From a virus: DNA of 64,000 nucleotides. The stretch is from the IMG/VR virus record IMGVR_UViG_3300042516_005475, positions 124,001 to 188,000 of that record; one strand, 5' to 3'. The translations under genes and the position numbers were made by a program. Of the stretch, positions 1 to 64,000 are shown piece after piece. The notes under the pieces were generated by a model. It did no database searches. It worked only from the letters and a program-made list of their open reading frames with translations, and had not been told where the DNA came from. Every line of letters begins with the position of its first letter. The stretch's first letter is position 1.

Positions 1-463
1 GATACAATCTTTTTAAAGTTGATAGTCTAGACTTAACGTCGTAATCTAATATCTTTTCTGCTTGCTGTTCAGTTAGTTCTGCAGGTTTTTGTTTGTTAAA
101 GATTTCCTCAAATTTAAACTCAGGTATAACTTTATTAAAGATAGCCTTTGATTGGTTTGTATGCTTTAGGCTATGCCCCCAACCAATAGTAGGGTCTTTA
201 GGTGCTCTATGCAACTTTTTAACTAGATTAAAATCAGAGCTACCCTCTCTCTTTTTTAGATCATGTTTAATTTTGTACATAAACTCTTCTTCAGAAGAAG
301 GTTTAATAGATTTCTGAACTATAGCTGGTTGTTCTTTTTGAGGTATTTCTTTAGCAGCTCCAGGAGCAGCAATTAAACCAGCAGCAAGAAGACTTTTCCA
401 ATCAAGCTTTTCTTCAACTTGATACTGCTTTAACACATCATTATATGTTTTAGAAAAGCTCAT
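1..463 (-). CDS. phage lysozyme-like muramidase (C-terminus cut by window edge)
   Basis: Translated from ATG at 463 on the minus strand, the protein runs off the window without a stop. After a linker rich in Ala, Pro and Gln it shows DLKKREG, then TIGWGH and LTEQQAEKILDYDV, the pattern of T4-type GH24 lysozymes, where a Glu near the first motif and the TIGYGH strand form the active site. It would cut peptidoglycan at lysis or as a virion enzyme. The start overlaps the stop of the upstream gene (ATGA), so they are probably co-transcribed from the late promoter at 831-837. The catalytic tail is not visible, so activity is not proven. Confidence 0.7.
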   Translation of the reverse strand, partial: MSFSKTYNDVLKQYQVEEKLDWKSLLAAGLIAAPGAAKEIPQKEQPAIVQKSIKPSSEEEFMYKIKHDLKKREGSSDFNLVKKLHRAPKDPTIGWGHSLKHTNQSKAIFNKVIPEFKFEEIFNKQKPAELTEQQAEKILDYDVKSRLSTLKRLY

Positions 464-825
464 TGTGTAGGAGGTTGTGGGTTGATTGAAGCAGAGGTAA
501 ATGTAGGTTTCTTAGGACCAGGTGGTAATCCTTGAGCTTTTCTTAAAGCATCGCTTAACGAGGAAACCATTGTTTGTAAATCCTTTATTTGCTTATATGA
601 GTTCTGAACATAAGCATTAGTTTGCTGGTCAATTTTGCTTGGTTGAGCGTTTGGAGAACTATCTGTAGCAGCTTCTGTGTCTGAGTATTGAGACTTTACG
701 CTTGTTTGTGGAGCGTTGATAAGCTGTTTACCACCCGGAGCAGTTAAATTAACCTTAGGTACAGCTGGCATCGTAATACCAGGAGCTTCTTCTAAAAGGC
801 TCTTACACAATTGATCGAAAGTCAT
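460..825 (-). CDS. late small protein, Pro/Gln-rich, probable virion-associated
   Basis: 121 aa beginning MTFDQLCKSLLEEAP. A longer reading to 882 exists, but ATG 825 sits exactly 5 nt after a late promoter ATAAATA, which decides the start. The middle is rich in Pro, Gln, Ser and Thr, followed by a short helical segment and a Pro-rich tail. Its opening resembles other late proteins here that begin M-(N/T/S)-FD (7423-7800, 28548-28844, 39537-39905). No known family is recognised. It is followed by the lysozyme-like gene with a 4-nt overlap. Confidence 0.7.
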   Translation of the reverse strand: MTFDQLCKSLLEEAPGITMPAVPKVNLTAPGGKQLINAPQTSVKSQYSDTEAATDSSPNAQPSKIDQQTNAYVQNSYKQIKDLQTMVSSLSDALRKAQGLPPGPKKPTFTSASINPQPPTQ

Positions 826-826
826 G

Positions 827-2533
827 TTAATATTTATTGAAGCTATTAACAATTTTGTCAACTTCTGTTTGCACTGTATCAACAGATATGCTTTTCATAC
901 AGTTTGCTCTAAACGGATTCAAATGATCTTTTATCCATTTTAAATGTTCAAAGTCTTCCTTTACTTTACCAACAATATATGTTGTAGACGGCCAAAACGC
1001 GTGATCATTATGAGCAGGAGTAACAACAATACCTTTTTTACCCATTAAGCCACACAAATGCTGAAAGAATGTATCTAAACCTAAAAAGAATCTACTAGTT
1101 ATTATTAAAGCAACTAACTCTCCAAAGCTTCTGTTAAAAAAGTATTCATTTACGTTATTAACTTTAAAATCTTCCTTAACACCTACTTGGATTATGTAAT
1201 AGCCTTTGCTTTGCAGATTAGAAACAATTTGTTCCCACCTACTAAACTCCCATGTTTTATTACTTAGCATTAACCCGTTACTTGGACCTTCTCTATTAGA
1301 AGCTGATGGAGCCAGCAATACTATCTCTTTACCAGAAAATTCGTTTCTTATTTTAGAAACATCATCTAAATTGTAAAAGTATTTCCATCTTCTATCATCA
1401 AACAGGTCTTCTTCTCCATTCATAGAGAAGTAAGCATACTCGAGTGTTTTGCTTTTATTTTCACTACCATGTTCGTAAACATTAAAACCTAACCCGTTTA
1501 ATTCCCACAAATCATATCTCATTTTTATATCACCTGATAAATCGTATAAAAATGGATAGGCTGTTCCTACAGTTAGACTATTAGTCTTTTTTAAAGATTC
1601 AAGAAGATTAAATGCACAAACGTTATCTCCAAGAGCCTCGTGAATATTAATCCATCTAGTGGAATTGTCTAATAATCTCTTTTCTTTCTTTGTTTCGAAC
1701 CTAGCTTTATCTTCTTTATGGTATTCCGGCTCACTAATTTCGTCTCCCATTCTAACTGCGAAATCGTAAATAGCCCACTCTAATGTTATATACTTAAAGT
1801 CTATACCACCAATCTTCCTAGCCTTTTTAATATCAGAAATATAAATGTATCCCTTTGTGTATTTTTTCTCAAAAGCAAATTCCTCTATGTTAAAGTCATC
1901 ATTTGTTAACAATACTTTTTTTGTTCTGCAAATGTTTATTAACTTATTCCAGTTATAAGCATTTTCATTTGTCTCATAACCTGTTTCACTGTGTCTGGTA
2001 AAAACACACGTTGTGGTGAATTTGGGTAGTTTAGACATAAAACTACCATCCATCCAAAGATGGTTATCTCCGTATATGTGGAGAGGCAAGAAAAAATTAG
2101 AAAATAGAGAGCTATTACCAATACAAGAAACAGCTTTTAATGTTTTTTGTCTGTCAATGCTGTAGACACCAACAAACATACTATCCATTTTCTTTTCTTT
2201 TCTAAAAACAAAATAGTTATATTCCTCATCACTCTCAAAGTTTATAAGGTTGGTGTTTACTTTGTATAATAAATCTGTATGATACAATACTTCATTGTAA
2301 CTTTCTTCGTGGGTTATTTTTTGTCTAATAATAAGAACACCAAATAATAGGAGTATTCTTCCAAAAGTAGATAAATCACTTTCCTGGTGAGTTATTTTTT
2401 CAAAATCAGCAAATATGAAGTTGTATTTTGGTATTAAAGGTATTTTATAGGAGCTCAACCTAGGGTACTTTAAAAGGTTTTCGCTAGTTAAGTTTAACCC
2501 TTTGCCGGTAAAATACTTACTCCAAAAGAACAT
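827..2533 (-). CDS. glycosyltransferase, GT9/heptosyltransferase-like C-terminal domain
   Basis: 568 aa. The last ~200 residues carry IVLLAPSASNREG, a stretch beginning KGYYIIQVG, and SRFFLGLDTFFQHLCGLMGKK, the layout of GT9 GT-B transferases, where an acceptor-binding Asp/Ser segment precedes the nucleotide-sugar-binding half. The N-terminal ~330 residues are unassigned and may be a second glycan-acting domain. It lies 1 nt from the methyltransferase-like gene upstream (2535-3128), suggesting a two-gene glycan unit. Substrate unknown. Confidence 0.6.
   Translation of the reverse strand: MFFWSKYFTGKGLNLTSENLLKYPRLSSYKIPLIPKYNFIFADFEKITHQESDLSTFGRILLLFGVLIIRQKITHEESYNEVLYHTDLLYKVNTNLINFESDEEYNYFVFRKEKKMDSMFVGVYSIDRQKTLKAVSCIGNSSLFSNFFLPLHIYGDNHLWMDGSFMSKLPKFTTTCVFTRHSETGYETNENAYNWNKLINICRTKKVLLTNDDFNIEEFAFEKKYTKGYIYISDIKKARKIGGIDFKYITLEWAIYDFAVRMGDEISEPEYHKEDKARFETKKEKRLLDNSTRWINIHEALGDNVCAFNLLESLKKTNSLTVGTAYPFLYDLSGDIKMRYDLWELNGLGFNVYEHGSENKSKTLEYAYFSMNGEEDLFDDRRWKYFYNLDDVSKIRNEFSGKEIVLLAPSASNREGPSNGLMLSNKTWEFSRWEQIVSNLQSKGYYIIQVGVKEDFKVNNVNEYFFNRSFGELVALIITSRFFLGLDTFFQHLCGLMGKKGIVVTPAHNDHAFWPSTTYIVGKVKEDFEHLKWIKDHLNPFRANCMKSISVDTVQTEVDKIVNSFNKY
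831..837 (-). promoter_or_regulatory. late promoter
   Basis: ATAAATA exactly 5 nt before ATG 825; no Shine-Dalgarno. Confidence 0.75.
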
Positions 2534-2534
2534 C

Positions 2535-3128
2535 TTAATATTTCTTTAAAATAACCTCAATACAAGCCTCTACTCCATCAGCAAAATTATACGTTTGATC
2601 TACTCCTTTGCCGTACAATGAATAATCATAGTTAGAATCAATTAACTCAATTTTGCGACAAGTAACATTATTAAGCTTTTGAATGATGTCAAGTAAATTG
2701 TAATGTCTTCCTGACCAAGACATCTGCTTATATATGCTAAAAGTCTTTTTGTGGGAATTGTTAAATATAGAAGGAAAATTACCTTGCTCGTATAAGTCTT
2801 CATCAGATACTGTGAGAACAAGATGTCCTTTAGAATTAACAAAATTTAACCAGTGATTAATTACGTTAATTGGTTCATCTTCATAAAAAGCAAGATTGGT
2901 AGCATATACAAAATCAAACTCTCTATTACCCAGCTGTTCTTTTAGTGTATCTGTTTCAATTTTTGAATCTGCAGTATTAATTAAAGTAACACTTTTACAA
3001 AGCGGGTAATGGTGCTGTTTGAGTGGGTCATTACCAGGAGAAATATGTAGACCGTCTCCTTTAAATACATTAGTAAACAATCTATTATTACCTCTTCTTA
3101 AAAATGCTGCTTTAGTATTTTCGTACAT
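2535..3128 (-). CDS. SAM-dependent methyltransferase-like protein
   Basis: 197 aa. FKGDGLHISPGNDPL occupies the position of the glycine-rich SAM loop but is degenerate. FDFVYATNLAFYEDEPINVINHW and GHLVLTVSDEDLYEQ match the acidic loop and strand 5 of class I methyltransferases. It is a diverged paralogue of 17566-18465, sharing the ending YDYSLYGKGVDQT versus YDYSVDDKDIDQT. The weak SAM loop raises the possibility that this copy is inactive. Probably modifies a sugar together with the adjacent glycosyltransferase. Confidence 0.55.
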   Translation of the reverse strand: MYENTKAAFLRRGNNRLFTNVFKGDGLHISPGNDPLKQHHYPLCKSVTLINTADSKIETDTLKEQLGNREFDFVYATNLAFYEDEPINVINHWLNFVNSKGHLVLTVSDEDLYEQGNFPSIFNNSHKKTFSIYKQMSWSGRHYNLLDIIQKLNNVTCRKIELIDSNYDYSLYGKGVDQTYNFADGVEACIEVILKKY

Positions 3129-3166
3129 ATCTTTTATAGATATTATTGATTAACTGAAAATCAAGA

Positions 3167-3173
3167 CTAAATA
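3167..3173 (+). promoter_or_regulatory. late promoter (CTAAATA)
   Basis: 5 nt before ATG 3179; identifies a 51-aa gene. Confidence 0.6.
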
Positions 3174-3178
3174 CTTGC

Positions 3179-3334
3179 ATGAATAAGAAAGATATTAATT
3201 CTATTGGGGATGCGTATGGCAAGGTCCCTAAGGCTCCTTACGTAAAGGTACAGGAAGATAAAGAAAAGCTAGCTAGAATGGCTCAGAAGAAAGAAAACAT
3301 TCCAAATCAACCAAAGCATACTAAAAAGGGTTAA
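3179..3334 (+). CDS. small basic late protein (51 aa)
   Basis: A complete ORF from ATG 3179 to TAA 3334, beginning MNKKDINSIGDAYGKVPKAP and ending NQPKHTKKG. It is Lys-rich and has no recognised family. The case for a real gene is the late promoter CTAAATA at 3167-3173, exactly 5 nt before the ATG, the spacing used by most late genes in this window. It converges on, and overlaps by 4 nt, the minus-strand gene 3331-3573. Confidence 0.6.
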   Translation: MNKKDINSIGDAYGKVPKAPYVKVQEDKEKLARMAQKKENIPNQPKHTKKG

Positions 3335-3573
3335 CTCAAACCTTTAAATTTGGAAATTAAATAAGTTGTTAATGCCGAGATTACCGCTACTGCTCCCATG
3401 AGTAAGTAGCGGAAATTTTCTAAGGCGCTCAAGCGGTCACTATGTTTGTCAATTTTAGAGTGTATTTCACTAACTTGTTTCTCAATATTGTCAAGTTTAT
3501 TATTCATACACCCTAACACAGCGTTCAAATCATTTGGATTGTAATTTACAGGACCAGGAGTTGAGCTTGCCAT
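3331..3573 (-). CDS. small coiled-coil protein with C-terminal membrane segment
   Basis: 80 aa. Residues ~18-50 form a heptad-like coiled coil (MNNKLDNIEKQVSEIHSKI), followed by one hydrophobic helix (YLLMGAVAVISALTTYLI) and a short basic tail. This is the shape of a tail-anchored membrane protein. A late promoter ATAAATA lies 6 nt upstream. It ends the minus-strand membrane block 6511-3331. A lysis accessory or virion membrane protein is possible; no function is assigned. Confidence 0.65.
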   Translation of the reverse strand: MASSTPGPVNYNPNDLNAVLGCMNNKLDNIEKQVSEIHSKIDKHSDRLSALENFRYLLMGAVAVISALTTYLISKFKGLS

Positions 3574-3579
3574 ATAGAT

Positions 3580-3586
3580 TATTTAT
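3580..3586 (-). promoter_or_regulatory. late promoter
   Basis: ATAAATA 6 nt before ATG 3573. Confidence 0.65.
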
Positions 3587-3601
3587 TTTTTCTGCTGTAT
3601 T

Positions 3602-3916
3602 TTATCTTCTTTTTTTGGTCTTTATTTTTTTGTTTCCATCAATTTTTTCTAAAAACTTTTCACTTACAATTTCAACCAATTTTAAGCCTAAAAAACCAGC
3701 AATAAACGCTACACCATTTTGATGCTTAACATTTGTTACATTAAGAGTATCAACTAAAACTGGAGTTAAAAAATTAGCTGAAGATAATCCACCAACAAGA
3801 GATAAAACAATAGATTTTACATCAGAGTTGTTGTTTCTAGAAGCCATTAATATAGCTCCAAACAAACCACTAACTAAAAACCCAATCTCAATTCCTACTT
3901 TATGAAGAGTTTCCAT
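3602..3916 (-). CDS. holin-like membrane protein
   Basis: 104 aa with three predicted hydrophobic segments: GIEIGFLVSGLFGAILMA, SIVLSLVGGLSSANFLTPVL, and VAFIAGFLGLKLVEIV, then a Lys/Arg-rich tail (KKIKTKKRR). Size, segment count and basic tail fit phage holins. Its position a few kb from the lysozyme-like gene and beside other membrane proteins supports a role in host membrane permeabilisation at lysis. No family-specific motif was verified, so this is a context-supported call. Confidence 0.5.
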   Translation of the reverse strand: METLHKVGIEIGFLVSGLFGAILMASRNNNSDVKSIVLSLVGGLSSANFLTPVLVDTLNVTNVKHQNGVAFIAGFLGLKLVEIVSEKFLEKIDGNKKIKTKKRR

Positions 3917-4534
3917 TTATTTCTTTTTCTTTTTAGTTGGTTTGGTTTTAATTGGCTTATCTTCATGCTTAATAATGTATATCAGAAAAACAATTACAAA
4001 ACATAATGAATAAAGATAAATGTTTAATAGTTTTGTTTCATCTTTAATTATCTTTTCAGAGCTATCATTAATTAAGGTTCTAAATTTATCTTTGCTGTCA
4101 TATATTCTCTTTTTATAATCTAGATATTTTTCACCAAAGAATGCCTTGCTATCCATCTTTTCAAAAGCTGGTCCTTCTACATCTTTTGCTAATTCACTGC
4201 TTATATCTAAACCAACTCTAAATTCTTTCAATTCGTCTTGAGTAAGTATTTTACTAATAAAGATTTCTTCGTTAAAATATTTCTCGCGTTCTTTTAAATG
4301 ATTATTAAATTGATCTAAGAATTTCTTATCACCTGTAGCCGTATATGCAGCACCAAGATAGGTTAAATGGTCTGTAGACTTTCTAAGATATAGAGTAATA
4401 TCTCTACCGAATCTAAACCTTGTGAATCCTTTTTCTATATCTTTTAGGCTAGATATAGAAAGCATTGTTATAATGGCTACAGGAAGAGTAACCACTAACA
4501 AATATTTTTTAATATTTGTGAATATGGCATTCAT
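3917..4534 (-). CDS. two-TM protein with extracytoplasmic helical domain
   Basis: 205 aa. An N-terminal membrane helix (YLLVVTLPVAIITMLSI), then ~125 residues of charged amphipathic helix, a second membrane helix (LYSLCFVIVFLIYII) and a Lys-rich tail. The topology resembles the four-helix-bundle sensor module of bacterial chemoreceptors (short cytoplasmic start, periplasmic helices, return helix), without any signalling domain after it. Its start codon shares bases with the stop of 4534-5538. Function unknown; envelope location is inferred. Confidence 0.6.
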   Translation of the reverse strand: MNAIFTNIKKYLLVVTLPVAIITMLSISSLKDIEKGFTRFRFGRDITLYLRKSTDHLTYLGAAYTATGDKKFLDQFNNHLKEREKYFNEEIFISKILTQDELKEFRVGLDISSELAKDVEGPAFEKMDSKAFFGEKYLDYKKRIYDSKDKFRTLINDSSEKIIKDETKLLNIYLYSLCFVIVFLIYIIKHEDKPIKTKPTKKKKK

Positions 4535-5538
4535 TAAAATCTAAATATTTTTTTAAATGTGTTTCCAATGCTATTAGCCTGGCGATCAGCTTCTGCTTTA
4601 GCAGCCTCAGCAGCTCTTTTGGTTTGTTCAGCTGCATTACGAGCAGCCTCTTCAGCAGCTCTGGCTTGACGTGCAGTTTCTTCTGCAGCCTGTTTTGCTT
4701 GACGATCAGCAGCTTCTTGAGCAGCTCTTGCTTGACGCTGTGCTTCCTCGGCTGCTTTGGATTCTGCTAAAGCCTTTGCTTGTTTTTCAGCTTCTTCTGC
4801 TGCTTTTTTAGATGCATCCTCTACTGGTTCAACATTAACAGTAACACTTGCGTTTAATTCAACACCAGCTAGTAATTTTACTTCTCCTTCTGCCCCAACT
4901 GTTACTTTATGATCTTTATATGTAGCTCCACCACCAACATCTGCTCCAGCCTGTAAACCAACACTTACCCCAGCCCCTGTAGTAGCAGATACATCTTTGT
5001 TACCAACTGTTGTACCACCTTCAACTCCAACACCAGCCCCAACTTCAGCTCCAGCATTAGCTGCTACCCCATGCTGACCTATTTGAGCATTAGCTTCTAC
5101 CCCTGCGTGAGCCTCAGCGTAAGCTCCGCCTTGAGTGCTTACTTGAACATCTCCAAAATCAGCGTTTGAACTACCTCCTACTTCTGCTCTAGTTTGTACT
5201 TTTGCGCTACCACCAACTCTTACATCTTCTCCATCAAAACCAGCACTAGCCTCAGCATCAGCACTAGCCTCAACGGATGCGTGGACCTCAGCCTCTAAAT
5301 CAATTCCATCTACTTCTGTTTGAGCTCCAACAGATGCATTTGCTCCAGCATTAGCTCCTGCACTAGCAGATACATTAGAGTCTGTTACTTCAGATATAGC
5401 AGAGGCATCTACATTGCCCTCACTTTGCGCTTTTAACTCAACATCTTTAGTAGATGATTGAGATTTAACACCAGCTTTTTTATTAACCTCTACTTCTTTT
5501 TTTGTAGATCTCTTAGATTTATTATTTTTTGTAGCCAT
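4534..5538 (-). CDS. low-complexity Ala/Gly/Val repeat protein with C-terminal coiled coil
   Basis: 334 aa. A Lys-rich start is followed by ~170 residues of alternating small and polar residues (GANAGANASVGAQ, then VGAGVGVEGGTTVGN), which look like a beta-solenoid or adhesin-like repeat. Residues ~235-325 are an Ala-rich heptad helix built on AEEAARQAR-type repeats. No signal peptide or membrane segment is seen. It is co-transcribed between two membrane proteins. It may be a fibrous virion or envelope-spanning component; no homologue is recognised. Confidence 0.6.
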   Translation of the reverse strand: MATKNNKSKRSTKKEVEVNKKAGVKSQSSTKDVELKAQSEGNVDASAISEVTDSNVSASAGANAGANASVGAQTEVDGIDLEAEVHASVEASADAEASAGFDGEDVRVGGSAKVQTRAEVGGSSNADFGDVQVSTQGGAYAEAHAGVEANAQIGQHGVAANAGAEVGAGVGVEGGTTVGNKDVSATTGAGVSVGLQAGADVGGGATYKDHKVTVGAEGEVKLLAGVELNASVTVNVEPVEDASKKAAEEAEKQAKALAESKAAEEAQRQARAAQEAADRQAKQAAEETARQARAAEEAARNAAEQTKRAAEAAKAEADRQANSIGNTFKKIFRF

Positions 5539-5539
5539 A

Positions 5540-6511
5540 TTATTTGATCCATTTTTGCTCTCTTAAGATATTGTCGATAAGATTTTTTTCATCACTATCC
5601 ATTTCTTTATCAAATCTCTTTAATATTTCTGATAATGGATATACCCTATCTGGAGATTCTTTTTGCTTTTCCTTGAGTTCTTGAATAACATCGACTATCT
5701 TAACAAGAGGGGATTTAAATTCGTTTACTGTATCCTTTGAGGCATAATTTGCCATTTCAAATGCCTTTGGTGTTAAGGCCTTTACAAGAGATAGTAAAAC
5801 TGACCCAACCATATTAAAGATTGAGAAAGCAGCCCCTGCAGCGGGATGCACAGTTGCTAATAAGCGTAAAACAACGAAAATTATAACGAAAATAACTATG
5901 GTGGTTAAAGCACTAATAAAAAACTTCTTTAAACCCCAAAATACTGCATTTAATCCAAACATGCCACTCATGGAATCTAAAACAGCCTTGTTTTGATCAG
6001 CCTCTTTAGCTACCTCTTTAGCCTTATCAGTCATCTGCCATAATTCATCATCATACTTGTCTTTTAAATCAGATTTTTCTTTTTGAAGTTTGTTAATTAC
6101 TTCATCTCTCTGAGATAGTAATTCTTCACCCTTTTTGCGTTCTTCTGCTACTTGAGAGTTTAATAAATCTACTGTTGCTTTGATACGTTTAATTTCATCT
6201 ATATGCGGAGAGCCAACAATAGAAATAACTCTTTCATTAAGAGCTTTTGCTGTATCTACTTGAACTGGTGCATTTGTTATTTTATTAAGAGAGTGTTGAA
6301 TACCGATTGATAAAGAAGATGTTTGAATTCTTTTACCTTTATCAACCTTTTCAATTTCAACCATTGTATCATCAACTTTTCTCTCTTGTTTAGCTACTGC
6401 GTCTTGAGAAGTTGTTACCTGTTTTGCTGGTACAATTTTAGATGATAAACAACCGCTTAACATAAGAATAAACGATATTGCTAAGAAAATCTTCTTAATT
6501 GTTTTGGACAT
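5540..6511 (-). CDS. lipoprotein with internal membrane segments
   Basis: 323 aa. A type II signal peptide with lipobox is clear: MSKTIKKIFLAISFILMLSG then Cys21. A long coiled coil follows (about residues 105-175), then two hydrophobic stretches (ALTTIVIFVIIFVVLRLL and FSIFNMVGSVLLSLV) and a charged C-terminus. Host signal peptidase II would process it, anchoring it in the envelope. It starts the minus-strand block with late promoter ATAAATA 5 nt before the ATG. Spanin-like or superinfection-exclusion roles are possible but not shown. Confidence 0.65.
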   Translation of the reverse strand: MSKTIKKIFLAISFILMLSGCLSSKIVPAKQVTTSQDAVAKQERKVDDTMVEIEKVDKGKRIQTSSLSIGIQHSLNKITNAPVQVDTAKALNERVISIVGSPHIDEIKRIKATVDLLNSQVAEERKKGEELLSQRDEVINKLQKEKSDLKDKYDDELWQMTDKAKEVAKEADQNKAVLDSMSGMFGLNAVFWGLKKFFISALTTIVIFVIIFVVLRLLATVHPAAGAAFSIFNMVGSVLLSLVKALTPKAFEMANYASKDTVNEFKSPLVKIVDVIQELKEKQKESPDRVYPLSEILKRFDKEMDSDEKNLIDNILREQKWIK

Positions 6512-6516
6512 ATTAT

Positions 6517-6523
6517 TATTTAT
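6517..6523 (-). promoter_or_regulatory. late promoter
   Basis: ATAAATA 5 nt before ATG 6511; leads the lipoprotein/lysis block. Confidence 0.75.
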
Positions 6524-6535
6524 TAAATGTTCCTG

Positions 6536-6564
6536 TTGATTATTTAGAATTGGTACGTTATAAT
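6536..6564 (+). promoter_or_regulatory. leaderless sigma70-like promoter
   Basis: TTGATT-N17-TATAAT, 7 nt before GTG 6572; divergent from the 6517 late box. Confidence 0.7.
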
Positions 6565-6571
6565 TTTCTTA

Positions 6572-7282
6572 GTGAAGATTACGCCAAAGTTTCATTACGA
6601 ACCATACAAACGAAAGACTGTTAACGGTTCTCGTCATTATATCTGTAAGGAATATATTTTACCGTCAGTAACTACTATTTTATCTAAAACAAAGGATATG
6701 ACGGCTCTTGACGAATGGGCTGCTCGAATTGGTAAAGATAATGCGGAAGATATTAAGAATCAGGCAGCCGCTCGTGGATCAAAAATGCACAAGCACATTG
6801 AGGATTATATCACAGAAGGTAAAGAAGTCGTAGAAGATGCTAATGAAATTCATACTTCAATGGCCTTGTTGGTGCTTGAAAAAATAAAGCCCCACTTAAA
6901 AGAAATTTGGGGCTCTGAGATTAATTTGTATTATCCTGGTCAATATGCTGGAACTACTGATATTGCTGGGGTTTGGGACGGTAAACCAGCAATCGTTGAT
7001 TTTAAACAGACAAATAAGCCCAAAAAAGAGGAATGGATTGAAGACTATAAATTGCAATTAGTAAGTTACGCAGAGGCTCATAACAAGCTATTTGGTACAG
7101 AAATACAATCTGGCGTAATAGTAATGTGCAGTCAATTCCTAGACTACCAAGAATTTTACATATCTGAAACTGTATATTCATATTATAAGAAACAATGGTG
7201 GGAACGAGTTGATGAGTATTACAATTTAAAAGCCTTCCAAGACGCTCAAGATAGTTGCATCAAAGGAACCAGTTTGGACTGA
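6572..7282 (+). CDS. PD-(D/E)XK exonuclease (Cas4/RecB-like fold)
   Basis: 236 aa with GTG start. Motifs run in order: RGSKMHKHIEDYI (the helix carrying the conserved His), AGTTDIAGVW (Asp), AIVDFKQT (Asp-X-Lys) and LQLVSYAEA (the Q-Y helix of RecB-type nucleases). These are typical of phage exonucleases acting on DNA ends. A promoter TTGATT-N17-TATAAT ends 7 nt before the GTG, predicting a leaderless mRNA. The 3' end overlaps the convergent 63-aa gene by 57 nt. Confidence 0.75.
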   Translation: MKITPKFHYEPYKRKTVNGSRHYICKEYILPSVTTILSKTKDMTALDEWAARIGKDNAEDIKNQAAARGSKMHKHIEDYITEGKEVVEDANEIHTSMALLVLEKIKPHLKEIWGSEINLYYPGQYAGTTDIAGVWDGKPAIVDFKQTNKPKKEEWIEDYKLQLVSYAEAHNKLFGTEIQSGVIVMCSQFLDYQEFYISETVYSYYKKQWWERVDEYYNLKAFQDAQDSCIKGTSLD

Positions 7283-7417
7283 TTCAGCATTAATTGCCAA
7301 TGCTGCTAGATACTTGCGTTTAGCCTCTTTTGTACCGGTGGTACAACCAACTTTCTTACCAGAGTTCTTTTTGTAAACGCAATTTTTGTTTCCTACCTTT
7401 TTCGTTTTGTATGGCAT
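7226..7417 (-). CDS. small conserved-type phage protein (KKVGNKNCVYKK)
   Basis: 63 aa. The core KKVGNKNCVYKKNSGKKVGC resembles a short motif common in tailed-phage small proteins, where a Cys-Val-Tyr strand is followed by a GKKVGC turn and a Lys-rich helix. The start lies 5 nt after the stop of 7423-7800, so it is the second gene of that late unit. Its 3' 57 nt overlap the end of the exonuclease gene on the opposite strand. Function unknown. Confidence 0.6.
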   Translation of the reverse strand: MPYKTKKVGNKNCVYKKNSGKKVGCTTGTKEAKRKYLAALAINAESVQTGSFDATILSVLEGF

Positions 7418-7422
7418 AAAAC

Positions 7423-7800
7423 TTAGAATCTAGCCATCATTGTACCTAATCTTGGTTTAACAACAGCAACTACTGGTGTTGGAGGGGCCATTTGACCCAT
7501 TTCTTGATGTTTTCCAGCTTCATATTCAAGATAATGAGTAATAGTAGAGATATAGTCTTCTGCAAGAGTTATTTTAGACTGAACCCATGGTTCGAGTTCA
7601 TCAAAGTTAGCTACTAAACTCTTTAATCTCTCAGTATTAGTAGATAAGCTATGTAGCTGAGAGTTAATCATATTTTCAGCCTCTGCCTGGTAATCATCAT
7701 TTTGAGGTTGAGCAACAGGCCCTGGAGGCATTTGAGCCGGTCCGGTTGAAATACCTGTCATACCAACACCACATTCTTTAACAAGCTTATCAAAGTTCAT
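7423..7800 (-). CDS. late protein beginning MNFDKL, probable virion-associated
   Basis: 125 aa from ATG 7800, chosen over an upstream ATG at 7842 because ATAAATA sits exactly 5 nt before it. A Pro/Met/Gly-rich segment (PAQMPPGPVAQPQ) is followed by a helical domain with PWVQSKITLAEDYISTITHY, then a Pro-rich tail. No known domain is claimed. The gene is divergent from 7835-9226 with back-to-back late promoters. Confidence 0.7.
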   Translation of the reverse strand: MNFDKLVKECGVGMTGISTGPAQMPPGPVAQPQNDDYQAEAENMINSQLHSLSTNTERLKSLVANFDELEPWVQSKITLAEDYISTITHYLEYEAGKHQEMGQMAPPTPVVAVVKPRLGTMMARF

Positions 7801-7805
7801 ACTAT

Positions 7806-7812
7806 TATTTAT
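7806..7812 (-). promoter_or_regulatory. late promoter
   Basis: ATAAATA 5 nt before ATG 7800. Confidence 0.75.
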
Positions 7813-7822
7813 TATCGATAGA

Positions 7823-7829
7823 ATAAATA
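7823..7829 (+). promoter_or_regulatory. late promoter
   Basis: ATAAATA 5 nt before ATG 7835; back to back with 7806. Confidence 0.75.
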
Positions 7830-7834
7830 ATTGC

Positions 7835-9226
7835 ATGATCAAGTTTGATAACTTTTACTGTTTAATAGAAGGTGGTAATTTGAGTATTGATAACAAGTAT
7901 TTTGCAGATGAAATTAAGCTTCAATTTCTTAATCAAAAGAGCGCTACTAAGTTTGTTAATGATTTTGAGAATCTTTTAAGAGATATTAACAAAATTTACA
8001 AATCTGTATACAATGAGCCTCTCTGGGCACAGCTTGAAACATTGTTAAAGACAAATAAAATCTACGCTGGTTCTGCTAAAATATTCTTTGAATATGTAAA
8101 ACAAGGCAAGTTTGATCTATTTCGCGAGTATAAAAAGACTGTTGGAGATATTGACGTTCAATTTGGCGAAGATTGTGCAGCTAAATTGCGTGATCTTTTC
8201 TATGGGGATAAAGAAACAAACTTAAGTAACGAAACAGCTCCAAAGAGAATTGGTGAGTTCACTTTTATTGGTGAAGGTGGTACAGGAGCTATTCAAATGA
8301 ATACTTTATTTTCCTACAACTTTGGTGTTGATATGAAAACAGGTACTGAGAAAGAAAATGCTCCTACATATATTCAAATTGATTTTGAGCCTGTTGAATT
8401 CGAAAGAGGTTTACCAACTAGATTCAGCCAATTTGCTCATAGCGCTGACTTTAACGATATTCAAAACTCTATCAAAGGAGTGTTTCATAAGTTTTTGTTG
8501 CAAAGTCTTTTAGATGTTTCAAATGAGATTGTTGCTGATATTAAGCTTTATACCTCCAAAGGAAAAACTTCCACAAGAAAAGGAACCAAGCTTACAGTTT
8601 ATTCATTCTCAGTCGATAGAGGTTTTAGAGATAGGTACGTTCCTGGCTTGACTAAACCAGAGGGAGATGTTATACTCAAGAACAACGCTGGTAAGCAGGT
8701 ATATTTCGACATTTCTAAACCAGAAGAAAGAAACGAACTTAAACGCACCGGTTTTGTTACAATAGATCAAAAATCAGATTTATTTAAAGATCTAATAGGA
8801 ACTAATGAGTTAGATAACAATACTCAAATACCTATTAACGTTGAATCGTTAAAATACAGACAAGATTTAGATATTCTGTTTAGATTAATTTTCGGTGTTG
8901 ATCCTGATGATACAGATAGAGAAGGTTTTAATTCTTATACTGGTCTTTTGAATCTAATGTCTAAGTACAAAAACAACCTTAGCAACAAAAACAAAGATTT
9001 TCCATCAATGGTTTATAAGAACTTTGTTGAAAAGATTTATGGTTCAGCAGCTCAATTGCTTTACAAGAGAGACGTAAAGAACCCTAAACCTCAAATCATG
9101 ATAAAAGATTTCGAAACCAAACAATCACCTGTTAATCTTTACCAACAAATTTTTCCTGAAGTTACAAGCGCTTTCACAAAAGATCAGTTTGATAACTTAA
9201 TTAACTCCTACTATACTTCTCACTAA
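7835..9226 (+). CDS. nucleotidyltransferase-like protein
   Basis: 463 aa. AGSAKIFFEYVKQGKFD followed by VGDIDVQF resembles the Pol-beta-type nucleotidyltransferase signature (GS then D-X-D). The rest is unassigned. Late promoter ATAAATA lies 5 nt before the ATG. The next gene, 1 nt downstream, has ligase-family motifs, so the pair could form a nucleic-acid end-modification unit. This is inference; the second catalytic acid after the DxD was not identified. Confidence 0.45.
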   Translation: MIKFDNFYCLIEGGNLSIDNKYFADEIKLQFLNQKSATKFVNDFENLLRDINKIYKSVYNEPLWAQLETLLKTNKIYAGSAKIFFEYVKQGKFDLFREYKKTVGDIDVQFGEDCAAKLRDLFYGDKETNLSNETAPKRIGEFTFIGEGGTGAIQMNTLFSYNFGVDMKTGTEKENAPTYIQIDFEPVEFERGLPTRFSQFAHSADFNDIQNSIKGVFHKFLLQSLLDVSNEIVADIKLYTSKGKTSTRKGTKLTVYSFSVDRGFRDRYVPGLTKPEGDVILKNNAGKQVYFDISKPEERNELKRTGFVTIDQKSDLFKDLIGTNELDNNTQIPINVESLKYRQDLDILFRLIFGVDPDDTDREGFNSYTGLLNLMSKYKNNLSNKNKDFPSMVYKNFVEKIYGSAAQLLYKRDVKNPKPQIMIKDFETKQSPVNLYQQIFPEVTSAFTKDQFDNLINSYYTSH

Positions 9227-9227
9227 C

Positions 9228-10211
9228 ATGAAACCGTTTTCAAAATTTATTAAAGAAACAATAGCTTCTACTACTAGAAAGAGCATCCCTCATCTTGGTG
9301 GAGATACATCTAACATTGTTGACGAGCATGTATTTTTAGACTTGCTTAACTTTATTGAGCAAAACTACAACAGTGTTATTACCCCTCAGAAGATTAACAT
9401 CACTGAGAAGTTTGATGGTTTTGGAATTAGGTTCGGTCTTGATCAAGACAAGAAATTCTTCATCGAATCTTCTAGATCCGGGCCAGTGTTTGATGCTGGT
9501 ACCTTTCGTAATTTTGCTATTAAGAAGTTTGGTTCTTCTAACCCAATCGCTGAAGGGTATGAAGACATCTTTATTACTTTGCAACAAAACCAAAAGCTAC
9601 AGAACGTCTTAAGAAAGTATTGGGAACCTTCTGGTATTAAAGTTGTTGCTGAGGCTCTTTATTTGCCTAATAAGAAAGAAGAAGGAGATGATTATGTTAT
9701 TTTTATTGCTACAAGATACAAAAAGGCAAAGTTAGGTTCTTGGGCTACATTTATTCTCTTTAATGCAACTGATGGTAATAATAAAGAGATGGAAGAAAAT
9801 AAGAAGCAGTCTTTGTTTGAGGGGTTGAAGGCTTGTTCTACTGCTGATATTAAATTTGAAACGCCTGATATTGAAGATGTTTCCGATATTGACGTTTCAA
9901 AAGAAATACAACAGGTCAAGAAGTTCATTGGTAATATTGAAAATCAATACAAGGTTAAAATCAACGACATTTTAGGTTCCAAATCAAGAAAGAAGTCTGA
10001 TATGGAAATTAAGAATGCTGTAAAGTCTAAGATTATTGAGTTTCAGAAAGTACTTGCAAATAAAATCGCCAGCAGTATAATCAAGGGAAAGCTTGGTGAC
10101 ATTGAGGGGGTCGTTTTTAAACTTGCAAATGGTCTAATGTTTAAAGTTGTGTCAGATGCCTTTAAGGAAGCTAAGAAACAGAGCAACCTTAATTATGGAA
10201 TTAAACAGTAA
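9228..10211 (+). CDS. ligase-superfamily nucleotidyltransferase-like protein
   Basis: 327 aa. ITEKFDGFGIRFG fits motif I (K-X-D-G) of ATP-dependent DNA/RNA ligases and capping enzymes, with Lys as the adenylated residue. EGVVFKLANG near residue 290 fits motif IV, and GLMFKVVSD fits motif V. The spacing (~230 residues from motif I to IV) is longer than in compact ligases because of a charged helical insert. It likely joins or adenylates nucleic-acid ends; RNA versus DNA cannot be decided. It follows the nucleotidyltransferase-like gene directly. Confidence 0.55.
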   Translation: MKPFSKFIKETIASTTRKSIPHLGGDTSNIVDEHVFLDLLNFIEQNYNSVITPQKINITEKFDGFGIRFGLDQDKKFFIESSRSGPVFDAGTFRNFAIKKFGSSNPIAEGYEDIFITLQQNQKLQNVLRKYWEPSGIKVVAEALYLPNKKEEGDDYVIFIATRYKKAKLGSWATFILFNATDGNNKEMEENKKQSLFEGLKACSTADIKFETPDIEDVSDIDVSKEIQQVKKFIGNIENQYKVKINDILGSKSRKKSDMEIKNAVKSKIIEFQKVLANKIASSIIKGKLGDIEGVVFKLANGLMFKVVSDAFKEAKKQSNLNYGIKQ

Positions 10212-10761
10212 TAAACTTTTTGTAATTTCAGATACTCATTTTTGCCACAATAACATTATCAAGTACTGCAACCGACCTTTCGAAAATGCAGACCTCATGA
10301 ACGAAGTCCTTATTGACAATTGGAACAAAACTGTCAATAAGGACGATGTTATTTTACACTTAGGAGATATTACTGCTGGAGCAGGTCAGCAAAAAGATCA
10401 AAGAACTAAAGAAATTCTGGCTAGATTAAACGGTAAGAAACTTTTTATTCGTGGCAATCACGATTCAGGCATTAAATGTGTTCAGATGCTTGATGCTGTT
10501 ACTTTTAGCTGGTGTGGCATAAGAATTCACTGCACACATATTCCTGACTACAGATTCCAACCTTTTGGAGATTTTCACTTGCATGGACACATACATCAGA
10601 ATACAATAAAACTAGAGGGTAGCTTCAACTGCTCAGTTGAGAATATTAACTATACCCCAATTAGACTATCAGAAATTATAGAAAGGCATTATGACAGTAA
10701 AATTAACTCCAGAGGAAGTGACGCAGTGCGAGACCTTTGCGAAGCAGGTTGCGGAAGCTAA
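10195..10761 (+). CDS. calcineurin-like metallophosphoesterase
   Basis: 188 aa. Motifs in order: FVISDTHFCHNN (D-X-H), LHLGDI (GD), FIRGNHDS (GNHD) and HLHGHIHQ (GHXH): the full dinuclear-metal set. It hydrolyses phosphomono- or diesters, possibly cyclic or terminal phosphates on nucleic acids. It starts inside the end of the ligase-like gene (17-nt overlap), which ties it to end processing. Its last ~70 nt overlap the next gene. Confidence 0.75.
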   Translation: MELNSNKLFVISDTHFCHNNIIKYCNRPFENADLMNEVLIDNWNKTVNKDDVILHLGDITAGAGQQKDQRTKEILARLNGKKLFIRGNHDSGIKCVQMLDAVTFSWCGIRIHCTHIPDYRFQPFGDFHLHGHIHQNTIKLEGSFNCSVENINYTPIRLSEIIERHYDSKINSRGSDAVRDLCEAGCGS

Positions 10762-11158
10762 AAAAGGAACCTATGGTCCTACTTTTCTCAAGCATTTTAC
10801 TCTTGGCATCAAAGGGGAACTAGCCTATGCCAAGATTTTTAATCTTGAAACTAACTTTGCTATTTATGAGGGTAAGAAAGGTGATGGTGGTACTGATTTC
10901 GATGGTGTTAATGTTAAGACTGTCTCTAAAGGTCTCTCTTCTACTAATGATCCATGGCTCAAAGTTTCTGTTAAGCAGCACAATCGTTATCGTGGCAAGG
11001 TAAAAAAGTATGCTCTTGTAGTTGAAACAGGAGATAATGAGTTTCAATATCAGGGGAGTATCGACTATTATAATTTTGAAAAGATTAAACGCACCATTGA
11101 ATTTGGTGATGGACAAGCTTATTATGTAAAAGTAAAAGACTTGACAACCAATGTTTGA
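10691..11158 (+). CDS. putative PD-(D/E)XK nuclease-fold protein
   Basis: 155 aa. GIKGELAYAKIF (Glu helix), GGTDFDGVNVKTVSKG (Asp...V-K-T) and WLKVSVKQ follow the order E...D...(X)-K of small restriction-endonuclease-like domains. The assignment rests on this pattern only. It is embedded in a tight series of overlapping small genes. Confidence 0.45.
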   Translation: MTVKLTPEEVTQCETFAKQVAEAKKGTYGPTFLKHFTLGIKGELAYAKIFNLETNFAIYEGKKGDGGTDFDGVNVKTVSKGLSSTNDPWLKVSVKQHNRYRGKVKKYALVVETGDNEFQYQGSIDYYNFEKIKRTIEFGDGQAYYVKVKDLTTNV

Positions 11159-11345
11159 TATGAACATAAACGAATTTGAAAGAACTAAACCTGTTGTAAC
11201 AATGCAGAAGATTAATAATCTTCTTGAACGCATTGAAGAAGAGCGAGTTAAGACTGAAATTTTATATAAAGATAGGACTCGAAGTCTTGATGAAATAAAA
11301 AACCTCTTACAAGATGTAAAGGAAAGCTTTAAAAAAGGAGAATAA
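11151..11345 (+). CDS. small helical protein, unknown
   Basis: 64 aa, highly charged and almost entirely helical (INNLLERIEEERVKTEIL). It overlaps the upstream gene by 8 nt, and its stop overlaps the next start (TAATG), so it is translationally coupled. No family recognised. Confidence 0.55.
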   Translation: MFDMNINEFERTKPVVTMQKINNLLERIEEERVKTEILYKDRTRSLDEIKNLLQDVKESFKKGE

Positions 11346-11587
11346 TGAAAGAATACGCAACTATAATTACCCGCAAACACCCAACCTTAAATTATGGGCA
11401 AACTGTTGATATAATTGACTTTAATGAAAATACTGATGAGGTAAAAATTAAGCCTCACGGTGATAAAAAGACTTACATTATGTATTTTAAAGAAGTATGG
11501 CCAAGCTATATGACACAAGACTGTAATTATGAGCAACTGAACAAAGACCTTGACCAGTTGGGAGAATTCGACTATATTAAAAAGTAA
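11345..11587 (+). CDS. small protein, unknown
   Basis: 80 aa with beta-rich composition (TIITRKHPTLNYGQTVDIID). A clear ribosome-binding sequence AAAAAAGGAGA precedes the ATG, unusual in this window where many genes lack one. Function unknown. Confidence 0.55.
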   Translation: MKEYATIITRKHPTLNYGQTVDIIDFNENTDEVKIKPHGDKKTYIMYFKEVWPSYMTQDCNYEQLNKDLDQLGEFDYIKK

Positions 11588-11588
11588 T

Positions 11589-11792
11589 ATGATGATTACC
11601 CAAACATTTGTTAATGCCGAAAAGGTTCAAGAAATACTTTTCAAGTATGGTACTACCTTTGAACGACCAGTAAATTTAAACGACTTTGCAAAAGAGATTA
11701 ATAGTTGCTGCAATACTTACAGTTTGCTTAGTACGCAACAATCTAATCTCAATGGTACTGCATTTGAAGTTTCCTATACAAATGGTAACTAA
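11589..11792 (+). CDS. small protein, unknown
   Basis: 67 aa (MMITQTFVNAEKVQEIL). ATG 11589 is chosen over the in-frame codon at 11550 because it follows the upstream stop directly. No domain recognised. Confidence 0.5.
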   Translation: MMITQTFVNAEKVQEILFKYGTTFERPVNLNDFAKEINSCCNTYSLLSTQQSNLNGTAFEVSYTNGN

Positions 11793-11795
11793 TGT

Positions 11796-11993
11796 ATGCC
11801 TACACTGGACCATGCATTCGAGTTAACTGAAAAGCTTGGCGAAGAAAAAATTGAGTATCTCGTTATCTGTATTCAGAAATCAAAGGATACGGATAACGCT
11901 ACTTATTTTTTAAACGTCAATGATAACACAGTCCCAACCTTAATGAAAGTTATCAAAGATGTATTGAAAGATCTTGAGAGTCGATTGGATTAA
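11796..11993 (+). CDS. small acidic protein, unknown
   Basis: 65 aa (MPTLDHAFELTEKLGEEKIE), mixed helix and strand, ending in a charged helix. It follows the previous gene by 3 nt. No family recognised. Confidence 0.5.
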   Translation: MPTLDHAFELTEKLGEEKIEYLVICIQKSKDTDNATYFLNVNDNTVPTLMKVIKDVLKDLESRLD

Positions 11994-12005
11994 AAAAACT
12001 TTTTC

Positions 12006-12012
12006 TTAAATA
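12006..12012 (+). promoter_or_regulatory. late promoter (TTAAATA)
   Basis: 5 nt before ATG 12018. Confidence 0.6.
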
Positions 12013-12017
12013 AGTTT

Positions 12018-12230
12018 ATGAAAACTATACATGGTTTAAGAGAGCAACTAGCAAAAGCTGCAAGCATTTCTGAAATAGATTCACTCTTACAGAAGTGTGA
12101 GATTTACAAGGAAGCTACAATAGATACAAAGAGGCGTTGGATTAATACTGCTCGTAAGAGAGCTAACGAGCTAGAAGCTAGCAATATTGTTACTGAAAAG
12201 CCTAAAAAGGCTAAGAAGAGCAATAAATAA
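12018..12230 (+). CDS. small late basic helical protein
   Basis: 70 aa; two amphipathic helices and a Lys-rich tail (PKKAKKSNK). Late promoter TTAAATA lies exactly 5 nt before the ATG. DNA binding is possible from its charge only. Confidence 0.6.
   Translation: MKTIHGLREQLAKAASISEIDSLLQKCEIYKEATIDTKRRWINTARKRANELEASNIVTEKPKKAKKSNK
12223..12229 (+). promoter_or_regulatory. late promoter
   Basis: ATAAATA 5 nt before ATG 12235; overlaps the stop of the previous gene. Confidence 0.75.
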
Positions 12231-12234
12231 TTGT

Positions 12235-12816
12235 ATGAACAGCAATATTAACAATAGTATCTTTGAAGCCTATGTTAAGTCAAAGACTCCAATTGTAGAA
12301 AATAAACAAGATAGTCAACAAGTAATCGAAGAAGCTAAGAGCAAGAAACCTGATGCAGATAAAGACGGTGTGCCTGATTGGGCAGATAAGCACCCTGGAA
12401 AGGACGATCACGCTGGAAAGAAGAAGGGTGGAAAGAAAGGAATGAGCGCAAAGCAGGCTAAGTTTTTCGGTAAGAAGAAAAAGAAAGCAGTAAAAGAAAA
12501 CGTTAATTTAAATGCTGATCAGAAAGTACTAAAAGAAAACTTCAGAGCAATTCTACAAAAGAACGGTTTATCAGATCTAGTTACACCAAAGATTATTAAA
12601 GCAATGCTAGAGGCCTTTGCGTTAGGTAAATCAGTAAATGAGTCAAGTGATGAAAAAGCTAAGCTAAAAGCAGAACATGATGAAATAAAGAAGAACCTAG
12701 CAAGCATGAGCGATGAAAATAGAGGACATGATTATAAAAACCGTTTAGCTAAAAGACTAAAAGAAATAAAAGATAAATTAAAAAACACAGTAGGTTATAC
12801 AAACAAAGGAGAATAA
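12235..12816 (+). CDS. late protein with dockerin/TSP3-like Ca-binding loop
   Basis: 193 aa from ATG 12235, 5 nt after ATAAATA. PDADKDGVPDWADKHPG (about residues 39-55) matches the D-X-D-X-D-G-(V/I)-P-D calcium loop of dockerin or thrombospondin type-3 repeats. It is followed by a Gly/Lys-rich linker (KKKGGKKG) and a helical C-terminus. One loop is seen where dockerins usually have two. Probably a structural or virion protein; a rho-independent terminator follows. Confidence 0.65.
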   Translation: MNSNINNSIFEAYVKSKTPIVENKQDSQQVIEEAKSKKPDADKDGVPDWADKHPGKDDHAGKKKGGKKGMSAKQAKFFGKKKKKAVKENVNLNADQKVLKENFRAILQKNGLSDLVTPKIIKAMLEAFALGKSVNESSDEKAKLKAEHDEIKKNLASMSDENRGHDYKNRLAKRLKEIKDKLKNTVGYTNKGE

Positions 12817-12820
12817 AATT

Positions 12821-12848
12821 AACCCGCTAAGAAATTAGCGGGTTTTTT
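12821..12848 (+). terminator. rho-independent terminator
   Basis: AACCCGCTAA-GAAA-TTAGCGGGTT followed by T-run; ends 12018-12816. Confidence 0.9.
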
Positions 12849-12872
12849 GTAGTTGAAAATAACGAGCTTTCT

Positions 12873-12879
12873 ATAAATC
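12873..12879 (+). promoter_or_regulatory. late promoter (ATAAATC)
   Basis: 5 nt before GTG 12885, after the terminator. Confidence 0.55.
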
Positions 12880-12884
12880 TCTAT

Positions 12885-14258
12885 GTGAGAAAGCTAGTTA
12901 ATGTATTAATTCCAATGGCAGGAGCTGGTAGCAGATTTCACCAGGCTGGATATTCTGTACCTAAACCTCTTATTAAAGTCTTTGAAAAGACAATGATAAG
13001 AACCTCTGTTGATACATTAAAGCTCAAGGGTATCGACTGTAATTACATATTTGTCGCGCGTCGCTATAAAGAGCAAGAACACAATGATGCTCTCAAGAAA
13101 GAACTTCTTAGTATAGATCCAGAAGCTACTATTGTTTACGTTAACGAGCTAACAGAAGGGTCTGCATGCACTTGTTTATATGCTAAATATGTCATGAACA
13201 AAGACTTACCGTTGTTCATCTTTAATTGTGACCAGGTTTTTAATTTCTCACAGAGAACAATTGATACAATTTATAACATTGTAAACTCTAACTTAAACGG
13301 GGCAGTAATTACATGGAAGGATACTAACCCTAAGAACAGTTTTTGTGAGGTTAGTGAAAATTGTCTTTGTTATAATTTTACTGAAAAACAACCAGTATCA
13401 GATAATGCCTTAATTGGTTTTCATTACTGGAGGAAAACGGGGGATTTTATTTCATCTGCAGAAAAGATGGTTGAACAAAAGCTAAAGTTTAACAATGAAT
13501 ACTACATTGCTCCTACTTACAACTTTCTAGATAAAATTATTAACATACCTATTACAAAAGACGAGTGCTATCTAATAGGTACTCCAGCTGATTTAGATAA
13601 CTATTTAGAGAAACCAAAAATAACAACAGTCTTGTTTGATTTAGATGGTGTTATTGCTGATACAGAAGAACTTCATACAAGAGCATTTAAACAGGCTGTA
13701 GGGGAGTTTGGGTATTGTGAAGAGTTTGTGGATTATGTTCCCTTTAATTTAACTACAGAAGAAAAAGTAGATGCTTTAGCAAATAAATTCAACAAGAGCA
13801 AATGTATATTAGACTTAAAGAAAGAAATAGTTGAGCGCAAGAGAGCTATTTACGAGGAACTCCTTTGCAGGCATACCTTTACTACTGAGGAAGAATTAGC
13901 TAAAGTATTCAGCTATCTAGAACAACAAAAGATAAACTACTATGTTGTTACTAATTCAAGTAGGTTTAGTAGTTATAAACTTCTACGAAAGTTAGGCTTT
14001 TATAGTTTGCTTAAGCATCAGATAATCTGCGCTGATGATTGTAAAATGCATAAGCCAAATGCTGAGCCTTATGTAAGAGCTATATTAAAATTTGGATTAG
14101 ATATTAATACAACTATAGCCATTGAAGATAGCGACGAAGGTTATAAGAGCGCAACCTCTGCAGGTTTACAATGTCTTAAAATAAAAGACGCTCAACAATG
14201 TACATTAAATTTTATAAAAGATACAATAGCTAATGGTAGATTCATGAGTAATTGTTGA
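12885..14258 (+). CDS. fusion: sugar/choline-phosphate nucleotidyltransferase + HAD hydrolase
   Basis: 457 aa with GTG start. Residues ~5-240 form an NTP-transferase domain (LIPMAGAGSRFHQAGY and PKPLIKV, metal Asp in FNCDQVF). Residues ~245-450 are a HAD phosphatase (VLFDLDGVIADTEELHTRAF; VTNSSRF; AIEDSDEGYKSATSAG), closest to the beta-phosphoglucomutase subgroup. A fused activating enzyme and phosphatase suggests sequential steps on one sugar phosphate or alcohol phosphate. Late-type ATAAATC lies 5 nt before the GTG. It heads the modification operon to 18465. Confidence 0.8.
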   Translation: MRKLVNVLIPMAGAGSRFHQAGYSVPKPLIKVFEKTMIRTSVDTLKLKGIDCNYIFVARRYKEQEHNDALKKELLSIDPEATIVYVNELTEGSACTCLYAKYVMNKDLPLFIFNCDQVFNFSQRTIDTIYNIVNSNLNGAVITWKDTNPKNSFCEVSENCLCYNFTEKQPVSDNALIGFHYWRKTGDFISSAEKMVEQKLKFNNEYYIAPTYNFLDKIINIPITKDECYLIGTPADLDNYLEKPKITTVLFDLDGVIADTEELHTRAFKQAVGEFGYCEEFVDYVPFNLTTEEKVDALANKFNKSKCILDLKKEIVERKRAIYEELLCRHTFTTEEELAKVFSYLEQQKINYYVVTNSSRFSSYKLLRKLGFYSLLKHQIICADDCKMHKPNAEPYVRAILKFGLDINTTIAIEDSDEGYKSATSAGLQCLKIKDAQQCTLNFIKDTIANGRFMSNC

Positions 14259-14269
14259 TAATTACATTC

Positions 14270-14590
14270 ATGGATGTTTCACACATTTCAAAATTTACTG
14301 GTGGTTGGTTCATTGGAGATTTTGAACCATCATTGCTTAAAGGTGCTGGATTTGAGGCTAGTTTAAAACTTCATAAGAAGGGTGAGTACTGGCCAATTCA
14401 TTTTCATAAGACTGCAACCGAATACAATGTAGTAGTTGTAGGTAGAATGACTATTCAAAATGTTGAGCTTGATGCTGGTAACGTTTTTGTTCTACACCCA
14501 TACGAAATTGCTAATCCAATCTTTCACGAAGATACAATTATTGTTTGTATCAAGCACCCAGGTAAAACTAACGACAAATTTAACGTATGA
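14270..14590 (+). CDS. cupin-fold protein
   Basis: About 106 aa from ATG 14270; a TTG start at 14252 is possible but less likely. WPIHFHKTATEYNVVVVG gives the cupin motif 1 (H-X-H-X5-E), and the later FVLHPYEI gives the second-motif His. Small cupins bind metal and act as epimerases, isomerases or sensors. In this operon a sugar-modifying role is plausible, not proven. Confidence 0.6.
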   Translation: MDVSHISKFTGGWFIGDFEPSLLKGAGFEASLKLHKKGEYWPIHFHKTATEYNVVVVGRMTIQNVELDAGNVFVLHPYEIANPIFHEDTIIVCIKHPGKTNDKFNV

Positions 14591-15105
14591 GCTACACTCT
14601 TTATGCCCACAGAGGCAATTTGTTTGGACCTAAACCTGAACTCGAGAATACTCCAGATTATATCGACCAGGCCATTAAATTTGGATTTAATGTTGAAGTA
14701 GATGTTTGGTTAAAGGATGACGGTAATTTATATCTTGGTCACGATAAACCAGACACCCTAGTTTCTTTTGAATATTTGTTTCTTAGACATGATAACTTAT
14801 TAATTCATGCTAAGAATATAGAAGCCTTACTCTACTTATCTTCAAGAACAAGATTAAATGTATTTTACCATACCGACGAACATGTTGTAATATCATCTAA
14901 CGGCAACTTAATTTTTCATCCAGATAATTACCCAGATGCAGTTACTCCTAACGATTGTATCTTTAGCATGCCAGAGCTCAGCAAAACAAAGCTCTTCCCA
15001 TATAAGAATTTAATTACAGACTACGCTGGAACATTACACACATTTTATGGTTCTAGAGATGAAGATGATAAGCGTCTATTGCCTGAAATCCTTAGATATT
15101 TCTAA
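14587..15105 (+). CDS. glycerophosphodiester phosphodiesterase-like protein
   Basis: 172 aa. YAHRGN, ELENTPDYIDQAI, VEVDVWLKDDGNLYLGHD reproduce the GDPD signature (H-R-G, E-N-T, E-X-D, H-D). It is shorter than usual (~240 aa), so the barrel may be trimmed. The family splits glycerophosphodiesters into an alcohol and glycerol-3-phosphate. Coupled to the cupin by an ATGA overlap. Confidence 0.65.
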   Translation: MSYTLYAHRGNLFGPKPELENTPDYIDQAIKFGFNVEVDVWLKDDGNLYLGHDKPDTLVSFEYLFLRHDNLLIHAKNIEALLYLSSRTRLNVFYHTDEHVVISSNGNLIFHPDNYPDAVTPNDCIFSMPELSKTKLFPYKNLITDYAGTLHTFYGSRDEDDKRLLPEILRYF

Positions 15106-15107
15106 TA

Positions 15108-15722
15108 ATGACTGATTACGCTAATCTAGATTACCCTAACAATTTAACCCTAAAGCAAGAGTTAATTAAATTAATTGATTTGCTTAATGCTAATAAAATA
15201 CATTATTGGGTAGACTTCGCAACATTAGCTAAAATAACAAACAACTCAAAATATCTTTACTATTTAAATAGCTTTGAAATAGGGGTATTTGAAGACGTCT
15301 ATAAAGATGTAACAGACATAATTGCTAAAAATAGTTTCTATGTTTGGCAAAGCTCCGACTTACTTACAAATATTGCTAACCCTGAATTACCAGTATTAAA
15401 AACTTCAACAAAGTTTATATCTGGACCAGAAATTGTTATACAAAGCCCTTTAAAGTGGTTAACAATTTGGAATTATAAGCTCATTGAAAACAATCTTACA
15501 TCTTTAAAAACACAAAAGGATTTTGTTTACAATAAAGAAATATTTCTTGAAGTAAAAGAAGTAGAATACTGTGGTATAAAACTCAACATACCTAAGAATG
15601 TTGAGTTGCTAAACAGAATTAGGTTTACTGACCCTAAAAAGCTAATTTGGTGCCATTCTCCAAAGAAGAGAGAAAATGCTGAAAGTAATTTTGGTTATTG
15701 TAATCTCGGAAACTACAAATGA
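15108..15722 (+). CDS. LicD-like nucleotidyltransferase-fold protein
   Basis: 204 aa. LLNANKIHYWVDFATLAKI followed by FEIGVFEDVY parallels the LicD start, where a Gly-Thr-hydrophobic segment precedes a D-X-D strand. The C-terminal YCGIKLNIPKNVELLNRIR resembles the LicD ending. The metal acids are altered (E-X-G-X-F-E-D), so activity is uncertain. LicD transfers phosphocholine to glycans. Start follows the GDPD-like stop by 2 nt. Confidence 0.45.
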   Translation: MTDYANLDYPNNLTLKQELIKLIDLLNANKIHYWVDFATLAKITNNSKYLYYLNSFEIGVFEDVYKDVTDIIAKNSFYVWQSSDLLTNIANPELPVLKTSTKFISGPEIVIQSPLKWLTIWNYKLIENNLTSLKTQKDFVYNKEIFLEVKEVEYCGIKLNIPKNVELLNRIRFTDPKKLIWCHSPKKRENAESNFGYCNLGNYK

Positions 15723-16495
15723 AAATAGCTGTATTATTAACCGGAATGCCTAGATACCTTGATACTAATAAGGTACTGATGAAAGACTTCTTTAAAGGTC
15801 ATGAGGTTGATTACTTTTGTCATGCATGGTTTGATAAGACAAAAAAGACTGAAGAAAAGAGCTGGCATAAAACAAACATTAATATTGACCCACACACAGA
15901 AGAAAAGATTGTTGAAATTTTTAAACCTAAAAATTATCTTTTAGAACCTCAAAGACAATTTGAATTGCCTCGAAATTACAATTATAACACCGGCTTCCAG
16001 CAACCGTTTTTTATAGTTTATTCTCATTTTTATTCTGTAAAGACAGCCAATTTGCTTCGATTGGCGTATGAGAAAGAAACAGGAGTTAAATACGATGTTG
16101 TTTTTAAGTTAAGGTATGATTTGTTCATAGGAAACAAACTTCGCTGGGAAAAGTATGATTTAAACAAACTATACCTACACGACAATTGCAACACCTGGGC
16201 GGAATTATACGATAATGTTTCTTTTAATGACATGATTGCATTTTCAAAACCTGAAAATATGAATGTTTACTGCGATGTGTTCGATAATATTGATAACATG
16301 TATATGAACAATCAAATGAGATTTTCATGTGAGAATTTTGTAGCATATCAATTGTTATCTCATGATATAGATGTTGTGCCTATATATTTTACAAGAGCTT
16401 TGTTGCTTAGAGAAAATAATACATTTGATTTATCTGTAGGTATTAGATATCAAATGAATGATCTAGAAAAACTAATCTGTCATAACAATGATTAA
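15719..16495 (+). CDS. putative glycosyltransferase
   Basis: 258 aa. Opens with a Rossmann-type strand (MKIAVLLTGMPRYLDTNKVL) and contains YDVVFKLRYDLFIGNKLRW, where R-Y-D stands in the place of the GT-A D-X-D. Such R-(Y/F)-D-(L/V) proteins recur in virus and bacterial polysaccharide clusters. It overlaps its neighbours by 4 and 8 nt. Donor and acceptor unknown. Confidence 0.5.
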   Translation: MKIAVLLTGMPRYLDTNKVLMKDFFKGHEVDYFCHAWFDKTKKTEEKSWHKTNINIDPHTEEKIVEIFKPKNYLLEPQRQFELPRNYNYNTGFQQPFFIVYSHFYSVKTANLLRLAYEKETGVKYDVVFKLRYDLFIGNKLRWEKYDLNKLYLHDNCNTWAELYDNVSFNDMIAFSKPENMNVYCDVFDNIDNMYMNNQMRFSCENFVAYQLLSHDIDVVPIYFTRALLLRENNTFDLSVGIRYQMNDLEKLICHNND

Positions 16496-17180
16496 AAACG
16501 TGACGTTAGTAGCAGTTTCTAGTATAAAACTAGAACCAACTCTATTTGCTTTAATTCATTCAAATAGGTACCTTTATTTTGATAGGGTTTTATTTTTAAC
16601 TCATGCGAAGAGAGAACAATTCTATCATGTTCCAAGTTATGTAGATATGATAGAAATACCTGAGTTAAAAAGCAAAGATGAATACTCAAAGTTCATGCTG
16701 TATGAGTTTAAAAATTATATTAACACAGAACATTGCTTAACTGTACAATATGATGGTTTTGTTTTACACCCGGATAAATGGAATAAAGAATGGCTTCAGT
16801 ATGATTATATTGGAGCTCCATGGCCACCATTCTATAGAAACAGAGAGAATACAAATAATTTAGTTCGTGTTGGTAATGGTGGTTTCTCCTTGAGATCTAA
16901 CAAGTTTATTAATACCTATACAAAACTCAATTTACCCCTAATAAATGATGGTCTTGTAGGTATAGCCGAAGACCATCAACAATGTTGCATGTATCATGAC
17001 ACATTTGTAAATAATGGCATTAACTTTGCACCAGTGGATGTTGCAAAGTTTTTTGCACATGAAAATCACGCCTTGACACCTGAAACAACAAGAGACATAA
17101 GACCTTTTGGATTTCATCAATGTCGAGGATATATAGCTATAGACGAATATGAAAGATTCCCTTACCCAACGTTTAACTGA
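16488..17180 (+). CDS. glycosyltransferase-like protein (DUF5672 type)
   Basis: 230 aa. CLTVQYDGFVLHPDKW, YDYIGAPWPPF and VGNGGFSLRS are the signature blocks of the DUF5672 family of putative glycosyltransferases found in polysaccharide loci; Q-X-D-G corresponds to the metal and nucleotide-sugar site. It belongs to the same operon as the nucleotidyltransferase-HAD fusion and likely adds a sugar to the phage- or host-surface glycan. Confidence 0.65.
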   Translation: MIKNVTLVAVSSIKLEPTLFALIHSNRYLYFDRVLFLTHAKREQFYHVPSYVDMIEIPELKSKDEYSKFMLYEFKNYINTEHCLTVQYDGFVLHPDKWNKEWLQYDYIGAPWPPFYRNRENTNNLVRVGNGGFSLRSNKFINTYTKLNLPLINDGLVGIAEDHQQCCMYHDTFVNNGINFAPVDVAKFFAHENHALTPETTRDIRPFGFHQCRGYIAIDEYERFPYPTFN

Positions 17181-17334
17181 AGAAATTAACGCAGCGACTC
17201 ATTTACTTGAGAGAAGTTGGAATTCTTCTTATAGAGAAGCCTATTTACAAGGTAAGATTTACGCCTATAAGAAAATGCTTGAACTTGAAGAAAAAAAGAG
17301 CTATACTAAAAAGCATGCCGATGCTGGACAATAA
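17149..17334 (+). CDS. small helical protein, unknown
   Basis: 61 aa, one long charged helix (AYKKMLELEEKKSYTKK). It overlaps the preceding glycosyltransferase gene by 32 nt. No family recognised; moderate support from tight packing and codon continuity. Confidence 0.45.
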   Translation: MKDSLTQRLTEEINAATHLLERSWNSSYREAYLQGKIYAYKKMLELEEKKSYTKKHADAGQ

Positions 17335-17338
17335 TGAG

Positions 17339-17566
17339 ATGTTTGATGACTATAGTGACCCAGAAAAAGACAATGTAGAAGCTACTCTATCTGTTTATGG
17401 TACTAATGTCAAGGTTGAGAAAAACACAGTTGTAATTTTTAACCACAAAAATAAATCAGGACAAGATTTTAAAAAAGAAGCTGATTTTATTGTTGAATAC
17501 CTTATAAGTGAAGGTTACGTAAATAAGAAAAAGTTCAAAGTTAAAATTATAACAACCTCTCTATAA
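17339..17566 (+). CDS. small protein, unknown
   Basis: 75 aa from ATG 17339 (MFDDYSDPEKDNVEATL); an in-frame ATG at 17315 is the alternative. Beta-rich centre (VYGTNVKVEKNTVVIF) and a Lys-rich end. Stop and next start share one base (TAATG). Confidence 0.45.
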   Translation: MFDDYSDPEKDNVEATLSVYGTNVKVEKNTVVIFNHKNKSGQDFKKEADFIVEYLISEGYVNKKKFKVKIITTSL

Positions 17567-18465
17567 TGGCTCAAGAAACATCAAAAGCTAATTCTTTACG
17601 CAGAAGCAAAGAAACAAATTACATAAATAAATTCTTTGTAGGTAAAGGCATTGATGTTGGAGCAGGAGCAAACCCTCTTAATTACCAAAAGATTAGTTAT
17701 AGAGATAGTGCTTTCTTTAGCAATTATAGATTTTTTAAAAATAACTCCTATTTTCCAAAGATTGACAGTGTAAAGATATATTCTAGCGACTGGGATAGCA
17801 ACAATGAGGCTGAGGCAATACTTAAAAGAGAGGGCATTAGAAAATACGATTTCTGTTACTCTTCTAATTTGCTAGAACATGTTAAAAATTTTCAGAGATC
17901 CCTTTTAGATTTTTCTTTAGTAACAAAAGCTAATGGGTATGTAATTTCTTGTGTACCGGATTTCTTATTATATGAAAAGGAAATTTGGCCCTCAATAAAA
18001 AACAAAGACCATATTTCTTGTTTTTCAATTAACAGAGATATTAATTTTGATACCCACTATAATTTATCAAAAGTTTTAAGCTATCATACAAATCTACAAG
18101 TAGTTAAACTAGAGTTAGCGGATACTTTGTATGATTATAGTGTAGATGATAAAGATATTGATCAAACAAACACTGAACCTCATGGAGCAGAGTGCTTTAT
18201 TGAGTTTGTTTGTAAAGTACTACCTGAGTCATGCTATAACAATTACGCAATTATTTCTCCGTTAGATTTCTTATCATTAGATTATAGAGATATTACACAA
18301 GACGTGTTAGTAGTTCAAGACACTCTCTCTGAAACAGAAAAACTAAGAATAGCCAATTTGCCGTATTCAGAAACTTATATCCCTTTGGCTGATAGTATTC
18401 AAAATACCTTCCCTGTGTTTATTAACAAAAACTACATAGCTAAGTTTAAGAACTCCCTTAAATAA
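17566..18465 (+). CDS. SAM-dependent methyltransferase (glycan-type)
   Basis: 299 aa. KGIDVGAGANPL is a clear SAM-binding loop, YDFCYSSNLLEHV gives the conserved acidic and LEH motif, and GYVISCVPDFLLYE strand 5. The last ~70 residues are an extra domain. It is the better-conserved paralogue of 2535-3128. It closes the 12.9-18.5 kb operon and probably methylates a sugar. Confidence 0.65.
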   Translation: MAQETSKANSLRRSKETNYINKFFVGKGIDVGAGANPLNYQKISYRDSAFFSNYRFFKNNSYFPKIDSVKIYSSDWDSNNEAEAILKREGIRKYDFCYSSNLLEHVKNFQRSLLDFSLVTKANGYVISCVPDFLLYEKEIWPSIKNKDHISCFSINRDINFDTHYNLSKVLSYHTNLQVVKLELADTLYDYSVDDKDIDQTNTEPHGAECFIEFVCKVLPESCYNNYAIISPLDFLSLDYRDITQDVLVVQDTLSETEKLRIANLPYSETYIPLADSIQNTFPVFINKNYIAKFKNSLK

Positions 18466-18470
18466 TATGT

Positions 18471-18815
18471 GTGGGCTTTCTGTATATTATTACAAATCCT
18501 AGCTTTCCTGGTTGGGTCAAAATTGGTACAACTACTAATTTTAGAACTAGGCTTCAGACTTATCAGACATCTTCCCCGTTTAGGGATTATAAAGTAGAGT
18601 TTCTCCTTGAACACCCAGATTATTTAAGAGCTGAAAAGCGCATTCATGAGACAATGAGAATGTTTTGCCTTGATCGTAAAAAAGAATGGTTTAGAGTTGA
18701 CTTCTCGGTAGCAAGAGCTAGAATAGAGGAAGATCTGAATGAGTTTTTGCATCCTGAAGATGATCCAGTAAAACAGATTATAAAAAGGAGTTGCATAAAT
18801 AAAATTTTCAATTAA
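18471..18815 (+). CDS. GIY-YIG domain protein (T5orf172-like)
   Basis: 114 aa, GTG start. GFLYIITNPSFPGWVKIG carries the paired Y-I...K-I-G strands, TTNFRTRLQTYQ the Arg helix and AEKRIHETM the catalytic Glu helix of the T5orf172 branch of GIY-YIG nucleases. Unlike mobile homing enzymes it has no DNA-binding tail. It ends 27 nt before the tmRNA gene, whose promoter -35 lies inside its last codons. Confidence 0.65.
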   Translation: MGFLYIITNPSFPGWVKIGTTTNFRTRLQTYQTSSPFRDYKVEFLLEHPDYLRAEKRIHETMRMFCLDRKKEWFRVDFSVARARIEEDLNEFLHPEDDPVKQIIKRSCINKIFN

Positions 18816-18818
18816 TAT
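18791..18818 (+). promoter_or_regulatory. promoter of the tmRNA/tRNA unit
   Basis: TTGCAT at 18791-18796, 16-nt spacer, TAATAT at 18813-18818. The same TTGC-T-N16-TATWWT form precedes two tRNA groups in the 30.9-31.1 kb array. Confidence 0.65.
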
Positions 18819-18830
18819 AAATAATAGTAA

Positions 18831-18839
18831 GTTCTTTGA
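18831..18839 (+). promoter_or_regulatory. boxA-like antitermination element
   Basis: GTTCTTTGA just upstream of the tmRNA resembles bacterial rRNA boxA (GCTCTTTAA). Near-identical copies occur at 30888, 31118 and 31216 before tRNA genes. Confidence 0.5.
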
Positions 18840-18842
18840 TAT

Positions 18843-19222
18843 GGGCCTGTACTGGTTTCGATTTAACAAACTAATATAGTGTTGCACGTAGATGTTGATC
18901 GGTTGGCATCTTAAAAAGCTGATCAAAAGTTAAACGCTGAATATAGCTATGACTACGAGGCTAAGGCTGACTCTTTTGAGTACGACTTCGCTTCTGAATC
19001 CGCTGTAGCCTAAGGGCTGCACCAGACCTACTCTAAACTTGTAAGGTAGAGTCTGCTATACAAGTATCTAGTTACTATGGTAGTAAGTAGCTGGATTATT
19101 GCTACCGAAAATCTGAGTTAGGTTGTTGCTTAGTAACCTCAGATTATACAAAGCAAATAAGCGTGTAGAAGCATTATAGTATTGGGTTAAAGACGCAGGT
19201 TCAACTCCTGCCAGGTCCACCA
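18843..19222 (+). ncRNA. ssrA: transfer-messenger RNA (tmRNA)
   Basis: The 5' end GGGCCTG pairs with CAGGTCC just before the encoded ACCA, forming the tRNA-like acceptor stem; GGTTTCGA near the 5' end and GGTTCAACTCCTGCC near the 3' end are the conserved tmRNA termini. A tag frame follows TTAAAC: resume codon GCT at 18936, stop TAA at 19011-19013, 25 residues reading AEYSYDYEAK then ADSFEYDFASESAVA. It would rescue stalled ribosomes using host SmpB. The tag is long and ends in AVA instead of the usual (L)AA. Confidence 0.9.
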
Positions 19223-19227
19223 ATTTC

Positions 19228-19315
19228 GGAAGGGTGGCAGAGTGGTTTAATGCAGCGGTCTTGAAAACCGCAGTGGGTAAAACCACCGGGGGTTCGAATC
19301 CCTCTCCTTCCTCCA
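19228..19315 (+). tRNA. tRNA-Ser(UGA)
   Basis: Acceptor GGAAGGG/TCCTTCC with encoded CCA. Anticodon loop CTTGAAA gives UGA. Long class II variable arm and T-loop TTCGAAT are present. Confidence 0.95.
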
Positions 19316-19316
19316 T

Positions 19317-19408
19317 GGAAAAGACGTGAATGTCGGTTTTTCACAGCAGTTTGCTAAACTGCCGAGGTGTAACAGCCTCCGTGAGTTCAACTCTCACCTT
19401 TTCCGCCA
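19317..19408 (+). tRNA. tRNA-Ser(GCU)
   Basis: Acceptor GGAAAAG/CTTTTCC, encoded CCA, anticodon loop TTGCTAA (GCU), long variable arm. It starts 1 nt after the preceding tRNA. Confidence 0.95.
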
Positions 19409-19415
19409 TTTCAAT

Positions 19416-19489
19416 TGGGGTATTGCATAATGGTAGTGCAGAGGTCTTTGAAGCCTCTTGCGGGAGTTCGATTCTCTCTACCCCAACCA
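19416..19489 (+). tRNA. tRNA-Gln(UUG)
   Basis: Acceptor TGGGGTA/TACCCCA as in bacterial tRNA-Gln, anticodon loop CTTTGAA (UUG), CCA encoded. Confidence 0.95.
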
Positions 19490-19495
19490 ATTTAT

Positions 19496-19573
19496 GGGCT
19501 GTTAGTGATAGTGGTAGCACGGGAGCTTTGCAAGCTTTAGGGAAGAGTTCGATTCTCTTACGGTCCACCATAA
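19496..19573 (+). tRNA. tRNA-Ala(UGC)
   Basis: Acceptor GGGCTGT/ACGGTCC containing G3-U70, the alanine identity pair; anticodon loop TTTGCAA (UGC). The last three bases listed lie at the ACCA end, which is encoded. Confidence 0.9.
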
Positions 19574-19583
19574 ATATTGTGAT

Positions 19584-19657
19584 GCGGGTATAGCTTAATG
19601 GTAAAGTGCCAGTCTTCCAAACTGGCTATGCGGGTTCGATTCCCGCTACCCGCTCCA
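19584..19657 (+). tRNA. tRNA-Gly(UCC)
   Basis: Acceptor GCGGGTA/TACCCGC, anticodon loop CTTCCAA (UCC), CCA encoded. Confidence 0.95.
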
Positions 19658-19796
19658 TTTATGAATGTTTGTCATGAACTAAAAACCGTTCTTTGGCTCC
19701 CCCCAAGAACAGCAACCAGATCAATAGCCCCACAATTTAATAAATTTAATTAGGTGCTCTGATAATAAAAACTATTCAGATTACCTAAAGCACTAT

Positions 19797-19833
19797 ACAA
19801 AAAAAGAACTTGATATTGTTAGTACCAAGTTCT
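19797..19833 (-). terminator. rho-independent terminator
   Basis: On the minus strand AGAACTTG pairs with CAAGTTCT around a 13-nt loop, followed by seven T. It ends the minus-strand protease unit. The 140 nt between tRNA-Gly and this hairpin show no gene. Confidence 0.7.
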
Positions 19834-19860
19834 CTGCTCTGTTTACAAAATTAGGATATT

Positions 19861-20796
19861 CTAGTATTGTCTAAAGTTGCTTAAATCAACCTCATTAAGC
19901 TTATAACCAGGAGTTAGTGAGGCAATTGTGCTATTTACTTCATTTAAATAATTAGGTATATTAGTAGCTAACCCCGCCATATTTCCTAATGTCATATACC
20001 AACCTCCAATAACTACAATTTCATTATTAATAATTGTAGAAACAATATTGCCGCTATCTCCAACTATCAAAGGTTCAAAATATTGAGCTCTGTTAGAGTC
20101 TTTGGAAATATTTATTAATGTATTTGTTGATCCGTAAGTAGTATTAAGAAGACCATTTTCACCTATTAATGCTTTTCTTTCTTGATCAGAATATAAAATA
20201 GGAAAATTAATCTCCTTATTAAAATATTTAAGGTAATTGGTTGGCAATACTTTGTATACCTTTAATGAAGCATCAGCTTCTCTATCAAGCTCACCAATCA
20301 ATATATCGGAATTGACGACTTGTTTTGTTTTAATAATTTTATATTCGTAAGAATTATTATTTTTATCTACAAAATAAATAGTTGCTGGCAAAGATGGGTA
20401 TGGAACATGATTAGCTAATAAAACATGTTTTTTAGTTATTAATGTACCACCACCCACCCCACCTAAACCCCAAATACCGCATGAAGTGCCAGTCAAATCT
20501 AAATCTTTAGCCCAACAATTAATATTTCTTGTCCATTTTATAGGGGTCATAGTGAAGCTAGATATGAGATTTTTCTCTTTTCTATCCTTAATTAAATTAT
20601 TAAAGTTAGATGAAATATGAGCAAGCAAGTCAATTTTTTCAATAGCAGGGGTAGGCTTTGAAGGGGTAGTAGTAACTGTCGGAGTAACAGTACTTGATAA
20701 AGAAGGAACAAAAGCTGTATTTTGTTTCTTTGCTTCTATAATAATAGCATCAACTATTTGATTGAGTTGGCTTCTAAGTTTTTCTAGTTCAGTCAT
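19861..20796 (-). CDS. trypsin-like (chymotrypsin-fold) serine protease
   Basis: 311 aa. After a Thr/Pro/Ser-rich linker, VGGGTLITKKHVLLANHVPY carries His130, NSDILIGELD Asp164 and IVGDSGN Ser248, a complete catalytic triad in the S1 order with the GDSG motif. No signal peptide is seen, so it acts inside the cell or in the virion. The N-terminal helix may mediate assembly. T4 prohead proteases are unrelated, so this is an unusual phage protease. It is co-transcribed with 20798-20992. Confidence 0.65.
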   Translation of the reverse strand: MTELEKLRSQLNQIVDAIIIEAKKQNTAFVPSLSSTVTPTVTTTPSKPTPAIEKIDLLAHISSNFNNLIKDRKEKNLISSFTMTPIKWTRNINCWAKDLDLTGTSCGIWGLGGVGGGTLITKKHVLLANHVPYPSLPATIYFVDKNNNSYEYKIIKTKQVVNSDILIGELDREADASLKVYKVLPTNYLKYFNKEINFPILYSDQERKALIGENGLLNTTYGSTNTLINISKDSNRAQYFEPLIVGDSGNIVSTIINNEIVVIGGWYMTLGNMAGLATNIPNYLNEVNSTIASLTPGYKLNEVDLSNFRQY

Positions 20797-20797
20797 A

Positions 20798-20992
20798 TTA
20801 AAAATGCTTTCTTGTTTCGGGGTTGTTAATAAGCTCCTTAAGTTCTTTCAAGGCATCTTCTGGTGAGAACACCTTTAAACCTCTACTGTCTTTATTTTCT
20901 CTCTTCTCTCCATATTTGCTATTTAGTTCTGAAAATACAGATCTAGTTAGCTCGTCATAATATGGATCTCTTATTTTTTCTACGCCAAACAT
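20798..20992 (-). CDS. small charged protein, unknown
   Basis: 64 aa (MFGVEKIRDPYYDELTRSVF), helical and acidic/basic mixed. It is 1 nt upstream of the serine protease gene and likely its partner. No family recognised. Confidence 0.55.
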   Translation of the reverse strand: MFGVEKIRDPYYDELTRSVFSELNSKYGEKRENKDSRGLKVFSPEDALKELKELINNPETRKHF

Positions 20993-20997
20993 ATGTC

Positions 20998-21026
20998 TTG
21001 AGAATCTACTTTGAAGCCTATATAAT
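20998..21026 (+). promoter_or_regulatory. sigma70-like promoter, leaderless type
   Basis: TTGAGA-N17-TATAAT, with the -10 ending 7 nt before ATG 21034. Confidence 0.55.
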
Positions 21027-21033
21027 AATATTT

Positions 21034-21240
21034 ATGGCACGCGTAAGCAAAGATGATTTTTACACTAAGAAATCTCACGACAATGAAGAGTCTTTTAAAT
21101 TACATGTAGAATGGCTTACTGGTGGCCGAAACGGTGGAACTTGTCACAGACCTGATATTGTTACTAGAGGTCCCTGTACTCCTTGCGAGTATGTAAAGTT
21201 TTGCTTGTGTCATAGTAAGAACTTAACTAAGAAGAAATGA
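21034..21240 (+). CDS. small Cys-rich (zinc-binding?) protein
   Basis: 68 aa from ATG 21034. GTCHRP, GPCTPCEYVKFCLCHS gives five Cys and His suited to one zinc site. The start is set by the promoter 7 nt upstream. The stop overlaps the next start (ATGA). Confidence 0.6.
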   Translation: MARVSKDDFYTKKSHDNEESFKLHVEWLTGGRNGGTCHRPDIVTRGPCTPCEYVKFCLCHSKNLTKKK

Positions 21241-22196
21241 AAATAGCTTTCCATAGCAATCAACTAGGTCTTAGAGGTACAGAAGTAAGTCTATATAATT
21301 ATGCCCTCTATAATGAAGAGGTATTAGGAAATGAAAGTGTTATCATTACCTTTGAGCATACTAATTTAGAAGCTAAGATGAAGTTCTCTGATAGGTTTGA
21401 AACCTTAGTTGAGCCTTGGAATAAATACGAAGAAGTTTTAAAGTCAAAGCATGTAGATTATCTCTACATGCAAAAAGCTGGTTGGAATGACGGTTACTCT
21501 CTCAGTAACATCCCAACCTTAATCCATTGTGTGTTTAGAGGTTTTCAACCTCATGGTTATAGACATGCTTTTATTTCTGACTATTTAGCAGAAGTAGAAG
21601 GTTATAACCCTAATCTATTTTCAATTCCATACCTTGTAAATGACTTACCTAAGTCTAGCTTCTCACTTAGAGAGCAATTGCATATACCTAGTAAAGACAT
21701 TGTATTAGGTTATCATGGAGGAGAAAATCAATTTAGTATCTCCTATGCTAAGAAAGCTATTGAGAGAGTCTTATGTGTTAGAGATGATATCCAATTTATT
21801 TTTCTCAACATTAAGCCTTGGATTAATCACCCTAAAGCACACTTCTTACCAGGTACTTATAACATGGATTATAAGGCTGCTTTTATAGAAGCCTGTGATG
21901 GTATGATTCATGCTAGAGCAGATGGAGAGACCTTTGGAATGTCAATTGCTGAGTTTGCAGTAAAGGATAAACCAGTAATAACTCAGGGGTTTGCTCCAGA
22001 TTGGTCTCACTTAATGATGCTTAATGATACAGGTATATATTATCATTCAGAAAAGCAGCTATACTGTATTCTAAAAGATTTTGAAAAAGTTGTAGAAGAA
22101 AAAAGAAAAGAGGTAAAGTCTTTTAGCAAGAATTACCTCAAGTATGCAGACCCATCTTATGTGATGGAGAAGTTTAAGTTTGTTTATTTGCAGTAA
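21237..22196 (+). CDS. glycosyltransferase, GT-B fold (GT4-like)
   Basis: 319 aa. MKIAFHSNQLGLRGTEVSLY is the Gly-rich N-terminal loop and ACDGMIHARADGETFGMSIA the E-X7-E nucleotide-sugar-binding segment typical of GT4. It likely builds a surface glycan. Its 3' end overlaps the convergent rmlB by 13 nt. Confidence 0.75.
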   Translation: MKIAFHSNQLGLRGTEVSLYNYALYNEEVLGNESVIITFEHTNLEAKMKFSDRFETLVEPWNKYEEVLKSKHVDYLYMQKAGWNDGYSLSNIPTLIHCVFRGFQPHGYRHAFISDYLAEVEGYNPNLFSIPYLVNDLPKSSFSLREQLHIPSKDIVLGYHGGENQFSISYAKKAIERVLCVRDDIQFIFLNIKPWINHPKAHFLPGTYNMDYKAAFIEACDGMIHARADGETFGMSIAEFAVKDKPVITQGFAPDWSHLMMLNDTGIYYHSEKQLYCILKDFEKVVEEKRKEVKSFSKNYLKYADPSYVMEKFKFVYLQ

Positions 22197-23125
22197 TAGT
22201 CTACTGTCTTCTTTAAATACTCTTCAAAGTTACTCTCTGTAACCTTAGGGTACCAGCCTGTTTCTAGCACGATCTTAGAGCTATCCAAGCTATATCTCTT
22301 GTCGTGTCCCTTTCTATCTTCAACAAAGGTAATAAGGTCTGATTCTCCTTCCATAATATCTAGCAACATATTTACAATGTCTAGATTGCGTTGCTCATTG
22401 CCTGACCCAATATTATAGACATTTCCTGCTTTTCCATTTAATGCAACATTAAACACAGCATGGCAATGATCTTCTACCCAGATCCACTCTCTTATGTTTT
22501 GTCCGTCACCGTAAACGGGTATCTGCTGTTTGTTTTTAATCTTTAAGATTGTATTAGGAATGAACTTCTCTTTGTTCTGGTTAGGTCCGAAGTTATTAGT
22601 ACAGCGAGTAATTCTAACGTCATAATTGTGGGTCTTATAATAAGACAAAGCTATTAGATCAGCAGCAGCCTTAGAAGAAGAATAGATAGAGCTAGGCTTT
22701 ACTTGAGAGTCTTCATCACTGCTAGCCTCTTTCCAACTAAGAGAGCCATAGACCTCATCAGTAGAAACAACAACTGTAGGAATATTATTTTCAAAACCCC
22801 AGTTGACAATGTTAAATGTACCTAGAACGTTAGACTCAATAAATGGTAAGGGAGTCTTAATTGAGTTGTCTACATGAGACTCAGCGGCAAAATGAAATAT
22901 GTAATCGAAGTTCTTTGATACAAAAGATGGCTTTCCGCAGATGTCTTCAATATAGAGCTGATATCTATCTGAGTTTCTATGTCTAGGCTTAATAAAGTTT
23001 TTATTGCTAGCGTAGGTACACTTGTCAATATTAACAACACTTTCTACTAAGTCGTTATCAAGAACATAGTTAATAAAGTTGCTACCTATAAAACCACAAC
23101 CCCCGGTTACCAATATACGTTGCAT
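22184..23125 (-). CDS. rmlB: dTDP-glucose 4,6-dehydratase
   Basis: 313 aa. RILVTGGCGFIGS binds NAD; STDEVYGSL contains the T-D-E catalytic set and YSSSKAAAD the Y-X3-K pair; RCTNNFGPNQ and IREWIWVEDH are RmlB hallmarks. It converts dTDP-glucose to dTDP-4-keto-6-deoxyglucose. Partner rmlA is at 35495-36268. RmlC and RmlD are not in the window, so the final sugar is unknown. Confidence 0.9.
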   Translation of the reverse strand: MQRILVTGGCGFIGSNFINYVLDNDLVESVVNIDKCTYASNKNFIKPRHRNSDRYQLYIEDICGKPSFVSKNFDYIFHFAAESHVDNSIKTPLPFIESNVLGTFNIVNWGFENNIPTVVVSTDEVYGSLSWKEASSDEDSQVKPSSIYSSSKAAADLIALSYYKTHNYDVRITRCTNNFGPNQNKEKFIPNTILKIKNKQQIPVYGDGQNIREWIWVEDHCHAVFNVALNGKAGNVYNIGSGNEQRNLDIVNMLLDIMEGESDLITFVEDRKGHDKRYSLDSSKIVLETGWYPKVTESNFEEYLKKTVDYYCK

Positions 23126-23165
23126 CGAACGTACTTAGTAACCAGGGGCATATTTTCAATTTAAC

Positions 23166-23360
23166 TTACCGATAATAATTCTTATACTTTAGATCTTTGC
23201 TATAGGCTTCTCGGCGATCTCCACGGTAGATGTCGATATTACCACTAGGGCCAATACTGACAGACTTAATGTCTTTGCCTTGAACAGTGCGTGTCTGAGT
23301 TCCTTTTTCATTAAAGAAAGCAACATGATCTTTACGAATCTGATAAGAAGTAATAGGCAT
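23166..23360 (-). CDS. small beta-rich protein, unknown
   Basis: 64 aa (MPITSYQIRKDHVAFF), predicted mainly strands; TRTVQGKDIKSVSIGPSGN resembles the layout of 26475-26708 (Ser-Ile-Glu/Gly-Pro-Ser-Gly turn). Function unknown. Confidence 0.55.
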   Translation of the reverse strand: MPITSYQIRKDHVAFFNEKGTQTRTVQGKDIKSVSIGPSGNIDIYRGDRREAYSKDLKYKNYYR

Positions 23361-23366
23361 AGAAAT

Positions 23367-23392
23367 AGCCTAGTATCGCTACTAGGCTTTTT
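23367..23392 (+). terminator. hairpin with T-run (plus orientation)
   Basis: AGCCTAGTA and TACTAGGCT form a 9-bp stem followed by five T on the plus strand. It lies between two minus-strand genes, so it may block plus-strand readthrough or act in both directions. Confidence 0.5.
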
Positions 23393-23394
23393 GG

Positions 23395-23607
23395 TTATCG
23401 AACAGTGAGACCGTTGCTACGAGCAGCCTCGCGGAGCTCAGCAGCAGCATCACGAGCATCAACACGCTGAGTATAAGACTCAAACTGATTGACGCGCTTC
23501 ACGTACTTAGCAGCCTCAAGGTGGTAAGAACCATCGGTGTGACGAGTGAACTTCATGATCACGGTCTTGGGACGGCTATTGGGACTAAACAATTTAGTGT
23601 CATTCAT
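23395..23607 (-). CDS. small early-type protein, unknown
   Basis: 70 aa from ATG 23607 (MNDTKLFSPNSRPKTVIMKF); the ATG at 23619 falls inside the -10 box so it is rejected. GC content is higher than in late genes, as for other early genes. Mixed strand and Ala/Arg-rich helix (ARDAAAELREAARSNG). Confidence 0.6.
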   Translation of the reverse strand: MNDTKLFSPNSRPKTVIMKFTRHTDGSYHLEAAKYVKRVNQFESYTQRVDARDAAAELREAARSNGLTVR

Positions 23608-23617
23608 ATCGCCGATC

Positions 23618-23645
23618 ATTATAGACGCTCTGCGCCTAGGTTCAA
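23618..23645 (-). promoter_or_regulatory. sigma70-like promoter
   Basis: TTGAAC-N16-TATAAT on the minus strand, 10 nt before ATG 23607; divergent from the early promoter at 23692. Confidence 0.55.
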
Positions 23646-23691
23646 GGAAAAAGATTCGAAAAGTTTCTGCCTTTTTTTCCTGACTTTCCTG

Positions 23692-23720
23692 TTGCAGATT
23701 CCGGGTGCGGCAGCTATTAT
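23692..23720 (+). promoter_or_regulatory. early promoter
   Basis: TTGCAG, 17-nt spacer starting ATTCCG, TATTAT. Another TTCCTG lies just upstream. The TTCC block is shifted by one base compared with most early sites. Confidence 0.6.
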
Positions 23721-23729
23721 AAACGGGTA

Positions 23730-24149
23730 ATGAATGCTAACAATGAAACTGTTGTGAATGTCTCTGACATTTCTGCCACCATCGAAACCATTAAGGCTGT
23801 GAAGTCTATGAATGTCTCTACCGCTACGGTTGGCCGTCCCAAGGGATCTGGCTCCACTCCGAAGCTTGTGTGTATGTTTACGGGAGCTGAGCGCTCTACT
23901 AACCTGACCTATCTCAAGGAGAAGGCAGCTAAGTACAACGTCGATCAATCTCGTATTGTTGAGTCTTACATCTCTAAGCCTGTTCTCAAGGCTCTCCGCG
24001 CAGAGATTAAGGCTGCTAGCGCTGAGGCTGTTACTGAGGATATTGTTGCCAAGGTGCATGCTCAGTTCAATCCTGCTAATGAATGGCAGGCTCCTGAAGT
24101 CAGCGATGTTGTTGATTCTCTTAACTTTAACGGTAAGCATAAGAAGTAA
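23730..24149 (+). CDS. early protein sharing a domain with 29924-30478
   Basis: 139 aa. Residues ~65-95 (YLKEKAAKYNVDQSRIVESY) align with the C-terminal YLTTKAQKYNVDLDTIVQYY of 29924-30478, both followed by a K/R-rich helix. This defines a small phage-internal domain, possibly DNA- or RNAP-binding by its AT-hook-like GRPKGSGS element just before it. Early promoter upstream. No outside family recognised. Confidence 0.65.
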   Translation: MNANNETVVNVSDISATIETIKAVKSMNVSTATVGRPKGSGSTPKLVCMFTGAERSTNLTYLKEKAAKYNVDQSRIVESYISKPVLKALRAEIKAASAEAVTEDIVAKVHAQFNPANEWQAPEVSDVVDSLNFNGKHKK

Positions 24150-24187
24150 GAATAATATCGTATTGATATAAATACATATTATTAAAT

Positions 24188-24355
24188 ATGAGCCTAAATC
24201 TAGAAGAATTGTTGGAGCGCTTGCAAAATTATAGCGACTATGAGGGTCCTCTTGATAATAAAAAGATCAAGATCCTTATTGATGGAGAGGTAGTTATCGC
24301 GAAGTCTATTATCGTTGATGACAATAATGAGTTTTTTATTAACTGCGATGAGTAA
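24188..24355 (+). CDS. small acidic protein (55 aa)
   Basis: ATG 24188 to TAA 24355: MSLNLEELLERLQNYSDYEG then a beta hairpin (KIKILIDGEVVIA). It is coupled to the next gene through an 8-nt overlap. Unknown function. Confidence 0.5.
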   Translation: MSLNLEELLERLQNYSDYEGPLDNKKIKILIDGEVVIAKSIIVDDNNEFFINCDE

Positions 24356-24593
24356 TACTGAAAAGGCCTACGAGCAAGTTTACAGTAGGCAGAAACTGGT
24401 TGAGAGTCTTCTCAAGCTTGATGAGTCTAAGCTCGTTAAGAAACTGCAATCCATGAGTGTTGATATTTATATCAACCGATTTGGCCATATTATCTGGGAG
24501 GGTTCGGAAATTGACTATTACGAGCTTCTTGCTGAAGTTGATAGGCTCGTTGAAGACTTGCCTCAAGAAGAGGTAGAAGAATATAGTAAGTAA
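24348..24593 (+). CDS. small acidic helical protein, unknown
   Basis: 81 aa from ATG 24348 (MSNTEKAYEQVYSRQKL). Overlaps the stop of 24188-24355 and is followed by a strong terminator. Confidence 0.55.
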   Translation: MSNTEKAYEQVYSRQKLVESLLKLDESKLVKKLQSMSVDIYINRFGHIIWEGSEIDYYELLAEVDRLVEDLPQEEVEEYSK

Positions 24594-24600
24594 ACATCAC

Positions 24601-24626
24601 AGGGCGCCTAGAGCGCCCTTTTTTTA
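24601..24626 (+). terminator. rho-independent terminator
   Basis: AGGGCGC pairs with GCGCCCT around a short loop, followed by seven T. It ends the early unit 23730-24593. Confidence 0.85.
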
Positions 24627-25223
24627 TCTTTTGAGAAAACCAAACAACCCACCACTTTTTCTCAATTCATCTCCTTTTAATGTTGCTAAAAACCATCTAG
24701 GAGATAAAGGGTTCTTTTTCAACGTTTCAACTTCTGCAGTTGTATAATTATCTAAAAAGTAAAGAGTGCTAACTATTGCAAAGCCTCTTCTAGCCTTACA
24801 GATTCTGTTAATATGGAAAATGTCATCTAGAAATACATTTAACTCATCATAATCAAAATAATTCTTTACAACTTCATCGTTGCCATGCTTTTGAATAATA
24901 AACTCTTTATTTTCTGTATCAAAGTAAAATCCGTTGGGTTGGTTATCTTGAGTGAGTTTATTATGCTCTAACCAATTGAGGCTTTGTTCTCTAACTGAAT
25001 AAGTGAATCCTTTATTATAAATTAAGTTCATTACAAAGTTACCGGTAGGGTCTGTAATAGGAAACACTAAATCTTTTTTAATACCGCTAGATTCTGTTGC
25101 GGTAACAATATCTTGAATATTGGATTGCCAATCTTTTCTCTCTTCAGAGCGAGCCAAGAATCTAACATCTTTGCTAGACTTAACAGTTAATTCTTGTAAA
25201 ATGTAATAATTTGTAAAGTCCAT
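24624..25223 (-). CDS. unknown late-unit protein
   Basis: 199 aa (MDFTNYYILQELTVKSSKDV). Mixed alpha/beta, no membrane segment, Arg/Lys-rich end. It follows 25225-25815 by 1 nt in a unit led by a late promoter. Not recognised. Confidence 0.6.
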   Translation of the reverse strand: MDFTNYYILQELTVKSSKDVRFLARSEERKDWQSNIQDIVTATESSGIKKDLVFPITDPTGNFVMNLIYNKGFTYSVREQSLNWLEHNKLTQDNQPNGFYFDTENKEFIIQKHGNDEVVKNYFDYDELNVFLDDIFHINRICKARRGFAIVSTLYFLDNYTTAEVETLKKNPLSPRWFLATLKGDELRKSGGLFGFLKR

Positions 25224-25224
25224 A

Positions 25225-25815
25225 TTAGATAAAATTAGAGAAGTAGTCTTTAAAATATTTAGGTAAATTTCTGATATCTTCTTTGTTCTTTTCCAAGTTT
25301 GAGGCTATTTTATCAAATGTAGATTCATCTCCCATTCTATAAACATCTCCTAAAAATGCATACTCTTTGCCGTAAGTTTGTACAAAGTAGTTATTTACCT
25401 CTATTAAACTAGCCATTACTGCCTGTAAATCTTTTTCAGGGAATATCTTAGGTACTGCTTTACCATTTAAATAGAACACATTATATCTACCAGCCAAGTA
25501 GGCTGGGTGATTTTTATAGATTTCTCTTTGATTTCTAAATCTCTTTAATGTCTTTTCAGGTATTTCATATTTGAAGCTCTTTGGAAGAGCTTCTGCTGTT
25601 CTAGTAATAATGTAAAACAGATTTAAAAAACCGCTATCGTTTTTAGAAGGATTACCTAAGAAATATTGTATACTTGCATAATTGGAACTATTGCTTCTGG
25701 CTATATTAGCTTTGATGCTTTTATCATAATTAGCAGCGGTAAGAGGTTTTCCAAAATTACCTGCTACGAGCTTTAAAGCTCCTTCATATATTAGACATAG
25801 ATCCTGGAATCTCAT
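25225..25815 (-). CDS. unknown late protein
   Basis: 196 aa from ATG 25815 (MRFQDLCLIYEGALKLVAGN); the upstream start at 25875 is rejected because ATAAATA is 5 nt from ATG 25815. Helical, with Arg/Lys patches (RFRNQREIYKNHP). Divergent from 25826-26485 through a shared palindromic promoter. Confidence 0.65.
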   Translation of the reverse strand: MRFQDLCLIYEGALKLVAGNFGKPLTAANYDKSIKANIARSNSSNYASIQYFLGNPSKNDSGFLNLFYIITRTAEALPKSFKYEIPEKTLKRFRNQREIYKNHPAYLAGRYNVFYLNGKAVPKIFPEKDLQAVMASLIEVNNYFVQTYGKEYAFLGDVYRMGDESTFDKIASNLEKNKEDIRNLPKYFKDYFSNFI

Positions 25816-25827
25816 AAATATATTTAT
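25814..25827. promoter_or_regulatory. overlapping divergent late promoters
   Basis: Within the palindrome CATAAATATATTTATG (25813-25828), ATAAATA at 25814-25820 serves ATG 25826 (plus), and its mirror at 25821-25827 serves ATG 25815 (minus), each with 5-nt spacing. Each box overlaps the start codon of the other gene. Confidence 0.75.
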
Positions 25828-26485
25828 GTCTATTAGACTTTTAAAAGAGGCTCCTGATGATTTAAAGATCAACAACTTACATTACTCTTTTAGAACACCA
25901 CCATTCCTATCATTTCACGTAGTAACAGCAGCAGAACAACGAGTAGCCTTTTATACAATTAACAAGGTACATAACTACCTTATTCAGACATTCAAAGAAT
26001 TTCTAGTAAAAGCTTTAAATGCGTATAACTTTGTAGAAGTAAAAGATGGAAGATATTCGGGCAAGTATAAGTTTAATCTTGTTCAATTCAATCAACTAAC
26101 TGAACAAGCTAAGCAAAAGCTACAAGAGGCTGGTATAGAAATAGTAGAGTTGAACAACCATAAGTTCTCTATCTACGACATCTTTTACTTTTTAGATGCA
26201 TATAACAATCGTAAAGATGTTTATATGGGTGGAAGAATATGGGATAGAGCAACGATTATTAATGAACCGTCTCAGTGGGTTAACTATCTAGCATGCTCTA
26301 TCTACAAGGTAGAGTACGGTTTCTTTAAAGAAGAGCAAACAAAAAAGACTCTCTACAAGATTTGTCAGAGAGCCTATGAGAAACAAGAGATGTTTACAGA
26401 GAACTTAGCCAGTACAAAGATGTTTGTTGAATATGATGAAGTACCAACATTTACATTGGATTTAGCTCCTATAGTTAACCGTTAA
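25826..26485 (+). CDS. unknown late protein
   Basis: 219 aa (MSIRLLKEAPDDLKINNLHY). Long helices and aromatic-rich strands (WDRATIINEPSQWVNYL). Late promoter 5 nt upstream. Overlaps 26475-26708 tail to tail by 11 nt. Confidence 0.65.
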   Translation: MSIRLLKEAPDDLKINNLHYSFRTPPFLSFHVVTAAEQRVAFYTINKVHNYLIQTFKEFLVKALNAYNFVEVKDGRYSGKYKFNLVQFNQLTEQAKQKLQEAGIEIVELNNHKFSIYDIFYFLDAYNNRKDVYMGGRIWDRATIINEPSQWVNYLACSIYKVEYGFFKEEQTKKTLYKICQRAYEKQEMFTENLASTKMFVEYDEVPTFTLDLAPIVNR

Positions 26486-26708
26486 TTACGTTTTTAGAGC
26501 AGTTCTTGCTGAGTACCAATATCTCATCAAGAGTTTCCTTGACTCTGATGCCAGTATTATTAGTCCAGCGAGTATTAATAACACTGTGCTTGCCGCTAGG
26601 ACTAGGCTCAATACTAACGATAGTATCAAGATTAAAAAGAACAGGTGTATAGTTTCTAGAGTTATCATGCGAGAGGTCTAACTGATTGAGCTTTACAAAA
26701 TGAGCCAT
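26475..26708 (-). CDS. small beta-rich protein, unknown
   Basis: 77 aa (MAHFVKLNQLDLSHDNSRNY); strands around VLFNLDTIVSIEPSPSGKHS. Layout similar to 23166-23360. Function unknown. Confidence 0.55.
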   Translation of the reverse strand: MAHFVKLNQLDLSHDNSRNYTPVLFNLDTIVSIEPSPSGKHSVINTRWTNNTGIRVKETLDEILVLSKNCSKNVING

Positions 26709-26731
26709 ATGGTTATTATATTGTTTATCTC

Positions 26732-26738
26732 ATAAATA
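26732..26738 (+). promoter_or_regulatory. late promoter
   Basis: ATAAATA 5 nt before ATG 26744. Confidence 0.75.
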
Positions 26739-26743
26739 TCCAT

Positions 26744-28036
26744 ATGAGAGGATGGAATTATATCCGCGAGAATTTAGAGACAAGACTGCCTATTATCCAG
26801 CAGCAAAACCCTAACGTCTCAGAACAAGAAATAAGAAGTATTAATAAACTAGGAGACCCTACAGGAGATAAGGCAACATTTACCCCATGGCTAGTAAGAA
26901 TGTTTACTAAAGGGGATTTAAAGACTGGGCAATATGGTAACATCAAGGAGATACTTTCCACCTTTCAACAATATGTTAACAGAAATATTATTAATGGAAA
27001 ATTCAGAGATATTAACTCTTATAAGAGTGTTGGAGATTTAAAAAGTACCATTTATGAGACCGCTGATAACTTTATTAATAACGTTTTACCAAAAAATATA
27101 TTGCAGTACAGAGTAAATATCAACCCTCAAACAATTATCAGCCTATTATCCGCAGATCCTACAGGTGCAAAAGCTAAATACTTACCATTTATTTTAGATA
27201 ATTACATTTCAGGAAAAATAGTTAGAGTAATGTATGAGGAAGATCTTCCAAAAATAAGAGAAGCCTTGAAGCACTATGATCACATGGTTAAAACTGGGCA
27301 ATTAAGCGCTGATGAGATTTTAGATTGGGATATCCATGACTTGTTTTTCAATGTTGAGAAAAAGAGGGGCAAGCAGCCTCTTGATGCATCTATATTAAAG
27401 TCTTTATCACAGGTCCAAATTGATAGCGCAGAGATTGATGGGAGAAATTATTCTTTCTATAAATTATCAAGAAAGAACATTGATCTTTTAGTTGAGGTAT
27501 CTCAAGATACTAACTGGTGTGTAAAGCAGGAGAGAACAGCTGATTATTATTTCTCTGGTTTATATAACGATTTAAATTTCTTTATTGTTATTACTAGCAA
27601 TAATATACCAGCCTATTTGGTTCATTATGCTACTCTTCAATTTAAAGACTCATTAGATGAAAGAGTAAAGAATAAAGACCTAGCAAGAAAGATATTAGGT
27701 AAATTATATTCAAATAATATTATGGAGCCTTGGGATAATATTTTTGATGCTAATAAAGAGAAGTTAATAAGTGTACCATTCTTTAGAATGACATATGAGG
27801 GTACATTAAAACATTATATAGAATCTTTTAAAAAGAATGAATTTAGCAAGCGAGAAGCCTCACCTTTGATAGTTAAGAATACTAAATACAACTACCCCAT
27901 GTTTGCTGAACTGTATAGTGACTTTACTGCTGTGTTAGATAATGAAGAGAGAGCAAAGTTTAAAGATCAGTGCAAAGTGTTTATAAACTCTTTACCTGAT
28001 GCTGAGCTAAGAAGTCAAATAGATATACTTTATTAA
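26744..28036 (+). CDS. late protein with WC motif (PcfJ-like?)
   Basis: 430 aa. DTNWCVKQERTADYYFSGLY followed by FFIVITSNNIPAYLVHY recalls the W-C...Y...LYFI block of PcfJ-type proteins, but the match is short. The N-terminal 250 residues are helical. Late promoter ATAAATA lies 5 nt before the ATG. Probably virion-related; unproven. Confidence 0.6.
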   Translation: MRGWNYIRENLETRLPIIQQQNPNVSEQEIRSINKLGDPTGDKATFTPWLVRMFTKGDLKTGQYGNIKEILSTFQQYVNRNIINGKFRDINSYKSVGDLKSTIYETADNFINNVLPKNILQYRVNINPQTIISLLSADPTGAKAKYLPFILDNYISGKIVRVMYEEDLPKIREALKHYDHMVKTGQLSADEILDWDIHDLFFNVEKKRGKQPLDASILKSLSQVQIDSAEIDGRNYSFYKLSRKNIDLLVEVSQDTNWCVKQERTADYYFSGLYNDLNFFIVITSNNIPAYLVHYATLQFKDSLDERVKNKDLARKILGKLYSNNIMEPWDNIFDANKEKLISVPFFRMTYEGTLKHYIESFKKNEFSKREASPLIVKNTKYNYPMFAELYSDFTAVLDNEERAKFKDQCKVFINSLPDAELRSQIDILY

Positions 28037-28212
28037 TCTCTAACCCAGGCTGTTTTAGAACACTCTGGGCAAATGCAAATTGAGATTGAATCACTTTGAT
28101 GCCAGGCTTTTACGTCCCAGCCATCAAAATATGCTTCTTTAATTGAGCGAAAAACAATTGACTTTTCACATTCAGAGCATTTAACTTGTACCTTATTAGA
28201 TGTTTCTGTCAT
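28033..28212 (-). CDS. small zinc-finger-like protein (59 aa)
   Basis: ATG 28212 to TAA 28033: MTETSNKVQVKCSECEKSIV then CICPECSKTAWVRD. Two C-X2-C pairs about 35 residues apart can bind one zinc. It starts in an ATGA overlap with the upstream gene 28209-28496. Confidence 0.65.
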   Translation of the reverse strand: MTETSNKVQVKCSECEKSIVFRSIKEAYFDGWDVKAWHQSDSISICICPECSKTAWVRD

Positions 28213-28496
28213 TTTAGACCATTTTCATTTTTACCAACATAGCGCAAATACATGAGGATCTCTCTTGGAACAGCACCAAAGAGGTACTCTTTCATAAATT
28301 GTATCTTCTGATAGGCATCATAAAATCTAGAGTTAGCAATCATCTCAAACAAGTCCAACAAGAACTTAGTATCATCAATAATACCAGCTCTACGAGCAAA
28401 GCTAGCTCTGTTAGAGTAAACCGTCAAATTGTATTGTTGGATGTTACTAAAAAACTTATCCATAGCTATGTTAAGCTGCTCTTTACTTAGATTCAT
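28209..28496 (-). CDS. small helical late protein
   Basis: 95 aa from ATG 28496 (MNLSKEQLNIAMDKFFSNIQ). A diverged late box ATACATA lies exactly 5 nt upstream, deciding against the longer start at 28520. Unknown function. Confidence 0.6.
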   Translation of the reverse strand: MNLSKEQLNIAMDKFFSNIQQYNLTVYSNRASFARRAGIIDDTKFLLDLFEMIANSRFYDAYQKIQFMKEYLFGAVPREILMYLRYVGKNENGLK

Positions 28497-28501
28497 ACTA
28501 A

Positions 28502-28508
28502 TATGTAT
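28502..28508 (-). promoter_or_regulatory. late promoter variant (ATACATA)
   Basis: 5 nt before ATG 28496 on the minus strand. Confidence 0.45.
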
Positions 28509-28535
28509 TAGGTGTATCAAAATATCAAGCCTAGA

Positions 28536-28542
28536 ATAAATA
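28536..28542 (+). promoter_or_regulatory. late promoter
   Basis: ATAAATA 5 nt before ATG 28548. Confidence 0.75.
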
Positions 28543-28547
28543 ACTAT

Positions 28548-28844
28548 ATGAGCTTTGATAGTTTAGTAACAATTTTAGAGCAAGAACATGGCCCAATAAG
28601 AATTCTTTGCTATGATAAAATGCACAAGAGAATTGTTATAGATAAGAAGTGTCACTTCAGCCCATTTAAAGTAGAACAAATGGTTAACTATATCAAAGAC
28701 GATCCAGATTTCCAAATGAAGATTGGTGAAGTTATTGACTATCCATTTGGACATCAACATGTACAAACAAAAGGGTCAACTAAGATGATGACCATAGATG
28801 ACCCTAACAGCTTGTTTAAGATTAAAGCTATTCTTAAGCAGTAA
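28548..28844 (+). CDS. late protein beginning MSFDSL
   Basis: 98 aa from ATG 28548, 5 nt after ATAAATA; the ATG at 28512 is rejected. Mixed alpha/beta (GPIRILCYDKMHKRIVIDKK). Its end overlaps the UV endonuclease gene by 11 nt. Unknown. Confidence 0.65.
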   Translation: MSFDSLVTILEQEHGPIRILCYDKMHKRIVIDKKCHFSPFKVEQMVNYIKDDPDFQMKIGEVIDYPFGHQHVQTKGSTKMMTIDDPNSLFKIKAILKQ

Positions 28845-29724
28845 GCATTAGCTCAATTGCATCATCTTTGCCTTTGAGCTCAATGTCCCAAATTACAGGC
28901 TTGCCAAAATCCTTAGGCTTAGAGGCAGCAAAATCAGCATGATTTCTAGTCATGCCAATGCCTTCACTATAATGAAACACTGGAGTTACATTCCATGTTT
29001 TGTAAGCCAACTCAAAAGCTTCGTTATCGCTTTCCCCGTTGTTACAAAAATTATGATGCAAGGTATCGTAAGTGACAGGGATACCAGCAACATTATAGAA
29101 ATAACTACAAAGATTTTTGATATTCCAAGTACCATTTTTGTTATCGTTAACTTCTACTACCAAACGCTTCTTTACATTGCTAGGTAAGTTGTTATAGTTA
29201 TTAATGAACCTAGTAGAAATCTCTACAGGGTCCCCTTCTTGTCTGCAATGAATATTAAGACAGTTATAATAGTCTTGCTTTAGATTAAATCGATCAAAAA
29301 TATCTGCATGGCTAATTAGATCCCTAAAGCTATTTTTAATGACTTCAGGATTCTCGCTAGTGAGACTAATGAACTCAGATGGGTGAGCCGTAATACGAAT
29401 ACCAGAGCTCTTTATTAGCTCACTTGTACTTTTGATTACACTATTCATAGTATCAAAGTCAGGCAAGTCTTCTAGCCGTAGATCAACATCTGGATGATTA
29501 ATAACAGGGGTAATATCAGAAGACAATCTATATCCTTCTAGATTCATACTAACACAATGCTCAATTGTCTTATGAGTAACAACAAAGTTGTTTAGAATGC
29601 GTTGAGACAATGTCTTAATAGCTTCTTTCTTATCTAGAGATTTGAACCTAGTATAAGTCATCTTCTGAAACTTAACACCTTTGCGGCTAAGTTTATTAGA
29701 GATGCAGCATAGAGAGTAATTCAT
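28834..29724 (-). CDS. uvsE: UV damage endonuclease (UVDE family)
   Basis: 296 aa. GYRLSSDITPVINHP, IRITAHPSEFISLTS, LNIHCRQEGDP, VVEVNDNK and VTYDTLHHNFC are the metal-binding blocks of the UVDE TIM barrel, in the right order and at normal length (~300 aa). It nicks DNA 5' of UV photoproducts and other distortions. Overlaps the start of DUF1289-type 29721-29915 by 4 nt. Confidence 0.9.
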   Translation of the reverse strand: MNYSLCCISNKLSRKGVKFQKMTYTRFKSLDKKEAIKTLSQRILNNFVVTHKTIEHCVSMNLEGYRLSSDITPVINHPDVDLRLEDLPDFDTMNSVIKSTSELIKSSGIRITAHPSEFISLTSENPEVIKNSFRDLISHADIFDRFNLKQDYYNCLNIHCRQEGDPVEISTRFINNYNNLPSNVKKRLVVEVNDNKNGTWNIKNLCSYFYNVAGIPVTYDTLHHNFCNNGESDNEAFELAYKTWNVTPVFHYSEGIGMTRNHADFAASKPKDFGKPVIWDIELKGKDDAIELMLTA

Positions 29725-29915
29725 TTTTTAGATTCTTCTTTTAACTGACGCAGTCGTTCTTTCGCTAGCCTGTTCATCTCGATTTTATCACTTTCTAAGC
29801 AAGAAGGCCAGCGACCAATTTCATAACTTGTTCGGCCACAACCCGTACAGACGTCTTTAAAGTTTAGTTTGCATTGACGTCTGCACGGGCTCTCCCAACT
29901 ATCACTATAGCTCAT
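29721..29915 (-). CDS. DUF1289-family small protein
   Basis: 64 aa. SPCRRQCKLNFKDVCTGCGR followed by TSYEIGRW matches DUF1289 (C-X3-C...C-X2-C-X-R-T-X2-E-(I)-X-X-W), a small cysteine cluster protein common in proteobacteria. Coupled to the UV endonuclease. Confidence 0.75.
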   Translation of the reverse strand: MSYSDSWESPCRRQCKLNFKDVCTGCGRTSYEIGRWPSCLESDKIEMNRLAKERLRQLKEESKK

Positions 29916-29923
29916 AAACCTAC

Positions 29924-30478
29924 TTATTCACTCTTACCGTTGTACTGCAACAGCTTCACTTTATCAGGATGACTAACACTGTTCTTTCGCAAGAGCTTCA
30001 AACCACTTCGACTAATATAGTACTGAACAATTGTATCAAGATCGACATTGTATTTCTGAGCCTTAGTAGTCAAGTAGTTCAACGGAGCCTTGCGAGTTTG
30101 CTTAGTGATAGGACAAGTAAGAACCTTGTAAGTCTCTTCGTACTTAGCACTACGCTTTTTACCTTTCTTACTAGTCTTCTTAATCTCTTTATTCTTCTCA
30201 AGAATAGCAGCCTTAACCTTGAGATTATCTTTAGCGTCTTGCAAGGTAGTATAAGTCCAACCATGCACACCCCATTGTGAGTCGCTAGGATATACTTCAG
30301 CAGGAGCAATCTTATTACCACCAATAACATAACCGTTATGGCTAGTAATATGAATCAGTTCATAATTAGGACACTTACTACCAGGAGCAATTTTCTCGTA
30401 GACGGCCATGTCACCGTTACGGAGAATTTGTTTGAATTCGAAACCCTTCGACACGAACAACTTTTCGATTTTCTTCAT
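29924..30478 (-). CDS. early protein sharing a domain with 23730-24149
   Basis: 184 aa. N-terminal ~90 residues are alpha/beta (GFEFKQILRNGDMAVYEKIA); then a Lys-rich linker (KKTSKKGKKRSAK) and the shared segment YLTTKAQKYNVDLDTIVQYY. Early promoter TTGACT-TTCCTC-N11-TATACT lies on the minus strand. Likely a nucleic-acid-binding early protein. Confidence 0.65.
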   Translation of the reverse strand: MKKIEKLFVSKGFEFKQILRNGDMAVYEKIAPGSKCPNYELIHITSHNGYVIGGNKIAPAEVYPSDSQWGVHGWTYTTLQDAKDNLKVKAAILEKNKEIKKTSKKGKKRSAKYEETYKVLTCPITKQTRKAPLNYLTTKAQKYNVDLDTIVQYYISRSGLKLLRKNSVSHPDKVKLLQYNGKSE

Positions 30479-30488
30479 TACAAAGATT

Positions 30489-30517
30489 AGTATAGACTCT
30501 GCTCAGAGGAAAGTCAA
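30489..30517 (-). promoter_or_regulatory. early promoter
   Basis: TTGACT, then TTCCTC, N11, TATACT; ATG 30478 follows after 10 nt. Divergent from the early promoter at 30542. Confidence 0.75.
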
Positions 30518-30541
30518 CGGTTCTTTTTCCGAAACTTCTGC

Positions 30542-30570
30542 TTGAGGTTCCTGCCCATAGGAGCCATACT
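30542..30570 (+). promoter_or_regulatory. early promoter
   Basis: TTGAGG, TTCCTG, N11, CATACT. The 18-nt leader ends AATAAGATATG, nearly the same as before 56701. Confidence 0.75.
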
Positions 30571-30588
30571 CTTACCTGTAAATAAGAT

Positions 30589-30846
30589 ATGAATTGTATT
30601 TTCTGTAAGAATCCCTTTCATGAAGAGCGAGCTGCTCTCGGCTTTAACTACTGCGTTACCTGCGCAGGCAAGCGACCTGTTGCTGCCTACAAGGGTATCA
30701 TGGTTTTCGGTCATAAGACCGCTGGAACCATGCAGGTTGTTTCTCCGGAGAACTTTGCCGATTACCGCAAGTATAACCCGTATGGTCGCCATACTGGCCG
30801 AGGCTCGGGAATTCACCGAGTTACGAAGACGACAAGTTCGATGTAA
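30589..30846 (+). CDS. early small zinc-finger-like protein
   Basis: 85 aa (MNCIFCKNPFHEERAALGFN). C-X2-C plus C-V-T-C form a probable zinc site. Early promoter upstream and higher GC than late genes. A longer ORF on the other strand (30514-30816) is a shadow. Host-takeover role possible; not shown. Confidence 0.65.
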   Translation: MNCIFCKNPFHEERAALGFNYCVTCAGKRPVAAYKGIMVFGHKTAGTMQVVSPENFADYRKYNPYGRHTGRGSGIHRVTKTTSSM

Positions 30847-30853
30847 AAATAAG

Positions 30854-30881
30854 TTGCTTTCTGCGATAAATAGTTTATATT
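30854..30881 (+). promoter_or_regulatory. tRNA promoter
   Basis: TTGCTT-N16-TATATT, followed by boxA-like GTTCTTTGA at 30888-30896 before tRNA-Ile. Confidence 0.65.
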
Positions 30882-30887
30882 TAGTAT

Positions 30888-30896
30888 GTTCTTTGA
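30888..30896 (+). promoter_or_regulatory. boxA-like element
   Basis: GTTCTTTGA, 5 nt before the first tRNA of the array. Confidence 0.45.
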
Positions 30897-30901
30897 ATGA
30901 T

Positions 30902-30976
30902 GCTCCAATAGCTCAGCGGCAGAGCAAGCTGTTTATAACGGTTAGGCCGTAGGTTCGAATCCTACTTGGAGTACCA
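30902..30976 (+). tRNA. tRNA-Ile(UAU)
   Basis: Acceptor GCTCCAA/TTGGAGT, anticodon loop TTTATAA (UAU, reads AUA), CCA encoded. UAU is unusual in bacteria, where AUA is normally read by modified CAU. Confidence 0.85.
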
Positions 30977-30981
30977 TTAAT

Positions 30982-31067
30982 GCCACGGTGGTGAAATGGC
31001 AGACACAAGAGACTTAAAATCTCTAGCCGTAAAAAGCGTGCCGGTTCGAGTCCGGCCCGTGGTACCA
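30982..31067 (+). tRNA. tRNA-Leu(UAA)
   Basis: Acceptor GCCACGG/CCGTGGT, anticodon loop CTTAAAA (UAA), long variable arm, CCA encoded. Confidence 0.95.
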
Positions 31068-31083
31068 AATTTGAAAATAAAAG

Positions 31084-31111
31084 TTGCTTTCTAATAAAAA
31101 GCAGTTATTAT
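31084..31111 (+). promoter_or_regulatory. tRNA promoter
   Basis: TTGCTT-N16-TATTAT; a near-copy of the 30854 promoter, followed by GTTCTTTAA at 31118. Confidence 0.65.
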
Positions 31112-31117
31112 TTAAAC

Positions 31118-31126
31118 GTTCTTTAA
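31118..31126 (+). promoter_or_regulatory. boxA-like element
   Basis: GTTCTTTAA, 7 nt before tRNA-Arg(UCU). A further copy is at 31216-31224 before tRNA-Glu. Confidence 0.45.
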
Positions 31127-31133
31127 ATCTTAT

Positions 31134-31210
31134 GTCCTCGTAGCTCAGTTGGATAGAGCTTTCGCCTTCTAAGCGAAAAGTCACAGGTTCGACTCCTGTC
31201 GAGGACACCA
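31134..31210 (+). tRNA. tRNA-Arg(UCU)
   Basis: Acceptor GTCCTCG/CGAGGAC, anticodon loop CTTCTAA (UCU), CCA encoded. Confidence 0.95.
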
Positions 31211-31225
31211 TTTTTGTTCTTTAAC

Positions 31226-31301
31226 GGTCCATTCGTCTAATGGTTTAGGACAGCAGGTTTTCAACCTGTTAATAGGAGTTCGATTCTCCTATGGACTACC
31301 A
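31226..31301 (+). tRNA. tRNA-Glu(UUC)
   Basis: Acceptor GGTCCAT/ATGGACT, anticodon loop TTTTCAA (UUC), CCA encoded. Confidence 0.95.
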
Positions 31302-31309
31302 AATTTAAC

Positions 31310-31382
31310 TGCGGGATGGAGCAGTGGCAGCTCGTCTGGCTCATAACCACGAAGGTCGAGGGTTCGAGTCCCTCTCCCGCTA
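31310..31382 (+). tRNA. tRNA-Met(CAU), initiator-like, interrupted after the discriminator base
   Basis: Body GCGGGA/TCCCGC with a T1:T72 mismatch, as in bacterial initiators, loop CTCATAA, and D-arm GAGC...GCTC. The anticodon stem is TCTGG/CCACG rather than the initiator GGG:CCC. The 3' end reads TCCCGCTA then GAG: CCA is missing because a ~731-bp element follows. The lost end, TCCCTCTCCCGCTA plus CCA, lies at 32100-32116. Confidence 0.8.
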
Positions 31383-32113
31383 GAGTGAGCGCAAACTACT
31401 TGCACGTAGTTCACTTGCACACCTTATTGGTGACCAAATGTTTGCAACCTAGAGTTTATTATATCAATAATAATATTGAGGTAAGTGTAACTTGATTGTT
31501 CTTTGAAATATTTTTGCTGTGTTGTATCTATAATACACAAATCAATTTTATTCGCTATACACTGATAAAATTTATTGTTATCATTTTTTTGTATTTGATT
31601 CAATATTTTGTCACCGTAAATTGATTCATAATGAAAAATACCATTCAATTCAAATGCTAATCCTAATTTAGGTAAATATATATCTAATTCAGAATATATA
31701 GCTTCTTTACTATTAAACAAAATAGTTAACTCAGGGTATTTTTCTTTTAACTTATTTTCAATCCATATCTCAAGCTTAGATCTTCTCGTGCCATGTTTTT
31801 TGTGAGTATTGTTATACCTAGCAGAGCAGTTTTTACTACAAAAAGTATTTTTTCTGGATTTGTATGGTAAAGAAATACCACACTGTTTACATTTTCGTGG
31901 TTGAGATTCATAAAATGTGTGTATTTCTGCTGTTTTTGTACTATGATACTTACCTCTACCGTTTGTGTGGTTAACAGTATTATTGTAAGAATACCAACAA
32001 CTACGTTTATGACTATTTAAAGCTAACAAATTTTTAAGTTCTTTTTTGCACTTCGAGCAGGAGACCATATAATATTATTTATGAAAAATGGATTTCAAAT
32101 CCCTCTCCCGCTA
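31383..32113. mobile_element. endonuclease element inserted at tRNA 3' end
   Basis: Flanked by 14-bp direct repeats TCCCTCTCCCGCTA (31369-31382 and 32100-32113), the tRNA-Met 3' end. Only one gene (31424-32068, minus) lies inside. The right copy keeps the CCA and a diverged T-arm GGATTTCAAATCC. This resembles integration into a tRNA end by a homing-type element. No group I intron core was seen in it. Confidence 0.7.
31424..32068 (-). CDS. Vsr/EDxHD-like homing endonuclease with zinc finger
   Basis: 214 aa. An N-terminal zinc-finger (CSKCKKELKNLLALNSHKRSC), a second C-X2-C...C-X3-C cluster (RKCKQCGISL, FCSKNC), then a Vsr-like nuclease core with SELDIYLPKLGLAFELNGIF and a conserved His (HYESIYGDK). 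This is the domain order of phage free-standing homing endonucleases. Late-type ATAAATA lies 7 nt before the start. It occupies most of the element that splits tRNA-Met. Confidence 0.7.
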   Translation of the reverse strand: MVSCSKCKKELKNLLALNSHKRSCWYSYNNTVNHTNGRGKYHSTKTAEIHTFYESQPRKCKQCGISLPYKSRKNTFCSKNCSARYNNTHKKHGTRRSKLEIWIENKLKEKYPELTILFNSKEAIYSELDIYLPKLGLAFELNGIFHYESIYGDKILNQIQKNDNNKFYQCIANKIDLCIIDTTQQKYFKEQSSYTYLNIIIDIINSRLQTFGHQ

Positions 32114-32209
32114 CCAATGTGAGTTTGTCAGTGAGTACTCATTAAAAACTGAATGGTGGAGGTGGCTAGAAATAGCCTCTAGAGTTAAGATTCTCTTTAA
32201 AAAATCTAT

Positions 32210-32286
32210 GGCTCTTTGGTGAAATTGGATTATCATAAGACCCTACGAAGGTCCTGTTCTAGGTTCAAATCCTAGAGGAGCCACCA
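32210..32286 (+). tRNA. tRNA-Arg(ACG)
   Basis: Acceptor GGCTCTT/AGGAGCC, anticodon loop CTACGAA (ACG, read as ICG after deamination), T-arm CTAGG/CCTAG, CCA encoded. Confidence 0.85.
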
Positions 32287-32343
32287 ATTTAAAACCGTAA
32301 GTAACATAAATACTTACAGTTCATTGACAATTTTAAGAATTTC

Positions 32344-32429
32344 GGGGTATTATACCGCTAAAGAGACGGTCCAGACTGTAAATCTGGCGCTTAACAGCTC
32401 GGTAGGAGCATTACCTACATACCCCACCA
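32344..32429 (+). tRNA. tRNA-Tyr(GUA) with odd T-loop
   Basis: Acceptor GGGGTAT/ATACCCC, anticodon loop CTGTAAA (GUA), extended variable arm, CCA encoded. The T-loop reads AGCATTA between GTAGG and CCTAC, lacking the normal TTCRA. Confidence 0.8.
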
Positions 32430-32431
32430 CT

Positions 32432-32507
32432 CCACTGATAGCTCAGATGGTAGAGCGTCTCCCTGAAGAGGTGAAGGTCGCAAGCTCGAAACTTGCTCAG
32501 TGGACCA
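32432..32507 (+). tRNA. tRNA-Phe(GAA)
   Basis: Acceptor CCACTGA/TCAGTGG, D-stem GCTC/GAGC, anticodon loop CTGAAGA (GAA), CCA encoded. Confidence 0.85.
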
Positions 32508-32515
32508 TTTTTTGC

Positions 32516-32592
32516 GGGGTTGTAGCTTAATTGGTTAAAGCATCAGTCTGTCACATTGAAGAGTGCGGGTTCGAGTCCCGTCAATCCCGCCA
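32516..32592 (+). tRNA. tRNA-Asp(GUC)
   Basis: Acceptor GGGGTTG/CAATCCC with G73 discriminator, an Asp identity base; anticodon loop CTGTCAC (GUC), CCA encoded. Confidence 0.9.
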
Positions 32593-32599
32593 TAACTTT

Positions 32600-32650
32600 A
32601 AAGTAGGTATCAACGTGCTGTGTTGGTATTAAAAAGCTAACCTACTTTTT
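32600..32650 (+). ncRNA. folded RNA / terminator-like hairpin between tRNAs
   Basis: Closing 9-bp stem AAAGTAGGT/ACCTACTTT, inner 6-bp stem ATCAAC/GTTGGT with 7-nt loop, followed by a T-run. Could end tRNA-Asp transcription or be a processed small RNA. Confidence 0.45.
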
Positions 32651-32725
32651 TGAGGTTCACACAGTATTACATAGCCGCGATCGAGGCCATAATGATGTAT
32701 TAACTGATTGGCTCAGACGACCTCA
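32651..32725 (+). ncRNA. unassigned tRNA-sized structured RNA
   Basis: 75 nt closed by TGAGGT/ACCTCA with an inner GCC/GGC hairpin. No anticodon arm or T-loop can be fitted, so it is not a normal tRNA. Confidence 0.35.
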
Positions 32726-32728
32726 TAT

Positions 32729-32806
32729 ATCCGGGAATGTTCCAAGGCTAGGCGACAGAGTCTCCAAAACTCAGTGAGGTAAGTTCGATTCTTACCCCGG
32801 ATGCCA
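32729..32806 (+). tRNA. tRNA-Trp(CCA)
   Basis: Acceptor ATCCGGG/CCCGGAT with G73, anticodon loop CTCCAAA (CCA), T-loop TTCGATT, encoded CCA. D-arm is irregular. Confidence 0.85.
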
Positions 32807-32811
32807 TTTTC

Positions 32812-32886
32812 GGTACAGTAGCACAGTGGTAGTGCAGAGTCTTGATAAGGCTAAGGTCGCAGGTTCAATCCCTGCCTGTACCACCA
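32812..32886 (+). tRNA. tRNA-Ile(GAU)
   Basis: Acceptor GGTACAG/CTGTACC, anticodon loop TTGATAA (GAU), CCA encoded. The first anticodon-stem pair is mismatched. Confidence 0.85.
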
Positions 32887-32920
32887 AATTTTTAACATAC
32901 AGATGAAGGCGACAAGCTAG

Positions 32921-32992
32921 TATATGTAGAGCGGTTCTCCACCCTAACATTTACCCGGGCGGGTGATCTCGGTTCGACTCCAAGAACATATA
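32921..32992 (+). ncRNA. degenerate tRNA-like RNA
   Basis: 72 nt. Acceptor-like TATATGT/ACATATA and a T-loop TTCGACT flanked by GG/CC are present, but the middle (CACCC...GGGTG) does not give a normal anticodon arm, and no CCA is encoded. It may be a decayed tRNA or a tRNA mimic. Confidence 0.4.
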
Positions 32993-32999
32993 TTATGCA

Positions 33000-33085
33000 A
33001 CGAAGTAGTAACTGTATGGGACACTGATAGACGACTGTATTTAAAGTGTAACCGGAACAATTAGAATACAGTTGGAACGTTTCGT
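33000..33085 (+). ncRNA. unassigned long-hairpin RNA
   Basis: Nested stems ACGAA/TTCGT, then AACTGTAT/ATACAGTT (8 bp), then ACACT/AGTGT form one rod-like RNA between tRNA-like and tRNA-Asn genes. No known RNA family matches by eye. Confidence 0.4.
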
Positions 33086-33109
33086 GAAGTCCAGTAAACA
33101 CTTTTCAAC

Positions 33110-33185
33110 TCCAGAGTAGCTCAATGGTAGTAGCGACGCGCTGTTAACGCGTAGGTTGTAGGTTCGAGTCCTACCTCTGGAGCCA
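33110..33185 (+). tRNA. tRNA-Asn(GUU)
   Basis: Acceptor TCCAGAG/CTCTGGA with G73, anticodon loop CTGTTAA (GUU), CCA encoded. Confidence 0.9.
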
Positions 33186-33192
33186 ATTTTTT

Positions 33193-33307
33193 GTTTAGTG
33201 TCAGCAGGCTCATGATGCTGAAGAAAGACGCAAATAGCGCAACTTGCGGTCGTGGAGAATGAGTAGGTCTTAACACCTTGTATGGTACCTTTAAACCAAC
33301 ATTAAAC
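33193..33307 (+). ncRNA. unassigned multibranched RNA
   Basis: 115 nt closed by GTTTAGTG/CATTAAAC (8 bp with one G-U). Inside are TCAGCA/TGCTGA, CGCAA/TTGCG and AGGT/ACCT hairpins, giving a cloverleaf-like layout with no T-loop or anticodon. Confidence 0.4.
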
Positions 33308-33315
33308 ATATTTTC

Positions 33316-33399
33316 GGGCTTGTGATGAAATGGCAGACATAGCGGTCTTAGAAGCCGTTGCTGAAAAGCGTGGAGGTTCAAGTCCTCTCGAGCCCACCA
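33316..33399 (+). tRNA. tRNA-Leu(UAG)
   Basis: Acceptor GGGCTTG/CGAGCCC, anticodon loop CTTAGAA (UAG), long variable arm, CCA encoded. Confidence 0.95.
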
Positions 33400-33408
33400 A
33401 ATTCAACG

Positions 33409-33484
33409 GTGCATGTAGCTCAATTGGTAGAGCCTTGGCTTGTGGAGCCAATTGTTACGGGTTCGAGCCCCGTCATGCACACCA
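33409..33484 (+). tRNA. tRNA-His(GUG)
   Basis: Acceptor GTGCATG/CATGCAC, anticodon loop TTGTGGA (GUG), CCA encoded; a G at 33408 can supply the His-specific G-1. Confidence 0.95.
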
Positions 33485-33488
33485 TTTC

Positions 33489-33565
33489 GCGCCAAGACGG
33501 AGCTGGGTAACTGAGCAGTCTGCAAAACTGTTAAATGGTGGGTTCGATTCCCACTTGGCGCTCCA
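33489..33565 (+). tRNA. tRNA-Cys(GCA)
   Basis: Acceptor GCGCCAA/TTGGCGC with T73, anticodon loop CTGCAAA (GCA), CCA encoded. Confidence 0.95.
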
Positions 33566-33571
33566 TTTTTC

Positions 33572-33599
33572 TTGATCTTCTCTTAAATCAATCTAATAT
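33572..33599 (+). promoter_or_regulatory. leaderless sigma70-like promoter
   Basis: TTGATC-N16-TAATAT, 6 nt before ATG 33606. Confidence 0.65.
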
Positions 33600-33605
33600 T
33601 ATTAC

Positions 33606-34352
33606 ATGAAGCTTAGCTCAGCTAACAAGAAAATTGTTGTGTTCTCTGATGTACACAATGAAATTAACAAAACAAAAAAGATCATAGAAAAGGAGAGTGC
33701 AGATTATAACATTTGCCTAGGGGATTGGTTTGATAGTTTTTATTTAGATAACACCTATCATTACAAGCTTGCTGCAGAGTATCTTGTAAATGAGTTTTTA
33801 CCTAAACAGAACAATATTTCTCTTTTCGGTAATCACGACCTTCATTATTTCTTTAAAAATCAATACACCATGTGTAGCGGTTTTGAGCGTCGCAAACATG
33901 AAGCAATTAGTGAGATTATAAATTATTCTTTTGTAGATAAGTTCAAATGGTACATTTGGATTGATAACTACCTATGTACTCACGCTGGTCTGCACCCTAA
34001 TTTCATTGATCCTACATGTAAGAATAATGAAGATATTGATATCTTTCTACAAAAAGAGTCTGAGCGAGCTGATTCAGCTCTTATTGATCAACAGGAGCAT
34101 TGGTTTTACGGTGCTGGTTTTTCTCGTGGTGGTAAATATCGCCAAGGGGGCATTGTTTGGTTAGACTTCAACGATGAGTTTGAATGTGTTGAAAACCTTA
34201 ATCAGATTGTTGGTCACACTAATCAGCGCAATAATAATTGTTCAATTTTAATTAAAGACAATTCCGATAATATCTGTATTGATTGCCATCAGAACCAATA
34301 CCTAGTTATTCAAAACGAAAAAATTAATATTAAAAATTACATTGATTTGTGA
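33606..34352 (+). CDS. calcineurin-like metallophosphoesterase
   Basis: 248 aa. VVFSDVHNEINKT (D-X-H), CLGDWFD (GD), SLFGNHDLHY (GNHD), LCTHAGLHP and QIVGHTNQ complete the family set, with the GHT/N ending of the b-family protein phosphatase or Ap4A-hydrolase-like group. Predicted leaderless start. Substrate unknown; nucleotide, cyclic phosphate or protein phosphate are possible. Confidence 0.75.
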   Translation: MKLSSANKKIVVFSDVHNEINKTKKIIEKESADYNICLGDWFDSFYLDNTYHYKLAAEYLVNEFLPKQNNISLFGNHDLHYFFKNQYTMCSGFERRKHEAISEIINYSFVDKFKWYIWIDNYLCTHAGLHPNFIDPTCKNNEDIDIFLQKESERADSALIDQQEHWFYGAGFSRGGKYRQGGIVWLDFNDEFECVENLNQIVGHTNQRNNNCSILIKDNSDNICIDCHQNQYLVIQNEKINIKNYIDL

Positions 34353-34370
34353 CCGTAGTTTAGATAATAT
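34342..34370 (+). promoter_or_regulatory. leaderless sigma70-like promoter
   Basis: TTGATT-N17-TAATAT, 6 nt before ATG 34377; it overlaps the end of the preceding gene. Confidence 0.65.
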
Positions 34371-34376
34371 CTTTAT

Positions 34377-34637
34377 ATGCAAAAAGACCTATATGTTAAG
34401 GAGCCGTTTCCAGTTCGGCATGATGATCTAAAGTTTGATGGTAACAATATTGTTATTCCTTTTTACTGGGCATGTTCTATTGAGGATTATCTTAGCAAAG
34501 TTAATACTAATCAAATGGAAGAAGCAGATGTAGAAGAGCTTAAGGAGCTAAAGGCTTTTATCTCTGATGTGCTCGACTATCGTAACGATCCAAATAACTA
34601 TAAACCTTCTTCCTACCACTTCGAAGGGACTAACTAA
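34377..34637 (+). CDS. small protein, unknown
   Basis: 86 aa (MQKDLYVKEPFPVRHDDLKF), acidic helix in the middle and Tyr/Pro-rich end. Starts 6 nt after a TAATAT box. Not recognised. Confidence 0.6.
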   Translation: MQKDLYVKEPFPVRHDDLKFDGNNIVIPFYWACSIEDYLSKVNTNQMEEADVEELKELKAFISDVLDYRNDPNNYKPSSYHFEGTN

Positions 34638-34638
34638 T

Positions 34639-35235
34639 ATGGGAATGTTTGATTACGTTGATGTTCAGTATCCAGTGCCAATGCCAAAAGACCCAAAGGG
34701 GTACACTGGAACTCATAGCTTTGGTTATCAAACCAAGGATCTAGAAAATTGTCTTACTTCTTACCAGATTCGTAAAGATGGTTCTGTGTGGTGGAAGCAA
34801 GTTAAGTCAAAGTATGTGGCTGGAAATGAAAATTCAGATAGTATCTTTGGTCGTTTAGGTCGCATGGAACCTATTAGCTCCAAGTGGGTTCGTGTTGAAA
34901 ATATACCCAAGTCTATTAATGTTTACGATTATAATGAGAGCGAAAAGGGAGACTTTGACTATTTTATTGAATATGAAATCTCTTTTGCAAAGGGTAGAGT
35001 GAAAAAAGTTAAGCTTGTTAAGTTTGAGGCTAATGATAATTCAGGTCGCAAGGCGCGTACTGCTGAGTGGCAAAAGAAATGGGAACAGCGTGACAAGTTT
35101 TGTAGCAAGTGGTATTTCAAATATATTTTATCTCATTGGAATAAGTTCATTTGTAAGTCTGAAAGGATGATTCATAAAATGTTAACCTTTGCGACCAGTA
35201 ATTTATATAATACTAGTAGACGTTTGAAGTTCTAA
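34639..35235 (+). CDS. MGMFDYV-family phage protein
   Basis: 198 aa from ATG 34639. MGMFDYVDVQYPVP followed by FGYQTKDLENCLTSYQIRKD is an opening shared by many small tailed-phage proteins of unknown role. C-terminal part is basic and Trp-rich. Follows the previous stop by 1 nt. Confidence 0.65.
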   Translation: MGMFDYVDVQYPVPMPKDPKGYTGTHSFGYQTKDLENCLTSYQIRKDGSVWWKQVKSKYVAGNENSDSIFGRLGRMEPISSKWVRVENIPKSINVYDYNESEKGDFDYFIEYEISFAKGRVKKVKLVKFEANDNSGRKARTAEWQKKWEQRDKFCSKWYFKYILSHWNKFICKSERMIHKMLTFATSNLYNTSRRLKF

Positions 35236-35290
35236 TAATACCTAAGGTTATACATTACTACACGTTCCTCTGAAATTTCCCGGTTCCTCC

Positions 35291-35319
35291 TTGCAGTTCC
35301 TGGAGAAACCGCCTATATT
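35291..35319 (+). promoter_or_regulatory. early promoter
   Basis: TTGCAG, TTCCTG, N11, TATATT, with another TTCCTC repeat 13 nt upstream. Confidence 0.75.
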
Positions 35320-35328
35320 AAATGGGTA

Positions 35329-35508
35329 ATGAATAAGAACTTCAAGTCTCAGTACACCGAAACTCTCACCGAGAAGCAGTCTGCCAACCTCGCTGCCTGG
35401 CAGCGTTGGGGTGAGAAGATGAAGATGATGCGTTCCATTCACGTGGAACTCGGCCGTGTTAACGAGGCTGTTGTTGAAATTACTGAAACCGAAAATGAAC
35501 AAAACTAA
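35329..35508 (+). CDS. early small helical protein (59 aa)
   Basis: ATG 35329 to TAA 35508: MNKNFKSQYTETLTEKQSAN then AAWQRWGEKMKMMRSIHVEL. GC-rich codon use, unlike its late neighbours, with an early promoter 9 nt upstream. A larger minus-strand ORF here is a shadow. Overlaps the start of rmlA by 14 nt. Confidence 0.65.
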   Translation: MNKNFKSQYTETLTEKQSANLAAWQRWGEKMKMMRSIHVELGRVNEAVVEITETENEQN

Positions 35509-36268
35509 AGGAATTATTTTGGCTGGGGGTAATGGCTCAAGGCTTTACCCCCTTACATATGCTACATCTAAACAGCTCTTGCCTGTTTATGATAAGCCTA
35601 TGATCCACTATCCTGTTTCTCTTATGTTACAGGGAGGAATTAGAGATATCTTGATTATTGTTTCAAATGAATATTATATCCCTTTGTTCAAGAGGGCCCT
35701 AATCAAGGCTAATGCTAATATTTCTTATATTGTCCAAGAAGCTCCGTTGGGATTGGCTCACGCCTTTATTCTAGGAGAGGAGTTTATTGGTGATAGCAAT
35801 GTATGTCTAATGCTAGGAGATAATATCTTTCATGGAGAAGGTGTTAAGCAAATTGTTTACACAGCAAACAAAAATATGATTTATGGTGTCGAGGTTAAAA
35901 ACCCGAGTGACTATGGAGTCATGAAGTTTACAAAAACTATGGGGTGTGATTATCTCGAATATAATCACCTTGAAGAAATTGTAGAGAAGCCAAAAGATTA
36001 TGTTTCTAGTTACGCTGTACCTGGTCTTTATTTCTTTGATAATACTGTAGTAGAGAGAGCTAAGGCAGTTAAGCCGTCTGCTCGAGGCGAGCTTGAGATT
36101 GTTGATGTCATTAATTCTTATCTTAAAGAAGATAAGATGGCTTTTGATTTTCTAGATAATATCATATGGTTCGATTGTGGTACTCACGACCATTTGCTAG
36201 CAGCTGGTAACTATGTACAAGCTGTTCAGCAACGTACAACTCAAATCATAGGAGATGTAAACATTTAA
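35495..36268 (+). CDS. rmlA: glucose-1-phosphate thymidylyltransferase
   Basis: 257 aa from ATG 35495. KGIILAGGNGSRLYPLT, KQLLPVYDKPMIHYP, MLGDNIFHG (metal Asp) and LEEIVEKPKDY are RmlA signatures. It makes dTDP-glucose, the substrate of RmlB at 22184-23125. About 30 residues shorter than usual at the C-terminus, which normally forms the regulatory tail. Confidence 0.9.
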   Translation: MNKTKGIILAGGNGSRLYPLTYATSKQLLPVYDKPMIHYPVSLMLQGGIRDILIIVSNEYYIPLFKRALIKANANISYIVQEAPLGLAHAFILGEEFIGDSNVCLMLGDNIFHGEGVKQIVYTANKNMIYGVEVKNPSDYGVMKFTKTMGCDYLEYNHLEEIVEKPKDYVSSYAVPGLYFFDNTVVERAKAVKPSARGELEIVDVINSYLKEDKMAFDFLDNIIWFDCGTHDHLLAAGNYVQAVQQRTTQIIGDVNI

Positions 36269-36269
36269 T

Positions 36270-36452
36270 ATGAACGGAAAAGGAGACAAACCTCGTAATT
36301 GCTTCAGTAAAGACTACAAGAGCAACTACGATGAAATTAACTGGAATACTAGCTCAGAGAGTAACTTTAAAGATAGCAAGGAAACCAATGTACAAGATAA
36401 ACGTAATCTACAGAACGTGCAGCCAACCGAACAGGGACGTAAAGAGACCTGA
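36270..36452 (+). CDS. small NGKGDKPR-type phage protein
   Basis: 60 aa. MNGKGDKPRNCFSKDYKSNY DEINW is close to a short motif, (N/S)GKGD(K/R)XR...N(Y/W)DXI(N/D)W, found in small proteins of many tailed phages. Function unknown. The next gene starts 65 nt inside it. Confidence 0.6.
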   Translation: MNGKGDKPRNCFSKDYKSNYDEINWNTSSESNFKDSKETNVQDKRNLQNVQPTEQGRKET

Positions 36453-37113
36453 ATGGATGGACAATAACGGCTTCAGGCCGCATTGGTTTAACAAAGAAAA
36501 GTGCTATAACTCTATCCACAATGGGTTGGACACTTATGATAGTATTCATGTACTATTTGATGGAAATAAAAAAGATGTCCCTAAGTACATTATTCCAGAA
36601 ACTGTAGAGAATCTAGAATTCTTTCATGGAGGTAGTGATGCTCATAGCTACAACTATGTTCTTGATTATATTAAGAACAATTTTAGTGAACGAGATCTTA
36701 TCTACATTGTAGAAGACGATTATTTGCATTTGCCAACCTGGTCTAAAGCCCTCAGAGAAGGAGCTGAACTCGATTATACTGAGTATTGGACTCTTTACGA
36801 TCACCCAGACAAGTACTTTAGGGAATGTAAGCCGTGTAAGTTGTATGTAACTTATAACTACCATTGGCGTACTGCTGAATCTACAACTAACACTGTAGCT
36901 TTTAAATATCAGACCTTAATGAAGCATTGGGACATTCACAAGAAGTTCTGTGACCTTGATGCTGGTATGACCTGGGATCATGCAAAGTTCTTGGAACTAA
37001 AGGACAAGTATAATGCAGATGTCTCCTACCCTATTCAAGGATACTCAACTCATTGTGATAGTAGAGCTCTAGCTCCTAATATAGATTGGGAACATTTTAA
37101 TAAAAAGGTATGA
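36388..37113 (+). CDS. glycosyltransferase-like protein (GT-A)
   Basis: 241 aa from ATG 36388. INVIYRTCS is the first strand and DLIYIVEDDYLHLPTW carries the E-D-D motif of GT-A enzymes. Next to rmlA, so it may use the dTDP-sugar. Overlaps its neighbours (65 nt before, 4 nt after). Confidence 0.55.
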   Translation: MYKINVIYRTCSQPNRDVKRPEWMDNNGFRPHWFNKEKCYNSIHNGLDTYDSIHVLFDGNKKDVPKYIIPETVENLEFFHGGSDAHSYNYVLDYIKNNFSERDLIYIVEDDYLHLPTWSKALREGAELDYTEYWTLYDHPDKYFRECKPCKLYVTYNYHWRTAESTTNTVAFKYQTLMKHWDIHKKFCDLDAGMTWDHAKFLELKDKYNADVSYPIQGYSTHCDSRALAPNIDWEHFNKKV

Positions 37114-37490
37114 GCAAATTATTTGTACATCCTAATCTTTATGTTTCTCTTTCCCCTATTCACGGTTATGGAGTATTCACTGATAGTTTTATACCTGCTA
37201 ATACTATCATTGAAGAGTGTCATTTCATTGATGTTTGTAATGTTAATGAAGACAGTAAAACTTGTATCCGGTATCGTTTTTGCTATCCGATGCAAAACCC
37301 TGTGAAGATGGTGTTGCCATTAGGCATGGGTTGCATCTATAATCATAGCAACGAGGCCAATGCTTCTTGGAGTATTAACTTTGAGAAGAATGTATTTGTC
37401 TTTAAAACAATCAAAAATATATTTGCAAATCAAGAGATTTGTACTTATTATGGTGATGGGGAGTATTGGAAAAATACTAACGGGATATAA
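37110..37490 (+). CDS. SET-domain protein
   Basis: 126 aa. SPIHGYGVFTDSFIPANTII, CIYNHSNEANASW and ICTYYGDGEYW match the GxG, N-H-S and E-(L/I)-X-X-X-Y-G elements of SET lysine methyltransferases. It is a minimal SET core without pre-SET zinc cluster. It would transfer a methyl group to a protein lysine; the target is unknown. Confidence 0.75.
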   Translation: MSKLFVHPNLYVSLSPIHGYGVFTDSFIPANTIIEECHFIDVCNVNEDSKTCIRYRFCYPMQNPVKMVLPLGMGCIYNHSNEANASWSINFEKNVFVFKTIKNIFANQEICTYYGDGEYWKNTNGI

Positions 37491-37493
37491 ATA
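37486..37493 (+). promoter_or_regulatory. late box before tRNA-Thr
   Basis: TATAAATA, 8 nt before the tRNA-Thr 5' end; could make this a late-expressed tRNA. Confidence 0.4.
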
Positions 37494-37501
37494 ATAACAA
37501 T

Positions 37502-37576
37502 GCCGGGTTAGCTCAGCGGTAGAGCAGCTGATTTGTAATCAGCAGGTCGTCGGTTCAAGCCCGACACCCGGCTCCA
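37502..37576 (+). tRNA. tRNA-Thr(UGU)
   Basis: Acceptor GCCGGGT/ACCCGGC, anticodon loop TTTGTAA (UGU), CCA encoded. Isolated from the main array. Confidence 0.95.
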
Positions 37577-37594
37577 CTTTTAATTGAACAGTTT

Positions 37595-37717
37595 ATGGGT
37601 AAGTCATACAAGCAAGGTAAGAATCGCGAAAAGTATAGCAACGAAATTAAGAAGAAGACTAAAAATAAGAACTACTCAATTCAGCCGTTTCTTGAAGTAG
37701 TAGATAAGGAAAAATGA
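37595..37717 (+). CDS. very small basic protein (40 aa)
   Basis: ATG 37595 to TGA 37717 (MGKSYKQGKNREKYSNEIKK), Lys-rich. The ATGA overlap with the following membrane protein supports it. Confidence 0.5.
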   Translation: MGKSYKQGKNREKYSNEIKKKTKNKNYSIQPFLEVVDKEK

Positions 37718-38052
37718 ATCTATTAATTGGACTGATTTTATCAGTCTTTGTTTACATAGTTGGCTGGCATCAATTATACGGTCAATTTATTCATGAATTC
37801 TATCGTAAACACCAACATTGGCTAATATTATTAAGTATTCCAAGTACTTATTTAGCTATATACGCTAACAAACTTACTACTGAGTATTTTGATGGTAAGG
37901 TATGGCCAAATAGAATTATCTCCTTGTGTATTGGGTTGGTTGGTTTCTACATCTTATCATCTGTATATTTTGATGAAAAACCAACAATAAAAACAATTGT
38001 AGTTATGTCCTTGGCTATAGCAGCTGTGGTATTACAGATATTCTGGAAATAA
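37714..38052 (+). CDS. four-TM small membrane protein
   Basis: 112 aa with hydrophobic segments at about 3-18, 34-50, 68-84 and 92-110. No family motif seen. Inner-membrane location inferred. Confidence 0.6.
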   Translation: MNLLIGLILSVFVYIVGWHQLYGQFIHEFYRKHQHWLILLSIPSTYLAIYANKLTTEYFDGKVWPNRIISLCIGLVGFYILSSVYFDEKPTIKTIVVMSLAIAAVVLQIFWK

Positions 38053-38130
38053 TCTGTTTTAATGTATTATCATTCAATTTAAAATTAAATTGATTTAAAC
38101 CTGTTTGTAAGATTGAATCCTAATATTTTA

Positions 38131-38820
38131 TTAAAGGTTTATTTCTCGTGACATATAATGCCAATTGCCTTTATACTTATAAAAATCTAAACCGGAGTAA
38201 TATTCTTGTATTCTATTTACATTTGAACCGTAGGGATTTGGTATTATTGAAGTTATTCTTATTTCTGTTTGAAGGCTTTCTGTATTTTTAATACAATTAT
38301 CTTCATTCTGATAAGCTAACTCTTTTTGACGTTTCATTGATTGTTCAGATAAGTCTAAATTTTTTTCTGGGAGTAGATCTATAGCTCGCTGCTTTATTAA
38401 GAAAAAATCACTCCTATAAAGACCAATATCCATTGAAGCGCCATCACTTGTTAATCTATAATTTGTAGCATTCTTTTCAAATTCTTCTTTTGAACTATAT
38501 TTCTTTATTATTGAGTCTAGAGAAGCTCTAATTTTATTAAAAAATTGAGGGCCAAAATAAGATGTATCATGTGTATAAAAATAAAAGAATTTATCTTCTA
38601 CTATTTCTGGATGGTCGTTTATACACAATAATGAAGTAAACACTGTGTTGTCGTAATTTACAAAATGGTAGTTTACATTCCCTTTAACTTCCTTTTTGTA
38701 TTCCCATGGAGAACCACCTATTATAACTTCTATATTATGTTCGTTTTCTGGAATACTTGGAAGTATAACAGGTAAGGATTTTTCGTAGAATCTAAAATTA
38801 CTATTAATTACTATCCTCAT
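38131..38820 (-). CDS. paralogous pair member A, glycosyltransferase-like?
   Basis: 229 aa. Starts with a Rossmann-like strand (MRIVINSNFRFYEKSLPVIL) and includes HNIEVIIGGSPWEYK, FFYFYTHDTSYFGP and PNPYGSNV. It is a tandem duplicate of 38820-39518, sharing all these blocks. T-H-D-T may be the metal site. Function unproven. Confidence 0.55.
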   Translation of the reverse strand: MRIVINSNFRFYEKSLPVILPSIPENEHNIEVIIGGSPWEYKKEVKGNVNYHFVNYDNTVFTSLLCINDHPEIVEDKFFYFYTHDTSYFGPQFFNKIRASLDSIIKKYSSKEEFEKNATNYRLTSDGASMDIGLYRSDFFLIKQRAIDLLPEKNLDLSEQSMKRQKELAYQNEDNCIKNTESLQTEIRITSIIPNPYGSNVNRIQEYYSGLDFYKYKGNWHYMSREINL

Positions 38821-39518
38821 TATAAATTAACCTCTATATTATGTCTTGATAAATCAAAATTGCTTTTGTACTTATAAAAGTCTAGATCAGAATAATACTC
38901 TTCTATTCTTTTTACATTAGAACCATAAGGGTTTGTTACAAGATTAACTGTTCTACCTACCTTAGTTAGAGAAAGATTACTTTCTTTTAAAAACATATCC
39001 TCGTTTTTTAAACTATAAATTTTTGAATCCATTTTACCTTTTTCAGATAAATCAGTATTTTTTATAGAGGCTAGTAATGCCTTTGTTTTTTCCTCTCTAA
39101 AAAAATCTGCTCTATATAAACCCATATTCATAGAAAACCCCTCACACGTTAATTTGATATGTTTAGTATTAGCTATAAAATCTTCTTTTGAACTATATTT
39201 TTTAGCATTAAAATTAATTGCTTCTAATAATTTAACAAAAAAAGTAGGTCCTAATTTAGTGGTATCATGGATATAAAGAAAAAAGTTATTATTTTGAATA
39301 ACTTCATTATGTTCACTTGCAAAAATTAAACTAGTTAAACAAAAATTATTGTAATTAACATAGTGGTAATTTATTCCAGCTTTTTCTTCTTTTTTATACT
39401 CCCAAGGAGACCCACCAATTATTATTTCAATGTTATGAGTTTTTTCAGTAATACTAGGTAGTAGTACTGCTAGAGATTTTTCGTAAAAGTTGTAAGCGCT
39501 ATTAATTAAAATTTTCAT
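38820..39518 (-). CDS. paralogous pair member B, glycosyltransferase-like?
   Basis: 232 aa. Same blocks as 38131-38820 (KILINSAYNFYEKSLAVLL, NIEIIIGGSPWEYK, YIHDTTKLGP, TNPYGSNV). Its stop and the next start share bases. The pair probably acts on the same pathway with diverged specificity. Confidence 0.55.
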   Translation of the reverse strand: MKILINSAYNFYEKSLAVLLPSITEKTHNIEIIIGGSPWEYKKEEKAGINYHYVNYNNFCLTSLIFASEHNEVIQNNNFFLYIHDTTKLGPTFFVKLLEAINFNAKKYSSKEDFIANTKHIKLTCEGFSMNMGLYRADFFREEKTKALLASIKNTDLSEKGKMDSKIYSLKNEDMFLKESNLSLTKVGRTVNLVTNPYGSNVKRIEEYYSDLDFYKYKSNFDLSRHNIEVNL

Positions 39519-39536
39519 TTTGTTAACCGATTTTTG

Positions 39537-39905
39537 TTATAGTTCTTTACTTTTTAAGTAAGACTCACCATAGGCCTCTAGCTCTCCAGTAATTTTTTGA
39601 AAGTCATTCTGAGACATTTTATGCCAGTTCTTAAGCATTTTAACCAACTCATCTGCTCTTTCTTTACATCCCTCTAATGGTTCATCATTATCGCGAGCCT
39701 TGGCGTGTTTAATAGCCTGAGTGTATGGAACTCTTTTAGCCTTGAAATGAGTTGCTGTTAAAAGAGAAAACCCACCCTTCTCTTTGGCGCTTTTAGCAAT
39801 TTTCTCTGCACCAGCTTTTCTTGTTTCTAAAAACTCAGGTAAGGTAGCAGGAGCCTCGCTTGTGGACTTCTCTAGTAATAGATTTATCTTATTGTCAAAA
39901 TTCAT
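39537..39905 (-). CDS. late protein beginning MNFDNK
   Basis: 122 aa from ATG 39905, 5 nt after ATAAATA; a start at 39932 is rejected. Helical, basic centre (HFKAKRVPYTQAIKHAKARD). Likely virion-associated by class; not recognised. Confidence 0.65.
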   Translation of the reverse strand: MNFDNKINLLLEKSTSEAPATLPEFLETRKAGAEKIAKSAKEKGGFSLLTATHFKAKRVPYTQAIKHAKARDNDEPLEGCKERADELVKMLKNWHKMSQNDFQKITGELEAYGESYLKSKEL

Positions 39906-39910
39906 ATAGT

Positions 39911-39917
39911 TATTTAT
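39911..39917 (-). promoter_or_regulatory. late promoter
   Basis: ATAAATA 5 nt before ATG 39905. Confidence 0.75.
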
Positions 39918-40132
39918 CCGCAATGGCCACACTTGCTATCTTCTATAGCGGTTACTTTCTTGTTATCTACTAATCCATATAATTCAGTATATAGATTGTT
40001 AACTAGCTTATCTATCTTTTTAATAGTTTTAGGTATATATGTATTATCCTCTTTAGCCATTAAGTTGTTTAACTGTTCTGTAAAGAAGAAGACCTTATCT
40101 TGAATATTATTATTTAACTCCTGCTTGTTCAT
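39914..40132 (-). CDS. small helical protein with terminal CGHCG
   Basis: 72 aa, coiled-coil-like (KTIKKIDKLVNNLYTEL), ending SKCGHCG. Downstream of the nuclease (23-nt overlap). Its 3' end contains the late promoter of the next gene. Confidence 0.5.
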   Translation of the reverse strand: MNKQELNNNIQDKVFFFTEQLNNLMAKEDNTYIPKTIKKIDKLVNNLYTELYGLVDNKKVTAIEDSKCGHCG

Positions 40133-40580
40133 ATGTAACCTTTACCTCCTTTCTATCAATTAAAATCTTACGATTCTTTTTGTGTTCATCAGCAACATTA
40201 AGCTTATTTTCTCCAAGGTACTTTACTGCATAATTATTAGAGATAAGCTCTTCATTAAGTACTTTGCGAGTCTTAGGATTAACAATTTCACCTAAAAGTC
40301 TGCCAAACTTCTCTCTACCATTTCCGTCTACATCGTCTGAAAGATGAGTTCTAATTATGACTGTGTCTTCACAATCTTTAACGAATTTTTTGACGTAATC
40401 TTTACTAGCTAAACCGAAGATTTTCTCAATTTTATCAGAGGTTCTGCTCTCAGGAGTATCTATCCCGAGCAATCTAACCTTCTGATTAGTTAATTTAATG
40501 TCGAAACCTAAATCGATATCAATGACAATTGTGTCACCGTCGACTACCTCTACTACCTTCGCATGATATTCAAATGGCAT
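40110..40580 (-). CDS. staphylococcal nuclease-like endonuclease
   Basis: 156 aa. VVDGDTIVIDIDLGF, VRLLGIDTPESR and VDGNGREKFGRLLGEI keep the catalytic Arg/Glu/Arg and Ca-binding Asp of SNase. No signal peptide, so it acts inside the cell, perhaps on host nucleic acid. A late-type ATAAATA lies 7 nt upstream. Confidence 0.85.
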   Translation of the reverse strand: MPFEYHAKVVEVVDGDTIVIDIDLGFDIKLTNQKVRLLGIDTPESRTSDKIEKIFGLASKDYVKKFVKDCEDTVIIRTHLSDDVDGNGREKFGRLLGEIVNPKTRKVLNEELISNNYAVKYLGENKLNVADEHKKNRKILIDRKEVKVTYEQAGVK

Positions 40581-40599
40581 ACTTTTTTATTTATTCCTG

Positions 40600-40628
40600 T
40601 TGCATTTAGTTTATTTAGAGAATATCAT
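40600..40628 (+). promoter_or_regulatory. leaderless sigma70-like promoter
   Basis: TTGCAT-N17-TATCAT, 6 nt before ATG 40635. Confidence 0.6.
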
Positions 40629-40634
40629 ATTCAT

Positions 40635-40835
40635 ATGAACGTTCACGTTAGCGAAGAAATTCGCAAGAAATACCCTAATATGGAGTTCAGAGGCAAACCT
40701 AGAGAGAGGAATGGTCGCCTCGTTATTGAGGCTCGTATGGATGCTCAAGATCAAACTTTCTGGTATAGCTTCGATGAAGACTTTTTCTGGCAATCTACTT
40801 GTGAGATGCCAGAGTACAAACTACCTAAACTATAA
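40635..40835 (+). CDS. small acidic/basic mixed protein
   Basis: 66 aa from ATG 40635 (MNVHVSEEIRKKYPNMEFRG), beta-rich with Trp-aromatic end. Predicted leaderless. Unknown. Confidence 0.6.
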   Translation: MNVHVSEEIRKKYPNMEFRGKPRERNGRLVIEARMDAQDQTFWYSFDEDFFWQSTCEMPEYKLPKL

Positions 40836-40841
40836 TTTCTT

Positions 40842-40917
40842 GGGTCATTAACTCAAAGGTTAGAGTAAGGGCCTCATAAGCCCCTAGTTGTAGGTTCGAA
40901 TCCTACATGGCCCACCA
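40842..40917 (+). tRNA. tRNA-Met(CAU), elongator-like (or Ile-CAU)
   Basis: Acceptor GGGTCAT/ATGGCCC, anticodon loop CTCATAA (CAU), fully base-paired 1:72, CCA encoded. Lysidine modification to Ile cannot be excluded, but tRNA-Ile(UAU) already covers AUA. Confidence 0.85.
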
Positions 40918-40923
40918 TTTCTC

Positions 40924-41121
40924 ATGATACAAAACAAATTGTTTCTCACCCTTGCTAGGACTATCGACCATCGTGTTGGTTACACAGATGAGTGCAAGCC
41001 TGATGTGCCTGTACTCCCTGTAAACTATGCTCTTGCAAGTTTCATTTTTCGATTTATAATCGTCTTTGTGAATTTTGTTACTTGTGGGTTCATTATTACA
41101 AACATTATTCATCACTGGTAA
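40924..41121 (+). CDS. small membrane protein
   Basis: 65 aa; one long hydrophobic segment (FIFRFIIVFVNFVTCGFIIT) at residues ~40-60. Coupled to the next gene (TAATG). Confidence 0.5.
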   Translation: MIQNKLFLTLARTIDHRVGYTDECKPDVPVLPVNYALASFIFRFIIVFVNFVTCGFIITNIIHHW

Positions 41122-41375
41122 TGAAAATTAATCTCGAACAAGCAGGTTCGATTAAAGATCTCTATTTCCACGCTAAGATTAACGGGAATTTCATTGGAAA
41201 TATCTATAGAGAGGTAGACGGTTTTTATTACTTTGAACCTCTCCCTGATAAAGGAGGTTGCTATAGCGAGGAGCTTCTTGGAGCCTTGTTATTTGAGTTA
41301 CAGCAACTAAATGCTCCTTGGAAAGAAAATATTCGACAGTACTTTGAGAATGAATCAAACAAGCAACAAGATTGA
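41121..41375 (+). CDS. small protein, unknown
   Basis: 84 aa (MKINLEQAGSIKDLYFHAKI), beta-rich then helical. Overlaps the next start by 26 nt. Unknown. Confidence 0.5.
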   Translation: MKINLEQAGSIKDLYFHAKINGNFIGNIYREVDGFYYFEPLPDKGGCYSEELLGALLFELQQLNAPWKENIRQYFENESNKQQD

Positions 41376-41874
41376 CGATAGATATTTCAGAGTTAACGAA
41401 TGTGTGTTTCCTTATTTTAAGAACCCATTCAATAATGCTAGTAAAAATGAGAGAACTGTAGAAGTACCTCTAGGAGAGTTCTTTATTAACAACTTTGGTT
41501 ATGGTATTACTGAAATTAATGTTGTAATGGCTACTTACGGATTTAACTGTGGGGAGTGCTTAACAACTCAAGATGCACTAGTACAGGATATGAGTAATAA
41601 GAACATTCTTTCCATTGGCAATACTAACTCTGATCTAGTTAAAAAGATTGTATCGCAGGCTAACAATTATTTGATTACATGGGCTATAGGTTTTAGTAGC
41701 GAATTAGATAATTTTGCTAAAGAAAGCTCTATTCAAAAATTTACAATGAAGAGAATTTCTGAAAATAATAAATGGATCAAAGAAAGTGAGATTAACTTTC
41801 AGCACAAATATAATGAACCATACGAATATGGTAATGGTATTTGCTGTGTAACTAACTTAGAGGTATTGCTATGA
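41350..41874 (+). CDS. unknown protein with Cys motif
   Basis: 174 aa from ATG 41350. INVVMATYGFNCGECLTTQD and GNGICCVTNLEVLL frame a helical centre. C-G-E-C could bind metal. It is followed by the FkbM gene with a 4-nt overlap. Confidence 0.5.
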   Translation: MNQTSNKIDDRYFRVNECVFPYFKNPFNNASKNERTVEVPLGEFFINNFGYGITEINVVMATYGFNCGECLTTQDALVQDMSNKNILSIGNTNSDLVKKIVSQANNYLITWAIGFSSELDNFAKESSIQKFTMKRISENNKWIKESEINFQHKYNEPYEYGNGICCVTNLEVLL

Positions 41875-42479
41875 ATCTTGAGTTAGTTAAAAAGTATTTC
41901 TCTCCTAGCTCAATACTTGATATTGGAGCCCATGTAGGGGAATTCTATACATTGGCTAAGAGTGTTTTTCCAGATGCTGAAATTATATCTGTTGAAGCAG
42001 AACCCTCATGTTCAACAGAACTATTGAATGTTAACCCAAACTCTATTATTGCTCTCTTAGCAAAAGACAATGCAATTTACAATTGGTATAAAACTACTGA
42101 GAATAGTATTTGTACGGGTAACTCTATATATAGAGAAATTTCTGACCATTTCTCTAATGAAAAGCTCATCATCGAGGAAAGAATTGGTGTTAAACTAAGC
42201 GATTTATTTAAGCACAATCAATTTGATCTAATTAAACTAGATACTCAAGGCTCTGAGTTAGATATTATACAGGGTGGTATGGATATATGTAAAGCAGCCA
42301 AAGGCATTATTATTGAAACCTCTATCAACAAATACAATGATGGAGCTCCTTTATACGTGCAAGTAGTAGTGTTTATGAATAGTATAGGTTTTGAGCAGCG
42401 AGAAGAAATCGACATTTTCCACTATGGAAATGTTTATCAAAAAGACATTCTTTTCATTAAGAAAGGCTTGAATTCGTAA
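41871..42479 (+). CDS. FkbM-family methyltransferase
   Basis: 202 aa. SILDIGAHVGEF (SAM loop), ISVEAEPSC (acidic loop) and FDLIKLDTQGSELDIIQGG, the FkbM signature. Paralogue of 58009-58626. Probably methylates a glycan hydroxyl. Confidence 0.8.
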   Translation: MNLELVKKYFSPSSILDIGAHVGEFYTLAKSVFPDAEIISVEAEPSCSTELLNVNPNSIIALLAKDNAIYNWYKTTENSICTGNSIYREISDHFSNEKLIIEERIGVKLSDLFKHNQFDLIKLDTQGSELDIIQGGMDICKAAKGIIIETSINKYNDGAPLYVQVVVFMNSIGFEQREEIDIFHYGNVYQKDILFIKKGLNS

Positions 42480-42495
42480 AAAAATCAGTTAAAAT
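42468..42495 (+). promoter_or_regulatory. leaderless sigma70-like promoter
   Basis: TTGAAT-N16-TAAAAT, 7 nt before the thyX ATG. Confidence 0.6.
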
Positions 42496-42502
42496 AAGTG
42501 TA

Positions 42503-43177
42503 ATGAAAAACAAAGTCGAGTTGCTTGGATTTTACGGAAATGACCAGGTGCATGCCTGTTCTGCCTGGACATCAACTAGTCGAAACTTATCAGATGAAAA
42601 AATTGAAAGAATTCCTAAATTGCTCAAGATGCTTGCTGACGCAGGTCACCATACTCCTTTTGAAAAGTCTACTCTACACTTTTTGGTGGATACTGATATT
42701 GCTAGTCACATTCATCTCCTTAAGCATCGTATCGGTGTATCTATTAATGGAGAGTCTGCTCGGTACAAGGAAATAAAGGAAGACAAGTATCTTATTCCAG
42801 AAGATTGGAAAGATATTGAATCTAATTTTGTAGATGGAGATAGTAATAAGTTAGGTGTTCAAAATGATAAATGGGCAAAAATTCTTGAACATTATACTGA
42901 ACTTGGCAATACTCTTTATCATCAATGCGTTAAAGACCTTGAGCCAACTTTAGGGCGCAAGCGAGCTAAGGAATCTGCTCGATTCTTCAAAACTTACAAC
43001 TCTCAGATTCAGGCTGATATTTCCTTTAATTGGCGAAGCTTTTATCACTTCCTTCAGCTTCGCAACAAGCCTGATGCACAGCTAGAGATTCGAGAAATTG
43101 CTGCAGAGATGTTGAATCAAGTTAAGAACATTGACGGCAATCCGTTCGAACATACCATTGCTGCATTTGAACTGTAA
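42503..43177 (+). CDS. thyX: flavin-dependent thymidylate synthase
   Basis: 224 aa. LLKHRIGVSINGESARYKE matches the ThyX signature R-H-R-X2-S-X-N-X-X-S-X-R with Lys in place of the first Arg. AGHHTPFEKSTLHF and ARFFKTYNSQIQADISFNWR are further family blocks. Converts dUMP to dTMP with FAD and methylene-THF. Confidence 0.9.
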   Translation: MKNKVELLGFYGNDQVHACSAWTSTSRNLSDEKIERIPKLLKMLADAGHHTPFEKSTLHFLVDTDIASHIHLLKHRIGVSINGESARYKEIKEDKYLIPEDWKDIESNFVDGDSNKLGVQNDKWAKILEHYTELGNTLYHQCVKDLEPTLGRKRAKESARFFKTYNSQIQADISFNWRSFYHFLQLRNKPDAQLEIREIAAEMLNQVKNIDGNPFEHTIAAFEL

Positions 43178-43178
43178 T

Positions 43179-43712
43179 ATGAATAAACCAGAAGAAATTA
43201 TTGTTGAATTGCCTGAATTTTACCGAACTACTAAGCTCGGTGATAAACTGCTTGATATTATTCCATACGGGTGGCGTATGTATTACAAGTATCAAGACTT
43301 GCAGCATTGGATTATTAAGACTTATCAAAAGCTTCGCTATGGAGTTTCTGAAAGTGAGTGTTGGAATCTTAGCACAACAATCACCAGCTTTGTATTGCCT
43401 CGTCTCAAGCATTTTAAGAAGATGCAGAGATATGCTTATCCTCCTGATATAACTCCAGAGCAATGGGAAGAGATCATTGATGAGTTGATCTGGACATTTG
43501 AGTTCATGAATAACGAAGGAGAGGTTCTCAATCCTTTCCCAGATGTATGGAAGAATGAAGAAGAAGAGCTATGGGAATACTGCCAGAGGAAGAAAACTCC
43601 TGAAGAGAAAGAGGCTATTAATAAATGGTATGCTAAGCAACTTGAACTTAATGAGCGTAAGAGAAGGGGTCTCGAGTTATTTGCTAAGTACTATGATGCT
43701 CTTTGGGACTAA
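43179..43712 (+). CDS. unknown acidic protein
   Basis: 177 aa (MNKPEEIIVELPEFYRTTKL). Long helices, Trp/Tyr-rich (GWRMYYKYQDLQHWIIK), highly charged end. Follows thyX by 1 nt. This fold recurs among phage proteins of unknown role by impression only. Confidence 0.55.
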   Translation: MNKPEEIIVELPEFYRTTKLGDKLLDIIPYGWRMYYKYQDLQHWIIKTYQKLRYGVSESECWNLSTTITSFVLPRLKHFKKMQRYAYPPDITPEQWEEIIDELIWTFEFMNNEGEVLNPFPDVWKNEEEELWEYCQRKKTPEEKEAINKWYAKQLELNERKRRGLELFAKYYDALWD

Positions 43713-43715
43713 ATA
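43709..43715 (+). promoter_or_regulatory. late promoter (CTAAATA)
   Basis: 5 nt before ATG 43721. Confidence 0.6.
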
Positions 43716-43720
43716 ACTTT

Positions 43721-43930
43721 ATGAATCAAAACATTATTAGAGAGAACAATGATTTCTCAGTAGATTATAAGGATACCTGTGTAGCCTGTAATGGTCCTTC
43801 AGAGGAGAACAAGAGTACCAATGTTACTTTACGCAAATTTTATGTAGAAGGTTCTGGGCAATTGTGTAGGAAGTGTTATTTTAATGTTTTTCCAGAGAAA
43901 CCCTATTCAAATTATTCGAATCTTGGATAA
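43721..43930 (+). CDS. late small zinc-ribbon-like protein
   Basis: 69 aa from ATG 43721; CVACNGP and LCRKCYFN form two C-X2-C pairs. Late box CTAAATA lies 5 nt upstream. Confidence 0.65.
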   Translation: MNQNIIRENNDFSVDYKDTCVACNGPSEENKSTNVTLRKFYVEGSGQLCRKCYFNVFPEKPYSNYSNLG

Positions 43931-43933
43931 ATA
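43927..43933 (+). promoter_or_regulatory. late promoter
   Basis: ATAAATA 5 nt before GTG 43939; decides the GTG start. Confidence 0.75.
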
Positions 43934-43938
43934 CCTAT

Positions 43939-46035
43939 GTGAAGTTTCAAGATTATCTCATTGAGTCCTGGAAAGATTATAAAGTAAGTAACAGCCCCAA
44001 AGTACTTTTGTACGACTTTTACTTGCTTAGTTATCTTTCCTCTCTTATTTTAGATCCAGGTACCAGAAAAGATGTTGGTTTAACAGGTGTTGGTTATTCT
44101 GGTAAATTCTTTGGAAGAGAAGGTAAAGAGCTCGATGAAGATATTCAAAACGCACAGAGAAAGCTATTACCATTCTTAGGTAACAAGCTATCTCAGGCTT
44201 TATTTTTAGCCGTTTGCGCAGAGCTACGCCATGTATTAGATAGAAATCAACAATGGAGTGAGTTTAAGCATACAAAGAACAAAACATTTAGAAACTATAT
44301 AAGAAACTTAGAGTTCATGAATAATAAAGAACTCAAAGATTTCCAATCTAAAAGAAACATAGAAAATCCAAGATTACAGGTTCAAAGCCAAGGTTATAAA
44401 ACATCTTACCAGGCTGCAAAGAAGTCTATCAAAGAAACAGGTGGCAATGTAATTGACTTTGCCAGAATGGCTGCAGACGCCTTTGAAGATTTAAACTGGT
44501 CAGCATCATACGGAGGAGATAAGTGGGCTGAAATTGCTAAAGGTTATGTAGATTTGCGCCTGGCTCTCAACAATTATAATCCTGAGGCTCCCAGCCCTTC
44601 TTCTGAGTCAGCAGAAAGGTTAATTGCTGCTATTGATCATGCATTTGATTTAGAGCACAATACTGGTACAGTATTAAACAAAGTAAAGTACTTTGATGTT
44701 AAGGGATATGATTGGATTAAGACTGCCTTGGATGATAAGAGAGATGCTAACATGTATGACATAGCCAAGAAGGCTAGTAGCGACATGAGAAAGCTAGGTC
44801 AAGAAGTGTTAAAGGTGGCTGGTATGCAGGATAAGCAGATGAAAAAAGTACCTGCAGAGGCTGGTATTCCAACAAAGAAAATAAAGCTGGCTGGGTTTAC
44901 CTCGAAGAAATATGAAGGTGAACATATTAAAGATCTCAGCAGTCTTCCTATAGGTAGTCTCATAACAGATGATTATAGCGAGTATGTAGCTAAAGTTTTA
45001 AATATAAAAAATGCAGAGAAAAAGGTTACGGTTAAATTTATAGCTATAAAAAATAAAAATGATGAAAAATGGTTAGGAAAAACTCATAGATATAGTTTTA
45101 ACTATATTAAAGAAAAATTACACATAGTTAAAAAACAAGATGAGGCTAATCTCTTAAAAGATTACTTTGTAGATCCTAGTTATAAACCGGAAGTTACTAG
45201 CACTTCATCTGCCATAAAAATTGGTGACACAGTAAAAGTTAAGAATAATAACATGGAGGGTACTGTAGAATTAATTAATAATGAGGGAGATAATGAAGCA
45301 CCCTTAGTTCAAATTAAAGTAATTAAAGCTATTCACCCTGAGCTTGTAGGTATTAAAACCTGGTACCCAGCAGACCATCTTGAGAAGATATCTCCATCAA
45401 AGGTAGTTAAGCTACAAGGTTTTGGTAGTAAAAAGCCAGCAAAAAATGAGGCATTATTATTTTCAACAGAAATTGAAAGCCCATATATGTTAACTATAGG
45501 TTCAATTCTAATTAATATCCATAGTTCTGATCTATATATTGTTCAAATGGTTAATGGGCCTGGAAATTATATAAAGATAAAATTAGTTGCATCGAACGAC
45601 GCTTTGGAGTTTCCTAATTATACTGAACCTGAATTATACAATGGTGCTACAATTGCGAGAGATTTTAGATTAATAAAAAACAAAGATAAGGAAAGAGCCT
45701 TTGCTTCATATGAGTTTATAAAATTATCTTCTGCGAGTAGAGAAGCATCTAAGGCTGCCAAGGCAGATGAGCCAGCCCCTAGAGAAAGAGATGAAAATTT
45801 AAAAGTTGGTTTTTACTTTGTAATTAATAATGAAACAAACATTGTTCAAATAACAGCTCTTCCAAGAGGTTATGTTGAATATAAAATAGTAGCAGCTACT
45901 AAAAAATATAAAGAGTTGGAAGGTGTTTCTAGCGGTATGCCTAAAGATATGTTCATAGATTCAATTGACTTTGCTATTAATCCTAAATCAACTGAATTTA
46001 ATTACTATATTAGACAATTCAAAAATAAACGTTGA
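43939..46035 (+). CDS. large late protein, paralogue of 50814-54314
   Basis: 698 aa, GTG start 5 nt after ATAAATA. The first ~300 residues share blocks with 50814-54314: LLYDFYLLSYLSSL, CAELRHVLDR, YQAAKKSIKET, LNWSASYGGDKWA, DHAFDLEHNTGTVLNKV. The rest are beta-rich repeats separated by Lys/Pro linkers. No enzyme motif identified. Probably a virion or ejected protein. GTG start is selected by the promoter spacing. Confidence 0.7.
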   Translation: MKFQDYLIESWKDYKVSNSPKVLLYDFYLLSYLSSLILDPGTRKDVGLTGVGYSGKFFGREGKELDEDIQNAQRKLLPFLGNKLSQALFLAVCAELRHVLDRNQQWSEFKHTKNKTFRNYIRNLEFMNNKELKDFQSKRNIENPRLQVQSQGYKTSYQAAKKSIKETGGNVIDFARMAADAFEDLNWSASYGGDKWAEIAKGYVDLRLALNNYNPEAPSPSSESAERLIAAIDHAFDLEHNTGTVLNKVKYFDVKGYDWIKTALDDKRDANMYDIAKKASSDMRKLGQEVLKVAGMQDKQMKKVPAEAGIPTKKIKLAGFTSKKYEGEHIKDLSSLPIGSLITDDYSEYVAKVLNIKNAEKKVTVKFIAIKNKNDEKWLGKTHRYSFNYIKEKLHIVKKQDEANLLKDYFVDPSYKPEVTSTSSAIKIGDTVKVKNNNMEGTVELINNEGDNEAPLVQIKVIKAIHPELVGIKTWYPADHLEKISPSKVVKLQGFGSKKPAKNEALLFSTEIESPYMLTIGSILINIHSSDLYIVQMVNGPGNYIKIKLVASNDALEFPNYTEPELYNGATIARDFRLIKNKDKERAFASYEFIKLSSASREASKAAKADEPAPRERDENLKVGFYFVINNETNIVQITALPRGYVEYKIVAATKKYKELEGVSSGMPKDMFIDSIDFAINPKSTEFNYYIRQFKNKR

Positions 46036-46059
46036 TTCTGCATAGAACCCCGTTATAAT
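46032..46059 (+). promoter_or_regulatory. leaderless sigma70-like promoter
   Basis: TTGATT-N16-TATAAT, 6 nt before ATG 46066. Confidence 0.75.
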
Positions 46060-46065
46060 ACAGAA

Positions 46066-46458
46066 ATGAGCTATTATCTCTTTTTGGACGATGAACGCTT
46101 CCCTCAAGATGTCACTTGGGTGAAGCTCCCACCCCACAACTGGACCATTGTTCGCAACTATGCTGACTTTGTGCGAACCATTGAGAACAAAGGTTTGCCT
46201 GTGGAAATTGCCTTTGATCATGACTTGGGACACGAGCATTATCAGGCCTATCATGCCGCTGCTAAGCCTGGACATGGAGTCATTGATTACAGCAGCTTCA
46301 AGGAGAAGACTGGTCTCGACTGCGCCAAGTGGCTCATTGAACATTGTAACGAGAAGAATTTGCCGTTCCCCAAGTATTATGTTCACTCCATGAACCCCAT
46401 TGGCAAGCAGAATATCATCAACGCTGTCAATTCCTTCAAAAGATATTTGCAAAAGTAG
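46066..46458 (+). CDS. cyclic-phosphate-processing receiver-like protein (cREC)
   Basis: 130 aa. YYLFLDDERFPQD, IAFDHDLGHEH and TGLDCAKWLIEHC reproduce the pattern of the receiver-derived domain linked in other genomes to cyclic-phosphate RNA end processing. DDER and DHDLG are the acidic pocket. It precedes an RNA-only locus and lies near RNA ligase 49777-50793, fitting RNA repair. Function is inference from family and context. Confidence 0.65.
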   Translation: MSYYLFLDDERFPQDVTWVKLPPHNWTIVRNYADFVRTIENKGLPVEIAFDHDLGHEHYQAYHAAAKPGHGVIDYSSFKEKTGLDCAKWLIEHCNEKNLPFPKYYVHSMNPIGKQNIINAVNSFKRYLQK

Positions 46459-46487
46459 TGGCGTTCCTTCAAAAAAGCAGCCATAAT
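46459..46487 (+). promoter_or_regulatory. early-type promoter of the RNA-only locus
   Basis: TGGCGT-N17-CATAAT with TTCCTT at the start of the spacer; start site predicted near 46494, ahead of the tRNA-Lys. Confidence 0.55.
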
Positions 46488-46601
46488 GATTGTAGAAAAT
46501 TTAGAACGGTAGTAACGTTCAACAGGTGCTGACAATACGTAGAAAAAGATAGTGTTGGCTAAGTGCGAGTTGTAGTGCCTCCAGCCTGTGTTCTTTTCAA
46601 T

Positions 46602-46920
46602 GCGATCGTAGCTCAACGGTAGAGCATCGGCCTTTAATAGGAGCGCTTATAGAGTGATCTATAAGATGAACCGAGCCATATGCGGGGACCTCCTTAGAGC
46701 CTTGAGTACCGTAAGGTAAAAATCTCAAGGATTGGACAATCCGCAGGAAACCAGTAGATTAGTACGCTGTTGGTCATAAATTGGGATCCTCAGAGACTTT
46801 ACGCTTGGCATCTCTAAAAGAGATGATGATAAAGTCCAGACTACAACGGAAACGGCTAGTGAAAACTAGAGTAGTAAGTTAAGCCGGGTGTTGTGGATTC
46901 GAATTCCACCGGTCGCACCA
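46602..46920 (+). tRNA. tRNA-Lys(UUU) with group I intron
   Basis: Exons 46602-46634 and 46879-46920. Acceptor GCGATCG/CGGTCGC, D-arm GCTC/GAGC, anticodon stem TCGGC/GCCGG, joined loop CTTTTAA (UUU), T-loop TTCGAAT, CCA encoded. The intron splits the loop between positions 34 and 35, the same place as in cyanobacterial tRNA-Leu. Confidence 0.85.
46635..46878 (+). ncRNA. group I intron (IC3-like, no ORF)
   Basis: 244 nt. The 5' exon ends in U and the intron ends in G. GGAGCG near the 5' end can act as guide, giving a U-G pair at the splice site. Core elements in order: GGACAATCCGCAGG (P/Q), CTCAGAGACTTTACG (R), ATAAAGTCCAGACTA (S), and a CTAGT-GAAA-ACTAG P9 hairpin. This follows the small bacterial tRNA introns. 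Self-splicing is predicted. Confidence 0.85.
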
Positions 46921-47019
46921 TATTTGCCAACAGGGCTCAGCTTGATGCTTTGGACAGATAACAAAGTCTGATAGAGAGGCTAGTGCAGAAAATCCTGTAT
47001 AAACTGCACATTAATTTTT

Positions 47020-47094
47020 CGGCAAGAGTCCTGATCAGACATGGTAAAGTGCCTGCAGAGGGCACGAGGCAGGTTCAAGTCCTCCATCTTGCCG
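47020..47094 (+). ncRNA. tRNA-like RNA with 8-bp acceptor
   Basis: 75 nt: CGGCAAGA/TCTTGCCG, anticodon-like GTGCC-TGCAGAG-GGCAC and a T-loop TTCAAGT, but D-arm and T-stem do not fit and no CCA is encoded. Position 33 is G, not U. Read as tRNA-Leu it would carry CAG; more likely a mimic or decayed gene. Confidence 0.4.
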
Positions 47095-47117
47095 TTCAAT
47101 TTAGTTCTTTTACATTT

Positions 47118-47209
47118 GAGTTGGAGCTGTATCCGCAAGGACAGCATGGTGTTAGTGAAAGCATTGGAAATGCAGTCTTTCACCGGACTACGACGGTTCC
47201 ATCCAACTC
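47118..47209 (+). ncRNA. tRNA-like RNA, expanded
   Basis: 92 nt: acceptor GAGTTGG/CCAACTC perfect, D-arm CTGT/ACAG with GG in the loop, then a long arm GTGAAAG/CTTTCAC capped by CATT/AATG. No normal T-loop or anticodon. Confidence 0.4.
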
Positions 47210-47216
47210 TTTAAAT

Positions 47217-47357
47217 TTATCTGTAGCTCAGCGGTAAGAGCAGAGTTCCTAACTATGGGTAAAGCCCTTAAAAATCTTATGTTAGGTCGTAAAATTGCCT
47301 TGTACTGATATTTTACAAGTTGTAAAAGTAGCCGTTGGTTCGATTCCAACCAGATGA
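47217..47357 (+). ncRNA. tRNA-like RNA with ~75-nt insertion (Arg-CCU?)
   Basis: 141 nt: acceptor TTATCTG/CAGATGA, D-arm GCTC/GAGC, possible loop TTCCTAA (CCU) and a normal T-arm GTTGG-TTCGATT-CCAAC. Between the anticodon and T arms is an extra ~75 nt holding CCTAAC/GTTAGG and CTTGTA/TACAAG stems. Too short for a group I intron. Confidence 0.5.
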
Positions 47358-47358
47358 A

Positions 47359-47613
47359 CAATTACGCCCGGAGAATACCCGATAAATAGGACACTTAATT
47401 TGGTTCCCCATCAGAGGATTAAAACGCCAATTAAAAGACCGGCGACAATTTTATGCCAGGAGAGCGCGAGTAATACGCCTTCAGCTAGATGTAGTAATTA
47501 GCGTCTAGCAACGAGAAGAACAAAGGAAACCGAAGTAATTACCGGCTAACCTTTTATAGGTGGATAAAGAACCACCCCTGACACCAATTTAACAAGACAG
47601 ATAGACGTGTAAG
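47359..47613 (+). ncRNA. unassigned structured RNA region
   Basis: 255 nt with no ORF. Hairpins GCTAGA/TCTAGC (47484-47509) and GGTGG/CCACC (47559-47576), plus CGCC/GGCG pairings. Short strings resemble conserved 16S rRNA pieces (see findings) but order and context differ. Confidence 0.3.
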
Positions 47614-47668
47614 TAAGCTTTGGAAGCCACCCATAAGTGGGTGACTGGGTTCGATTCCCAGGAGCTTA
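47614..47668 (+). ncRNA. minimal tRNA-like RNA lacking a D-arm
   Basis: 55 nt: acceptor TAAGCTT/GAGCTTA, one arm CACCC/GGGTG and a perfect T-arm CTGGG-TTCGATT-CCCAG. The D-arm is missing, as in some mitochondrial tRNAs. No CCA encoded. Confidence 0.45.
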
Positions 47669-47736
47669 TTAGGGAACAAACTGCCATCTCGACGAGAGAG
47701 CGTAGGTGAAATCCTGAAACTTGTTTCAAATTTTAT

Positions 47737-47765
47737 TTGCAGTTCCTGTTACTTTCAGTTAAACT
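47737..47765 (+). promoter_or_regulatory. early promoter
   Basis: TTGCAG, TTCCTG, N11, TAAACT; precedes 47787-48089. Confidence 0.7.
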
Positions 47766-47786
47766 AAACGTAGTAAAAATAAAAAA

Positions 47787-48089
47787 ATGAACAAAGAAAT
47801 CGTTAACATCGTTCGGGACCGCAAGGGTAATCCTCGTGGTTATGTTGTCGCTACTAAGCTCGAGAATGGTAAGGTTGGCCTTGGCTGGTCTTATGTTAAT
47901 GTTAAGGCTGGAGATCGCTTCGACAAGTATCTCGGCCAAAAGATCGCCATGAATCGAGCCTTTACTGGTACTGATAAGTTTGTGCCTCGTGACGTGATGA
48001 AGGTGATTGATCGGGTGTCTTCTCGCGCTGTGAAGTACTTCAAGGCTCCTATTGATGCCTACCCTCAGCAAGTTGTTACTGTTGCGTAA
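47787..48089 (+). CDS. early protein, unknown
   Basis: 100 aa (MNKEIVNIVRDRKGNPRGYV), basic, beta-rich then helical (SSRAVKYFKAPIDAYP). GC-rich codons and early promoter. Possibly nucleic-acid-binding; not recognised. Confidence 0.6.
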   Translation: MNKEIVNIVRDRKGNPRGYVVATKLENGKVGLGWSYVNVKAGDRFDKYLGQKIAMNRAFTGTDKFVPRDVMKVIDRVSSRAVKYFKAPIDAYPQQVVTVA

Positions 48090-48104
48090 ACAATTGCTAA
48101 TGTT

Positions 48105-48311
48105 ATGATTAAAATCCTTGTTGATCTCGATACTGAAGGTGACAGCTTCAGAGGTAATATGTCTGGAGAAGTCACCAAGATCTCTAGGGATATTGGTGAA
48201 ATGATCTTGGAAGTAATTAGCAAAGATGCTACTTGTGTATCGCGAGATATCATCGATGCTGGAGATAATAAAATTGGTGTAGTAACTATTACTAATCCTT
48301 GGAGGGAATAA
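48105..48311 (+). CDS. small acidic protein, unknown
   Basis: 68 aa (MIKILVDLDTEGDSFRGNMS), mixed. Same unit as the preceding early gene. Unknown. Confidence 0.5.
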   Translation: MIKILVDLDTEGDSFRGNMSGEVTKISRDIGEMILEVISKDATCVSRDIIDAGDNKIGVVTITNPWRE

Positions 48312-48321
48312 CTAAAAGGGC

Positions 48322-48328
48322 ATAAATA
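48322..48328 (+). promoter_or_regulatory. late promoter
   Basis: ATAAATA 5 nt before ATG 48334. Confidence 0.75.
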
Positions 48329-48333
48329 TCTTT

Positions 48334-49731
48334 ATGCCTGTTAACAGTAATGTAACAACTCCTAATTACCAAACTTTAGAGTATCAAAAGTTTGTCCAAA
48401 TATATAATGATACTAGATTCCCTCCAATAACAAGTGTAAGATCTGACTATTATAGCGGTACACAGATTGAGATATATGATAAGTATGCTGTATTAACTTT
48501 TGATATTGGGCAAAATGCAGCTCTAGGACCAGCTAATACGTTGCCGTTTGGAGATAATGCTGCTAGTGATGCCTTTGGTAGACTGAGAGTTTCTCTCCCA
48601 TCTACCTTATTTAACTCTAAACAAAATAATGATAGTAATTCTTTACTCTATAGCACAGCAACTGTAAATACAGGTAGTTGGTATTTTGATAACAATAATG
48701 CCTGTACAGTCTTATCTGTTTCAGCAACAGGAGATGTTGCTATAAAGCAGTCAAAAAAGTATATGAATTATCAGCCTGGCAAATCCCAGCTGATATTCGA
48801 AACCTTTGTAATGCCTAACACAGCAGGCATAGTTAACAGAGTTGGTTTATTTGATAGCTCAACAACTTCTCCATATAGCAATAATATTGAGGGTTATTAT
48901 TTTCAATGTAATAATGGAGTAAATTCTTTCCATATTGCTAATGTTGGTGACGAGCCAAGCCAAAGCGCTTTACAATCTGAATGGAACATAGACAAGCTTA
49001 ACGGTACAGGTTTATCTGGTATAACATTAGATGTTACAAAAACCCAGATTTTAGTAATAGATTACGAGTGGTTAGGGGTAGGGAGAGTTAGAATGGGGTT
49101 CTGTATTAATGGTATTATATTTTATTGTCATCAATTCGTTCATGCAAATGAAGTCTCTCTTCCTTATCTCCAAGATCCAAACAAACCTATTAGATATGAA
49201 ATTAGAAGCACAGGTGGAATAGGTTCATTAAAACAAATATGCGCTAGTGTTATGAGTGAAGGTGGAAGTGTTGATAACGCTATCCCGTTATCTATTGATA
49301 CTGGGTTTGACAGTATTGGTAATATTTCAAGCAATACATTATGGCCAGCTATAACTGTTAGACTAAAAGATTCTTTTAAGAGTGTAGATATACAATTAAA
49401 AGACTTTGCTGCAATGGCTTTCTCAACTACTAATACTCTTGTAAGAGTAGTATCAAATGGTGTTATTTCTAATTCAGCAGCCTTTGTTGATATGAGCTCT
49501 GGGGCCTTGGAATATAGTATAGGCACTACTTCTACTACTCTTACTGGAGGTGTTATATTATTCAGCTCTTTTTTTAATAAGGCCAGCAATACTATTAGTC
49601 AATTAGGAGAGTCTTTATATAGTTTAGGTAGCAACATAAACGGCACCAAAGATACATTATCATTAGTATTAGTTCCATGTGGAGGAAATGAAAAGTATTT
49701 TGCTGCAATGAACTTCAAACAGTACCTATAA
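48334..49731 (+). CDS. late virion structural protein (probable tail/decoration)
   Basis: 465 aa, 5 nt after ATAAATA. DAFGRLRVSLPSTLFNSKQ, QSKKYMNYQPGKSQLIFETF, CINGIIFYCHQFVHAN and LQDPNKPIRYEIRSTGG are blocks typical of large beta-sandwich tail or surface proteins in big phages. Gln/Asn/Ser-rich and without enzyme motifs. Exact place in the virion unknown. Confidence 0.65.
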   Translation: MPVNSNVTTPNYQTLEYQKFVQIYNDTRFPPITSVRSDYYSGTQIEIYDKYAVLTFDIGQNAALGPANTLPFGDNAASDAFGRLRVSLPSTLFNSKQNNDSNSLLYSTATVNTGSWYFDNNNACTVLSVSATGDVAIKQSKKYMNYQPGKSQLIFETFVMPNTAGIVNRVGLFDSSTTSPYSNNIEGYYFQCNNGVNSFHIANVGDEPSQSALQSEWNIDKLNGTGLSGITLDVTKTQILVIDYEWLGVGRVRMGFCINGIIFYCHQFVHANEVSLPYLQDPNKPIRYEIRSTGGIGSLKQICASVMSEGGSVDNAIPLSIDTGFDSIGNISSNTLWPAITVRLKDSFKSVDIQLKDFAAMAFSTTNTLVRVVSNGVISNSAAFVDMSSGALEYSIGTTSTTLTGGVILFSSFFNKASNTISQLGESLYSLGSNINGTKDTLSLVLVPCGGNEKYFAAMNFKQYL

Positions 49732-49736
49732 TTTAG

Positions 49737-49765
49737 TTGCCTTTCCTGTTCAGGTAAATTATACT
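49737..49765 (+). promoter_or_regulatory. early promoter
   Basis: TTGCCT, TTCCTG, N11, TATACT; RNA ligase ATG follows 11 nt later with an AGGAAG ribosome site. Confidence 0.75.
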
Positions 49766-49776
49766 GTAGGAAGAAT

Positions 49777-50793
49777 ATGGAACGTAAACTTGCTAGTGTT
49801 CGTAAGATTCAAGAAATTAAGCTCATCGAAGGTGCTGACAAGATTTGCGCCTACCGAGTTGATGGTTGGTGGGTTGTAGATAGTATTAATAAGTATAATG
49901 TTGGTGATCTTGTGGTCTACTACGAGATTGATAGCTTTCTACCAATCACTCCTCAATTTGAGTTTCTCCGCAAGTCTTCATTCAAGAAGATGGGTGAACG
50001 TGAAGGCTTTAGGCTCAAGACTATTAAGCTCAAGGGCCAGCTCAGCCAAGGTCTCTTGACTAAAATTCCAATTGGTCTCATTGTACCTCCTAAGGAAAAT
50101 GATGACATGACTGAGTTGCTCGGCATTATCAAGTATGAGCCTCCTATTCCTGCTGAGCTAGCTGGTGAGATCAAGGGTTCGTTCCCTAGCTTCATCCCTA
50201 AGACTGATGAGGTTCGTATTCAGAACTTTGAAAGGGAAGTTGGGGTTTCTATCGCTAATGAGCGAGTTTACGCTACTGAGAAGGTTGATGGTACTAGCTT
50301 TACTTGTTATGTTAACAATGGTGAGTTTGGTGTTTGTGGTCGCAATTGGGAGTTGAAGGAGACTCAAGGTAACTCTCTTTGGCGAATGGCTAACAAGCTC
50401 AATCTTCGTGAGAAGCTCTTGAGTCTCAATCTTAACATTGCCTTGCAGGGTGAGTTGTTTGGTAGTGGAATTAATGGTAATTGGTACAAGCTCAATGATC
50501 ACCGACTCATGTTCTTTACTGGATATGATATTGATAATCAAAAGCGATTGCAGTTTAATGAGTTAATGAACTTGTTGGATAGTTTGCAGTTGGAAAGTGT
50601 TCCTGTTATTGATTATATTGCTACTATTCCAGATGGTACTATGGCTGAGATCGTTGAGTGGTCTTTGTTGTATGCTGAGTCTGAGAGTAATATTAATGCT
50701 GCTGTAGAGAACGAAGGTGTTGTTATTCGTGGTCTTGAGAAGGAGTTTAGCTTCAAGGCTATTAGTAACAAGTGGCTCCTTAGTGAAAAGTAA
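49777..50793 (+). CDS. RNA ligase, Rnl5/DraRnl-type with OB domain
   Basis: 338 aa. N-terminal OB-like region (residues 1-145), then YATEKVDGTSFTCYV (motif I, Lys nucleophile), GRNWEL (motif Ia/III region), LQGELFG (motif III) and EGVVIRG with FSFKAISNKWLL (motifs IV and V). This domain order is that of the Deinococcus-type RNA ligase that seals 3'-OH nicks. Early expressed. Likely repairs cleaved tRNAs with the phosphoesterase and cREC proteins. Confidence 0.85.
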   Translation: MERKLASVRKIQEIKLIEGADKICAYRVDGWWVVDSINKYNVGDLVVYYEIDSFLPITPQFEFLRKSSFKKMGEREGFRLKTIKLKGQLSQGLLTKIPIGLIVPPKENDDMTELLGIIKYEPPIPAELAGEIKGSFPSFIPKTDEVRIQNFEREVGVSIANERVYATEKVDGTSFTCYVNNGEFGVCGRNWELKETQGNSLWRMANKLNLREKLLSLNLNIALQGELFGSGINGNWYKLNDHRLMFFTGYDIDNQKRLQFNELMNLLDSLQLESVPVIDYIATIPDGTMAEIVEWSLLYAESESNINAAVENEGVVIRGLEKEFSFKAISNKWLLSEK

Positions 50794-50802
50794 GGAGAGT
50801 TA

Positions 50803-50809
50803 ATAAATA
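50803..50809 (+). promoter_or_regulatory. late promoter
   Basis: ATAAATA 4 nt before GTG 50814 or 7 nt before ATG 50817. Confidence 0.65.
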
Positions 50810-50813
50810 TTCA

Positions 50814-53800
50814 GTGATGACACTGAGCAATTTCTTAACCGAGGCAGCAGTAAATTACAAGATTGGTAGTGGTAACCCAGAGAAGATGCTCTATGACTTT
50901 TATGTCTTGAGCTTCATCTCTACCATTAACTTAACACCTGAGAAGGCCAAGACTGGAACCTTTGGAGATCTTGGATTCCAGGGTGGGTTTCTCGGTAAAT
51001 CTGATAGAGTCAAGGAGGACATTGAGTACGCTCAAGATGTCCTCCTTCCTGTGTTAAAAGAGAAGCTAGTAAAAGGTTTGTTTGTATCTATCTGTGCTGA
51101 AATCAGACACATAAAAGATAGACCACAAAGCTATAAAGACACACCATTAGCAACATCCAAGGTATTCAGAGACTACTATCGCAATTATACTTTAATAGAT
51201 AAAAGTTTACCAAAAGAGTTTGAGATAAAGAGATTAAGAGAGCCTAAAAGCGCTATTCCAAAGTCTGAAGCTTACAAGAGATCCTATCAGGCGGCAACAA
51301 AGGCTATTAAAGACACAAATTCTACTCCATATGAGTTTGTTCAGATGTGTGAATATGCCTTTAAGAACATGTCATGGGCTGCTAGTTACGGTGGTAAGAA
51401 CTGGGCTGCTATTTGCGCTGGGTACAGATTGTTAGTAGATTCTAAGTCAAAGGATCAGGTATCTGTAGCTATTGACCATGCATATGACCTTGAGCATAAC
51501 ACAGGTGCGGCTCTTAACAAGGTAAAGGATTTCTACATTACTGATAAAAATGGTAGAGAAGACTTTGATTGGATGGGCAAAGCATTGGATCTCAAGCGCG
51601 ACGCTAAGTCCATGAACAAGCTCATTGACAAGTGTAGCGGTGATATGAAGAGATTAGCCTTGCAGGCTATGGCCTTATCTCCAATTGACTACATGAAGAA
51701 GAAGACTCCAGCTCCAGAGACTGTGATGCAGCAAACAGCATCTAAAGTAGGTGGAGAGTACTTAAATGCCTTTAATGAAGGAGCACCTAAGAAGTATAGA
51801 ACAAAAGAAACTAAAAAGGAAGAGAAGGCTGATTTAAGTGAAGTAAAGGTAGTTCCAGGCCCTAAGCATGGATTAACAGCAGTAACCAAATATCAAGAAG
51901 ATAATGTTTATTATGATGAGTATTTAAAAACCTATGTGTATGTTGTTAAGAAAGTGCCAGAAACAAAATCTGGAATAATTGTAAAATTAGCTGCTATAAC
52001 AAAAGAAACCCCTAAAGAGATTTTAAAGAAGCAAATTGATCTACACAACAAAGGAAATAATACTTATGTTAGTATCGACATGAACTTATTAAATTTAAGT
52101 CCAACAGATTTAGCTAACTTTTTTAATGAGGAAATACCAGTAACATCAAACGTAACAAAATTTAAATTAGCTCCTGCGCCTAAAGACTCTTCACATGCTC
52201 CTTACATTTTTCAAAAAAACAAATATTATTATGATAGTTTTTTAAATGTTTATGTAGAGTTTATTAAACCAGACCCTGATTCTAAACTTGGAATAATTGT
52301 TTCTTTAGTAGCAGTTACTCCAAATTCTGCTATTTCTCTACTTCAAAATAAAATTAAGGCCTATAATAAAGAACATGCTTATTTGAATACCTATGTCGCT
52401 GCGGAAAACGACCTTATGGGAGTTAGCCCAAAGGATGAAGAATCCTTAAAAGCTGCTGTATCTGGTAAGACTCCAATTAAATCACCAGAAGATCAATACG
52501 AAAGAGAGGAAAAGCAGTCAAAAGAGTATATTAGCAAGCTAGTACCTAATGCTCCTATGCCTATCACTGGTAGTAAGGTTAATAAGTTTAGTGATGATAA
52601 AATTTATTATGACAGCAAGACAAAGGCTTATGTAAAATATAAACATAAGAGTGGCTGGACAGATCCTAAAATAATGGAATTGTATGCAACAACATATTTT
52701 TCGGATACAGCTTTATTAAAAAGAAAAATTGAACTGTTTAAAAAGGAATTTGGTCAAAATAAACAATATGTAGCTGCAATAAAAGATATTATTGAGATTG
52801 ATGAATCTGATACAAACAAAGTAAAACAAGTAGTAGATGGAGAGAAGTCTGAGGTTAAGAAGCCTAATTTAGATGTATATTTCGCAAAGTATAAATTTGG
52901 TGATAAGGTCTTTTTAGATGTTAAAAAATCTGTATCTGGTCAAGTAATAGAGAACTTTTTTGAAGATAATGATGAGTATTACAAAATTAAAGTAATTGAT
53001 AATGCATCATATACTGGCGCTAGTTCTCCTTATGGAATAGGTAAAATCTTTACAAAAACTGCAAAGTATATAGATGACTTAAACCCAAAATACAAAGTAA
53101 CTGACAGAGTAATTTTAATACAATCCGGTAGTGAAGGTATTATTGTTCAGACCCCATTCAAGCAAGACGCTACATCTAATTATCTTATTAAGATTACAAA
53201 AGCAGGAGAGTCAAATGCCTTTAAAAAAGGAGAAGAAATTGTAGTTAATACCAGCCGTATCGCCCCTTTGAAGAGGGAGAATGCTAGCGCAAGAACTAAT
53301 GCTATTAAGAAGCAGAGTGCTCCAGGTAATATACCGTCAGAGGCCTGGGATAAAATGAGCGAAAAAGTAAAGAACATCTTTGCTCCATATAAGAAAAACA
53401 AAAACACTTCTTATGTTTATTATACTGAGAAAGGAGGCAGACAATTAGGTTTGTATGGTGTAATTGAAAAATTTTACTACAGTCAGGTTGGCGGTACAGA
53501 ATTACTTACAGTAGAATTTAGATATTTTGTTTCTGCTGCATCTCAAGCTTCTTTTACAACAATATCTGAGAATAATTTTAATAAACTACAAGATTACAAA
53601 TCTGCTTTAGAAAGTGTAAATGATTCACCTCTTTACAATGCTCCTTCTCAAAACTTAGATTCTGCATTAATGCTAAAAGACTATCAAACTGATATTAATG
53701 GAGAGGTATTTTATCATATACCAGCTCAGCAATATGTAAAGGTTAAGTCAAAAGGGGCTGGAATTCATACAGGTATATACTTTTCAGTTGTTCCAGTAGC

Positions 53801-54314
53801 AAAGACTAAATTCACCCCAGCTTATTATACATTTAACTGGGCAGAAATAACAGCAACAACTAAAGATTTGCAAGAATTATCTATCAAGGCAATAGAATAT
53901 TTGAAAAAACACTCTGGTGATATTGTTAAAGAGTTAATGCCAAAAGAAAACCCAGATGAAGTTAAAACACCTGGAAAAGTAAAGCCTGTTGAGATGAATG
54001 CATATGAAAAGGAAATACCTGTTCATTATATAAAGAATGAAGACTTCTTAGAATTAATTGATGCTCAGGCACTATCTTCTCAGTCTGAAATCAGAAGAGA
54101 TCAATTTTATTATGATGTTACAACAAAGTTAGTAGTAAGTCCAATAACTTCTAAAAAGCAATTTGGTGATGCTAGTAAGACTTTAGATGTAGCACCATAT
54201 GAAAAGATTTTAATTAACTATTCAGGAGAGAAAACACCTAGAGGAGAGAAAATTATAGTACCTAAAACAATGTCTGTGTATGTGACTGATTTGCATAAAA
54301 TCCTAGATTATTAG
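50814..54314 (+). CDS. very large late protein, paralogue of 43939-46035
   Basis: 1166 aa. N-terminal ~300 residues match the 698-aa paralogue (LYDFYVLSFISTI, CAEIRHIKDR, YQAATKAIKDT, MSWAASYGGKNWA, DHAYDLEHNTGAALNKV). Afterwards come at least five repeats built on D-X-(V/I)-Y-Y-D-(S/E)-X...Y-V-(K/Y/E) (e.g. DDKIYYDSKTKAYVKYK, FYHIPAQQYVKVK), each followed by ~50 residues, then SH3-like strands. Start GTG 50814 or ATG 50817, both next to ATAAATA. Probably a virion or injected protein. Confidence 0.7.
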   Translation: MMTLSNFLTEAAVNYKIGSGNPEKMLYDFYVLSFISTINLTPEKAKTGTFGDLGFQGGFLGKSDRVKEDIEYAQDVLLPVLKEKLVKGLFVSICAEIRHIKDRPQSYKDTPLATSKVFRDYYRNYTLIDKSLPKEFEIKRLREPKSAIPKSEAYKRSYQAATKAIKDTNSTPYEFVQMCEYAFKNMSWAASYGGKNWAAICAGYRLLVDSKSKDQVSVAIDHAYDLEHNTGAALNKVKDFYITDKNGREDFDWMGKALDLKRDAKSMNKLIDKCSGDMKRLALQAMALSPIDYMKKKTPAPETVMQQTASKVGGEYLNAFNEGAPKKYRTKETKKEEKADLSEVKVVPGPKHGLTAVTKYQEDNVYYDEYLKTYVYVVKKVPETKSGIIVKLAAITKETPKEILKKQIDLHNKGNNTYVSIDMNLLNLSPTDLANFFNEEIPVTSNVTKFKLAPAPKDSSHAPYIFQKNKYYYDSFLNVYVEFIKPDPDSKLGIIVSLVAVTPNSAISLLQNKIKAYNKEHAYLNTYVAAENDLMGVSPKDEESLKAAVSGKTPIKSPEDQYEREEKQSKEYISKLVPNAPMPITGSKVNKFSDDKIYYDSKTKAYVKYKHKSGWTDPKIMELYATTYFSDTALLKRKIELFKKEFGQNKQYVAAIKDIIEIDESDTNKVKQVVDGEKSEVKKPNLDVYFAKYKFGDKVFLDVKKSVSGQVIENFFEDNDEYYKIKVIDNASYTGASSPYGIGKIFTKTAKYIDDLNPKYKVTDRVILIQSGSEGIIVQTPFKQDATSNYLIKITKAGESNAFKKGEEIVVNTSRIAPLKRENASARTNAIKKQSAPGNIPSEAWDKMSEKVKNIFAPYKKNKNTSYVYYTEKGGRQLGLYGVIEKFYYSQVGGTELLTVEFRYFVSAASQASFTTISENNFNKLQDYKSALESVNDSPLYNAPSQNLDSALMLKDYQTDINGEVFYHIPAQQYVKVKSKGAGIHTGIYFSVVPVAKTKFTPAYYTFNWAEITATTKDLQELSIKAIEYLKKHSGDIVKELMPKENPDEVKTPGKVKPVEMNAYEKEIPVHYIKNEDFLELIDAQALSSQSEIRRDQFYYDVTTKLVVSPITSKKQFGDASKTLDVAPYEKILINYSGEKTPRGEKIIVPKTMSVYVTDLHKILDY

Positions 54315-54342
54315 TTGATTCTTAAAAATCATTGGTTATAAT
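54315..54342 (+). promoter_or_regulatory. leaderless sigma70-like promoter
   Basis: TTGATT-N16-TATAAT, 6 nt before ATG 54349. Confidence 0.75.
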
Positions 54343-54348
54343 AATTAC

Positions 54349-54696
54349 ATGACTGTTGAACAATTAGCGAGAGATTATAAGCAGCTAATGGCTGTGACTA
54401 ATTCTCTCGCTTCTGCCTTGCAGAGCATTGATATCTTTCAGAAGTATAACGAAGAATCTACATTAGCTACTCGTAGAATCTGGAGCAATTATAACTGTTG
54501 GCTATACAAAGGTGAGGCTATTGCCAATGTTAATGCAGAACAGATAGAACTTTCAGTTGCAAAGTTTGAAGATTTAATGCATACTGTTAACAGCAACCAA
54601 GAGCTTAAAATGCTCTTGCAAGGCATTGAAATTGAAAAGATAAACGAACCTGATATTCAAGATGAAGCACCAAATAGATACGATGACATCTATTAA
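54349..54696 (+). CDS. helical protein, unknown
   Basis: 115 aa (MTVEQLARDYKQLMAVTNSL), all-helical, acidic end. Predicted leaderless. Overlaps the next gene by 14 nt. Confidence 0.6.
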   Translation: MTVEQLARDYKQLMAVTNSLASALQSIDIFQKYNEESTLATRRIWSNYNCWLYKGEAIANVNAEQIELSVAKFEDLMHTVNSNQELKMLLQGIEIEKINEPDIQDEAPNRYDDIY

Positions 54697-54859
54697 TAAC
54701 CTCGTTAAAGGATATGAGAATACCATTGGTATGCTTAGGATTCAAAACGAGCAATTGCGAATAGATTTAGACGAACTACGTAAAGAAAATCTATTGTTGA
54801 GAGTAGAATTGTCTGAAATAACTAAAAAGAGAAAGAAGAAGGTTTTGAGCTTCCATTGA
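54683..54859 (+). CDS. small coiled-coil protein
   Basis: 58 aa from ATG 54683; a regular heptad coil (MLRIQNEQLRIDLDELRKEN) ending KKRKKK. Likely a dimer. Unknown. Confidence 0.55.
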   Translation: MTSINNLVKGYENTIGMLRIQNEQLRIDLDELRKENLLLRVELSEITKKRKKKVLSFH

Positions 54860-54929
54860 AGAATGCCTTGTTTCTTGACACATCTTGGTACGGAATAGAT
54901 TTGTGTGCCAAAAGAATTCTGAATTTCTC

Positions 54930-54958
54930 TGGACTTTCCTCTGCAGGTCCTTCATAAT
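54930..54958 (+). promoter_or_regulatory. early promoter
   Basis: TGGACT, TTCCTC, N11, CATAAT; ATG 54966 follows 7 nt later. Confidence 0.65.
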
Positions 54959-54965
54959 CTCTTTA

Positions 54966-55064
54966 ATGAATGAGATGCTTGATGCTCAGGATAGCCTCTA
55001 CGATGTTGCTTTCGTCTCTGCAGAAGAGTATTATGAGGAAATGCAGCCGTTAGATTTAAACTAA
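54966..55064 (+). CDS. early micro-protein (32 aa)
   Basis: ATG 54966 to TAA 55064: MNEMLDAQDSLYDVAFVSAE then EYYEEMQPLDLN, strongly acidic. Supported by the early promoter immediately upstream and GC-rich codons. Too short for family assignment. Confidence 0.5.
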   Translation: MNEMLDAQDSLYDVAFVSAEEYYEEMQPLDLN

Positions 55065-55116
55065 TTTTAAACTACGTTATTTGTATTTTATTTGTATTTA
55101 GATTAAATATAACTGT

Positions 55117-55419
55117 ATGTTTTGCCGCATTTTAAGCCTTTTTAGATCGAAGCAGATATTGTTTCTGAATGTTGATTCTTTTAAAGAAATTAGTAAGCAG
55201 AACATACAAATCTTAGAAAACCAAAAAACAATTATGGCAGCTATCGATAACCTCAATGAAGCACTACAACGCCTAGCAAAGGCAACTGACACCGCAGTGA
55301 CTGTTCTCAATACTCCTCACCCAACCGAGGAAGCTATTCAGGCTGCTGCTGACCTAGTTCAAGCTCAGGCTCAACGTCTCGAGTCTGCAAGCGATAATGA
55401 TCCTAGCACAATCGCCTAA
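55117..55419 (+). CDS. small helical protein
   Basis: 100 aa; basic start (MFCRILSLFRSKQILF) and Ala/Gln-rich helix (AIQAAADLVQAQAQRLESA). An internal ATG at 55234 (MAAIDNLNEALQRL) may be the true start. A terminator follows. Confidence 0.55.
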   Translation: MFCRILSLFRSKQILFLNVDSFKEISKQNIQILENQKTIMAAIDNLNEALQRLAKATDTAVTVLNTPHPTEEAIQAAADLVQAQAQRLESASDNDPSTIA

Positions 55420-55425
55420 ATCGTA

Positions 55426-55454
55426 GCCGCTGGAGAAATCTGGCGGCATTTTTT
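55426..55454 (+). terminator. rho-independent terminator
   Basis: GCCGC/GCGGC stem with weak inner pairs, then six T. The pilin-like ATG follows directly at 55455. Confidence 0.65.
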
Positions 55455-55886
55455 ATGTTCAAAAATAAAGGGTTTACAATATTAGAGATACTCTTAACAG
55501 TAGCCCTTTTAGCAACATTAATTGGTGTAGTGTCCTTTAACTTCAATAGTTTATCAGATTCTGCTCAATACAAAGAAGCCAAAGAGAATCTAAAGACTCA
55601 CTTAATAAGTCAGAAGTATAAGGCTGCTTATGAGCAGAAGGAGATTGAAGTTGATCTGAGTGTGGCAACAAATGATCTTAACATAGTAGATGCCACTAAG
55701 ATAGTATTCTTCTCTGATGGTTCAGTTGAAGAGAGCTATATAATAGTAAGCTCTTTAGATGGTAAATATACTAACAAGATAGTAATTAATGTTATAGGTT
55801 ATGTATCAGAGCAAGATACTTTCGATATTCTACCTATTGAGTCTAAAGACAGGTTACCGATAGAAAATTATGAAGAGTCTTTTTAA
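55455..55886 (+). CDS. type II/IV pseudopilin-like protein
   Basis: 143 aa. KNKGFTILEILLTVALLATL is a class III signal peptide: short basic leader, G-F cleavage site, Glu at +5 and a ~20-residue hydrophobic helix. The rest is a small globular alpha/beta domain, as in minor pseudopilins. Host prepilin peptidase could process it and host machinery could assemble it. No pilin gene is expected in phages. Starts directly after a terminator, so its own transcript must start close to the ATG. Confidence 0.75.
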   Translation: MFKNKGFTILEILLTVALLATLIGVVSFNFNSLSDSAQYKEAKENLKTHLISQKYKAAYEQKEIEVDLSVATNDLNIVDATKIVFFSDGSVEESYIIVSSLDGKYTNKIVINVIGYVSEQDTFDILPIESKDRLPIENYEESF

Positions 55887-56079
55887 ATGGATAAAGTGGC
55901 ATTGCTATGATATATTTGTTTGTGAGCACGTCAAAGGAGAAGGTATTCTCGTTGACGTTGGACGTAACAAATGTTGGTGGTGTACTAAATGCGGTTTATT
56001 AATCGAAACTTGTAACGGACCTTTTTTCTTATGGAAATTGACGAATTTATTGAAACGGAAACTGGCAAAAAAGCCATAA
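55870..56079 (+). CDS. small Cys/Trp-rich protein
   Basis: 69 aa. KCWWCTKCGLLIETC suggests a zinc site; basic C-terminus. Overlaps the pilin-like gene by 17 nt. Confidence 0.5.
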   Translation: MKSLFKWIKWHCYDIFVCEHVKGEGILVDVGRNKCWWCTKCGLLIETCNGPFFLWKLTNLLKRKLAKKP

Positions 56080-56387
56080 AGGCAATTGAAGAGCAAAAGA
56101 AAGAACTCTATGATAATTGGGGGTACACTAAAGAAGAGCTCGATCACATTGAGTTGTGTATGCTTAGGATTACTAATGAGATGTATCTAACATCAGAAGA
56201 GTGGGAAGAAGATGCTAGGCATTACCTTAAGATTATTGATAAGTATCGCAAGCTATTACTTCAGATTGCTAATGCTGCAGGTGTAAAGAGTCCAGTTGTT
56301 GATAGTACAACTGTAATGGAAGAAGCTATGTTTTATACTTTGCCTCAAGAAGTTAGGCAGATAAAAGAAAGAGCAGACTGGAATTAG
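56031..56387 (+). CDS. acidic helical protein, unknown
   Basis: 118 aa (MEIDEFIETETGKKAIKAIE). Long helices rich in Glu, Trp and Tyr. Overlaps its neighbour by 49 nt. Unknown. Confidence 0.5.
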   Translation: MEIDEFIETETGKKAIKAIEEQKKELYDNWGYTKEELDHIELCMLRITNEMYLTSEEWEEDARHYLKIIDKYRKLLLQIANAAGVKSPVVDSTTVMEEAMFYTLPQEVRQIKERADWN

Positions 56388-56400
56388 ACGAGGTTCCTGC

Positions 56401-56429
56401 TGGCGGTTCCTACGGTTTGCAGCCATAAT
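56401..56429 (+). promoter_or_regulatory. early promoter
   Basis: TGGCGG, TTCCTA, N11, CATAAT, with an extra TTCCTG 13 nt upstream. Confidence 0.65.
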
Positions 56430-56438
56430 CTTTACACA

Positions 56439-56651
56439 ATGAAGACGATGCAAATGGAAAAAGCCCTCGACTCAATCTCCGAGCAGCTGTTTGATCGTAG
56501 CCGCTCGCTTTCAATGTTCAATCTCGAATGCCCTACTTGCGGTGGAACCATCAGCAAGTTTCGAGACGAACTCTCTGAGCGCGAATACCGTATCTCGGGT
56601 ATGTGCCAAAAGTGTCAGGATGAAGTCTTTTCCGAGATTCCTGAAGAATAA
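56439..56651 (+). CDS. early zinc-ribbon-like protein
   Basis: 70 aa. ECPTCGGTI and MCQKCQDEV, 30 residues apart, form a zinc ribbon. Early promoter upstream. May bind nucleic acid or host RNAP; not tested. Confidence 0.65.
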   Translation: MKTMQMEKALDSISEQLFDRSRSLSMFNLECPTCGGTISKFRDELSEREYRISGMCQKCQDEVFSEIPEE

Positions 56652-56653
56652 GC

Positions 56654-56682
56654 TTGAGGTTCCTGAGCTTTCGGCCTATACT
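56654..56682 (+). promoter_or_regulatory. early promoter
   Basis: TTGAGG, TTCCTG, N11, TATACT; leader ends AAAATAAGATATG. Confidence 0.8.
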
Positions 56683-56700
56683 GATTATAGAAAATAAGAT

Positions 56701-56940
56701 ATGAACTTGTTTACTTACAACGAAACTGAAAACTGGTACGAGTACTTTGACAAAGTCAATCTGCAGCTCACAGTTTACTCTGTGGAAGTTGAAAGCAACT
56801 GTGTAACTGTTCTTAATGGTCGTTCACCTATTCTTCAGAAGAGTATGGAGATGGCTAAGTCTAATATTAACTGGACTAAAGAAGAATCTTTCGGTATTGA
56901 GTTCATTAAAATGTTGAATCACGCTATTTCTAATAACTAA
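56701..56940 (+). CDS. early small protein, unknown
   Basis: 79 aa (MNLFTYNETENWYEYFDKVN), mixed alpha/beta. First gene of a three-gene early unit. Unknown. Confidence 0.6.
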   Translation: MNLFTYNETENWYEYFDKVNLQLTVYSVEVESNCVTVLNGRSPILQKSMEMAKSNINWTKEESFGIEFIKMLNHAISNN

Positions 56941-56941
56941 A

Positions 56942-57166
56942 ATGACATCTATTATTACTGATGATTTTCTCCAAGAGAAGATCTGGCAGAACGAATCATT
57001 CGAAAACGCAAAGGCTGAGTTTATCAACCTTATTAAGTCAGTCAATATCAATCAAAAGGATAAGATGAAGATGGTGCGAGAGGCTATGAATGTCTCTACA
57101 AAAATAAAGCTTGATCAGTATGCTTTGAATGCCAAGTTTAAGTTTGAAGGTTTGGGGGTTATCTAA
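56942..57166 (+). CDS. early small helical protein
   Basis: 74 aa (MTSIITDDFLQEKIWQNESF), helical, basic centre. 1 nt after the previous gene. Unknown. Confidence 0.55.
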   Translation: MTSIITDDFLQEKIWQNESFENAKAEFINLIKSVNINQKDKMKMVREAMNVSTKIKLDQYALNAKFKFEGLGVI

Positions 57167-57167
57167 T

Positions 57168-57365
57168 ATGAAGAATCTTTTATATATGTTAGCGGTCGCG
57201 ATTGTAGTATTCCTAATAGAGGCTTTACTCATTAAGTACTTGTGGAACTTGTTGTTTCCAGAAATGTTTAATGCTCCATTCTTGGATTTCTGGCAGGCCT
57301 TGAGTATTCTGTTGTTATGTAACATCTTGTTTAAGACTCACTCAATAAAGAAATCAGAAGATTGA
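57168..57365 (+). CDS. two-TM small membrane protein
   Basis: 65 aa from ATG 57168. Hydrophobic helices at ~3-28 and ~42-56, with KTHSIKKSED tail. Ends the early unit before a terminator. Envelope role possible. Confidence 0.6.
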   Translation: MKNLLYMLAVAIVVFLIEALLIKYLWNLLFPEMFNAPFLDFWQALSILLLCNILFKTHSIKKSED

Positions 57366-57369
57366 GAAT

Positions 57370-57402
57370 GGCTACAGAGAAATCTGTAGCCTTTTATTTT
57401 TT
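57370..57402 (+). terminator. rho-independent terminator
   Basis: GGCTACAGA-GAAA-TCTGTAGCC followed by TTTTATTTTTT. Confidence 0.85.
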
Positions 57403-57406
57403 ACAT

Positions 57407-57413
57407 ATAAATA
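57407..57413 (+). promoter_or_regulatory. late promoter
   Basis: ATAAATA (TATAAATA) 6 nt before ATG 57420. Confidence 0.7.
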
Positions 57414-57419
57414 TCTAGT

Positions 57420-58007
57420 ATGATTGATGATGTTTTAACAAGAAGCTCTTATAAAAACATTTGCCTACAGCAAAGAGAAGAGGTTAAAAACGTGTTCCCT
57501 GTATTGTTAAATAACATACTACCAAATAGAATTATTGAAGTAGGTACTGGACATGGTGGTTTAACATTGTTCTTAAGGGATAATTTACCATCAACCTCAG
57601 ATGTTTATTCTTTTGATATTGTTGAAAGTGTTTATCATAAAGATTTAAGAGATAATAAAATTAATATTTTTAATGGAAATATTTTTGAAGAAAAAACAGA
57701 TTGGAATGAATTTATTTTAAAACAAGAATGGGAGCATTTATTTAACGTTAGCCCCAAAATTGTTATATGTGATGGAGGTTTCAAGCGAGGAGAGTTTAAT
57801 GGTTTAGCAAAATATTTAAATATTGGGGATATTATAATGCTGCATGATTATAGTACTGATAGAGAGTCTTTTGAAAAGTTAAACGTTTGGAATTGGTTAG
57901 AGTGTCAATATTCAGAAATTAAAAAAAGCTGTGAAACTTATAACCTAATACCTTACATGCACGAAGAATTTCTAAATGTAGCGTGGGGATGTTTTCAAAA
58001 AAAATAA
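57420..58007 (+). CDS. SAM methyltransferase-like (methyltransf_24/CmcI type)
   Basis: 195 aa. NRIIEVGTGHGGLTLFL (SAM loop), VYSFDIVES (acidic loop), IVICDGGFKRGEF and IIMLHDYSTDRES are CmcI-type blocks. Late box ATAAATA lies 6 nt upstream. Heads the second glycan operon. Confidence 0.7.
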   Translation: MIDDVLTRSSYKNICLQQREEVKNVFPVLLNNILPNRIIEVGTGHGGLTLFLRDNLPSTSDVYSFDIVESVYHKDLRDNKINIFNGNIFEEKTDWNEFILKQEWEHLFNVSPKIVICDGGFKRGEFNGLAKYLNIGDIIMLHDYSTDRESFEKLNVWNWLECQYSEIKKSCETYNLIPYMHEEFLNVAWGCFQKK

Positions 58008-58008
58008 T

Positions 58009-58626
58009 ATGTCTTTACAATTAATAAAAAAACACATTACCCCTCTTTCAATTCTTGATATTGGAGCTAATCACGGCCAATTTTATTGTGAAGCAAGAAA
58101 GATTTTTCCAGATAGTTATTTTTATTTAATAGAGGGTAACCCATACTGCGAACCTGCTCTTAAAGGTTTTGAGATAGATTACACTATAGCTCTCTTAAGT
58201 GATAAAGAAAAAGAAGTAGATTTTTTTATAAGAAATGGAGAAACAAGTTGTACAGGAAATTCTATTTATAAAGAAGATTCTGATTTTTATAAAGAGGGAA
58301 GCTACTTTAAAAAACAACTTTTCACTAAAACTTTAGACTCTGTATTACAAGAGAAAAGATTCGACTTAATAAAATTAGATGTACAAGGATCAGAATTAGA
58401 TATAATAAGAGGTGGTTTAGATATAGTTAAAGCAGCAAAAGCCTTGCTTTTAGAGGTAGCAGTAACCGATTTTAACATAGGTGCACCTAAAAAAGAAGAA
58501 GTTTTTCAATACCTCGCTTCTATTGGTTTTGAGCCAGTAGAAAAAATAGCTGATTTAAACCATCCTATTTTGCATACTTTAGTACAGCAGGATTTTTTAT
58601 TCTTAAATAAATCATATGATAAATAA
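58009..58626 (+). CDS. FkbM-family methyltransferase
   Basis: 205 aa. SILDIGANHGQF, FDLIKLDVQGSELDIIRGG. Clear paralogue of 41871-42479, AT-richer, so possibly a separately acquired copy. Follows the previous gene by 1 nt. Confidence 0.8.
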   Translation: MSLQLIKKHITPLSILDIGANHGQFYCEARKIFPDSYFYLIEGNPYCEPALKGFEIDYTIALLSDKEKEVDFFIRNGETSCTGNSIYKEDSDFYKEGSYFKKQLFTKTLDSVLQEKRFDLIKLDVQGSELDIIRGGLDIVKAAKALLLEVAVTDFNIGAPKKEEVFQYLASIGFEPVEKIADLNHPILHTLVQQDFLFLNKSYDK

Positions 58627-59302
58627 TATTTCTATTGTAAGTGTTCTTTTCGACTATCCTGAGCACTATTACCCTACTTTTTATAATAACGCTAAAAAGT
58701 ACTTTCCGCTGGAAAATATTCATGTTGCGAGATACTCAAAGCTAATGGAGTTTATTTGTTATTACGATAAGCTTTATTTTTATAAAATTGAAAAACTTCT
58801 AGAATATGTAAAAGATAACATAAAAACAGAATATATGTTATTTTTAGATGCTACAGATACAAATTTTTTAAAAGACCCATCAAATTTAGAAACAGATTTT
58901 AAAAACTATAACTGTTCAATTTTATTTTGTGCAGAAAGGGGCTTGTGGCCACCTACAGATTATAATCACTTATATAGTAATAAGAGAGTAATTTCAGAAA
59001 AGAAATATTTAAACTCTGGAGCTTATTTTGGGTATACAAAAAAAATTATTGAGTGTTTGGAAGAGATAATTCAAGACCCTAGAGCTCATAAAGATGATCA
59101 AGCAAAATGGGCTATACAATATTTACACAAAGAAGATATAGTAATAGATCAAGAATGTAATATTTTCTTTAGTTCTTATTTAAACAAGAACGATGTAATT
59201 TTTCATGACACCCACCCTAGTTTAAATAATTTAAATGCTTATATTGTTCATGATAACGGCGGTTATACTGAAGATACTTTAAAATTGGTACCTTTCTTTT
59301 AA
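58616..59302 (+). CDS. PLOD/GT25-like glycosyltransferase
   Basis: 228 aa. YMLFLDATDTNFL (D-X-X-D), CAERGLWPP, YLNSGAYFGY and DDQAKWAIQY match the galactosyl/glucosyltransferase domain of PLOD-type enzymes. Metal and donor sites are visible. Probably decorates a glycan or protein. Confidence 0.65.
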   Translation: MINNISIVSVLFDYPEHYYPTFYNNAKKYFPLENIHVARYSKLMEFICYYDKLYFYKIEKLLEYVKDNIKTEYMLFLDATDTNFLKDPSNLETDFKNYNCSILFCAERGLWPPTDYNHLYSNKRVISEKKYLNSGAYFGYTKKIIECLEEIIQDPRAHKDDQAKWAIQYLHKEDIVIDQECNIFFSSYLNKNDVIFHDTHPSLNNLNAYIVHDNGGYTEDTLKLVPFF

Positions 59303-59305
59303 ATT

Positions 59306-60289
59306 ATGAAAACAATTAGAATTACTCGGCAAGGCTTCCCAAATCATGGTCAACACAGCTGGCCATCCTACTTTAAATTTATTTTATCAAAAAAGTATAA
59401 TGTTATTTTAGATCCTATAAACCCTGATATAATTATTCAAACGGATCTATGTAATGATAGTACAAAAGTAGATTCCTATACTAATCATTTACCTACTTAT
59501 TTTAATGCTTCTGACAAAAATAAGAAATTTATTTACATCTCAGGAGAAGCTGCTGATTTTCATAGTGGTTTAATTAATAACGATAACTGTTGGTCTTTAG
59601 GCTATCAAAAATTTTCTCACCCTCGTTATTTAAGACAACCTTCCTGTGTACTTGATGTTTGGACCCTTTTTGATGAGGCTAGGGTTGTAGACTCTCCTTT
59701 GAATTGGCTGACTCAAAAGAGAAATTTTGAGCAAATTTCCAAGAGAAATAATAAATTTTGCTGTATAACTCAATCAAGTAATGTTGAATATAGAGGCAAA
59801 GTATTCGATAAACTTACTGAATATAAAACTGTAGACTCCTCAGGACCTTGGAGACAAAACCTATCAGGTAACGAAACTCTTAATAAGTACCAATGGATTA
59901 ACCCTATTTATACAGGCAGAATGGATGGTTTAACATACAGAGAAAAAATAGAGTTCTTTAAAAAATACAAATTTAATATTGCAATACATTTAACTAACAC
60001 TGATTATATTGTTCAAGAAAAAATATACCATTCATTTTTTAGTGGTTGTATACCAATATTTTTTGGTAATAAATACATTCTTGAAGAGGGTTTTAACCCA
60101 GATAGTTTTATAAATTTACATGATTACTCTGATTTAAATTCTTTTCTAGAGCTTGTAAAAAATATAGACAACGATCAGAATCTATATAAAAAGTATATTG
60201 AATCTCCAATTTTTATAAATAATAAGTTACCAGAGTATTTTGACTTTGATTACACATTATCATTTTTAGAAAAAATTATAGAAGCCTAA
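59306..60289 (+). CDS. GT10-like fucosyltransferase
   Basis: 327 aa. KFCCITQSSNVEYRGKVFDK, YKTVDSSGPW and YIVQEKIYHSFFSGCIPIFF G are the GT10 alpha-1,3-fucosyltransferase blocks (Y-X-X-E-K and P-I). GDP-fucose enzymes are not in the window, so the donor may come from the host. Confidence 0.75.
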   Translation: MKTIRITRQGFPNHGQHSWPSYFKFILSKKYNVILDPINPDIIIQTDLCNDSTKVDSYTNHLPTYFNASDKNKKFIYISGEAADFHSGLINNDNCWSLGYQKFSHPRYLRQPSCVLDVWTLFDEARVVDSPLNWLTQKRNFEQISKRNNKFCCITQSSNVEYRGKVFDKLTEYKTVDSSGPWRQNLSGNETLNKYQWINPIYTGRMDGLTYREKIEFFKKYKFNIAIHLTNTDYIVQEKIYHSFFSGCIPIFFGNKYILEEGFNPDSFINLHDYSDLNSFLELVKNIDNDQNLYKKYIESPIFINNKLPEYFDFDYTLSFLEKIIEA

Positions 60290-61056
60290 TGAAATATTGC
60301 TTTACCACCTTAGCTGTAGGAGAACCTTACGAATCTAAAACTAAAGAGTTCTTTTCAAATTTAATAACTCGTACTAGTAATTGTGATTTTTTTGTTACTA
60401 CTACTAATACAGAACTATCTCATGAAAGCGATAGAGTTAAAATAAATGTTATAAATCCACCATCTTTAAGAACTACTCATGATAGGCTTGGTTTTAACTT
60501 TCATTTAAATTTAAAATGTTTATCTCTTAAACATGTATTAAATCACCAAAAAGAAATGTTAAAACAGGATACTTCCTTTGAAAATTATGATTTTGTTATA
60601 TTTTGCGACGGAGATTGGTCGATGCATGAGGAATTTTCTGAAGAAAAAATCCTTTCAATGCTAGAACGTTTAAAAAATGAAGATATTGATTTTCTCTTTG
60701 AAAGACCAGCTGGGATAGGGGGAGCAAAAAGTGACCCACAGCAATGTTTTTTTAGAAATAAATTAGAGGATTATGATGTTTTCTCTCATAACAAGTGGGA
60801 TGAGGCTCATGTACCTAATGAACAGTTTCTAGTTTTTAAAAATAACAACAAGTTTAAGTTTTTTGTACAAAGATGGGAAATGTTCCTTTGGTACTGTATT
60901 GCTAATGATATTACTAGTTACCCTGATGGGTTTGAGATTGGTGTTTCAGCGCACGAGGCTGATATGAAATATGCTTATTACGGTTATTTTAATTACCATT
61001 TAACAAACTGTTTTTCTTTTTTAAACAAATACGGAGATAAAAGTATTAGATTTTAA
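60289..61056 (+). CDS. putative GT-A glycosyltransferase
   Basis: 255 aa. FVIFCDGDWSMHEEF gives the D-G-D metal motif; later NEQFLVFKNNNKF. No closer family seen. Overlaps both neighbours, and the convergent 61053-61994 by 4 nt. Confidence 0.55.
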   Translation: MKYCFTTLAVGEPYESKTKEFFSNLITRTSNCDFFVTTTNTELSHESDRVKINVINPPSLRTTHDRLGFNFHLNLKCLSLKHVLNHQKEMLKQDTSFENYDFVIFCDGDWSMHEEFSEEKILSMLERLKNEDIDFLFERPAGIGGAKSDPQQCFFRNKLEDYDVFSHNKWDEAHVPNEQFLVFKNNNKFKFFVQRWEMFLWYCIANDITSYPDGFEIGVSAHEADMKYAYYGYFNYHLTNCFSFLNKYGDKSIRF

Positions 61057-61994
61057 AGCCAATTATTTAAATTTAATATACTGTATGTCTTATCTAAAGA
61101 AGGTTTTAGAGAAAGATTCTTTTCATAATATTCTCTAGCATTTTTAGAAATAAAAGCTAATAATCTCTCATTAGATATAACTTCAAAATATTTCTCCATA
61201 AATTTATCAGCATGTTCTTTTGTACCTGTTCTATAAAGAGTCATATCATGAGGTCTAGGTATAGATATATAATGATAGTTTGGGATTAACGGCTCACTTA
61301 AAATAGATTCATATTCATACCTAATTATAGGTACCCCGCACCCAAAACATTCTACATCTCTATAACAAAACTCACCCCTACCGTCTATAGAAATAGCGAG
61401 TTTGTGAGTAATCAATTGATTAAAATAATCATTAGGGTTAGTAGGAGCAAAATCAGTTACATAATTTTTATCTAAGTGGGATAAAAATGATCTATCTTGA
61501 ATAGATGTTCCTTTAAAAAATAAAGTATTGCTCTTTTCTTTAATATATTGTCTCTTATAATAAAACATATCTAAATTATCAAAAAGAGACTGAAAATATA
61601 TCCAAGGTTTATATTTGTAAAAGAATTCCCCTGCATGGGATTTTACCTTGCTAGGATTAAATTGAGAAAACAATATAGACTTACAAAATGGGTTTTCTTT
61701 CTCATTTAAAGAGGCGTGAGAGAAATCATCAGATACTGAAATAACATGAAACTCTCCTGTGTCTGCGTTTTCAATTACATACTCACACTCTAACAAGAGA
61801 AAGTTGTTTGAAATACTGTTTTTTAATTGCACTTGCCATCTTTCTCTATCAGCTCCCTCAAAATATCTATTTTCTTCAACCTCAAAATTTTTTTTTAAAA
61901 AATGAGTAAAACTATCCCAGAAAAAATTATAATTTCTAAAATATCTTGTTTTTTCATTGCAAGGATTATGTACTATAATTTTAGGTTTACCCAT
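61053..61994 (-). CDS. putative glycosyltransferase (CAP10/GT90-like)
   Basis: 313 aa. ISIDGRGEFCYRDVECFGCG followed by VPIIRYEYESILSEP recalls the donor-binding half of CAP10-type transferases. It is the only minus-strand gene in the second glycan cluster. Confidence 0.5.
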   Translation of the reverse strand: MGKPKIIVHNPCNEKTRYFRNYNFFWDSFTHFLKKNFEVEENRYFEGADRERWQVQLKNSISNNFLLLECEYVIENADTGEFHVISVSDDFSHASLNEKENPFCKSILFSQFNPSKVKSHAGEFFYKYKPWIYFQSLFDNLDMFYYKRQYIKEKSNTLFFKGTSIQDRSFLSHLDKNYVTDFAPTNPNDYFNQLITHKLAISIDGRGEFCYRDVECFGCGVPIIRYEYESILSEPLIPNYHYISIPRPHDMTLYRTGTKEHADKFMEKYFEVISNERLLAFISKNAREYYEKNLSLKPSLDKTYSILNLNNWL

Positions 61995-62038
61995 AATAAT
62001 ACTGATACTTATATTAAGCCTATATTTTTCAAGCTAAG

Positions 62039-62066
62039 TTGATTATTTAAAATAAAGGACTATAAT
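62039..62066 (+). promoter_or_regulatory. leaderless sigma70-like promoter
   Basis: TTGATT-N16-TATAAT, 6 nt before ATG 62073. Confidence 0.75.
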
Positions 62067-62072
62067 ATTCCT

Positions 62073-62282
62073 ATGACCAAGGTAGAACATCAGGAGCTAA
62101 TTAACAAACTTGCCATGATTGGCTATCATGCTGATGGAGAGGATAAAGATGCAGTATTCTTAGCCATTGCTGCTTCTTATTCATTACCTTATGAAAAGTT
62201 AGATATATTAAAACAGCATGCAGAAGAGGTGGTCAACAATCAAACACTCTTGAATGTAGATCTAATTCTTGAAACCATCTAA
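62073..62282 (+). CDS. small protein, unknown
   Basis: 69 aa (MTKVEHQELINKLAMIGYHA), helical. Predicted leaderless. Overlaps the next gene by 14 nt. Confidence 0.55.
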   Translation: MTKVEHQELINKLAMIGYHADGEDKDAVFLAIAASYSLPYEKLDILKQHAEEVVNNQTLLNVDLILETI

Positions 62283-62499
62283 ATTAAAAGTATATCCAGG
62301 GTGTAAGATTAAGTTTGATCTAAAACACTCTCCTTACTTAAAGGGTTTGGGTACAATATTAGAAATTTATACTGGGGTAGGCATACCTTGTATCTATTCT
62401 GTTGAGATAGAAGAAGTAGAGGGGCACTACATTTATCAAGCCGGGGATAGTATTTTTGTGTTTCAGCACGAAATTGAAAAACTAGTTTATTTTGTTTAA
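62269..62499 (+). CDS. small beta-rich protein (TTG start)
   Basis: 76 aa; no ATG exists in frame, so TTG 62269 is the likely start. GCKIKFDLKHSPYLKGLGTI suggests an SH3-like barrel. Unknown. Confidence 0.45.
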   Translation: MKPSKLKVYPGCKIKFDLKHSPYLKGLGTILEIYTGVGIPCIYSVEIEEVEGHYIYQAGDSIFVFQHEIEKLVYFV

Positions 62500-62504
62500 C
62501 CTTC

Positions 62505-62532
62505 TTGATTCTTTATTTTCTCTCTATAAAAT
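62505..62532 (+). promoter_or_regulatory. leaderless sigma70-like promoter
   Basis: TTGATT-N16-TAAAAT, 6 nt before ATG 62539. Confidence 0.7.
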
Positions 62533-62538
62533 TATTTT

Positions 62539-62730
62539 ATGAACAAATTCGAATACTATTGTTGTTGGCTAGATGTTTTTAATGCTCAATCTCTGCAAGA
62601 GTTCCTCGATGAAAAGGGCTCTCAGGGATGGCAAATCGATAGAACTTTACCAAGTAAAGACCCTAACGATTATAAGACTCTGTTTATATTTAAAAAAGAA
62701 CTGCGGGAAATAATTGATGTAATTACATGA
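62539..62730 (+). CDS. small protein, DUF4177-like?
   Basis: 63 aa. FEYYCCWLDVFNAQSLQEFL followed by KGSQGWQIDRTLP resembles the short DUF4177 pattern (L-N-X-X-G-X-X-G-W). Low-complexity match only. Confidence 0.45.
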   Translation: MNKFEYYCCWLDVFNAQSLQEFLDEKGSQGWQIDRTLPSKDPNDYKTLFIFKKELREIIDVIT

Positions 62731-62912
62731 TTAAAGAAGATATTGAACAATTAAAGTCTTATAGAGCTATGCTATCTAAGATTAGTGAGGTAGTAGAAGA
62801 GTTCTGTGATACAGAAGAAAGTACTACTCTCGATTGTATTTTAGAGATGAAGGCTCAGCTTTTCGAGGCAAAGGCTCAGCTTCTCCGCAAAAGAAAAACG
62901 ATTCAATTCTGA
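62727..62912 (+). CDS. small coiled-coil protein
   Basis: 61 aa (MIKEDIEQLKSYRAMLSKIS), helical, with repeated KAQL(F/L)EAKAQLL. Overlaps the previous gene (ATGA). Confidence 0.5.
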   Translation: MIKEDIEQLKSYRAMLSKISEVVEEFCDTEESTTLDCILEMKAQLFEAKAQLLRKRKTIQF

Positions 62913-62920
62913 AGAAAGGC

Positions 62921-62949
62921 TTGCCGTTCCTGGCAGGAACCTGTATACT
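62921..62949 (+). promoter_or_regulatory. early promoter
   Basis: TTGCCG, TTCCTG, N11, TATACT. The same gene also carries a late box at 62966. Confidence 0.8.
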
Positions 62950-62965
62950 TTTTGTAGAAAAATTA

Positions 62966-62972
62966 ATAAATA
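62966..62972 (+). promoter_or_regulatory. late promoter
   Basis: ATAAATA 5 nt before ATG 62978. Confidence 0.7.
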
Positions 62973-62977
62973 ATTGT

Positions 62978-63247
62978 ATGCCTTACAATAACGATTTCAA
63001 CCGTATTTCTAAGAGCTATACTTCTCTTAAGGAGAACGAGGCTGCAATGAAGATGCTGTTTGAGAATTTTGATATTACTGAAGAAGAATTTAAGAATGCT
63101 CCTCTTATCTCTACAATTGAAGAAATGAACACGCTGCTAGAAAAGCGAGGCGATATTTCTTGTAGTGTTTCTATTAACGAGAGCAATGGTAAAGATACAT
63201 CAGTTGTTACTTTGAAGTACTTGGCACAAGGAGAAGATATTGTATGA
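62978..63247 (+). CDS. acidic small protein with early and late promoters
   Basis: 89 aa from ATG 62978 (MPYNNDFNRISKSYTSLKEN). Late box ATAAATA 5 nt upstream and an early promoter 28 nt upstream. Function unknown. Confidence 0.6.
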   Translation: MPYNNDFNRISKSYTSLKENEAAMKMLFENFDITEEEFKNAPLISTIEEMNTLLEKRGDISCSVSINESNGKDTSVVTLKYLAQGEDIV

Positions 63248-63687
63248 GTATTATTTTAGAGGCAGTTAAAGAGAGTATCTCCTTTAATTATAACAAAGGG
63301 GATAGAATCACGGTAACTAGTGCTTTCTTAAAAGACAAACGAAAACTAGATCCAAAGATTAGAGCTGATTTGCAGAGACTACTTCGTACCTGGCAGCGCA
63401 GAGGGGGAGTAGATTTTCCTATTTTCGAATTTAAGAACCGTAGAAAGTTTCCAATGGACTTTGGAGATAGCAGAGGAATAGTTAAATCTTGTATGCCTCA
63501 ATATGGCATTGAATTGCGTAAGAGAGTACCTCCAGTACATCTTAACGTGTTTATTACTGAAACTAATCCTATCTTTGGTAACCCAAAGACTCCTAACCCC
63601 AAGGGTAAGCTATTCATTTTTGACCGAATTTTCGATAATTACGACAAATATAGGAATTATATCTCAGAAAAATACGAAGGCTGCTAA
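63244..63687 (+). CDS. unknown basic protein
   Basis: 147 aa (MSIILEAVKESISFNYNKGD), Arg-rich (RADLQRLLRTWQRRGGVDFP). Overlaps the previous stop (ATGA). Unknown. Confidence 0.55.
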   Translation: MSIILEAVKESISFNYNKGDRITVTSAFLKDKRKLDPKIRADLQRLLRTWQRRGGVDFPIFEFKNRRKFPMDFGDSRGIVKSCMPQYGIELRKRVPPVHLNVFITETNPIFGNPKTPNPKGKLFIFDRIFDNYDKYRNYISEKYEGC

Positions 63688-63696
63688 CTTTTCCTG

Positions 63697-63725
63697 TTGC
63701 AGTTCCTGTCCGAGGCATCTATACT
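63697..63725 (+). promoter_or_regulatory. early promoter
   Basis: TTGCAG, TTCCTG, N11, TATACT, with another TTCCTG 12 nt upstream. Confidence 0.8.
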
Positions 63726-63744
63726 GAATACAGAAAATAAAATT

Positions 63745-64000
63745 ATGAACAACGACGAAGTTATTATCCACGGTGAGTGCATGGTGTTTAAGAGCTCCAT
63801 CCCTCAGAAGGCTAAGAAGATGAAGACTGCTGCTCAGCCTTATGTTATTGTGGCACCTAGCGAGACTACTGGTAACCACCACGTGGTCGACCTCAAGCCT
63901 GGTGTCGCATTCTACGAGTACGAAGACGTTCTCTTCATGGAGAACGAAGTCGAGACTACTATTCGCTGCGTGGTTGCTGATCGCCACGACGAGATTACTC
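63745..64000 (+). CDS. early protein (3' end beyond window)
   Basis: At least 85 aa (MNNDEVIIHGECMVFKSSIP). GC-rich codons unlike the AT-rich late genes. Beta-rich. Runs past the window. Confidence 0.6.
   Translation, partial: MNNDEVIIHGECMVFKSSIPQKAKKMKTAAQPYVIVAPSETTGNHHVVDLKPGVAFYEYEDVLFMENEVETTIRCVVADRHDEIT

What the first reader, a model, noticed from the sequence alone, without database searches (positions are those of the whole stretch)
18843..19222. Phage-encoded tmRNA with a 25-residue tag ending ESAVA
A full tmRNA heads a tRNA operon. The tag (AEYSYDYEAK...FASESAVA) is long and acidic/aromatic, and ends AVA rather than (L)AA. Host proteases may recognise it differently, so the phage could redirect rescued proteins or protect itself from tagging.
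Basis: partly seen in the sequence, partly recalled or inferred. Interest (0 to 1): 0.65.

Follow-up and report, generated by a model that had tools for sequence, protein, structure and literature searches.

The report
Late-expressed phage tmRNA, long private tag
A large T4-like virus of bacteria carries its own working-looking copy of the RNA (tmRNA) that frees stuck ribosomes, apparently switched on late in infection and tagging rescued proteins with a 25-residue label found in no sampled bacterium; viral tmRNAs are already known, so this is a good new example rather than a new kind of system.

Summary
Window 18843-19222 is a complete one-piece tmRNA (Rfam RF00023, 113 bits, E 2e-43) heading a five-tRNA operon in a 230-kb, T4-like, partial phage record. 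Two-sided base changes keep its acceptor stem and first pseudoknot paired against bacterial tmRNAs; the G3·U70 alanine identity pair and the CCA end are present. Its 25-residue tag is also encoded, with substitutions (…SEAAVA), in a 91-92% related phage. No exact match to the tag's N-terminal pattern exists in about 85,000 bacterial species; the most likely hosts (Verrucomicrobiota, moderate confidence) use 10-residue tags such as ADSNELALAA. A T4-type late promoter (TATAAATA) sits 27 nt upstream and is conserved in the relative, and the phage encodes a gp55-like late sigma factor. No SmpB or ClpP was found, so host SmpB, AlaRS and proteases probably serve; a ClpA/ClpC-like unfoldase with a ClpP-loop-like motif is encoded 35 kb away. 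Best reading: late replacement of ribosome rescue, with the tag still a degradation signal. The 'redirect or protect' reading is untested: VA endings recur in other phage tags, and ssrA variants with LVA/AAV ends still serve as degradation tags. New member of a known kind (phage tmRNA).

The parts
18843..19222 (+). one-piece tmRNA (ssrA) gene, CCA end encoded
   Evidence: ARAGORN; Rfam RF00023 113.1 bits, model 1-374 of 374; fold z -4.25
18936..19013 (+). tag reading frame with stop: AEYSYDYEAKADSFEYDFASESAVA*, resume codon GCT
   Evidence: same frame conserved in phage relative L023 with 14 base changes, 8 at third positions
18845..18845 (+). G3 of the acceptor stem, pairs with T19216 as G3-U70 (alanyl-tRNA synthetase identity element)
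   Evidence: GT in all 9 aligned tmRNAs, while three neighbouring pairs are swapped on both sides
18891..18924 (+). pseudoknot PK1 (GATG/CATC and GATCGG/CTGATC)
   Evidence: U-A in phage against G-C in bacterial relatives; 88-91% identity to closest Verrucomicrobiota tmRNAs
19004..19021 (+). helix 5 with the tag stop codon TAA in its loop (TGTAGCC-TAAG-GGCTGCA)
18816..18825 (+). T4-type late promoter TATAAATAAT, predicted
   Evidence: core TATAAATA conserved in relative L023 while flanks differ; TATAAATA is enriched 11-30 nt before gene starts in this genome (10 of 26; 5% for permuted 8-mers)
18831..18839 (+). GTTCTTTGA, boxA-like leader element (tentative), 12 nt before the tmRNA
   Evidence: the same or GTTCTTTAA also lies before the tRNA-Ile (30902) and tRNA-Arg (31134) genes
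19228..19657 (+). tRNA array Ser(tga), Ser(gct), Gln(ttg), Ala(tgc), Gly(tcc) downstream of the tmRNA
   Evidence: same order in L023, L166, L167
18471..18815 (+). small T5orf172 (GIY-YIG-like) domain protein just upstream of the operon
   Evidence: Pfam PF10544 E 1.1e-14

Best explanation
This is a functional phage-encoded tmRNA, made as part of a stable-RNA operon from a T4-type late promoter. Late in infection it supplies or replaces the host's trans-translation RNA. It would be charged with alanine by host AlaRS, bound by host SmpB and EF-Tu, enter stalled ribosomes, and add a 25-residue phage-specific tag. The tag ends in small non-polar residues (...AVA) and most likely still acts as a degradation signal for host proteases. 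The benefit is the same as for the phage's roughly 25 tRNAs: it keeps ribosomes productive during virion assembly, when host transcripts and RNAs are being lost. Shown: gene, structure, frame conservation, operon, promoter motif, late sigma gene, no detectable SmpB or ClpP. Inferred: late timing, host partners, fate of tagged proteins, host group.
For: Full-length Rfam match. Acceptor stem and PK1 keep pairing through changes on both sides, with an invariant G3-U70. CCA end encoded. Conserved tag frame and operon in a relative. TATAAATA 27 nt upstream, conserved in the relative, in a genome where that motif marks gene starts and which encodes a late sigma factor and a sliding clamp. 24 other tRNA genes found without introns, plus one intron-bearing tRNA-Lys. 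No SmpB in the record, and in 30 other viral records, mostly large and tmRNA-bearing, only one has SmpB, so relying on host SmpB is usual. Phage tmRNAs are known and thought to support translation (PMC9004378, PMC7162821, PMC12656738).
Against: No expression data. Promoter and timing are inferred from a short motif. The record is a linear fragment, so an SmpB gene could be missing. The tag's fate in the host is unknown. The tag region differs about four times more densely than the rest of the RNA (Fisher p 0.0004), so it may be under different selection. Third-position excess in the tag is weak alone (8 of 14, p 0.06).
Confidence: 0.62

Rival explanations
1. Private degron with its own unfoldase: the phage ClpA/ClpC-like ATPase (genome 105008-107437) recognises the phage tag and feeds tagged proteins into host ClpP, so that degradation of rescued proteins is under phage control.
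For: The ATPase has Clp_N, both AAA domains and D2-small, matches ClpC structures best, and carries MGF where ClpA/ClpC have the ClpP-binding IGL/IGF-type loop; MGF is kept in the relative. tmRNA and ATPase are in the same record in three phage records. Tag-protease pairing has precedent in Mesoplasma florum, with its long NYAFA-ending tag and Lon (PMC9382460).
Against: ClpA/B/C-type ATPases occur in many jumbo phages, at least one of which (Atu_ph07) is listed without tmRNA (PMC11242549, PMC7824862). Among 30 viral records, mostly large and tmRNA-bearing, only 4 have one, and their tags end in AA (LAA, FAA); the SVA-tag records searched have none. The tag and ATPase genes are 35 kb apart.
Confidence: 0.11
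2. Evasion tag: the altered ending slows degradation by host ClpXP or ClpAP, so that truncated phage proteins are released from ribosomes without being destroyed.
For: The tag lacks LAA; likely host relatives use LAA/MAA endings; in E. coli the ssrA variant AAV is degraded more slowly than LAA (PMC9382460); ClpX contacts the terminal alanine and its carboxylate (PMC7652416).
Against: The terminal alanine is kept, and an LVA-type ending still works as a degradation tag. The phage would gain little from keeping truncated proteins (inference).
Confidence: 0.12
3. Relic or passenger: a host tmRNA captured through integration at the ssrA 3' end, retained without function.
For: tmRNA 3' ends are common phage attachment sites; in the phages collection only the last 31 nt of this tmRNA match, many in phages named as prophages or with repeat features there. 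A T5orf172 gene lies just upstream.
Against: Full length, two-sided pair changes, conserved frame and promoter in a relative. The operon order is kept.
Confidence: 0.05

Closest known systems
Phage-encoded tmRNAs (mycobacteriophage Bxz1/Cali/Catera group, Bacillus phage G; PMC4131195; 402 phages with 133 distinct tmRNAs counted in PMC9004378)
   Same: Complete tmRNA in a large phage, often with a tRNA array and, in most records searched here, without SmpB.
   Different: Different sequence and tag; likely a T4-type late promoter here. Bxz1's tag is, from memory only and not verified, also about 25 residues and does not end in AA.
OM43 phage Melnitz ssrA (PMC9004378)
   Same: T4-like marine phage with its own tmRNA; a role in host takeover was proposed.
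   Different: Melnitz: two-piece tmRNA with a glutamine riboswitch and an early promoter. Here: one-piece, no riboswitch reported by the Rfam scan, predicted late promoter.
Huge phages with tmRNA and SmpB (PMC7162821)
   Same: Genome over 200 kb, many tRNAs, tmRNA.
   Different: No SmpB detected here.
Sinorhizobium jumbo phage AP-J-162 (PMC11242549)
   Same: tmRNA, many tRNAs and several Clp proteins in one phage.
   Different: 471 kb, another host; its tag was not compared.
Verrucomicrobiota tmRNAs (tags ADSNELALAA, ANSNELALAA)
   Same: PK1 is 88-91% identical in the closest ones.
   Different: 10-residue LAA tags; other regions diverged; shorter.
Viral contigs with AKTAKYKGHISARVSLVEMTASVA tags (L052, L127 and others)
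   Same: Viral tmRNA, 24-residue tag ending VA; in several, the last codons and stop GTAGCCTAA are shared.
   Different: Basic instead of acidic tag; no terminase relation found.

Membership tests
tmRNA (RF00023) | match to the covariance model above the gathering score over the whole length | tested here: met
   113.1 bits against 47, positions 1-374
tmRNA (RF00023) | tRNA-like domain with G3-U70 and CCA for alanine charging | tested here: met
tmRNA (RF00023) | short frame from a resume codon to a stop inside helix 5 | tested here: met
tmRNA (RF00023) | PK1 upstream of the resume codon, supported by paired changes | tested here: met
tmRNA (RF00023) | alanine charging, SmpB binding, tagging in vivo | not testable with these tools
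   needs bench work
phage-encoded tmRNA | full-length tmRNA inside a phage genome, not a host flank or attachment-site fragment | tested here: met
   interior of a 230-kb virus record with T4-like genes; same operon in two other viral contigs. An integrase was not looked for specifically
ClpA/ClpC-type unfoldase (partner in the rival reading) | Clp_N, two AAA modules, D2-small | tested here: met
ClpA equivalog (TIGR02639) | score above the curated cut-off | tested here: not met
   627 bits against 993; so ClpA/ClpC-like, not filed as a ClpA orthologue
ClpA/ClpC-type unfoldase (partner in the rival reading) | ClpP-binding loop | tested here: inconclusive
   MGF aligned to the ClpC GF loop region; binding not shown

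The most novel reading that the evidence does not exclude
The phage carries a self-contained late protein-disposal route: a tmRNA adds a private tag that its own ClpA/ClpC-like unfoldase reads and delivers to host ClpP, separating phage quality control from host ClpXP.
Probability: 0.1. Interest if true: 0.78.

Novelty: new member of a known kind. Interest (0 to 1): 0.36.

Why it matters
Why phages carry tmRNA is open. Published ideas range from keeping translation going to tagging host proteins early for recycling. A T4-type late promoter before this tmRNA argues against an early role in this lineage and makes the question testable by timing. A private tag in the same genome as a phage unfoldase with a ClpP-loop-like motif also gives a concrete tag-protease pair to test. 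If the simple reading is right, it is one more translation part carried by a jumbo phage.

Tried and rejected
Chance or pseudogene: rejected by the full-length model match, paired changes and a conserved relative. Attachment-site fragment: rejected, since it is full length; the phages collection shares only the last 31 nt. Host with the same tag: 0 exact pattern matches in genome contigs. General pairing of odd tags with Clp ATPases: not supported in 30 viral records; a random control draw for this gave too few large contigs to be useful, so enrichment was not tested. SVA-tag phages as relatives: no terminase match. Host proof by PK1 similarity alone: weakened, because one viral tmRNA with unknown host (L042) is equally similar. 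Looking up the Bxz1 tag in the phages collection failed. Short-peptide tblastn of the tag finds nothing, which is uninformative. TATAAATA is not over-represented in total (26 sites against about 34 expected); the signal is its position only.

Full report
Observation. ARAGORN reports 18843-19222 with the stated tag, and Rfam RF00023 matches the whole model at 113.1 bits. The sequence shows a 7-bp acceptor stem with G3·U70, an encoded CCA, a T arm, PK1 before the resume codon and the tag stop in the loop of helix 5. The RNA folds better than all 100 shuffles. Five tRNA genes follow at once.

Context. The window is bases 124001-188000 of a 230,047-bp virus record. Terminase, tail sheath and a weak baseplate gp6-like match mark it as T4-like, as do a UvsY-like mediator, a gp55-like late sigma factor, a sliding clamp and a head protease. 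ARAGORN finds 24 tRNA genes and the tmRNA in the record, plus one intron-bearing tRNA-Lys. The best isolated phage by terminase is Synechococcus phage B23 at 35% identity, so the lineage is not close to any cultured phage in that collection. The record holds no detectable SmpB or ClpP. It is linear, so this is not proof of absence.

Conservation. One other viral contig carries the same region, apparently identical. Another, 91% identical in the Clp protein, has a 92%-identical tmRNA with tag AEYSYDYEASSNSFEYDYASEAAVA. In the tag, 14 of 75 bases differ, 8 of them at third codon positions; the odds of a difference are about four times those outside the tag (Fisher p 0.0004). The frame, the length and the AVA end are kept. 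Against Verrucomicrobiota tmRNAs, three acceptor pairs and one PK1 pair are changed on both sides while G3·U70 is constant. This is good evidence of a working RNA.

Expression. TATAAATA, the T4 late promoter core, lies at 18816-18823 and is kept in the relative although the flanks differ. In this genome 10 of 26 TATAAATA sites lie 11-30 nt before a gene start, against 5% for permuted 8-mers (binomial p 4e-7). The overlapping variants TAAATAAT (25 of 66) and ATAAATAT (13 of 40) behave the same way. tRNA-Val, tRNA-Gly and tRNA-Thr also have TAAATAA-type motifs before them. A late promoter is therefore likely, though timing was not measured. GTTCTTTGA just before the tmRNA recurs before the tRNA-Ile cluster, and GTTCTTTAA before tRNA-Arg; it resembles a boxA antitermination element, a comparison made from general knowledge.

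Host and tag. An EF-hand protein encoded by the phage has only three relatives among the pattern hits in genome contigs: two labelled as Verrucomicrobia (one of them Akkermansia) and one Planctomycetales. The tmRNA's PK1 region is 88-91% identical over 46-49 nt to the three closest Verrucomicrobiota tmRNAs, against a best of 87% over 38 nt in 294 Planctomycetota genomes. One viral tmRNA of unknown host is equally close, so the host group is probable, not shown. The closest bacterial tmRNAs carry ADSNELALAA. Of 52 tags read, almost all from Verrucomicrobiota, 43 end LAA and none ends AVA. The N-terminal tag pattern has no exact match in genome contigs.

Meaning of AVA. In a survey of tmRNAs in viral contigs, 44 of 66 distinct tags end AA and 15 end VA, mostly one family ending SVA. 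Some of these contigs may carry host DNA. Literature shows that E. coli ssrA variants ending LVA, AAV or SVA are used as degradation tags and that AAV is slower than LAA (PMC9382460), and that ClpX reads the terminal alanine and its carboxylate (PMC7652416). So AVA alone does not argue for escape. Mollicutes show that long tags with other endings can belong to another protease (PMC9382460).

Clp partner. Genome 105008-107437 encodes an 809-residue ClpA/ClpC-like ATPase. MGF stands where ClpC has its GF loop and is kept in the relative. This makes a paired tag-unfoldase reading possible. Against it, such ATPases are common in jumbo phages (PMC7824862). In 30 viral records, mostly large and tmRNA-bearing, they occur in only 4, whose tags end in AA.

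Verdict. This is a real, probably functional, probably late-expressed phage tmRNA with a private tag. Phage tmRNAs are known (PMC4131195, PMC9004378, PMC7162821), including one in a jumbo phage with several Clp proteins (PMC11242549). It is a new member of a known kind. The late promoter, the conserved private tag and the Clp ATPase are the points worth following.

Noticed in passing
window 46602-46920 (+): tRNA-Lys(ttt) interrupted in its anticodon loop by a 244-nt group I intron (RF00028, 70.9 bits); the only Lys tRNA found. A viral contig without known relation (L042) has a tRNA-Asn with a 199-nt insert overlapping a group I intron match.
   Followed up: partly
window 47217-47358 (+): A further tRNA-like gene (36 bits) whose anticodon arm is disrupted by extra sequence; ARAGORN with introns reads anticodon CTA, which is uncertain.
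   Followed up: partly
genome 105008-107437 (L014:5008-7437): ClpA/ClpC-like Hsp100 ATPase with an MGF ClpP-loop-like motif; no ClpP or SmpB found in the record.
   Followed up: yes
genome 52979-55741 (L011:12979-15741): Large terminase with a LAGLIDADG endonuclease-like insert, so a possible intein or homing element.
   Followed up: no
genome 28581-29162 and TATAAATA/TAAATAAT sites: gp55-like late sigma factor and a position-specific late promoter motif; one site lies before tRNA-Thr at window 37486.
   Followed up: partly
window 55455-55886 and genome 200303-200704: Two phage proteins with prepilin N-methylation motifs, and an EF-hand secreted-like protein at genome 211439-211744 with PVC relatives.
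   Followed up: partly
genome 196516-197130, 197376-197753, 207617-208307: Family of small repeat proteins of the form '(W/V)PE(A/V)E..I......A..YA'; function unknown.
   Followed up: no
L052, L127, L043, L028, L105 and others: A viral tmRNA family with a 24-residue basic tag ending SVA (AKTAKYKGHISARVSLVEMTASVA); the one member searched has no DNA match in the cultured phage collection.
   Followed up: partly
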